NCBI GenBank assembly: GCA_900542505.1
Contig: UQNV01000026.1
Location: 1-30,127 of the forward strand
Direction of reading: 5' to 3'
From: an uncultured Alistipes sp.
Lineage (GTDB): Bacteria; Bacteroidota; Bacteroidia; Bacteroidales; Rikenellaceae
DNA length: 30,127 nucleotides
The position numbers and the translations under genes are program-made. Within the stretch, counting starts at the first letter, position 1; each line of letters opens with the position of its first letter. Positions 1 through 30,127 of this stretch are shown piece by piece. The notes under the pieces were generated by a model. The model searched no databases. It was not told where the DNA came from and saw only the letters and a list, made by a program, of their open reading frames with translations.

Positions 1-17
1 TAGAGCGTCATTAGCAA

Positions 18-36
18 ATATTTTAATATAAAATAT
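18..36. repeat. AT-only inverted repeat
   Basis: ATATTTTA (18-25) and TAAAATAT (29-36) are perfect inverted arms around a 3-base spacer, inside an AT-rich stretch (about 1-60) that contrasts with the GC-rich window. It could be the end of a terminator from a gene to the left, an operator, or chance in AT-rich DNA. Nothing else was recognised in 61-198. Confidence 0.4.
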
Positions 37-198
37 AGCTTTTTGAAAAATAATTATTATTGGCTGCGACGATGTCTTGTCGGAGTTGGCTGTGAACGAG
101 GTGTCTTTTTTCTGTTGTATCGTGCGATGTAACCATCGTAACGGTCGAATACAAGTTGTGTGTGCCGACTCTTTTTTACCCGTGCTACAGGCTGCAGA

Positions 199-230
199 TT
201 TGACTTTGCCCGCCGAAAATCGTATCTTTG
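199..230 (+). promoter_or_regulatory. Bacteroidetes-type promoter of the sirtuin gene
   Basis: TTTG at 199-202 and TATCTTTG at 223-230 match the Bacteroidetes -33 (TTTG) and -7 (TAnnTTTG) elements, with a 20-base spacer. Transcription would begin near 237, giving a leader of roughly 18 bases before the ATG at 255. Confidence 0.7.
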
Positions 231-254
231 GGAAATCAAACCTGTGATTGCCCT

Positions 255-971
255 ATGAAGAGAAAGATTGTCGTCTTTACGGGTGCCGGCGTGAGTGCCG
301 ACAGCGGTCTTGCGACCTTCCGCGACGCCGACGGCCTGTGGGCCAACTACCGCATCGAGGAGGTCTGCACACCCGAGGCGCTGGCGCGCGACCGGGCCAA
401 AGTCATCGGATTCTACAACCTGCGCCGGCGCGAACTGCTCGAGAAGCAGCCCAATGCGGGGCACCGTGCCATTGCGGAGCTCGAACATGATTTCGAGGTC
501 GAGGTGGTGACGCAGAATGTCGATAATTTCCACGAACGGGCCGGCTCGACCCGCGTGACCCACCTTCACGGCGAGTTGATGAAGCTCCGTTCGGAGCGCA
601 ATCCCGACCTCGTCGTCCCGATTGAGGGGTGGGAGCAGCCGCTCGACGCCAAGGCTCCCGACGGGGCGTTGCTGCGTCCCCACATCGTCTTTTTCGGCGA
701 ATCGGTGCCGATGTTCGAGCGGGCCGTCGAACTGGTGCGTGCGGCCGATGTGCTGATTGTCGCCGGCACCTCGCTGGCGGTCTATCCCGCAGCCTCGCTC
801 GTGCGTTACGTGCGGCCGGAGATTCCGGTCTATCTGGTCGACCCGGGCAACCCCGATACGGCGTGGATTCGCAATCCGCTGACGCATATCCGCGAACGCT
901 CGGCCGTCGGTATGTCCCGTCTTGTGGAGCGGTTGCGCGCGGAGGAGGCGGAACGGCTTGCCGAAGCATGA
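255..971 (+). CDS. cobB: NAD-dependent protein deacylase, sirtuin family (zinc-less)
   Basis: Sirtuin of 238 residues that removes acyl groups from lysines using NAD+ in the cytoplasm. Visible motifs are GAGVSADSG (10-18) with TFRD (21-24) for NAD binding, TQNVDN (86-91), catalytic His105 in HLHGE, and GTSLAVYPA in the C-terminal half. Tyr54 and Arg57 form the YxxR signature of class III sirtuins, which prefer succinyl or malonyl groups, so desuccinylase activity is likely (inference). The two CxxC pairs that bind zinc in most sirtuins are absent; Cys38 is the only cysteine. ATG 255 is preferred because an in-frame TTG at 228 lies inside the -7 box. The gene appears monocistronic. Confidence 0.9.
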   Translation: MKRKIVVFTGAGVSADSGLATFRDADGLWANYRIEEVCTPEALARDRAKVIGFYNLRRRELLEKQPNAGHRAIAELEHDFEVEVVTQNVDNFHERAGSTRVTHLHGELMKLRSERNPDLVVPIEGWEQPLDAKAPDGALLRPHIVFFGESVPMFERAVELVRAADVLIVAGTSLAVYPAASLVRYVRPEIPVYLVDPGNPDTAWIRNPLTHIRERSAVGMSRLVERLRAEEAERLAEA

Positions 972-1010
972 TTGGTCGCCCGGTCTTCGGACCCGGAGCG
1001 GTGAATGAGA

Positions 1011-1043
1011 GGCGGGCGGCCCGGTACCTACCGGACCGCCCGC
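1011..1043 (+). terminator. Possible terminator hairpin after the sirtuin gene
   Basis: GGGCGGCCCGGT (1014-1025) pairs with ACCGGACCGCCC (1030-1041) with one C-A mismatch and a 4-base loop, extendable by two pairs. No T-run follows, so factor-independent termination is uncertain. Confidence 0.45.
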
Positions 1044-1182
1044 TGTGCATCTTCACCGGAGCGGAGGCGGTGGAGGGGCGGCTGTGTACGGGGCCGGCCT
1101 CTTTGTTTCGATTCACCGTGGCCCTCGTTTTTCACTGTCTTTGGAGAAGACAGGCTGCGGCTCGGCAAAAAAATCAAACAAG

Positions 1183-1216
1183 TTTGTTTTTCTGCCCTCG
1201 CCTTTCGCTATCTTTG
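1183..1216 (+). promoter_or_regulatory. Promoter of the TRIC-family gene
   Basis: TTTG at 1183-1186 and TATCTTTG at 1209-1216 with a 22-base spacer, slightly longer than usual. A start near 1223 leaves a leader of about 54 bases. Confidence 0.6.
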
Positions 1217-1276
1217 CCGCCGAAACGGGCGGGGAAATTCCCGCCCGCTGTGCAACAACAGGTAAAAATTGGGATT

Positions 1277-1894
1277 ATGACCGTCTCTTTCATCATCGAG
1301 ATGCTCGGAACGCTGGCTTTCGCCATCAGCGGCATCCGGCTCGCATCGGCCAAGAAATTCGACTGGTTCGGCGCCTACGTCGTCGGCTTCACTACGGCTA
1401 TCGGCGGTGGTACGATGCGCGATGTGATGCTCTCCGTTACGCCGTTCTGGATGCTCGACAGCGTCTATCTGGTTGTTACGGCCATTGCGCTCGGCATTGT
1501 CATCGTGCTGGGACGTTACCTCATCCGGCTGAACAATACCTTTTTCGTCTTCGACGCTATCGGTCTGGGGCTTTTCACGGTTGTGGGCATCGAGAAGACC
1601 CTTGCGGCCGGATTCCCGCTCTGGGTGGCCATCATCATGGGTACGATGACCGGAGCGGCCGGCGGCGTGTTGCGCGATATTCTGATTAACGAGGTGCCGC
1701 TGATTTTCCGCAAGGAGATTTACGCGCTTGCCTGCGTGTTCGGCGGACTGGTCTTCTGGGTGTGCGACCGTTGCGGCATCGGGGGGGCTGCGCTGCAGGT
1801 TGTCGCGGCTGCGGCGGTTATCGCGGCTCGGATTGTGGCCGTCTACTTCGGGTTGAAGCTGCCGACACTCAAGGGCGACGAAGAGCGGAAGTGA
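1277..1894 (+). CDS. TRIC-type cation channel family protein (former UPF0126, YadS/YicG-like)
   Basis: Inner-membrane protein of 205 residues, almost entirely hydrophobic, with about seven membrane segments. The family signature occurs twice, as GGGTMRD (43-49) and GGVLRD (129-134), one in each of two homologous halves. This internal duplication defines the family related to trimeric intracellular cation channels; archaeal and bacterial members conduct K+ or Na+. The physiological role in bacteria is not settled and no substrate can be read from the sequence. ATG 1277 was chosen because it begins the first membrane helix (TVSFIIEMLG) and follows a promoter by about 60 bases; upstream in-frame codons encode Arg/Ala-rich non-family sequence. 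Usual family length is about 200 residues. Confidence 0.88.
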   Translation: MTVSFIIEMLGTLAFAISGIRLASAKKFDWFGAYVVGFTTAIGGGTMRDVMLSVTPFWMLDSVYLVVTAIALGIVIVLGRYLIRLNNTFFVFDAIGLGLFTVVGIEKTLAAGFPLWVAIIMGTMTGAAGGVLRDILINEVPLIFRKEIYALACVFGGLVFWVCDRCGIGGAALQVVAAAAVIAARIVAVYFGLKLPTLKGDEERK

Positions 1895-2090
1895 CAGGGC
1901 AGGGCCGTGGTGACGCGTTCGGCCTTCGTCGGGCGCCTCATGTGTCGGATATGCCTCCTTCGTCCGTCCCGTTGCGGCCGAGTCGGGATACGAAGGTGTG
2001 CGGCCTGTCTTGTCAGGCGTGAGTTCGGATATCCGATTCCGGCGTTGCGGATGTTCGTCGGGCGGATGATATAGCCGGGCGGATGTATAG

Positions 2091-2127
2091 AAGAGCCCCG
2101 GGAACTCAACGTTTCCCGGGGCTCTTT
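2091..2127. terminator. Bidirectional intrinsic terminator between convergent genes
   Basis: AAGAGCCCCGGGAA (2091-2104) and TTCCCGGGGCTCTT (2113-2126) form a perfect 14-bp stem with an 8-base loop, followed by a short T-run. It lies between the plus-strand TRIC gene and the minus-strand lipoprotein gene and can serve both. Confidence 0.85.
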
Positions 2128-2183
2128 CATTTCGGGTTGCCGGCCGTCGGCCCTTGCGGACTTCGGGTGGCGGCTTTCTTATG

Positions 2184-3548
2184 TTACATGGCTACACGCA
2201 TGTTGTCCATTACGGAGGAGTACGTGCGCAGCGTCTTCTTTGCAGCGGCAGGCTTCAGAGCGGACTTCAATGCAGCCTCCATCGAATTTGCAGCCGTAGC
2301 TTTCTTGAGTGTGATGTCGCCGGCTACATAGTATACGGGAAAAGTCTGGGCGTAAAGCGTATATTGAGTATCACTCAACGCGTATATTTCGAGCGATAAG
2401 GCCTGGAATGTTCCGCCATTCGAAAGATTGCCTTCATAACGCTTGCAGGTGATGTTGTCGCCATTCATGCTGAATGTATAGGCGGGGTAGCTGCCCGTAA
2501 CGAGCGTATATTGCGAGCCGTTCATGATGCTGTAGGCAGTCCAGGTCGGAGTGAATCCTTCACTTGCAGCGCCTACCGTTACACCGGCATATACTTCGAG
2601 TTCGCCGTTCTCGTTGACGTCACAGAGTGCGGGAATATCGCTGAAAACCTGGCTCCAGCCGTAGAGCAGAAGCTGACCTTGTTCATACGAAATGGTGAAT
2701 TTGAGTTCCATGGGGGTGCTTTGGTCATAGGTTGCTGCTATGGATTCTCCGCTTACAGCCCATACAAGTCTGCCGGTCGAGGTGGCATCCCACTCGCCGA
2801 GCCACTTTTCAGCTTCGGGGCTGAGTACCGCTTCTTCGGTCGTGAAACTCTTCGTCGTTACGGACGAGGTGACCGTTCCGTCCGTTGTAAGTCCGAATGC
2901 ATAGGCTACATATTCGGTCGAGCCGGTAAGCTCATCCGCAGTCATGGTTGCCGGACCCGAGCTAAGCAGCTTCTTGAGGGCAGCCTCGAGCGTCATGCCT
3001 GCTTCTGCTGCAATTTCCTGCAGGGTTTGGATGAGGGCGTTCGTGAATGCTTCGTCGGACGTGTACAACTGGTCGAATACGCTCTTCGTCATATAGTTGA
3101 GCAGGTAGGTCTGGTTGTTGTCCGACGGCTTGCACGTAATGGATGCGGTGTTGGCGGTGACGTCGGAAACCTCAATCGTGAAGGTCATTTCCTCGACAGT
3201 TCCACCTTCCTCCACGGTTGCCGAAATCGAAGCGTAGTTCGAATCGGAGAACTCGGCCGAGCCGGACGTGGCCTTTACTTTGACGGTATAGGTACCCGGC
3301 TCCAAATCGGTGAAGGTAACCGAAGTGGCGTTGGTGCTCTTTTCAGCCTCATTATCTAATACATAGGCGTATCCGGCAGCATTTTCAACGGTCTGCCAGC
3401 TTACGGTGAAGCCATTGCTGGTCTGCTCCGTTACGCTCAGAACCGGAGCTGCCAGTTTCGTGGAGTCGGAGCTCTCATCCTTGTCGCAGGACGTCAATGC
3501 AAAGGCCAGCAAGCCCGTGCACAGAAGTGTGAAGAGTTTGTTTTGCAT
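2184..3548 (-). CDS. Surface lipoprotein with fibronectin type III domain
   Basis: Lipoprotein of 454 residues. A signal peptide ends in the lipobox LTSC with Cys21 as lipidated residue. The next residues, DKDESSD, are acidic like the lipoprotein export signal that sends Bacteroidetes lipoproteins to the cell surface. Residues about 32-115 form an FN3 domain (FTVSW, AAGYAYVL, FTDLEPGTYTVKVKA). A second beta-rich segment starting at MTFTIEVSDVTANTASI looks like the FN3-like modules common in Bacteroidales lipoproteins. The C-terminal half, from WLGEWDAT, is beta-rich and of unknown fold. The start is set by the signal peptide; the frame is open further upstream without a plausible leader. No SusC/SusD partner or enzyme gene is adjacent, so substrate and role are unknown. 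It is monocistronic, with a convergent neighbour and an upstream terminator. Confidence 0.8.
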   Translation of the reverse strand: MQNKLFTLLCTGLLAFALTSCDKDESSDSTKLAAPVLSVTEQTSNGFTVSWQTVENAAGYAYVLDNEAEKSTNATSVTFTDLEPGTYTVKVKATSGSAEFSDSNYASISATVEEGGTVEEMTFTIEVSDVTANTASITCKPSDNNQTYLLNYMTKSVFDQLYTSDEAFTNALIQTLQEIAAEAGMTLEAALKKLLSSGPATMTADELTGSTEYVAYAFGLTTDGTVTSSVTTKSFTTEEAVLSPEAEKWLGEWDATSTGRLVWAVSGESIAATYDQSTPMELKFTISYEQGQLLLYGWSQVFSDIPALCDVNENGELEVYAGVTVGAASEGFTPTWTAYSIMNGSQYTLVTGSYPAYTFSMNGDNITCKRYEGNLSNGGTFQALSLEIYALSDTQYTLYAQTFPVYYVAGDITLKKATAANSMEAALKSALKPAAAKKTLRTYSSVMDNMRVAM

Positions 3549-3712
3549 GGTGTTTGGATTTTTTGGGTGGTAAATATTTTTGTTTCGTCTCTGATTCTCT
3601 TGCCGGAAAGCCTGCAACATTGGGTCGCTTCGGGAAACGGGTCCCGTGGAAATGCCGTCATGTTGCGGAACTATTCGCGAATTTCGGCGAAATTTCGTTT
3701 GTCTGCTATCTG

Positions 3713-3720
3713 CAAATATA
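3713..3720 (-). promoter_or_regulatory. Candidate -7 box for the FN3 lipoprotein
   Basis: The minus strand reads TATATTTG, a full match to TAnnTTTG. No clear TTTG lies 19-21 bases upstream. If used, the transcript has a leader of roughly 155 bases, unusually long here. Confidence 0.4.
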
Positions 3721-4016
3721 GGGAAAAAATCTTTTCTTGTGCCGCTGCGCTCCATTTTTTTTGTCCTCCGTTTCGCAAATTTTGGGTGGGGAAGGCGGCC
3801 GGATGCCGTGCGTCGTCTCCCGGCCTGGCGCCTTCATCCCTCCCTGAAGGCTTTCGTCGCGCCTGGAACAGAGGCCGTTGCTCGTCACGGGGCCCGTCGC
3901 CCGCCCCGAGATTCGTTGTCCGTCGCGTGGGCTGTTGCCATCCCGGAGTTCTTTGCCCTCATCCCGCCCTGTTTGGCTGGAGGTCCCCGGGCCGTCGGCC
4001 CCTACCCCCTTAATAT

Positions 4017-4054
4017 AAAAAGCCGGTAAGGCCGCGTGTGCCTTACCGACTTTT
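4017..4054 (-). terminator. Intrinsic terminator of the trx-like/meaB operon
   Basis: CGGTAAGGC (4024-4032) pairs with GCCTTACCG (4040-4048), extended past one mismatch by AAAAG/CTTTT pairs; 7-base loop. Read on the minus strand the hairpin ends in TTTTTATATTA. It lies 24 bases beyond the meaB stop codon. Confidence 0.85.
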
Positions 4055-4078
4055 GCTCCTGCAACGTCGCTTTTCCGT

Positions 4079-5203
4079 CTATTTTTGCGCGGCCTTGTCG
4101 GTAAAATAAAGGTCCAGCAGCTCCTTGGCCGCCACGAACGACGAGATGCGTGCGTCGAGCACCCGCCGCTCGTAATCGCCGATGCGGCTCTCGATGGCCG
4201 GGTCCTGATAGAACGAGTTGCGCAGCGCCTCGTTGATGGATTCGTACATCCAGTACTTGTTCTGCCGGTTGCGGTTGTGCTGGAAGTAGCCGTTGCGCTC
4301 GGTGTGGTCGAGGAACTCCTCGACCCCCTTCCATACCTCCTCGAGTCCCGTGCCGTCGACCGACGAGCAGGTGTAGACCTTGGGCCGCCACTGCGATTCG
4401 GGTACGGGGAAGAGGCGCAGCGCACTCTGGAACTGGGTCTTGGCCAGCTCGGCCTTGTGGATGTTCTCGCCGTCGGCCTTGGTGATGACCATCATGTCGG
4501 CCATCTCCATGATGCCGCGCTTGATGCCCTGCAGTTCGTCGCCGGCGCCCGAAATCTGCAGCAGCATGAACATGTCGACCATCGAGTGAACGGCCGTCTC
4601 GGACTGGCCGACACCCACCGTCTCGATGAAAATCACGTCGAAGCCTGCCGCCTCGCACAGCACGATGGTCTCGCGCGTCTTGCGCGCCACGCCGCCCAGC
4701 GAACCGGCCGAGGGCGAAGGGCGGATGAAGACGTCGGGGTTGTGGCAGATGCTCTCCATGCGGGTCTTGTCGCCCAGAATCGAACCGCCGCTGCGCTCCG
4801 ACGAGGGGTCGATGGCCAGCACCGCCAGCTTGTGGCGGAGCGAGGTGACCATGTTGCCGATGGCCTCGATGAAGGTCGACTTGCCGGCTCCCGGAACGCC
4901 CGTGATGCCGATGCGCACCGATTTGCCGGCATGGGGCAGGCAGCGCTCGATGATTTCCTGCGCCTGGGCGTAGTGCTCCGGGTTGCTCGACTCGACGAGC
5001 GTGATGGCGCGCGAGAGAATCGTGATGTCGCCGCGGAGGATGCCCTCGACGTATTCGTCGGTCGTGAGCGCACGTTTCTTGCGCCGCGTGAAGTAGGGGC
5101 TTATGATGGGCTGCTCCTCGACACCCTCGGCTACGTTGAGCGCACTGTCGTGGTGGGCGTCGCAGTACTCCTTCTCGTAATGGTCTATTTTGGTGAATGA
5201 CAT
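4079..5203 (-). CDS. meaB: Methylmalonyl-CoA mutase-associated GTPase MeaB (ArgK family)
   Basis: G-protein chaperone of 374 residues that, in studied homologues, loads and protects adenosylcobalamin-dependent methylmalonyl-CoA mutase. Visible motifs are the P-loop GVPGAGKS (102-109), the switch-type AIDPSSERSGGSILGDKTRM segment, ETVGVGQSE, and TKAD for guanine specificity. The C-terminal part matches the dimerisation arm of the family in length. The mutase subunits are not in the window, but mce and the decarboxylase genes lie just across the divergent intergenic region. ATG 5203 is chosen: it avoids overlap with the preceding gene and follows an A-rich leader. An in-frame ATG at 5236 would add 11 residues and overlap the upstream gene by 17 bases. 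It is translated from the same transcript as the thioredoxin-fold gene. Confidence 0.93.
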   Translation of the reverse strand: MSFTKIDHYEKEYCDAHHDSALNVAEGVEEQPIISPYFTRRKKRALTTDEYVEGILRGDITILSRAITLVESSNPEHYAQAQEIIERCLPHAGKSVRIGITGVPGAGKSTFIEAIGNMVTSLRHKLAVLAIDPSSERSGGSILGDKTRMESICHNPDVFIRPSPSAGSLGGVARKTRETIVLCEAAGFDVIFIETVGVGQSETAVHSMVDMFMLLQISGAGDELQGIKRGIMEMADMMVITKADGENIHKAELAKTQFQSALRLFPVPESQWRPKVYTCSSVDGTGLEEVWKGVEEFLDHTERNGYFQHNRNRQNKYWMYESINEALRNSFYQDPAIESRIGDYERRVLDARISSFVAAKELLDLYFTDKAAQK

Positions 5204-5219
5204 GGCGTTTATGTTTTTG

Positions 5220-5684
5220 TTACAGATTGCTTTCAATCAGTTCGGGCGTCAGCTGCAGCGTGTTGCCCAGCCACAGGATGCGGTTCCGGGCGTTGGTCAG
5301 CACCCCGAAGGGGACGTATTCGACACCGAAGACGATGTAGCTCTGGCCCGATGGGTCGAAGCCTACGCCGATATGCTCCGAAACGTAGGGGGCAAGGCGG
5401 TCACCCACGCTCTCCTGCGACTCCTGGGCGATGACGATGACCCGCAGCCGGCCGTCGTAGCGTTCCGTAAGCTCGCGCAGACGTTCGAGCGAGGCGAGCC
5501 CCGAAGGGGACGACGTATGGAAGAACTCGATGTAGGTCAGCGGAGATGGAGCCGGCCGGCTGTCGGCGAGCCATGTGGCGATTCGCAGTTCGGGTGCGCG
5601 TTTCCCGATGAAGATGCGCTGAGCGTGCGCCGCATTGCACCAAGCCAGCGGAAGAAGCAGACAGAAGAGTAGGTATTTTTTCAT
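5220..5684 (-). CDS. Exported thioredoxin-fold protein lacking the CxxC site
   Basis: Small exported protein of 154 residues. An N-terminal signal peptide (MKKYLLFCLLLPLAW) ends at a probable signal peptidase I site AHA-Q near residue 21; Cys16 is preceded by Trp, so it is not a convincing lipobox. The mature part resembles a TlpA/thioredoxin-like fold: IGKRAPELRIATW, then YIEFFHTSSPSGLASLERL, a central strand RVIVIAQES, and the cis-proline-like YVPFGVLTN. Where redox-active relatives have WCxxC, this protein has TSSPS, with serines in both cysteine positions, so a thiol-disulfide role is unlikely. It directly precedes meaB with a 16-base gap and probably shares its transcript. Function is unknown; a binding or scaffolding role is possible. 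The family assignment is from motif order only. Confidence 0.7.
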   Translation of the reverse strand: MKKYLLFCLLLPLAWCNAAHAQRIFIGKRAPELRIATWLADSRPAPSPLTYIEFFHTSSPSGLASLERLRELTERYDGRLRVIVIAQESQESVGDRLAPYVSEHIGVGFDPSGQSYIVFGVEYVPFGVLTNARNRILWLGNTLQLTPELIESNL

Positions 5685-5706
5685 GGCCTGCGGTGTTATC
5701 CGAAAG

Positions 5707-5714
5707 CGAAGATA
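5707..5714 (-). promoter_or_regulatory. Candidate -7 box for the trx-like/meaB operon
   Basis: The minus strand reads TATCTTCG, one base off TAnnTTTG, 22 bases upstream of the start codon. No clear -33 element is present. Confidence 0.35.
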
Positions 5715-5776
5715 CGAATTATTTGTCAGATGGACGAACTTTCGCAGAATATCTTGCGAAAATCGGGCCGACGTCT

Positions 5777-5851
5777 ACTTCCCCGCCCGCTCCCTGCCCG
5801 CTTCCCGCCCGCTCTCCGTCTGCTTCTTCGCCTGCTTCTCCGCTGGCCCTC
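5777..5851. repeat. A-free pyrimidine-rich tract with short tandem repeats
   Basis: No A occurs on the plus strand over about 75 bases. Related 11- to 12-base units run head to tail: GCCCGCTCCCT (5785-5795), GCCCGCTTCCC (5796-5806), GCCCGCTCTCC (5807-5817), GTCTGCTTCTTC (5818-5829), GCCTGCTTCTCC (5830-5841). It lies between two divergent promoters. Confidence 0.7.
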
Positions 5852-6069
5852 CATTTGCGGGGGGGCTCGTTGTCGGCGGGCTCCTGCAGCGGACCTTGCC
5901 GGCGGGCACGGCCTCCGGTTGGGGCGGACCTCATCGGTCCCGGACTGGCCCGGCGACTCGTCGGTTTGGGGTCTTTTCTGTCCGAAAGGGCCGATGGCTC
6001 CCGCCCGTCGCGCGGGGCTTTCGGCCGAAGGGGCGCGCGGCCGTCATGCAAAAGTGAAAAATTCGGTTT

Positions 6070-6104
6070 TTTGTTTTTACTTTTTAATTAAAGATGTATC
6101 TTTG
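6070..6104 (+). promoter_or_regulatory. Promoter of mce
   Basis: TATCTTTG at 6097-6104 is a full -7 match. TTTG at 6070-6073 is a -33 candidate with a rather long 23-base spacer. The predicted leader is about 60 bases. Confidence 0.6.
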
Positions 6105-6171
6105 TGTTCGCAAAATAACACGTTGTCGGAATAGATTCGAAACGATATAACCTACTTAAATCTGTTTAGCT

Positions 6172-6582
6172 ATGAAAGTATCTCACATCGAGCATCTCGG
6201 CATCGCAGTGAAGAGCCTGGATGAAGCAATTCCCTACTGGGAGAATGTAATCGGTCTGAAGTGCTATGCCATCGAGGAGGTGCCCGACCAGAAGGTCCGC
6301 ACGGCGTTCTTCATGCTGGGCCAGACGAAGATTGAGCTGCTGGAGCCCACTTCGGAGGATTCGACCATCGCCAAGTACATCGAGAACCGCGGTATCGGTA
6401 TCCACCACATGGCGCTTGCCTGCGAGGACATCGAGGGTCAGCTGGCCGACGCCGAGGCTCACGGTATCCGCCTTATCGACAAGACTCCGCGCAAGGGCGC
6501 CGAGGGCATGACCATCGCCTTCCTGCACCCGAAGTCGACGCAGGGCATCCTCACCGAGCTGTGCGAGAATAAGAACAAATAA
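6172..6582 (+). CDS. mce: Methylmalonyl-CoA epimerase
   Basis: Cytoplasmic metalloenzyme of 136 residues that interconverts (R)- and (S)-methylmalonyl-CoA, linking the B12 mutase to the decarboxylase. It is a vicinal-oxygen-chelate (glyoxalase-like) protein with two beta-alpha-beta-beta-beta modules. Likely metal ligands are His8 (HIEHLGIAV), an acidic or Gln position near GQTKIELLEP (50-59), the His78-His79 pair (GIHHMAL), and Glu129 (GILTELCE); the exact four cannot be fixed without a structure. Length matches the family. It heads the gene run leading into the decarboxylase, separated from mmdA by 140 bases containing two hairpins. The start is the only ATG that fits the first strand. Confidence 0.92.
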   Translation: MKVSHIEHLGIAVKSLDEAIPYWENVIGLKCYAIEEVPDQKVRTAFFMLGQTKIELLEPTSEDSTIAKYIENRGIGIHHMALACEDIEGQLADAEAHGIRLIDKTPRKGAEGMTIAFLHPKSTQGILTELCENKNK

Positions 6583-6624
6583 CGAACGACGACAACCCCT
6601 CTGCGGCTCTGTCGCCCCGACGGA

Positions 6625-6665
6625 CAGCACTGCGGTGCTGCCGAACCCCGCCTCGGCGGGGTTTT
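6625..6665 (+). terminator. Tandem hairpins between mce and mmdA (partial terminator or attenuator)
   Basis: A first hairpin, CAGCAC/GTGCTG (6625-6630 and 6635-6640), is followed by AACCCCG/CGGGGTT (6644-6650 and 6657-6663) ending in TTTT (6662-6665). The second looks like an intrinsic terminator with a short T-run. No consensus promoter follows before mmdA; a near match, TATCTTTA at 6716-6723, overlaps the start codon. This suggests partial read-through from the mce promoter. Confidence 0.55.
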
Positions 6666-6722
6666 CCCGGGAGGTGAGGCGGGGTCGCCGGAAGTTGAAA
6701 TCTACAAATCAAGCATATCTTT

Positions 6723-8288
6723 ATGAGTGAAATTCAGAACAAAATCAACCAGCTCATCGAGAACCGCGAGAAGGCGCGTCTCGGAGGTGGTCAGAAGCGT
6801 ATCGATGCGCAGCATGCCAAGGGCAAATATACGGCGCGCGAGCGTATTCAGATGCTGCTCGACGAAGGCAGCTTCGAAGAGTTCGACATGTTCGTGACGC
6901 ATCGTTGCTACGATTTCGGCATGGACAAGAGCCACACGTTCGGCGACGGTGTCGTAACGGGTTACGGTACCATCGACGGCCGTCTGGTCTATGTTTTCGC
7001 ACAGGACTTCACCGTGACGGCGGGTTCGCTCTCGCTCTCGATGTCGGACAAAATCTGCAAGGTGATGGACATGGCCATGCGCAACGGCGCTCCCTGCATC
7101 GGTATCAACGACTCGGGTGGCGCACGTATCCAGGAGGGTGTCAACGCTCTGGCCGGTTACGCCAACATCTTCCAGCGTAACGTGATGGCTTCGGGTGTCA
7201 TTCCCCAGATTTCGGCCATCTTCGGCCCCTGCGCCGGCGGTGCCGTATATTCGCCCGCGCTGACCGACTTCATCATCATGAAGAAGGAGACGTCGAACAT
7301 GTTCCTCACGGGTCCGAAGGTCGTGAAGACCGTGACGGGCGAGGATGTGACGCAGGAGCAGCTGGGCGGTGCGCTCATGCACACCACCAAGTCCGGCGTG
7401 GCTCAGTTCGCCGTGGATACCGAGGAGGAGGGTATCGGCCTGATTCGCAAGCTGCTCTCCTACATGCCGCAGAACAACATGGAGGACGCTCCGCTGACGG
7501 TCTGCACCGACAAGATTACCCGTCTGGAGGATTCACTCAACGAGATTATCCCCGATAACGCCAACAAGCCCTACGACATGGCCGAGGTTATCCGCGCCAT
7601 CGTCGACAACGGCGAGTATCTGGAGTCGGCAGCCGGCTATGCCAAGAACGTCATCACCTGCTTCGCCCGCTTCAACGGCCAGTCGGTCGGCATCATCGCC
7701 AACCAGCCGAAGTTCATGGCCGGCGTGCTCGACATCAACGCCAGCCGCAAGGCCGCCCGTTTCGTGCGCTTCTGCGACGCGTTCAACATTCCGCTGGTGA
7801 CGCTGGTCGACGTTCCGGGCTTCCTGCCGGGTACGACCCAGGAGTACGGCGGCGTGATTACCCACGGCGCAAAGCTGCTCTTCGCCTACTGCGAGGCTAC
7901 GGTGCCCAAGATTACCGTCACGCTGCGCAAGGCTTACGGAGGTGCCTACATCGTCATGTCGTCGAAGCACATCCGCGGTGACGTGAACTACGCATGGCCG
8001 ACGGCCGAAATCGCCGTGATGGGTGCGAGCGGCGCCGTTGAGGTGCTCTACGGCAAGGAGCTCAAGGAACTGGCCGACAAACCCGAGGAGAAGGCCGCAT
8101 TCATCGCCGAGAAGGAGAAGGAGTACAACGACAAGTTCTCGAACCCCTACAACGCCGCCCGCTACGGCTATATCGACGATGTCATCGAGCCGCGCAACAC
8201 GCGCTTCCGCATCATCCGTGCGCTGCAGTCGCTCGCCACGAAGCGCCTGCAGAATCCGCCCAAGAAACACTCGAACATTCCTCTGTAA
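6723..8288 (+). CDS. mmdA: Methylmalonyl-CoA decarboxylase alpha subunit (carboxyltransferase)
   Basis: Carboxyltransferase of 521 residues in the acyl-CoA carboxylase beta family. It moves the carboxyl group from (S)-methylmalonyl-CoA to biotin on the carrier subunit, releasing propionyl-CoA. Crotonase-fold oxyanion motifs are visible in both halves: [11 protein letters not shown] and [14 protein letters not shown] in the N half, [16 protein letters not shown] and [14 protein letters not shown] in the C half. The length is typical. The same family serves propionyl-CoA carboxylase (PccB), so the decarboxylase assignment rests on the three downstream genes: a membrane gamma-like anchor, a biotin carrier and a beta-type Na+ pump, with no biotin carboxylase present. 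ATG 6723 gives the standard N-terminus ([10 protein letters not shown]). Confidence 0.92.
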
Positions 8289-8300
8289 TCCGTACATGTC

Positions 8301-8630
8301 ATGAACGTATTAGCAATTGAATGGACCTGGTCGGAGATTCTGTGGGTCTCACTCATCGGTTTCTGCCTGGTGGTGGTCATGCTGCTGCTGCTGGTCGGAA
8401 TCATGAAAATCTTCGGCAGCATCTTCACCGCCAAGCGGGCCAAGCAGCCCGCCGCCGAGGTGGAGGTCGAGGAGGAGGTGATTGCAGCCATCGCAACGGC
8501 TCTCCGAATCTATCGCGGCGCCCTGCACGACAAGGAGTCGGAGGTGTTGACGATTATGAGTATCAAGCGTGCCTACTCGCCTTGGAACTCGAAAATTCAC
8601 GGATTAACCCAGATGCCAGACAGAAAATAA
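8301..8630 (+). CDS. mmdD: Decarboxylase small membrane subunit (OadG/MmdD-like)
   Basis: Protein of 109 residues with one N-terminal membrane helix (about residues 12-36, rich in Leu and Val), then an acidic linker (AAEVEVEEE) and a soluble C-terminal segment. The C-terminal pattern IYRGALHDKES followed by RAYSPWNSKIHGL is characteristic of the gamma/delta subunits of Na+-translocating decarboxylases, which hold the carboxyltransferase and biotin carrier on the membrane pump. It lies 12 bases after mmdA and 13 before mmdC. It is the least conserved subunit, so position and the membrane-plus-SPW pattern carry the call. Confidence 0.85.
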   Translation: MNVLAIEWTWSEILWVSLIGFCLVVVMLLLLVGIMKIFGSIFTAKRAKQPAAEVEVEEEVIAAIATALRIYRGALHDKESEVLTIMSIKRAYSPWNSKIHGLTQMPDRK

Positions 8631-8643
8631 CTTTTAGAAAGCA

Positions 8644-9105
8644 ATGAAAGATTACTCTTTGAAAATCAACGGACATAATTACGACGTGCAAATCGACGAC
8701 GTCAACGAGTCCTCGACGTTGGCACACGTTGTGGTCAATGGCGTCGAGTTTGAGGTCGAAATCGAGGGTGCCAAGGCTGCCAAGACGTCGAAACCCCAGG
8801 TGGCTCCCGCTCCCAAGTCGGCTAACAGTGCGATGATTACGCCCGCCACGGCGGCTCCGTCGCCCCGTCTGAGCGCTTCGGCTCCCAGCTCGGGCTATGC
8901 GGTGAAGAGCCCGCTGCCCGGTACGGTGCTTGCCGTCAAGGTGAACGTGGGCGACCGCGTTACCACGGGTCAGACGCTCGTCGTGCTCGAAGCCATGAAG
9001 ATGGAGAACAACATCGACGCCGACCGCGGCGGTGTGGTTAAGGAGATTTCCGTTCAGCAGGGCGCTACGGTAATGGAGGGCGATAACCTGATTGTAATCG
9101 AATAA
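8644..9105 (+). CDS. mmdC: Biotin carrier subunit of methylmalonyl-CoA decarboxylase
   Basis: Protein of 153 residues. Residues 1-42 form a small beta domain ([27 protein letters not shown]), followed by an Ala/Pro/Ser-rich flexible linker (about 43-84) and a biotinyl domain (85-153). The biotin attachment motif EAMKMEN places the modified lysine at Lys119; the opposite hairpin is KSPLPGTV. The swinging arm carries carboxybiotin from the alpha subunit to the membrane beta subunit. The biotin ligase is not in the window. The gene ends 5 bases before mmdB, consistent with translational coupling. Confidence 0.93.
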
Positions 9106-9110
9106 GCGCT

Positions 9111-10322
9111 ATGTGGACCTTTCTGACCTCGAACTCCAATTTCGTTTGGGACAGTCTGCGTGACTTCGCCGGGTCGACCGGCATCGCAGCTCTGTTCGAG
9201 TCGATGGGTTGGGGCAATGTGGCGATGATTTGCGTGGCCTTCTTCCTGCTCTACCTGGCCATCAAGCACAAATTCGAGCCGCTGCTGCTGCTGACCATCG
9301 CCTTCGGCATGCTGCTGACGAACCTTCCCGACGCCAATCTCTACCACACGTCGCTCTTTGCCGGCGGTCATGTGCATTGGGACCGTTTCGTGGCTGAAGC
9401 CGGACTGCTCGACTACCTCTATCTGGGTGTCAAGCTCGGTATCTATCCCTGCCTTATCTTCGTGGGCGTGGGTGCCATGACCGACTTCGGTCCGCTGATT
9501 GCCAACCCCAAGAGCTTCATGCTGGGTGCTGCGGCACAGATTGGCATCTTCCTGACCTTCATCGGCGCCTATGCGCTGGGATTCGCTCCCAACGAGGCCG
9601 CTTCCATCGGTATCATCGGCGGTGCGGACGGTCCTACGGCCATCTACCTCACCTCGATGCTCGCTCCCGAGCTGCTGGGCCCGATTGCCGTTGCGGCCTA
9701 CTCCTACATGGCACTCGTGCCGGTGATTCAGCCGCCCATCATGCGCGCGCTCACCTCGAAGAAGGACCGCGCCATCAAGATGCGCCAGCTGCGTCCCGTC
9801 TCGAAGACCGAGAAGATTATCTTCCCGCTCATCATTGCCGTCATCATTGCCCTGCTGCTGCCCAGCGCTGCGCCGCTGATTGGCTCGCTCATGCTCGGTA
9901 ACCTGATGAAGGAGTGCGGCGTGGTGGACCGTCTGAGCAAGACCGTTCAGAACGAGCTGATGAACATCGTCGTGATTTTCCTCGGTCTGACGGTAGGTGC
10001 TACGGCTACGGCCGAGGCCTTCCTGAACTTCCGTACGCTGGGTATCCTGCTGCTGGGCGTCATCGCCTTCGCCATGGGTACGGCGGGCGGCGTTCTGCTG
10101 GCCAAGTTCATGAACCTCTTCAGCAAGGAGGAGAACAAAATCAACCCGCTGATTGGTTCGGCCGGTGTCTCGGCGGTTCCGATGGCTGCCCGCGTCTCTC
10201 AGATTGAGGGGCAGAAGGAGGACCCGAGCAACTACCTGCTGATGCACGCCATGGGTCCCAACGTGGCCGGCGTCGTCGGCTCGGCCGTCGCTGCGGGTAT
10301 CCTGCTCTCGTTCCTGGGATAG
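9111..10322 (+). CDS. mmdB: Na+-translocating decarboxylase beta subunit
   Basis: Integral membrane protein of 403 residues with about nine to eleven hydrophobic segments. It decarboxylates carboxybiotin and couples this to Na+ export. The signature GGADGPTAI (170-178) holds Asp173, matching the Asp essential for Na+ transport in oxaloacetate decarboxylase beta subunits. Other family landmarks are [57 protein letters not shown] and [14 protein letters not shown]. It ends the mmd run and is followed after 22 bases by a strong terminator. The gene order A-D-C-B is known from Na+-pumping methylmalonyl-CoA decarboxylases of anaerobes. Confidence 0.94.
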
Positions 10323-10344
10323 GGTTTGCCGCAATCCTGAAGTC

Positions 10345-10378
10345 AAGGGCTTCCTCCCGATGGGGGAAGCCCTTTTTT
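10345..10378 (+). terminator. Intrinsic terminator of the mmd operon
   Basis: AAGGGCTTCC (10345-10354) pairs with GGAAGCCCTT (10365-10374), with additional inner pairs around a CGAT loop. The run TTTTTT (10373-10378) follows. Confidence 0.92.
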
Positions 10379-10430
10379 GTCGTCGGACCGAGGGGTCGGG
10401 ACAAATTTTTCGAATAGATTTTCAACCTGT

Positions 10431-10461
10431 TTTGCATATCCAAAACTTTTTCGTACCTTTG
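10431..10461 (+). promoter_or_regulatory. Promoter of the rplM ribosomal operon
   Basis: TTTG at 10431-10434 and TACCTTTG at 10454-10461 with a 19-base spacer: a near-ideal Bacteroidetes promoter. Transcription would begin near 10468, giving a leader of about 50 A-rich bases. Confidence 0.8.
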
Positions 10462-10518
10462 CGCACCCGTAAAGTGCGGGAAACGGATTACAAACAAGTT
10501 AAACTAAACGTAAACAAA

Positions 10519-10974
10519 GTGGATTCATTAAGCTACAAGACTATCTCGGCCAATGCATCGACGGTTACCAAGGAGTGGATTGTCATCGATGCTACGAACG
10601 AGGTATTGGGACGTCTTGCCTCGCAGATTGCGAAAATCCTCCGCGGCAAGAACAAGCCCAGCTTTACCCCCCACGCCGATTGCGGTGACTACGTCATCGT
10701 CATCAACGCAGAGAAGGTGAAGCTCACGGGCAACAAGATGACCGACAAGGTCTACACGCGTCACACGGGTTACCCCGGCGGCCAGCGCTATGCTACTCCC
10801 GCCGAGTACCTGGTAAAGAAACCGACGTTCTTGATTGAGAAGGCTGTCAAGGGCATGATGCCCCGTACGCGCCTGGGCGCTGCACAGCTCAAGAACCTCA
10901 AGGTGTATGCCGGCGCCGAGCATCCGCACGCTGCGCAGAACCCCAAGCAGATTAAGTTGAACGAGATTAAGTAA
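10519..10974 (+). CDS. rplM: 50S ribosomal protein L13
   Basis: Large-subunit ribosomal protein uL13 of 151 residues. Typical features are KEWIVIDATNEVLGRLAS, VINAEKVKLTGNK, HTGYPGG, and KGMMPRTRLG followed by LKVYAGAEHPHAAQNP. The start is GTG at 10519: the peptide VDSLSYKTISAN matches the N-terminus of Bacteroidales L13 proteins, which usually begin MDxLSYKT. In-frame codons upstream run through the promoter and terminator and cannot be coding. The leader before the GTG is A-rich (AAACGTAAACAAA), in line with translation without a Shine-Dalgarno sequence. It is co-transcribed with rpsI, 8 bases downstream. Confidence 0.95.
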   Translation: MDSLSYKTISANASTVTKEWIVIDATNEVLGRLASQIAKILRGKNKPSFTPHADCGDYVIVINAEKVKLTGNKMTDKVYTRHTGYPGGQRYATPAEYLVKKPTFLIEKAVKGMMPRTRLGAAQLKNLKVYAGAEHPHAAQNPKQIKLNEIK

Positions 10975-10982
10975 GAGGAGTT

Positions 10983-11369
10983 ATGGAAGTTGTAAACACC
11001 GTAGGTCGTCGTAAGGCCGCTGTGGCTCGCGTATTCGTGAAGCCGGGCAAGGGTCAGATTACAATCAACCACAAGGAGCTTGCAGCCTATTTCCCGCTCG
11101 AGATTCTGCAGTTCCAGGTAAAACAGCCGCTGCTGGCTACCAACACTGCCGAGAGCTACGACATCACCATCAACCTCGATGGCGGTGGCATCAAGGGACA
11201 GGCCGAGGCCGCTCGTCTGGGTATCGCACGCGCACTGTGCGAGATTGACGCCGAGATGCGTCCGGTGCTGAAGAAGGCCGGATTCCTCACGCGTGACCCC
11301 CGCGAGGTTGAGCGTAAGAAGCCCGGTCAGCCCGGAGCACGTCGCAAGTTCCAGTTCAGCAAGCGTTAA
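10983..11369 (+). CDS. rpsI: 30S ribosomal protein S9
   Basis: Small-subunit ribosomal protein uS9 of 128 residues. It has the family N-terminus TVGRRKAAVARVFVKPG, central DGGGIKGQAEAARLGIARAL, and the basic tail RKKPGQPGARRKFQFSKR that reaches the ribosomal P site. The stop of rplM and this ATG are 8 bases apart, and the gap carries GAGGAG, an unusually good Shine-Dalgarno-like sequence for this genome. The L13-S9 pairing is nearly universal in bacteria. Confidence 0.96.
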   Translation: MEVVNTVGRRKAAVARVFVKPGKGQITINHKELAAYFPLEILQFQVKQPLLATNTAESYDITINLDGGGIKGQAEAARLGIARALCEIDAEMRPVLKKAGFLTRDPREVERKKPGQPGARRKFQFSKR

Positions 11370-11592
11370 TACGCACGACCGGATTTTCGGCAAGCACGAC
11401 GACGGTTGCCAAAACGGAGCGACTACCTATTATATATTATGGCCCTGCGGTGCGGAACCGTACGGCGGGCCGCAATACAGAGAGGTATTACCCTTCGTTT
11501 GCCGCGTCGCGGAAAACTCCTCGGGACCGGACGTTCGCCGCTACCCGGAGAGTTGAAGAACAGAGATTTAAAACAAACAAAGAAAACAAAAA
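11370..11592 (+). other. rpsI-rpsB intergenic leader with hairpins
   Basis: A 223-base gap inside an otherwise compact ribosomal protein run. Inverted repeats include GGCCC/GGGCC (11441-11445 and 11467-11471), enclosing CGGT/ACCG, and AATAC/GTATT (11474-11478 and 11485-11489) with loop AGAGAG. No TAnnTTTG promoter was found; TACCTATT near 11424 is a poor match. It may be an autoregulatory S2 leader or simply contain a diverged promoter. Confidence 0.4.
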
Positions 11593-12471
11593 ATGTCACG
11601 TACAGATTTCAATACCTTATTGGATGCCGGTGCGCACTTCGGTCACCTGAAGCGCAAATGGAACCCCAAAATGGCGCCCTACATCTTCATGGAGAAGAAC
11701 GGCATCCACATCATCGACCTGCACAAGACCGTGCTGAAAATCGATGAAGCAGCTGCAGCCATCAAGCAGATTGCCAAGAGCGGCCGCCGTGTGCTGTTCG
11801 TAGCCACGAAGAAGCAGGCCAAGGAGATTGTTGCCGAAAAGGTAGCAGCCGTCGGAATGCCCTACGTTACGGAGCGCTGGGCAGGCGGTATGCTGACCAA
11901 CTTCCCCACCATCCGTAAAGCCGTCAAGAAGATGGCCACCATCGACAAGATGACCAACGACGGCACGTTCGATAATTTCTCGAAGCGCGAGAAGCTCCAG
12001 ATTGCCCGTCAGCGTGCGAAGCTGGAGAAGAACCTCGGTTCGATTGCCGACCTGACGCGTCTTCCGGCCGCTCTGTTCGTTGTCGACGTACAGAAGGAGG
12101 CCAACGCCGTGAAGGAGGCCAAGCGACTGAGCATCCCCGTATTTGCAATGGTAGACACTTGTTGTGATCCGACCGACATTGATTACGTTATCCCTGCAAA
12201 TGATGATGCTGCCAAGTCGATTGCCGTAGTGGTTGACGCCATGTGCGCCGCCATCGCCGAGGGTACCGAGGAGCGCCGTCTCGAAAAGGAGAAGGAGGCT
12301 CAGGAGGCTGCCGCCAGCGGTGAGGCTGCTCCCAAGAAGGAGGGCAAGCCCCGCATCAAGAAGGCTGTCAAGGAGTCGTTTGACGCCGAGGAGGCTGCCG
12401 TAGCCGAGGTTGTAGCCGCTGTTGAGACTCCGTTCGAGGAGCCTGCAACCGAGGAGGCCAAGGCCGAGTAA
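11593..12471 (+). CDS. rpsB: 30S ribosomal protein S2
   Basis: Small-subunit ribosomal protein uS2 of 292 residues. It has the family start SRTDFNTLLDAGAHFGHLKR, then KWNPKMAPYIF, IHIIDLHKT, ATKKQA, YVTERWAGGMLTNF and DTCCDPTDIDYVIPANDDA. It is longer than the roughly 240 residues of most bacteria: the last 55 or so residues form a low-complexity Ala/Glu/Lys-rich tail ending PATEEAKAE. Such tails occur in Bacteroidetes S2 proteins. The start codon follows an A-rich stretch (AAACAAAGAAAACAAAAA). It pairs with tsf, 46 bases downstream, as in most bacteria. Confidence 0.96.
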   Translation: MSRTDFNTLLDAGAHFGHLKRKWNPKMAPYIFMEKNGIHIIDLHKTVLKIDEAAAAIKQIAKSGRRVLFVATKKQAKEIVAEKVAAVGMPYVTERWAGGMLTNFPTIRKAVKKMATIDKMTNDGTFDNFSKREKLQIARQRAKLEKNLGSIADLTRLPAALFVVDVQKEANAVKEAKRLSIPVFAMVDTCCDPTDIDYVIPANDDAAKSIAVVVDAMCAAIAEGTEERRLEKEKEAQEAAASGEAAPKKEGKPRIKKAVKESFDAEEAAVAEVVAAVETPFEEPATEEAKAE

Positions 12472-12517
12472 GCACGGGAAATTTTCGAATTACGAACGAT
12501 TAAAGATACGAAAGACT

Positions 12518-13348
12518 ATGGAAATCAAAGCTGCTGATGTGATGAAGCTCCGCAAGATGACCGGCGCCGGCATGATGGACTGCAAGAAGGCCCTTCAGGA
12601 GGCGGAAGGCGACTATGCGCGTGCTCAGGACATTATCCGCGAGAAGGGCAAGCTGGTGGTAGCCAAGCGTGCCGACCGTACCGCCTCCGAGGGTGTGGTT
12701 GTGACGAAGATTGTCGGCCAGAAGGCTTACATGCTCTGCCTGGCCTGCGAGACCGACTTCGTGGCACAGAACGCTGAGTATACGGCTTCGGCCGAGGCGA
12801 TGCTCGAGGTTGCCGTTGCTGCCGACGCTGCCGACCGTGACGCGCTGCTCGCCACGAAGAACGCCGAGGGTCACACCGTCGAGGAGATGGTGACCGAGAA
12901 GTCGGGTCAGACGGGCGAGAAAATCGAGCTGGCTTTCTATGCCCGCATCGAGGCTCCCTACTGCGCTGCTTACGTGCACTTCAACAAGAAGCTCGGTACC
13001 ATCCTTGGCTTCAACAAGGAGGTTCCCGCCGAGGTAGCCCACACCGTTGCCATGCAGGCTACGGCCATGGCTCCGGTTTCGATTTCGGAGGCAGACTGCC
13101 CGGCCGAGGTCGTAGAGCACGAGCGCAAGATCGCCGTCGAGGCCATGAAGCAGGACCCGAAGAACGCCAACAAGCCGGAGGCCATTCTCGAGAAGATTGC
13201 CGAGGGCAAGATGCGCAAGTTCTTCGAGGAGAACACGCTGCTCAACCAGGCTGTCGTAGGCGAGAAGGAGACCATCGCCGAGTTCATCCACAAGGCCGAC
13301 AAGGAGGCTACCGTCATTGCCTACAAGCGTTTCGCTCTGGGCGAGTAA
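12518..13348 (+). CDS. tsf: Translation elongation factor Ts
   Basis: Guanine nucleotide exchange factor for EF-Tu, 276 residues, cytoplasmic. The N-terminal UBA-like domain shows KLRKMTGAGMMDCKKAL and ALQEAEGDY; the core has the diagnostic CLACETDFVAQN, which contacts EF-Tu. The C-terminal part (KIAEGKMRKFFEENTLLNQ) matches the end of the second core domain. ATG 12518 gives the standard start MEIKAADVMKLRK; upstream in-frame codons overlap rpsB and are not family-like. It is the last gene before a strong terminator. Confidence 0.96.
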   Translation: MEIKAADVMKLRKMTGAGMMDCKKALQEAEGDYARAQDIIREKGKLVVAKRADRTASEGVVVTKIVGQKAYMLCLACETDFVAQNAEYTASAEAMLEVAVAADAADRDALLATKNAEGHTVEEMVTEKSGQTGEKIELAFYARIEAPYCAAYVHFNKKLGTILGFNKEVPAEVAHTVAMQATAMAPVSISEADCPAEVVEHERKIAVEAMKQDPKNANKPEAILEKIAEGKMRKFFEENTLLNQAVVGEKETIAEFIHKADKEATVIAYKRFALGE

Positions 13349-13371
13349 CGGTTACTCCCGATTCCAAGGAG

Positions 13372-13409
13372 AAGCGAAGCATCCCTGCGGGGTGCTTCGC
13401 TTTTTTTTT
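13372..13409 (+). terminator. Intrinsic terminator of the rplM-rpsI-rpsB-tsf run
   Basis: GCGAAGCA (13374-13381) pairs with TGCTTCGC (13393-13400), with four more inner pairs and a 3-base loop, followed by nine T residues (13401-13409). Confidence 0.93.
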
Positions 13410-13429
13410 GTTGCCGGGCTGCCGGAGTG

Positions 13430-13800
13430 GTGTCGGATGCCTGGGGCGGCATCGGATGCCTGGGGCGGCGTCGGACGTTAGGCTTGCCGCCGCCAGTCGC
13501 GACGGCACAGGATGTTCGGTCTGTCTCGTGTGTGTCGAAATGGCCCTTGAACGCTCGGGAACGGCGTCGGATGCCTGGGGCGGCGTCGGATGCTAGGCTT
13601 GCCGCCGCCAGTCGCGACGGCACAGGATGGTTTGGTCTGTCTCGTGTGTGCCGGAATGGCCTTGAACGCTCGGGAACGGCGTCGGACGCTTGAAATGGCG
13701 TCGGATGCCAGGAGTGGCGTCGGAAGCTCGGGCGGCGTCGGATATCAGGAATAGTCTTGAACATCTGGCTTGCTGCCGCCAGTCGGGGAGGCTTCGGGTG
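13430..13800. repeat. Composite tandem repeat array between convergent genes
   Basis: A short unit of about 19 bases, GCGTCGGATGCCTGGGGCG or variants, starts at 13430, 13449, 13564, 13679, 13698 and 13717. A 96-base unit sharing the same head occurs at 13468-13563 and 13583-13678, nearly identical. A degenerate third copy starts at 13735 and keeps GCCGCCAGTCG. Neighbouring short units pair GATGCC with GGCATC or GGCGTC across a 6-base loop, so they can form hairpins. The long unit contains the palindrome GTCGCGAC. Open frames through it are repeat-encoded Arg/Pro/Ala runs with no domain, so it is probably non-coding. Confidence 0.85.
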
Positions 13801-13990
13801 CGCCTGGCTGCGTATAAACTGCGGTTGCGCATCTCCCGCACTGGAACGTTCGTTTGCCGCGCAAGGAGCCTTTCGGCCCGGCGGCCCGGGACTCGGCCCG
13901 CTGTTCCGCAGGCTGGGCGGCTCCCGATTCCGGACGTGTCGGGCCGGCGCCCGTTTTTGCTTTTTTTGAGGTCGCTCCCCGCGGCTTCCA
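13801..13990. other. GC-rich spacer beyond the repeat array
   Basis: No gene is supported. It contains the hairpin with T-runs at 13940-13967 and otherwise unremarkable GC-rich sequence up to the addA stop codon. Confidence 0.5.
13940..13967 (+). terminator. Possible plus-strand terminator facing addA
   Basis: CGGGC (13940-13944) and GCCCG (13949-13953) form a short stem with loop CGGC, followed by TTTTT (13954-13958) and TTTTTTT (13961-13967). It could stop read-through from the tsf side before the convergent addA gene. The stem is only 5 bp. Confidence 0.45.
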
Positions 13991-16900
13991 TTATCGCCCC
14001 GCTGCGGGCACCTCCACCACCTTGCGCAGGCGCACGTACCACAGATAGCCCTTGACATCGTCGTAGCCCATCTCGCGCAGCAGCCGCATGTATTCGCCAA
14101 TTTGCCGGCGGTGCCCCGCCGTTTCGTGTTCGCCGAACTTGTAGTCGACCACCACGACCTGTCGCTCCGTGTCGCCTTGACGCATCATTACGCGGTCGGG
14201 CCGGCGTGTCACCGAACCGCGCGTCGCGCCTCCCGTGCCGCCGGACCGCACCTCCGCCGCCGGAAGGATGATGTCGCTCTCGGTGCGCACCTCCTGCCAT
14301 TCGCCGGTGAACCATTCGCGTACGACGGGGTCGGCCAGCGCTTCGTCGAGCTTTTGGCCGAGTGCCTCGGCCTCGGCCCCGGAGAGTACTCCGTCCGTCT
14401 GCATCTGGGCGACGCTCCGGCGAATCTCCTCCTCGCTGGTCGCATGCTCGAAGGCCTTGTGCATCAGGATGCCGAAATCGCGCGGTGAGGGCAGGGCGTC
14501 GGACTCCTCCTCGAAGTATCGCTGCGAGGGAAGCCGCAGCCGCAGGTCGGCCATGGCGGTGGGGTAGTGTTCGAGCAGAAGGTGGCCGACCGCGCCCGAC
14601 CCGCCCTTGCGGGGTGCCGGGCCGTCGAAACTGCCGAACGAGCACTCCTGCCCCGCTTCGCTCTCCGTCAGCCGTCCCTCAAGCTCCCCGAGCCTGCATC
14701 CGTCGGCCTCGGGCGCAAGCACCTGCCACAGCAGTGCCCCGACGTTGGCCCCCTTGCCCCCCGAAGGGATGAAGACATGGAGCGACTCGGCGGCACGCGT
14801 CAGCGCCACGTAGAGCAGGTTGATGTTGTCGACGTGCGAGTAGACCAGTTCGCGGTAGTAGGCCTCCGAAAATTCCGAGTCGGCCATCGCCCGTTTGTAG
14901 CGCACCGGGAACTGTCCGATGGCAGCCTCCTCGTCGCTGGCCTCGGCCCAGACGATGTTGGTGACGTTACCGCTCGATTTGGGGTCGAGCTGCCACGAGC
15001 AGTAGGGGATGATGACCACCGGCCGTTCGAGCCCCTTGGCCTTGTGGACGGTGGTGATTTCGACGGTCCGTTCGCCTTGTTCGATGCTCAGCGAGCGGCC
15101 GCTGCCCTGTTCGTCCCACCAGCGCAGGAAGAGCGGTATGTCGGCGATTTTGCCCGAGCAGAAGGCGATGAGCTGTTCGTGGACGGCCTGCAGGTAGGCC
15201 GTCTGGTCGCAGCGGTCGGCCAGATGGTGGCGGATGACAATCCGCTCGAAGGCCTCCTCGGGCGAAAGCAGCCGCAGTGCACGGCAGAAGTCGCGCTCGT
15301 CGTCGGGCAGCGCTGCGCCGAACGGGCGCCCGAGGTAGCGGTTGTAGATGGCCCGGTTGAGCGAGTCGTCGGGGTTGACGGTCAGCCGCAGTGCGGCTAT
15401 CAGGAACCCGGCCACCGGAGCGTTGCCCACGATGAGCGCCTCGCGCGTCATGACGTCGAAGCGGTAGCGCTCGTCGCGGTTCTCCTGCTTGAAGCGCAGC
15501 AGTTCGGCCGCAATGCGCGCGCCGTCCGTGGCGCTGCGGACCAGAATGAGGATGTCCGAGGGGCGGAATCCGCGGTCGAGCACCTCCTTGATGCGGGCCA
15601 CGACGGGCGGCTCGCCCGCGCAGGCCGTGACGGAGACGTAGCCCGGCCCGTCCTTCAGGCGGCGCGGCGTCTGGGTATGGTCGCGGTAGGCTGCTGCGAG
15701 CGTATCGTGCAGCTCGGCAGCCCGTTCGGCGGCGATGGCGCCCGAGTCGGCCGCCTCGTCGAGCATCGTGTTGAGCGAGCGGTTGTCGGCGGCGACGATA
15801 CGCTCCATGATGCGGTTGTTGAACCCGACGACCGTCGGCAGCGAGCGCCAGTTGTCGCGCAGGTTGACCACCTCGGTATCCTCGGGCGAGAGTTCGTTGC
15901 GGGCTTCGTTGTGGAGTATCTTCCAGTCGCCGCCCCGCCAGCGGTAGATGGACTGCTTGATGTCGCCCACCAGGAAGACCGAGATGTCCTGCGACTGCGC
16001 CATGGCATTGCGCAGCAGCGGCAGGAAGTTGCGCCACTCGCGCGCCGAGGTGTCCTGGAATTCGTCTATCATGTAGCGCTCGAAGCGGTTGCCCACCTTC
16101 TCGTAGATGAACGGCGCATCGTTGTGGCCGATGAATTCGGCCAGGATGTATTTCGTCTCCGAAAGGAGCATCGTGCTCTCCTGGTCGCAGAGCCGCTGCA
16201 CCTGGGCGTAGAGGTCGGCCAGCAGGGCGAAACTGCGGTAGTTCTCGCGCAGCAGCACCGCAGTGTTCCACAACCGGACGTTGCTGCGGAAGATGTCGCA
16301 GATGTCGCGCAGCAGCGGTTGCAGCCGGGCGACGAGCGGCTGTGCGGGCGAACCCTTGGCACACCATCCCTCGGTGGTGCGGCTCATCCGTTCGACGGTG
16401 GCCGTCGGCGGTTTCAGCTCGTCGCCGGCCGCCGTGAGGAAGTAGTTGGCGAAGCTGCGGCTCTTGCCCGTGAAGTCCGACGGGGAGACGCCGGCCTCCT
16501 CCATCAGACGCAGCGCCTCGCGCGCCTTCTCCTGCAGCAGCTGGCGGGTCGCACGGGCCTTTTCGCCCGCCTTGCCGACCAGCCGGCGCAGCTCCTCCTT
16601 GGGCAGGGCGCGGGCGAGCGCCTCCTTGTTCTTCTCCTTGAAGAGTTCGCCCGAGAGGGCAAGGATTCCGTCGCGGATGTCCCACCGGCGGCCGTCCTCG
16701 ATGCGCTCCTGGACGAAGTCCGTGAGCCAGCGCTGCAGCTCGCGGTTCTCGGTGATGGCCTCCACGAGCGTGTCGGCGCTCTTGGCCAGCAGGCTCTCGG
16801 TCTCGATTTCGACGTTGTAGTCGAGGTCGAAGCCCAGCTCGCGGATGAAGGCGCGCAGGATGCGCTGGAAGAAGGTGTCGATGGTCAGCACCGTGAAGTG

Positions 16901-17197
16901 CGAATAGTCGTGCAGAATGCGCGAGCGGACGTCGCGGGCCCTCTGTCGGAGCGTCCGCTCGTCGAGCTCCAGCTCGCGGCGCAGCGATTCGGCATAGGCG
17001 CTCGGTCCGCCCGAAGCCAGCAGGTGGATTTCGCGCAGGATGCGGCTCTTCATCTCCTCGGTGGCCTTGTTGGTGAAGGTCACGGCCAGGATGTGCCGGT
17101 AGAGCTCCGGCCGCTCGATGACATCGTGTATGTATTTGTAGGCCAGCTGGTAGGTTTTTCCCGACCCGGCGCTGGCATTGAGTATCTTCGCCCGCAT
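13991..17197 (-). CDS. addA: UvrD-type helicase/nuclease, AddA (RecB-like)
   Basis: Superfamily 1A helicase with a C-terminal nuclease, 1068 residues, expected to process double-strand breaks with AddB. Helicase motifs: Walker A ASAGSGKT (8-15), motif Ia VTFTNKATEEMKSRI (39-53), motif II DEFQDTS (378-384), motif III GDIKQSIYRWRGGD (411-424), and the late motif TTVHKAKGLE. A RecB/AddA-type PD-(D/E)XK nuclease lies at the C-terminus: RPDRVMM, then DYK (1018-1020) and QIGEYMRLL starting at Gln1032. The start at 17197 is the ATG directly before Walker A; upstream codons lie in the AT-rich promoter region. It is transcribed away from addB, with a DUF2807-type gene between. No Chi-recognition features can be judged. 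Confidence 0.9.
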   Translation of the reverse strand: MRAKILNASAGSGKTYQLAYKYIHDVIERPELYRHILAVTFTNKATEEMKSRILREIHLLASGGPSAYAESLRRELELDERTLRQRARDVRSRILHDYSHFTVLTIDTFFQRILRAFIRELGFDLDYNVEIETESLLAKSADTLVEAITENRELQRWLTDFVQERIEDGRRWDIRDGILALSGELFKEKNKEALARALPKEELRRLVGKAGEKARATRQLLQEKAREALRLMEEAGVSPSDFTGKSRSFANYFLTAAGDELKPPTATVERMSRTTEGWCAKGSPAQPLVARLQPLLRDICDIFRSNVRLWNTAVLLRENYRSFALLADLYAQVQRLCDQESTMLLSETKYILAEFIGHNDAPFIYEKVGNRFERYMIDEFQDTSAREWRNFLPLLRNAMAQSQDISVFLVGDIKQSIYRWRGGDWKILHNEARNELSPEDTEVVNLRDNWRSLPTVVGFNNRIMERIVAADNRSLNTMLDEAADSGAIAAERAAELHDTLAAAYRDHTQTPRRLKDGPGYVSVTACAGEPPVVARIKEVLDRGFRPSDILILVRSATDGARIAAELLRFKQENRDERYRFDVMTREALIVGNAPVAGFLIAALRLTVNPDDSLNRAIYNRYLGRPFGAALPDDERDFCRALRLLSPEEAFERIVIRHHLADRCDQTAYLQAVHEQLIAFCSGKIADIPLFLRWWDEQGSGRSLSIEQGERTVEITTVHKAKGLERPVVIIPYCSWQLDPKSSGNVTNIVWAEASDEEAAIGQFPVRYKRAMADSEFSEAYYRELVYSHVDNINLLYVALTRAAESLHVFIPSGGKGANVGALLWQVLAPEADGCRLGELEGRLTESEAGQECSFGSFDGPAPRKGGSGAVGHLLLEHYPTAMADLRLRLPSQRYFEEESDALPSPRDFGILMHKAFEHATSEEEIRRSVAQMQTDGVLSGAEAEALGQKLDEALADPVVREWFTGEWQEVRTESDIILPAAEVRSGGTGGATRGSVTRRPDRVMMRQGDTERQVVVVDYKFGEHETAGHRRQIGEYMRLLREMGYDDVKGYLWYVRLRKVVEVPAAGR

Positions 17198-17265
17198 CTG
17201 CTTTCCGTCGGTTTTTGTCCCATAAAAGTACGAAACAAAACCCGAACGGAGGCGGTTTTTCGCGA

Positions 17266-17273
17266 TAATTTTG
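17266..17273 (+). promoter_or_regulatory. Candidate -7 box for the DUF2807-type/addB transcript
   Basis: TAATTTTG matches TAnnTTTG, 46 bases before the ATG at 17319. No clear TTTG lies 19-21 bases upstream. The 121-base region between the divergent starts is AT-rich; no good minus-strand box was found for addA. Confidence 0.45.
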
Positions 17274-17318
17274 TAATTTAGAGCCGTGTAATTCAAGCAA
17301 TATTTAAGCAATACGACT

Positions 17319-18023
17319 ATGAAGAAACTGATTCTGAGCGTCGCAGCGGCGCTGCTTGCCCTCGGCGGACTTCGTGCACAGGAAACGGACCGGAATGCCG
17401 GAGAGAGCGACTGGCTCACCTCCTATTCGGCGCTGGTTGTGGACGCTCCGCTGGATATCCGTCTGGTGCGGATTCCCGCCTCCGAGGCTCCGAAAATCGT
17501 CTACGACACGAAGGGTTCCGATACCAAATTCCGCTTTACGGTCAAGGACCGCGTGCTGAAAATCACCGAGCGTCCCTCGTCGCAGCGTACGGACCGTTCG
17601 CAGGTGACCCTCTACTACAACGAGCTGGAGCAGCTTACCGTCTACGACGCCTCGGTGACCTTCGCCGACACGCTGCGCCGCACGCTCTTCGACCTCTCGG
17701 TCGGCGGCAATGCGTCGCTGGTGATGACGATGGAGGTCGACGACCTGAAGATGGAGCTGGCGGGCAAGAGTACGGTCGACCTGACGGGCTCGGCGCGCTA
17801 TCTGTCGCTCTTCGCCACGACGGGCAAGCTCCAGGCCTCGGGGCTCGAGGTGATGGCCGCTACGGTCAATGCCCAGAGTGGCGCCGATATCTCGCTGTGG
17901 GTGACCGACCGCTTCGAGGGCAAGACCTCGACCAACGCCTCCATCCGCTACAAGGGCACTCCCGGCATCGTCCGCGGCGGAACGAAGTTCCTCGGAGGCG
18001 ACATCCGTCATCTGAAGGAGTAA
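17319..18023 (+). CDS. Exported DUF2807-like (GIN-domain) protein
   Basis: Exported protein of 234 residues. An N-terminal signal peptide (KKLILSVAAALLALGGL) ends near RAQ-E at residue 21. The rest is made of short beta strands alternating with turns: SALVVDAPLDIRLV, then VKDRVLKITERP, LTVYDASVTF, LFDLSVGGNASLVM, DDLKMELAGKSTVDL, LFATTGKLQASGL and NAQSGADISLWV. This pattern is typical of the putative autotransporter adhesin head GIN domain (DUF2807), a right-handed beta-helix common in Bacteroidetes. Function is unknown; adhesion or envelope roles have been suggested for the family. It ends 4 bases before addB, so the two are very likely co-transcribed, although no functional link is evident. 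Assignment is by pattern, not by alignment. Confidence 0.7.
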   Translation: MKKLILSVAAALLALGGLRAQETDRNAGESDWLTSYSALVVDAPLDIRLVRIPASEAPKIVYDTKGSDTKFRFTVKDRVLKITERPSSQRTDRSQVTLYYNELEQLTVYDASVTFADTLRRTLFDLSVGGNASLVMTMEVDDLKMELAGKSTVDLTGSARYLSLFATTGKLQASGLEVMAATVNAQSGADISLWVTDRFEGKTSTNASIRYKGTPGIVRGGTKFLGGDIRHLKE

Positions 18024-18027
18024 CTCC

Positions 18028-20874
18028 ATGGCGGGTTTTCTGAGTGAAGTTGCTGCGGCGCTGTATGCCCGCTACGGGGAGGAGCTCTCATCGCTGGAGC
18101 TCCTCTTCCCGTCGCGGCGTGCCCGTATCTTCTTCGCCGACGCTCTTTCGGAACTGGTCGGCCGGCCGCTCTGGCAGCCCCGCTGGACGACCGTCGACGA
18201 GCTGATGTCGGAGATTTCGGGGCTGCGGACGGCCGACCGCGTGCGGCTGGTCACCGAGCTCTACAAAATCTACCGCGAATTCCACGACGAGCCCTTCGAC
18301 CGCTTCTACTTCTGGGGCGAGATGCTCCTCTCGGATTTCGACTCCATCGACAAGTACCGGGTCGATGCCGACATGCTGCTGCGCAACCTTTCGGAACTCA
18401 AGGAGCTCGAAGCCGACCTCTCGTACCTCACGCCCGAGCAGCAGCGGCTCGTCCGCTCCTTCTGGTCGACTTTCGGCGAGGAAGCCTACCTCTCGGAGGA
18501 GAAGCGCCGCTTCCTGGCGCTCTGGAAGACGCTCCGGCCGCTCTACCACCGCTTCCGCCAGCGTCTCGAGGAGCTGGGAATCGCCTATGGCGGCATGATG
18601 CAGCGCGCGGCCATCGAGCGGCTGCGCAGCGGCGAGTTCCGTTTCGACCGTCCGCGCCGCTTCGTCGTTGCGGGCTTCAATGCGTTGTCGGAGTGCGAGA
18701 AAGAGCTGTTCAAGCACCTGGCCTCGGCCGCCGGGGCCGAGTTCTACTGGGATTTCGACGACTATTACCGCGACGATACGGCGCAGGAGGCCGGCATGTT
18801 TGTCCGGCGCAACGTCGTGACCTTCCCGTCGGCTGGCGCCGTGTCGCACGACAACTTCCGCCGTGAGAAGGAGCTCGTCGCCGTTTCGTGCGTCTCGAAT
18901 GCCGTGCAGTGCAAGTACGTGGGCGAAATCCTGCGCGAACTGAACCGCACCTGCGGTCCGCTGGGCAAGGAGACCGCCGTGGTGCTCACCGACGAAAACC
19001 TGCTCCTGCCGCTGCTCTATGCCCTGCCCGAGGAGGTCGGGAAGGTCAACGTCACGATGGGTTATCCGCTGCGTCAGACGCTGGCCTACTCGTTTGTCGA
19101 GCGACTGGTCGAGCTGCAGCACCGCCGTCGGATGCAGTGCGGCGAGGCGCTCTTCTACCATGCCGACGTGACGGGGCTGCTGGCGCATCCCTATGTGTCG
19201 GAGTGCGACGCAGCGCTCACGCGCGAACTTGCCGACAAGGTGCTGCTCGAACGCCGGATTACGGTCGGTGCCGGATGGCTTGCGCGCAATCCCTTCCTCG
19301 AGCGTCTGTTCCGCCCGGCCGATGGCTGGCGCGAACTGTCCGACTGGCTGCTCGCGACGCTCGACGCCGTGGCGCGGCTTCCCTTCGAGGGTGACGACGT
19401 GCGCCGCCGCCGGGAGTTCCTGGCCGTCCTCTCGGAGGAAATCGTCAAGCTGCGCAACACGCTCGAGGAGTGCGACATCGAGCTGACGACCGAAATCTAT
19501 GTCTCGCTGCTGCGCCGCCACCTGCAGACGCTGCGTGTCCCCTTCGAGGGCGAACCGCTCGAGGGCATCCAGGTGATGGGTATCCTCGAGACGCGCAACC
19601 TCGACTTCGAACACGTCATCCTGCTGTCGATGCACGACGACAACTTCCCCGGCAGCTTCGCCGCCCAGTCGTCGTTCATCCCCTATAACCTGCGTGCCGC
19701 CTACGACCTGCCCACGCCCGAGCACCACGAGGGCGTCTACGCCTACTATTTCTACCGCCTCATCCAGCGGGCGCGGACGGTCCACATGCTCTATTGCTCG
19801 CATGCCGACGAGAAGTCGACCGGCGAGCCCAGCCGCTACATCCGCCAGCTCGACTACGAGAGCGGTTTTTCCGTGCGCCACGTCGAGGTCGGGGTCGATG
19901 TCAATCTGGCCGAGAATGCCCCGATTGAGGTGGCCAAGGACGACGACGTGATGCGTTCGCTCGAGCGCTTCGTCGACCCGGCGAGCCAGGCGGCACTCTC
20001 GCCGACGGCCTTCTTCCGTTACGTGGCCTGCCCGATGCGCTTCTACTTCTACTCGGTGGCTGGGCTGCGCGCCGACGACGAGGTGTCGGAGGAGGTCGAT
20101 GCCCCGATGTTCGGTACGATTCTCCACGCTGCCGTGCAGCGGCTCTACGGCAAGGTCCGCAACGAACTCCATCCGTCAGCAAGCCTTCGGGCGCTGATGC
20201 ACTCGGGTGAGGTGGCGCAGGCTGTCGAGGAGGCCATCAACGAACACTACCTCGGCGAACCGGGCGCCTCGTCGGCCGACTATACGGGCAATCTGCTGCT
20301 CGTGCGCGAAATCGTGGTCCGCTACCTGCACGACGGGGTGATGGCCTACGATGCGGCCAACGACCGTTTCACGGTCACAGGTCTCGAGGAGGAGGTGCGC
20401 TACGACTTCCCGTTCGAGGCCGGCGGGCGGGCGCTGCGGATGAAGTTCGCCGGCATTGCCGACCGCATCGACCGGCTCGACGACGGCTCGCTGCGCGTGG
20501 TCGACTACAAGACCGGTACGCCTCACCTCGAGTTCGACGGGCTCGGGAACCTCTTCCGCGGCGAGGGCAAACAGCGGCTGTCGAACATCCTCCAGACGCT
20601 GCTCTATGCCATGATGCTGCGCCACGCGCGCGGATGCGATGCCGTGCCGCAGCTCTACTACGTGCGCCGGATGCACGGGGCGGATTATTCGCCGCTGCTC
20701 GTCGACCGGGAGCTCGGCGTGCGGGGTGCCCCCTATTCGCTTTACGAAGGGCCTTTCGAGGAGCTGGTGCGCGAAACGCTGGCCGAGCTGTTCGACCGGG
20801 AGCAGCCTTTCCGCCAGTGTGCCGATGCCGATACGTGCCGTTACTGCGATTTCAACGTCATCTGCCGCCGCTGA
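18028..20874 (+). CDS. addB: PD-(D/E)XK nuclease with Fe-S cluster, AddB-like
   Basis: Partner of AddA, 948 residues. The C-terminal nuclease domain begins at SPTAFFRYVACPMRFYFYSV, with DYKTG (Asp826-Lys828) as catalytic centre. Cys668 together with Cys937, Cys940 and Cys946 (pattern CxxCx5C at the C-terminus) matches the split 4Fe-4S cluster that pins the nuclease domain in AddB. The N-terminal region resembles an inactivated helicase: where a Walker A motif would lie there is LLFPSRRARIFFAD with no GKT/GKS, as in RexB-type proteins. MGILETRNLDFEHVILLSMHDDNFPG corresponds to a helicase-like late motif. ATG 18028 lies 4 bases after the upstream stop. It is closed by a 16-bp hairpin. Confidence 0.88.
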   Translation: MAGFLSEVAAALYARYGEELSSLELLFPSRRARIFFADALSELVGRPLWQPRWTTVDELMSEISGLRTADRVRLVTELYKIYREFHDEPFDRFYFWGEMLLSDFDSIDKYRVDADMLLRNLSELKELEADLSYLTPEQQRLVRSFWSTFGEEAYLSEEKRRFLALWKTLRPLYHRFRQRLEELGIAYGGMMQRAAIERLRSGEFRFDRPRRFVVAGFNALSECEKELFKHLASAAGAEFYWDFDDYYRDDTAQEAGMFVRRNVVTFPSAGAVSHDNFRREKELVAVSCVSNAVQCKYVGEILRELNRTCGPLGKETAVVLTDENLLLPLLYALPEEVGKVNVTMGYPLRQTLAYSFVERLVELQHRRRMQCGEALFYHADVTGLLAHPYVSECDAALTRELADKVLLERRITVGAGWLARNPFLERLFRPADGWRELSDWLLATLDAVARLPFEGDDVRRRREFLAVLSEEIVKLRNTLEECDIELTTEIYVSLLRRHLQTLRVPFEGEPLEGIQVMGILETRNLDFEHVILLSMHDDNFPGSFAAQSSFIPYNLRAAYDLPTPEHHEGVYAYYFYRLIQRARTVHMLYCSHADEKSTGEPSRYIRQLDYESGFSVRHVEVGVDVNLAENAPIEVAKDDDVMRSLERFVDPASQAALSPTAFFRYVACPMRFYFYSVAGLRADDEVSEEVDAPMFGTILHAAVQRLYGKVRNELHPSASLRALMHSGEVAQAVEEAINEHYLGEPGASSADYTGNLLLVREIVVRYLHDGVMAYDAANDRFTVTGLEEEVRYDFPFEAGGRALRMKFAGIADRIDRLDDGSLRVVDYKTGTPHLEFDGLGNLFRGEGKQRLSNILQTLLYAMMLRHARGCDAVPQLYYVRRMHGADYSPLLVDRELGVRGAPYSLYEGPFEELVRETLAELFDREQPFRQCADADTCRYCDFNVICRR

Positions 20875-20914
20875 GTCAGGTCAGACGCCTCTCTTGCCGG
20901 AGAGCCCTCCATGC

Positions 20915-20954
20915 GAAACGACCCGCTGCATGCCGCCGTGCAGCGGGTCGTTTC
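20915..20954 (+). terminator. Hairpin terminator after addB
   Basis: GAAACGACCCGCTGCA (20915-20930) and TGCAGCGGGTCGTTTC (20939-20954) are a perfect 16-bp inverted repeat with an 8-base loop. The T-run is short (TTTC), but stem strength and position, 41 bases past the stop, favour a terminator. Confidence 0.75.
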
Positions 20955-21126
20955 CGTTCGGCCCGACATTTGCAGCTCCGCGTTCGAGGTTTTCATGTTC
21001 TGCCTCTGGCGCTTGGCGTCTGCTCCCGGTGTCTGCTCCCGGTGTCTGCATCCGAATCCGTATGGCCGGCATGTTCGGGAGCGAGGGGCGTCGTGCCGTT
21101 CGGGGCGGACAATGTCCCGGCGGAAT
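20955..21126. other. Intergenic region before the GHP lipoprotein
   Basis: No gene is supported. It contains the 13-base direct repeats at 21018-21056 and leads into the promoter at 21127. Confidence 0.5.
21018..21056. repeat. Tandem 13-base direct repeats
   Basis: GTCTGCTCCCGGT occurs at 21018-21030 and again, identical, at 21031-21043; a degenerate third copy GTCTGCATCCGAA follows at 21044-21056. It lies about 70 bases upstream of the promoter of the small lipoprotein; role unknown. Confidence 0.75.
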
Positions 21127-21156
21127 TTTGCGGTCTCGCAAAAAAGAGTAAATTTG
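21127..21156 (+). promoter_or_regulatory. Promoter of the GHP-repeat lipoprotein
   Basis: TTTG at 21127-21130 and TAAATTTG at 21149-21156 with an 18-base spacer. Transcription would start near 21163, leaving a leader of about 18 bases before the ATG at 21181. An in-frame ATG at 21169 would be nearly leaderless. Confidence 0.7.
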
Positions 21157-21180
21157 TATCGAGTAAAAATGTCGGCTCCC

Positions 21181-21441
21181 ATGAAACGCAAATTCTGGAG
21201 CATGTGGCTGCTTGTGCTGGCCCTGCTCGTTTCGTCCTGCGCCGTGAACCGTCCTGCGCGTCCCCATCCGCCCCGACCGCACCACGAGGTGCCGCCTCCG
21301 GGCCATCCGGGTCATCCCGGTCATCCCGGTCATCCTGGTCATCCTGGAAAACACAAAAAGCCGAAGAAGCCCAAAAAGCCGAAGAAGGCAAAGAAAAACC
21401 GCCGCGACCGGGAGCCGCTGGCGGATGGAAGGCTTCGTTGA
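21181..21441 (+). CDS. Small lipoprotein with (Gly-His-Pro)5 and Lys-Pro repeats
   Basis: Predicted lipoprotein of 86 residues, not recognised as a known family. A basic start (MKRK) and hydrophobic helix lead to lipobox VSSC with Cys20 as lipidated residue. The mature part is almost entirely low complexity: a Pro/His/Arg segment (RPHPPRPHHEVPPP), five exact Gly-His-Pro triplets (41-55, encoded by five 9-base repeats at 21301-21345), three KKP units (59-67), then a basic tail. The Gly-X-Y periodicity is collagen-like, and the His density suggests possible metal binding (inference). Strong positive charge could bind polyanions or peptidoglycan-associated polymers. It has its own promoter and ends 9 bases from a convergent gene. 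The start at 21181 fits the signal peptide; 21169 would add four residues. Confidence 0.65.
   Translation: MKRKFWSMWLLVLALLVSSCAVNRPARPHPPRPHHEVPPPGHPGHPGHPGHPGHPGKHKKPKKPKKPKKAKKNRRDREPLADGRLR
21301..21345 (+). repeat. Five 9-base repeats encoding Gly-His-Pro
   Basis: GGCCATCCG, GGTCATCCC, GGTCATCCC, GGTCATCCT, GGTCATCCT in tandem. Near-identity at DNA level means copy number could vary by slippage in frame. Confidence 0.9.
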
Positions 21442-21450
21442 GCCTCAGCC

Positions 21451-22062
21451 TCAGAGTTTGACGCGTATGTAGCCGGCGCCGCTTCGGCGTGCGGCCTCTA
21501 CGCCTATGTCCGAATCCTCGAAGACGAGCGTCTCTTCGGGGCGGCACCCCTCGCGCTTCATCGCTTCGAGAAAACACTCGGGGTCGGGCTTGCCGTGCAC
21601 GACGTCGGCTCCCGTCAGAATGCCGTCGACCCGCCCTTCGGGGCTCAGCTCCGCCGGGTCGTCCGGCCCGCCTATGCCCGTGTGCCGCATCACGTTGTGG
21701 ATGTTGTCGTAGCTCCCCGTCGAGACGACCCACACCCGGCCGCCGCCCTGTTGAAACTGGCGGCAGAACTCCCATAGCGGGCGGTTGAGCCGCACGCTGT
21801 CGAAATAGCGGGGATAGAGTTCGATTTTGCGCAGCCGCAGCCGCTCGCGCTCGGCGGGGTCGGCGATGCCGACGAGGCTCAGAAATTCGTTGCACCGCAT
21901 GCCGAAGTAGCGGGCCGCGTACTCCTCCTCGCTCAGATGGATGCCTGCTTCGCCGAGCGTTGCCAGGTAGGCGAGTGTGTTGGCGCGCCGCGTGTCGGCC
22001 AGCGTGCCGTCGAAGTCGAGCAGGATGAGTCGTATGCGGGTGTCGGTGCGGGGTGTGTTCAT
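21451..22062 (-). CDS. HAD-family phosphatase/phosphoglucomutase-like hydrolase
   Basis: Cytoplasmic HAD hydrolase of 203 residues. Motif I is DFDGTLAD with nucleophile Asp16 and acid/base Asp18; motif II is VVSTGS; motif III is GKPDPECF; motif IV is FEDSDIGVEAA. The helical cap inserted after motif I is the C1 type of phosphoglycolate phosphatases and beta-phosphoglucomutases, so the substrate is probably a small phosphorylated sugar or metabolite; which one cannot be told. It is last in a three-gene minus-strand run after two M23 peptidases (33-base gap). Its stop lies 9 bases from the end of the convergent lipoprotein gene with no terminator between. Confidence 0.85.
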   Translation of the reverse strand: MNTPRTDTRIRLILLDFDGTLADTRRANTLAYLATLGEAGIHLSEEEYAARYFGMRCNEFLSLVGIADPAERERLRLRKIELYPRYFDSVRLNRPLWEFCRQFQQGGGRVWVVSTGSYDNIHNVMRHTGIGGPDDPAELSPEGRVDGILTGADVVHGKPDPECFLEAMKREGCRPEETLVFEDSDIGVEAARRSGAGYIRVKL

Positions 22063-22095
22063 CGTTCGGGATTTTGCTGTCGGGGGTGGGAGCCG

Positions 22096-23046
22096 TCAGT
22101 CGAAGGACTGCATGCCCGACTGTGCGATGCGCATGATGCGCTGGTACTCGGCCGGGGAGAGCTCCATGAAGAAGTAGTGGATTGGGTCGACGCGCATGCC
22201 GTTGTGGCGCACCTCGTAGTGGAGGTGGGGCGAGAGCGAGAGGCCCGTGTCGCCCGAAAGGGCGATGATGTCGCCGCGGCGCACCTGCTGTCCCTTCGAG
22301 ACGTTGCTCTTCGACAGGTGGCTGTACGAAGTGGTGTAGCCGTTGCCGTGGTCGATGACCACCGTGAGCCCCTGCGTCGAGTTGCGGCGCACGACGTCGC
22401 TCACGCGGCCGTCGGCCGTGGCGAAGACGCGCGACCCCTCGGGGATGGTGTAGTCGACGCCCTGGTGGGCCTGCAGCGTTTTGTAGAAGGGGTGGATGCG
22501 CATGCCGTAGGAGGCCGTCAGCAGCGAAAGCTGCTTGTTGATGACGGGCTGGATGGCCGGGATGTTGTTGCAGCCGCGGCCCGTCGAGTCGATGCGCTGC
22601 TGGAGTTCCAGAAAGCTGTCGTTCAGCCGCGCAAGCTCCTGTTCCATGGCGTCGAGCCGGTCGCGGAATTCACGCTTGAGCTGCCGTGTGGGGCGGGTGA
22701 GCGTCTGCTCGTAGTCGAGGGCCTTCTCGCTGCTGCGCTCCGAACTGAAGTCGTAGGGCGTCGATTCGAAGAGGATGCCGAAGACGTTGCGGTCGCGCTG
22801 CGCGACGTTGTCCAGCACGCTGCGCAGGGTGTCGTAACGTGCCGAAAGCGCCTCGTATTCGCTGCGCAGCCGGTCGGTCGAGTGCTTGAGCTCGTATTCG
22901 ACCGGCGTGTCGAAGAAGAGCGAGAAACCGATGTAGTAGAGCACCGCCACGCCGGCCCATACGAACGTCTGGACCGTGAAGCGGATGATGTTCTGTTTGC
23001 GGCGCCGGCGCCGGCGAAGTCGTTCCAAATCCTTTTTTCCGGCCAT
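22096..23046 (-). CDS. M23 (LytM) family metallopeptidase, second of a tandem pair
   Basis: Membrane-anchored peptidoglycan endopeptidase-type protein of 316 residues. A very basic cytoplasmic start (RLRRRRRRK) precedes one membrane helix (about 21-46), then a coiled-coil-like periplasmic stalk (about 50-165, ELKHSTDRLRSEYEAL and RDRLDAMEQELARL). The C-terminal LytM domain has zinc-ligand motifs HQGVDYT (His194, Asp198) and HLHYEV (His276 as the last His ligand), and SYSHLS. The ligand set looks complete, so it may be an active hydrolase rather than a degenerate EnvC-like activator. It starts 2 bases after the stop of its paralogue, so the two are translated from one message. Confidence 0.88.
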   Translation of the reverse strand: MAGKKDLERLRRRRRRKQNIIRFTVQTFVWAGVAVLYYIGFSLFFDTPVEYELKHSTDRLRSEYEALSARYDTLRSVLDNVAQRDRNVFGILFESTPYDFSSERSSEKALDYEQTLTRPTRQLKREFRDRLDAMEQELARLNDSFLELQQRIDSTGRGCNNIPAIQPVINKQLSLLTASYGMRIHPFYKTLQAHQGVDYTIPEGSRVFATADGRVSDVVRRNSTQGLTVVIDHGNGYTTSYSHLSKSNVSKGQQVRRGDIIALSGDTGLSLSPHLHYEVRHNGMRVDPIHYFFMELSPAEYQRIMRIAQSGMQSFD

Positions 23047-23048
23047 GG

Positions 23049-24044
23049 CTATTCGAAGTTGGTTTCACGCATGGTCTCCTGGAGTCGGTCGTACTCCTCG
23101 GGAGTCATGTTGCGGTTGAAGTAATTGATGGGGTTGACGGGCTGCCCCTTGTGGATGACCTCGTAGTGGAGGTGCGGGGCGGTCGAGATGCCCGTGTTGC
23201 CCGTCTCGGCGATAATCTGGCCGCGCACGACGTGCTCGCCGGGCTTGACCAGCACACGGCTCAGATGGGCATAGCGCGTCTTGTAGCCGAAGGCGTGGTC
23301 GAGCAGCACCATGTGGCCGTAGCCGCCGTTGTAGCCTCTCTCCGACGCGATTTCGACCACCGCATCGCCGGTGGCATAGACGGGCGTTCCGCGGTCACAG
23401 CCGAAGTCGACGCCCTTGTGGGGGCGTATGTACCCCAGTACGGGGTGGACGCGGCGCAGGTTGAAGGCTCCGATGTGGTTGTTGTGCAGCGACTTGCGGT
23501 CGATTGGCCAGATGGCCGGAATGGCGGCCGACATCTTCTCCTTGTCCTTCGACAGCGCCTGCAGCTCGTCGAGCGAGACCGATTCGGCATAGAGCGTACG
23601 GGCCAGGCGGTCGAGGCTCATCCAGGTGCCGACCATCAGCGGTGCATAGTCGTCGTCGGCCATCGAGGCGTATTTCGATGCGGGGTAGGGCTCGGCGATG
23701 CCTTCGATGGCGAGCGTGTCGGTGGCGAAGAGCGAACGGTAGACATAGTTGTCGCGCTCGCGGATTTCGTCCACCTGGCGCTGGGCCGAACGGATGCGGT
23801 CCTGCAGAATCCGGTAACGGAGTTCCAGCTGGCGGTTCTCGCTCATGATGCGGTACATCTTGGGCGTGTAGAAGAAATAGGCGAAGAGCACGTTGGCAAT
23901 CGACACGAGGATGAATCCGATGAGCACCTTGCGCAGCAGCCGGTAGGTCCGCAGGCGGAAGGGGGCCGTCACCACCTCGCGCGTGAGGACCTGCGCCTCG
24001 TGCGTCAGGGCTTCGGTATCGAATATCTGCTCTTTTCGTGCCAT
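23049..24044 (-). CDS. M23 (LytM) family metallopeptidase, first of a tandem pair
   Basis: Paralogue of the next gene, 331 residues. A cytoplasmic N-terminus of about 38 residues is followed by one membrane helix (KVLIGFILVSIANVLFAYFF) and a coiled-coil stalk (NRQLELRYRILQDRIRSAQR). The LytM domain shows HKGVDFG (His209, Asp213), YAHLSRV and HLHYEV (His291, His293). Both proteins end similarly (PINYFNRNMTPEEYDRL here, PIHYFFMELSPAEYQRI in the neighbour), supporting tandem duplication. It begins 21 bases or so after the predicted transcription start. A role in cell-wall remodelling or division is inferred from the family. Confidence 0.88.
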   Translation of the reverse strand: MARKEQIFDTEALTHEAQVLTREVVTAPFRLRTYRLLRKVLIGFILVSIANVLFAYFFYTPKMYRIMSENRQLELRYRILQDRIRSAQRQVDEIRERDNYVYRSLFATDTLAIEGIAEPYPASKYASMADDDYAPLMVGTWMSLDRLARTLYAESVSLDELQALSKDKEKMSAAIPAIWPIDRKSLHNNHIGAFNLRRVHPVLGYIRPHKGVDFGCDRGTPVYATGDAVVEIASERGYNGGYGHMVLLDHAFGYKTRYAHLSRVLVKPGEHVVRGQIIAETGNTGISTAPHLHYEVIHKGQPVNPINYFNRNMTPEEYDRLQETMRETNFE

Positions 24045-24071
24045 GGCCTAAAAAACTGGGTCGCGATGGTG

Positions 24072-24103
24072 CAAATTTAGGTGAAAATGCGTAATTTTGC
24101 AAC
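24072..24103 (-). promoter_or_regulatory. Promoter of the M23 pair/HAD operon
   Basis: On the minus strand, GTTG (24100-24103) and TAAATTTG (24072-24079) are 20 bases apart, a good -33/-7 pair. On the plus strand TAATTTTG (24092-24099) is a possible -7 box toward alaS, so the two promoters may overlap. Confidence 0.6.
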
Positions 24104-24104
24104 C

Positions 24105-24321
24105 CGATACGGATAACGGTCGCACCCCGGCGGAAAGTGTGCCGCGAGGCAAATAAAATCGCCGGACGGAGGCCTCCGGAGCGGTATCGGACCCGTCGGC
24201 CGCATTGCGGCAGGGTGGTCGGCAGCTCCGTTGCGGGGCCTTTCCACGGCGGACCTCCGCCCGGCGGGAGGGCGCTCCGGCCGCCGTTTTGATTTTGGAT
24301 AATATCGGATAAACGTACAAT
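24105..24321 (+). other. GC-rich leader region before alaS
   Basis: No gene is seen. It has several self-complementary elements: CGGAGGCCTCCG (perfect palindrome near 24164-24175), GCCGC/GCGGC around ATT (near 24200-24212), and GGCGGA/TCCGCC (near 24249-24262). If alaS is transcribed from the box at 24092-24099, the leader is about 215 bases. No T-box features were recognised. Confidence 0.35.
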
Positions 24322-26943
24322 ATGGAATCGAACAAAATCCGCCAGGCATTTCTGGACTTCTTCGCAAGCAAGGGTCACGCCATCGTGCCTTCGGCGCCCA
24401 TGGTCGTCAAGAACGACCCCACACTCATGTTCACCAATGCGGGCATGAACCAGTTCAAGGATATCTTCCTGGGCAATGCCCCCCGCAAGTATCCCCGTGC
24501 GGCCGATACGCAGAAGTGTCTGCGCGTGTCGGGCAAGCACAACGACCTGGAGGAGGTAGGACACGACACCTACCACCACACCATGTTCGAGATGCTGGGC
24601 AACTGGTCCTACGGCGACTACTTCAAGAAGGAGGCGATTGCCTGGGCGTGGGAGCTGCTGCACGACGTCTACCGGCTGCCCGCCGAGCGGATGTATGCCA
24701 CCGTTTTCGAAGGCTCGGAGGAGGACGGCGTGCCGTTCGACCAGGAGGCCTACGACTACTGGCGCCAGTTCCTGCCCGAGGACCACATCATCCGCGGCAA
24801 CAAGCACGACAACTTCTGGGAGATGGGCGAAACGGGCCCCTGCGGACCCTGTTCGGAGATTCACTTCGACCTGCGTGACGAAGCGGAAATCGCCGCCAAA
24901 CCCGGCCGCGAGATGGTCAATGCCGGCCATCCGCAGGTCATCGAAATCTGGAACCTCGTCTTCATGCAGTTCAACCGCAAGGCCAACGGCTCGCTCGAAC
25001 CGCTGCCGGCGCGCAATGTCGATACGGGCATGGGCTTCGAGCGCCTCTGCATGATTCTCCAGGGCAAGAAGTCGAACTACGATACGGATGTCTTCCAGCC
25101 GACCATCCAGCGCATCTCGGCCCTCTCAGGCAAGCGCTACGGCGAGAACGAGCAGTGCGACGTGGCCATGCGCGTCATGGCAGACCACCTGCGTGCCATC
25201 GCCTTCTCGATTGCCGACGGACAGCTCCCCTCGAACGTCAAGGCGGGATATGTCATCCGCCGCATCCTGCGCCGTGCCGTGCGCTACGGCTATACCTACC
25301 TGGGCTTCACCGAGCCGACGCTCTGCAAGCTCGTCGCCGGTCTGGTGGAGCAGATGGGCGGCCAGTTCCCCGAACTGAAGGCGCAGCAGGCCCTCATCGA
25401 GAAGGTTATCGAGGAGGAGGAGTCGTCGTTCCTGCGCACGCTGGCCACGGGCATCAACCTGCTCGACGGCGTGATTGCACGCGTCAAGGCCGAGGGTATC
25501 TCCCGCATCTCGGGCAAGGATGCCTTCGTGCTCTACGATACGTTCGGCTTCCCGATTGACCTCACGGAGCTCATCGCCCGCGAACAGGGCGTCGAGGTCG
25601 ACCTCGAGGACTTCGACAAGGAGCTGCAGGCCCAGAAGGCCCGCTCGCGCAACGCCGCGGCGGTCGATACCGACGACTGGGTCGAGCTCTTCCCGCTGAA
25701 GGAGAGCATCTTCACGGGCTACGATACGCTTGTCGAGCAGGTGCGCATCGCGCGCTACCGCCGTGTGACCTCGAAGGGCCGCACGACCTACCAGCTGGTC
25801 TTCGACCGCACTCCGTTCTACGGCAACTCGGGCGGTCAGATTGGCGACGTGGGCTACATCCAGTCGGGCGACGAGCAGGTGGCCATCGTCGACACCGAGA
25901 AGGAGAACGGCCTGATTATCCACATCGTCGAGCATCTCCCGTCGGACCCCTCGGCCGAATTCACCGCGGTGGTCGATGCCGAAAAGCGTCAGAATGCCGC
26001 CAACAACCATACGGCCACCCACCTGCTGCACGCCGCGCTGCGCGAGGTGCTGGGCAAGCACGTCGAGCAGAAGGGCTCGATGGTGACCCCCGAGGCGCTG
26101 CGCTTCGACTTCTCGCACTTCCAGAAGGTGACTCCCGAGGAGTTGCGCCGCGTCGAGCAGCTGGTCAACCGCTCGGTGCGTGCCAACTATCCGCTCGAGG
26201 AGAACCGCAATGCCACGAAGGAGGAGGCCGAGCGCTGCGGAGCGATGATGCTCTTCGGCGAGAAGTACGGCGACCGCGTCCGCATGGTGAAGTTCGGCCC
26301 CTCGGTCGAGCTCTGCGGCGGTACGCATACCAGCGCCACGGGTAACATCGGCGTCTTCAAGATTGTCAACGAAAGTGCCATCTCGGCCGGCGTCCGCCGT
26401 ATCGAGGCGGTGACGGGCGAGGCGGCCGAGCGGCTCTTCTATGCTGCCGAGGATACGCTCCGCACGGTGGGCGAGCAGCTCCACAATTCGCAGGTGCTCC
26501 AGGCCGTCCGCAAGATGGTCGAGAGCAACGAGGCGCTCTCGAAGGAGGTCGAGACGATGCGCCGCGAGCAGGTGTCGCAGTGGGCCGAGAAGGTTCTCGC
26601 CTCGACGCCCGAGCGCGACGGCGTGCAGCTGATTGCCGTACAGCTGGAGCGTCCGGCCGACTTCGTCAAGGATTTGGCCTACGCCATGCGTCAGCGCGCG
26701 CCGAAGTTGGTCTTCGTCGTGGGTACGGTCGCAGGCGGCAAGCCGACGCTGACGGTCATGCTGGGCGAGGAGATTGCCGCACGCGGCGTCAATGCCGGTG
26801 CCGTGGTTCGCGAAGCCGCCAAGCTGATGCAGGGCGGCGGTGGCGGCCAGCCCTTCTTCGCTACGGCCGGCGGCAAGAACCCCGACGGCCTGCAGGCCGC
26901 CATGGACAAGGCCGTCGAACTGATTGGCGCTGCGCTCCGATAG
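24322..26943 (+). CDS. alaS: Alanyl-tRNA synthetase
   Basis: Class II aminoacyl-tRNA synthetase of 873 residues that charges tRNA-Ala. The N-terminal catalytic domain shows [28 protein letters not shown] and [19 protein letters not shown] (motif 2 region), with [14 protein letters not shown] further on. The editing domain carries zinc-site residues HTATH (His563, His567) and CGGTH (Cys665, His669), used to clear mischarged Ser and Gly. The C-Ala domain ends with [14 protein letters not shown]. Length is standard. The start fits the family N-terminus ([17 protein letters not shown]). Confidence 0.97.
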
Positions 26944-27141
26944 GGCGGGGCGTTGCGGGACGGCGCGCTTTTTGACGTATTGTCCCGAGAGATGTTCCGC
27001 CGCGCGGAGCCTGCCGGGACCTGCCGCAGCCTGACAAAACGGCAGCGGGAAGTGACAGCAGGGCGGATAAGGCGATGCCTTTGGCGTGCGTGCCGGAACA
27101 CCGGGAACGGAATAGAGAAAACGAAGCAAAAACCTACAATT

Positions 27142-28668
27142 ATGGCAAACAAAGTTCTTTTGATGATTCTCGATGGCTGGGGAAACGGCCATCATGACAA
27201 GGCGGATGTCATCTCGACGGTGCATCCCGCATACATTTCGGCCATGACCGAGCACTATCCCCACGCCGAGCTGCGCACCGACGGCGAGAACGTCGGTCTG
27301 CCCGACGGCCAGATGGGTAACTCGGAGGTGGGCCACCTCAACATCGGCGCCGGCCGCGTGGTCTATCAGGACCTCGTGAAAATCAACCGCGCCTGCGCCG
27401 ACAACTCCATCATGCAGAACCCCGAGGTGAAGGCCGCCTTCGAATACGCCAAGGAGCACGGCGTCGGCATGCACTTCATGGGTCTGACTTCGGACGGCGG
27501 CGTGCACTCGTCGCTCGACCACCTCTTCAAGCTCTGCGACATCGCCGCCGAGTACGGCCTCGAGAAGACCTTCGTGCACTGCTTCATGGACGGCCGCGAT
27601 ACCGACCCGCACAGCGGCAAGGGCTTCATCGCGCAGCTCGAGCAGCATCTGGCCGCCACGACCGGCAAGATTGCCACCGTCATCGGCCGCTACTACGCCA
27701 TGGACCGCGACAAGCGCTGGGAGCGTGTGAAGATTGCCTACGACGCACTGGTGAACGGCATCGGCGAGCACTCGTCCGACATGGTCGAGGCGATGCAGAA
27801 GTCCTATGACGAGGGTGTGACCGACGAGTTCGTCAAGCCCTTTGTCCGCATCGACGAGAACGGCCAGCCCATCGGCATGATTCAGCCCAACGACGTGGTG
27901 ATTTTCTTCAACTACCGCAACGACCGCGCCAAGGAGCTGACCATTGTCCTCACGCAGCAGGACATGCCCGAGGCCGGCATGCACACCATGCCGCTCTACT
28001 ACTGCTGCATGACCCCCTACGACGCCAAGTTCACGGGCCTGCACATCCTCTTCGACAAGGAGAACGTGCCCGACACCATCGGCGAGTGGGTCTCGAAGCA
28101 GGGCCTCAAGCAGCTGCGCATCGCCGAGACGGAAAAGTATGCCCACGTGACCTTCTTCCTCAACGGCGGCCGCGAGGACAAGTTCGAGGGCGAGGAGCGT
28201 ATCCTGGTCGCTTCGCCCAAGGTGGCGACCTATGACCTGCAGCCCGAGATGTCGGCTCCGGAGGTTGCCGACAAGCTGGTGGCGGCTCTGGGCGAGCGCA
28301 AGTTCGACTTCATCTGCCTGAACTTCGCCAACGGCGACATGGTGGGCCACACGGGCGTCTACGACGCGATTGTGAAGGCCGTAAAGGCCGTTGACGGCTG
28401 CGTTGAGAAGGTAGTCGAGGCTGCCAAGGCCAACGGCTACGAGGTGGTGATGATTGCCGACCACGGCAACGCCGACAATGCCGTCAATCCCGACGGTACG
28501 CCCAATACGGCGCACTCGCTCAACCCGGTGCCCATCGTGGTGGTTTCGGACCGCGTGAAGTCGGTGCACAACGGCATTCTGGCCGACGTGGCTCCCACGG
28601 TGCTCAAGCTGATGGGTCTCGAGCAACCCGCCGAGATGACCGGCAAGGCACTCGTCGAGATGAAGTAG
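27142..28668 (+). CDS. gpmI: 2,3-bisphosphoglycerate-independent phosphoglycerate mutase
   Basis: Glycolytic enzyme of 508 residues that interconverts 3- and 2-phosphoglycerate using a phosphoserine intermediate and two Mn2+ ions. The alkaline phosphatase-like domain shows metal ligand Asp11 in LMILDGWG, catalytic Ser61 in [14 protein letters not shown], and the C-terminal metal sites [11 protein letters not shown] and [10 protein letters not shown]. The phosphotransferase domain has [17 protein letters not shown] and [10 protein letters not shown]. Length matches the family. ATG 27142 gives the standard start ([13 protein letters not shown]); upstream in-frame codons are not family-like. A 198-base gap separates it from alaS and no consensus promoter was found there, so co-transcription with alaS is possible. 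Confidence 0.97.
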
Positions 28669-28708
28669 CACGCACGGTTAACCGCACGACGGATTCGGTT
28701 CCGTCCGC

Positions 28709-28747
28709 GACGCCCCTCCGCACAACAGCGGCGGGGCGTCTTTGTTT
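28709..28747 (+). terminator. Intrinsic terminator after gpmI
   Basis: GACGCCCC (28709-28716) pairs with GGGGCGTC (28733-28740); inside, CCGC pairs with GCGG across one mismatch. TTTGTTT follows (28741-28747). Confidence 0.88.
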
Positions 28748-28833
28748 CCGGCGGCGGGGTGGGTGACGCGGCGCGGCGCGGGGTGTTGCCGTCCTTGCGG
28801 ATGCCTTCGTTCCCGGCGGGGTGAGCCATACGC

Positions 28834-28874
28834 AAATTCCCGAAGCAAAGAACGATGCTCCGGGAATTTTTTTG
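28834..28874 (+). terminator. Second terminator-like hairpin after gpmI
   Basis: AAATTCCCG (28834-28842) pairs with CGGGAATTT (28861-28869), with a long 18-base interior that can pair AGC/GCT, ending in seven T residues. It may be a backup terminator; no gene lies between it and the first one. Confidence 0.65.
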
Positions 28875-28958
28875 TTTCGGGGCGTACCTCGTCCGGACCG
28901 CCGGTGGCCGCGGACATGGGGCGCAGCTCCATCCCGACAGCGTGAAGCAGATAAATTG

Positions 28959-28994
28959 AACAGCCCGGAGAATTCTGAAATTCTCCGGGCTGTT
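28959..28994. terminator. Terminator of the right-end gene (minus strand)
   Basis: AACAGCCCGGAGAATT (28959-28974) and AATTCTCCGGGCTGTT (28979-28994) form a perfect 16-bp stem with loop CTGA. It lies 45 bases beyond the stop codon of the minus-strand gene and can work in both directions. Confidence 0.85.
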
Positions 28995-29039
28995 CCCTTA
29001 AGTGCCTTGTTGTTTTATTTGACTCGCTCTTTTTTGCTG

Positions 29040-30078
29040 TTACCACGGACGAGTGAGCTCTCCGGTCCAGGTTCCCTTGAAGTGCTTGGGCTCCTCCTGT
29101 CCGTCGAGGAAGTCAAAGGTAATGGTGTAGGTGCCGTCGTCGTTCTTCGTGACTTCGACCTCGCCGTCGGTAGCGGCTCCTGCCCAGCGAAGGGTGCCTT
29201 CATCGTAGTGTTTAAAGTAGGTACCCGTACCGAATCCGTCGACGCCGGTATCTCTCTTGTAGGTACCCATTCGTGCCGTACCGACTTCGTTGCTGTCGCT
29301 AATCTTGTATACGCCGGGAACGGGCTCCTCGGTTTCATCCAGATTATTTACGATTTCAATGTACAGCTGGTCTCCGGCATATCTCCAGTTTTCATTGTAC
29401 TGCAGGAATTGGAACTGCCAGGTATAGGCATCCGAAACCGTATATTTGCTGCCCATGACCTGAGTCTTGATATTCTGGGCGTCGAACGTCATTTCGAGGT
29501 CCTCCGGAAGGTCCCACTCGTTTTTCTCAATCACCTTCGGGGCGTCCTGCACGACGATGGGGCCCGTATAGCTGCCCGTCATCTTCTTGCCCTTGTCGGT
29601 CGTCAGGTCGTAGGTCAGCGTGTAGTTGTCGCCGTTCTTCTCAATCTCGACCGTACCCGACTGGGCCAGACCCACTTGGATGGCTGTCGTGTTGTCGGGG
29701 TCGTAGTAATACTTCAAGTTGGTGCTGCTCGGGAAGGGTGCATTCATGAAGTTGATGCAGCCGCCTGCAAGGAAGGTATAGTCTGAGGCCTCTTCGTCGT
29801 TGGTGATGGTGAAGGTGCCGGGGATGAGGTTGCCGTCGTTGTCAAACTCGCCGCGGCCCACGAAAACCAGCACGCTCGAGGGCGGAACCAGCCAGTTATC
29901 CTCGTCAAGCTTCTCGTAGAGGGTGATGTTCAGATTGGCTTTATTGTCGTAGCTCTCTCCGCTCGCCGTCGTCAGATACCACGAGTAGACGCTGTTCATG
30001 GTCGTGTTCATGTCCTGCTTCAGCCACTCGATACTCTTGTTGTAATAGGAGTAGATGCCTTCGTAGACGGTGTGGAAG
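29040..30078 (-). CDS. Partial Bacteroidales exported protein with duplicated beta domain
   Basis: C-terminal 346 or so residues of a larger protein; the N-terminus is missing because the contig ends at 30078. Composition is rich in Asp, Asn, Thr, Tyr and Trp, as in Bacteroidales surface lipoproteins, but the signal peptide is not visible. Two tandem domains of about 160 residues can be aligned by eye: the first has NLIPGTFTITNDEE and GTVEIEKNGDNYTLTYDL then GSYTGPI; the second has EPVPGVYKISDSNE and GEVEVTKNDDGTYTITFDF then GTWTGEL, the last near the C-terminus. Function is not recognised. The apparent Met start at 30107 and its first ten residues (MGSEMCIRDS) come from adapter sequence and are not part of the protein. 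Confidence 0.75.
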
Positions 30079-30127
30079 CTGTCTCTTATACACATCTCCG
30101 AGCCCACGAGACATCTCAGGATCTCGT
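30079..30127 (+). other. Nextera (Tn5) sequencing adapter left at the contig end
   Basis: From 30079 the sequence is the Tn5 mosaic end CTGTCTCTTATACACATCT (30079-30097), then CCGAGCCCACGAGAC (30098-30112), the rest of the Nextera read-2 adapter. Next come 8 bases, ATCTCAGG (30113-30120), in the i7 index position, then ATCTCGT (30121-30127), the beginning of the P7 flowcell sequence. The order is exactly that of a read running through a short insert into the adapter. These bases are synthetic, not genomic. Confidence 0.98.

Follow-up and report, generated by a model that had tools for sequence, protein, structure and literature searches.

Among described systems, the closest to the sequence reported here is contamination by Nextera read-through, the sequencing of adapter beyond the end of an insert. 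The succession mosaic end, CCGAGCCCACGAGAC, i7 index and ATCTCGTATGCC onwards is printed in PMC10810209, and the read-trimming settings in PMC6460022 list the mosaic end together with both adapters. Appendix B of PMC7589761 lists ATCTCAGG as index N715; the primers given there carry a different read-2 part and the identical index code. A second point of comparison is provided by database proteins that contain translated adapter, in the form of the peptides GSEMCIRD(S/R) and GLGDVYKRQ. Throughout the text, “the window” is the whole stretch of DNA analysed (30,127 bases), whose best protein match is named uncultured Alistipes sp.

Nextera Adapter Parts at the End of the Contig

The window closes with 49 bases (30079..30127) made up of four successive Nextera adapter parts, with 0 mismatches:

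30079..30097, plus strand: Nextera adapter, Tn5 mosaic end; all 19 bases match exactly
30098..30112, plus strand: Nextera read-2 adapter, remainder; all 15 bases match exactly
30113..30120, plus strand: i7 index ATCTCAGG, 8 bases, listed as N715 in a published index list
30121..30127, plus strand: P7 side, first 7 bases (ATCTCGT, 7/7 bases); the window ends within P7

A sequence-only reading of this DNA had described an error-free succession of mosaic end, read-2 adapter, i7 index and P7 start, with an index named as Nextera N715; all 49 of the 49 bases were indeed found in that order, and the index bears this name in Appendix B of PMC7589761. The mosaic end and the CCGAGCCCACGAGAC directly after it match over 34/34 bases, and they are followed by an index of the published set and by the start of ATCTCGTATGCC. 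Allowing up to 3 mismatches, the 19-base mosaic end is present in 1 copy in the window versus 0 in 100 shuffles, and the chance of finding 41 fixed bases is about 1e-20 (2 × 30127 positions, equal base frequencies); none of the four exact adapter cores has a further copy elsewhere in the window. The adapter points outward and runs up to 30127, the last base of the window, whose end we took as the contig end. The window shares, thus, the parts, their order, the outward direction and the end position of Nextera read-through contamination, with no substantial difference from it. A megablast of 30060-30127 matched 41 phage records and 9 plasmid records; the same query found no match in E. coli complete genomes.

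A Gene Cut at Base 30078

The minus-strand ORF at 29040-30107 retains the 3′ portion of a gene; three features can be told apart here:

29040..30078, minus strand: remainder of an Alistipes gene, 345 codons, the stop and one base of the preceding codon; first 164 codons gone (homologues, locus L121)
29988..30078, minus strand: genomic tip with an allele unlike the rest of the gene, possibly another strain's read (residue differences versus homologue P0001)
30079..30125, minus strand: adapter-encoded false peptide EILRCLVGSEMCIRD with AG of the codon that follows; GTG 30107 and ATG 30095 may act as false starts (translation)

No Pfam family was found in the cut gene at E 1e-3; P0060, a distant homologue (36% identical), carries PF13004. 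The closest homologue, P0001, shares 99% identity (its longest contig measures 156 kb), and a homologue start such as its MKKYLTLAIALFAAVALQSC may be read as a putative lipoprotein signal. A protein search of the species genomes confirmed a single locus (1 of 7 stretches), L121 of Alistipes sp. Marseille-P5061, where the gene runs without a break through 164 further codons upstream of the cut point. Exactly 164 residues also stand ahead of this point in 35 of 44 homologues; the last gene is, thus, truncated as had been claimed, with 164 codons absent.

At the DNA level, L121 aligns with 19596-30078 of the window in five collinear blocks (78-94%), along with two short off-diagonal matches of about 75%. 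The last block (27094-30078, 88.6%) ends exactly at 30078: 56 of the 60 bases before this position agree, versus 12 of the 49 after it, which is the level of chance. As the alignment ends there and agreement drops to chance, the proposal that the real sequence stops at 30078 turns out to be right to the base, with one relative as the reference by DNA. At the protein level, this stop of homology at the first adapter base is backed by 44 homologues: a Thr precedes FHTVYEG in all 44 of those spanning the junction, where the window has an artefact Ser (63 homologues were examined, of which 44 contain FHTVYEG preceded by 9 or more residues and the other 19 are without that form).

On the minus strand, the reading frame stays open over 30125-29040, and the GTG at 30107 yields (M)GSEMCIRDS. 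Of the artefact peptide MGSEMCIRDS, as first described, the GSEMCIRD part is encoded by the adapter and this part of the description stands; the tenth residue, S, is partly genomic, as the adapter supplies the first two bases of its codon (30080-30078) and the genome the third, 30078. By itself, the adapter sets GSEMCIRD and, of the following codon, no more than the AG. Read inward, it offers two open frames, LVGSEMCIRD and SRGLGDVYKRQ, the third being closed by a stop; with two of the three minus-strand adapter frames open, the cut gene gains a false N-terminal peptide. As no stop lies between this frame and the contig end, a gene caller may return a partial gene beginning with EILRCLVGSEMCIRDS; going by the translation, it may also place the start at GTG 30107 or at ATG 30095.

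An Unusual Allele at the Genomic Tip

One has to consider, at somewhat less than even odds, that the adapter does account for 49 bases but that the last ~90 genomic bases (29988-30078) are another strain's read joined at the tip. Indeed, the 345-residue remainder differs from P0001 at only 4 residues (10, 28, 29 and 30), all adjoining the junction within the first 30; NSVYSWYL followed by TTASGES, the combination present in the window, occurs in 0 of the 48 homologues with YSWYL, and both proteins having TTASGES carry TCAYSWYL before it; four proteins (P0006, P0010, P0012 and P0013) are identical to the window over the 35-residue tip and diverge beyond it. However, the homologues are generally mosaic-looking, so that a natural mosaic or a real recombinant allele is possible at the tip, and P0001 is a cluster representative, not the window's strain.

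Origin of the Tail

As to the 49 bases themselves, we consider it practically certain (about 99%) that they are untrimmed Nextera read-through from a short insert, assembled into the contig end. In a transposase-made (Nextera type) Illumina library, a fragment would have had an insert shorter than the read and ending at base 30078; the read would have passed through this insert into the mosaic end, the read-2 adapter, the i7 index and P7. With the reads left untrimmed, the assembler would have taken the adapter as sequence, the contig would stop inside it, and its open minus-strand frames would lengthen the cut gene with the false N-terminal peptide. We observed the four parts of the adapter and the order in which they come, the boundary, and the continuation of the gene in relatives; from these we infer the short insert, the absent trimming and the behaviour of the assembler.

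Contamination of the DNA by a cloning vector or a reporter construct would be a highly improbable source of the tail, even if constructs with built-in adapters do exist (PMC10810209). An index followed by P7 is what a finished sequencing library looks like, and the join falls inside a bacterial gene; we rejected a vector on these grounds. More improbable still, and likewise rejected, is a genuine Tn5/IS50 end or some other mobile element of natural origin: the mosaic end is derived from Tn5, but here it is directly followed by the read-2 adapter, index and P7 bases, a succession not known from any natural element, the exact 34 bases were found in 0 of the 180 genomes of the genus of Alistipes sp. 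Marseille-P5061, and the gene is unbroken in L121. The tail is an ordinary laboratory artefact, and no biology is hidden in it.

The Same Adapter in Viral Contigs and Other Genomes

The adapter artefact recurs in public sequence databases. Scanning IMG/VR with the 34-base adapter gave at least 120 stretches (L001-L120), with 123 junctions among the matches listed. On the i7 side, 121 of these 123 listed junctions point outward with the adapter starting at most 90 bases from the contig end, the exceptions being L059, where it is internal, and L114, where it starts 183 bases before the end. For the i5-side counterpart, 116 of 120 IMG/VR junctions lie no more than 90 bases from where the retrieved stretch ends. 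No inward-pointing adapter was found within 90 bases of an end among the IMG/VR junctions, and the control, in which the adapter was reversed without complementing it, gave 0 matches in IMG/VR.

Once L059 was dropped, 105 of the 122 remaining junctions among the matches listed had a tail of at least 8 bases, long enough for the index to be counted. In this listed set, a single index was present in all tails for 13 of the 15 samples with two or more, and 277 of 303 same-sample pairs had the same index, versus 48.4 on average and at most 68 across 200 shuffles; this agreement within samples means that the 8 bases act as sample labels. The one respect in which the window stands apart is that ATCTCAGG is absent from the 12 indices seen in these 105 listed junctions; the adapter followed by ATCTCAGG and the P7 start gave 0 matches in viral contigs and, hence, revealed no sister contig of the same library.

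Among the 123 junctions listed, the two open adapter frames hold at least 60 residues in 24 and 25 cases and the third frame in 0, and GSEMCIRD is followed by S or R in all 123, as a codon beginning with AG requires. The length of the tails, from adapter start to end, peaks at 76 bases (18/123 among the matches listed), probably reflecting the read length or the word size of the assembler; tails of 49 bases, as in the window, account for 8/123.

Database screening would account for the absence of the exact adapter from the 180 genomes of the genus. Alistipes sp. Marseille-P5061 (G001) contains 8 near-matches to the mosaic end with 1-2 mismatches (L244-L251), versus 0 in the backward control; 7 of the 8 lie 1500 bases or more inside a contig. 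Behind 5 of them come the read-2 adapter and the index CGTACTAG, and behind 2 the i5-side adapter, with errors. As this genome had been scored clean by the exact 34-base search, exact screening misses error-bearing adapters.

The adapter was also seen in three phage records titled complete genome. In MK327946.1 (Escherichia phage vB_EcoM_G4507), it lies between two CDS (L238, 1501-1534), each bearing the name putative baseplate hub subunit and tail lysozyme, and the gene appears to be split by it. In MK327945.1 (L242, 801-834) and MH973725.1 (L243, 801-834), it lies inside an annotated CDS.

The Adapter Peptide in Protein Databases

It had been suggested that proteins beginning with the peptide should be unrelated to one another. 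With the window's own frame as query (37 of 42 candidates at E ≤ 10), the expected spread was not seen, as the matches listed comprised only known Alistipes homologues; we, therefore, used an adapter-fused ORF from a viral contig, with a longer adapter stretch, which matched 2588 proteins at E ≤ 10 out of 2604 candidates (one size class). All the following statistics rest on the best 120 of the 2588 proteins. GSEMCIRD is present in 120 of these 120; the next residue is S in 70 of them and R in 46, with other residues in the remaining 4. In the window, the frame likewise gives LVGSEMCIRDS; KQKTAYE, from a fuller P7, is found in 116 of the best 120, as in the query, whereas the window stops 7 bases into P7. 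The peptide is not always at the very N-terminus: GSEMCIRD begins at residue 7 to 125, mostly after more adapter translation. An artefact label is found on 0 of the 120, and most of them are nameless.

When we compared what remains of these best 120 proteins after the first GSEMCIRD, 95 of 5050 pairs (101 remainders) seemed related, because of second adapter copies or adapter translation at the other end, which concern 25 of the 120. We then cut after the last GSEMCIRD and before any other-end adapter translation, keeping remainders of at least 20 residues; 0 of 4371 pairs (94 remainders) were related at E 1e-3. Unrelated proteins do carry the peptide, and this artefact is common in protein databases. 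Adapter-made residues are also present in two deposited phage genes: VUF53723.1 (LR597637.1; L239, 1333-1515) begins with an adapter-made (M)YKRQ, and VUF54222.1 (LR597652.1; L241, 3-83) begins with VSYTHLRAHET, an outward frame of the adapter.

The 34-base adapter itself does appear in print, in 45 papers of the literature searched. We did not find MCIRDS, SEMCIRD, GDVYKRQ, CIRDRF or MSRGLGDVYKRQ printed there, which is weak evidence given that most subscription papers lie outside this literature, and among the titles and abstract starts on adapters in assemblies or translated adapters, none describes the peptide.

Implications

For the Alistipes genome, the finding has clean-up value only: the contig is to be trimmed at 30078 and its last gene marked as being without a start, and the last ~90 genomic bases, which may be untrustworthy, are to be handled with care. 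Beyond this genome, adapter translation very probably forms a wide, unlabelled false “protein family”, made up on the i7 side of the frames GSEMCIRD(S/R) and GLGDVYKRQ, in which the first genomic base would decide the tenth residue of (M)GSEMCIRD(S/R), error-bearing copies would evade exact screening, as in Marseille-P5061, and short exact matches could link proteins that have nothing in common. GSEMCIRD is, thus, a handy tag, and a predicted protein holding it is likely adapter-made in that part, as seen in the best 120 of 2588 proteins; GLGDVYKRQ, from the other open frame, should by inference serve likewise. Word-based protein searches can join unrelated proteins via such adapter peptides.
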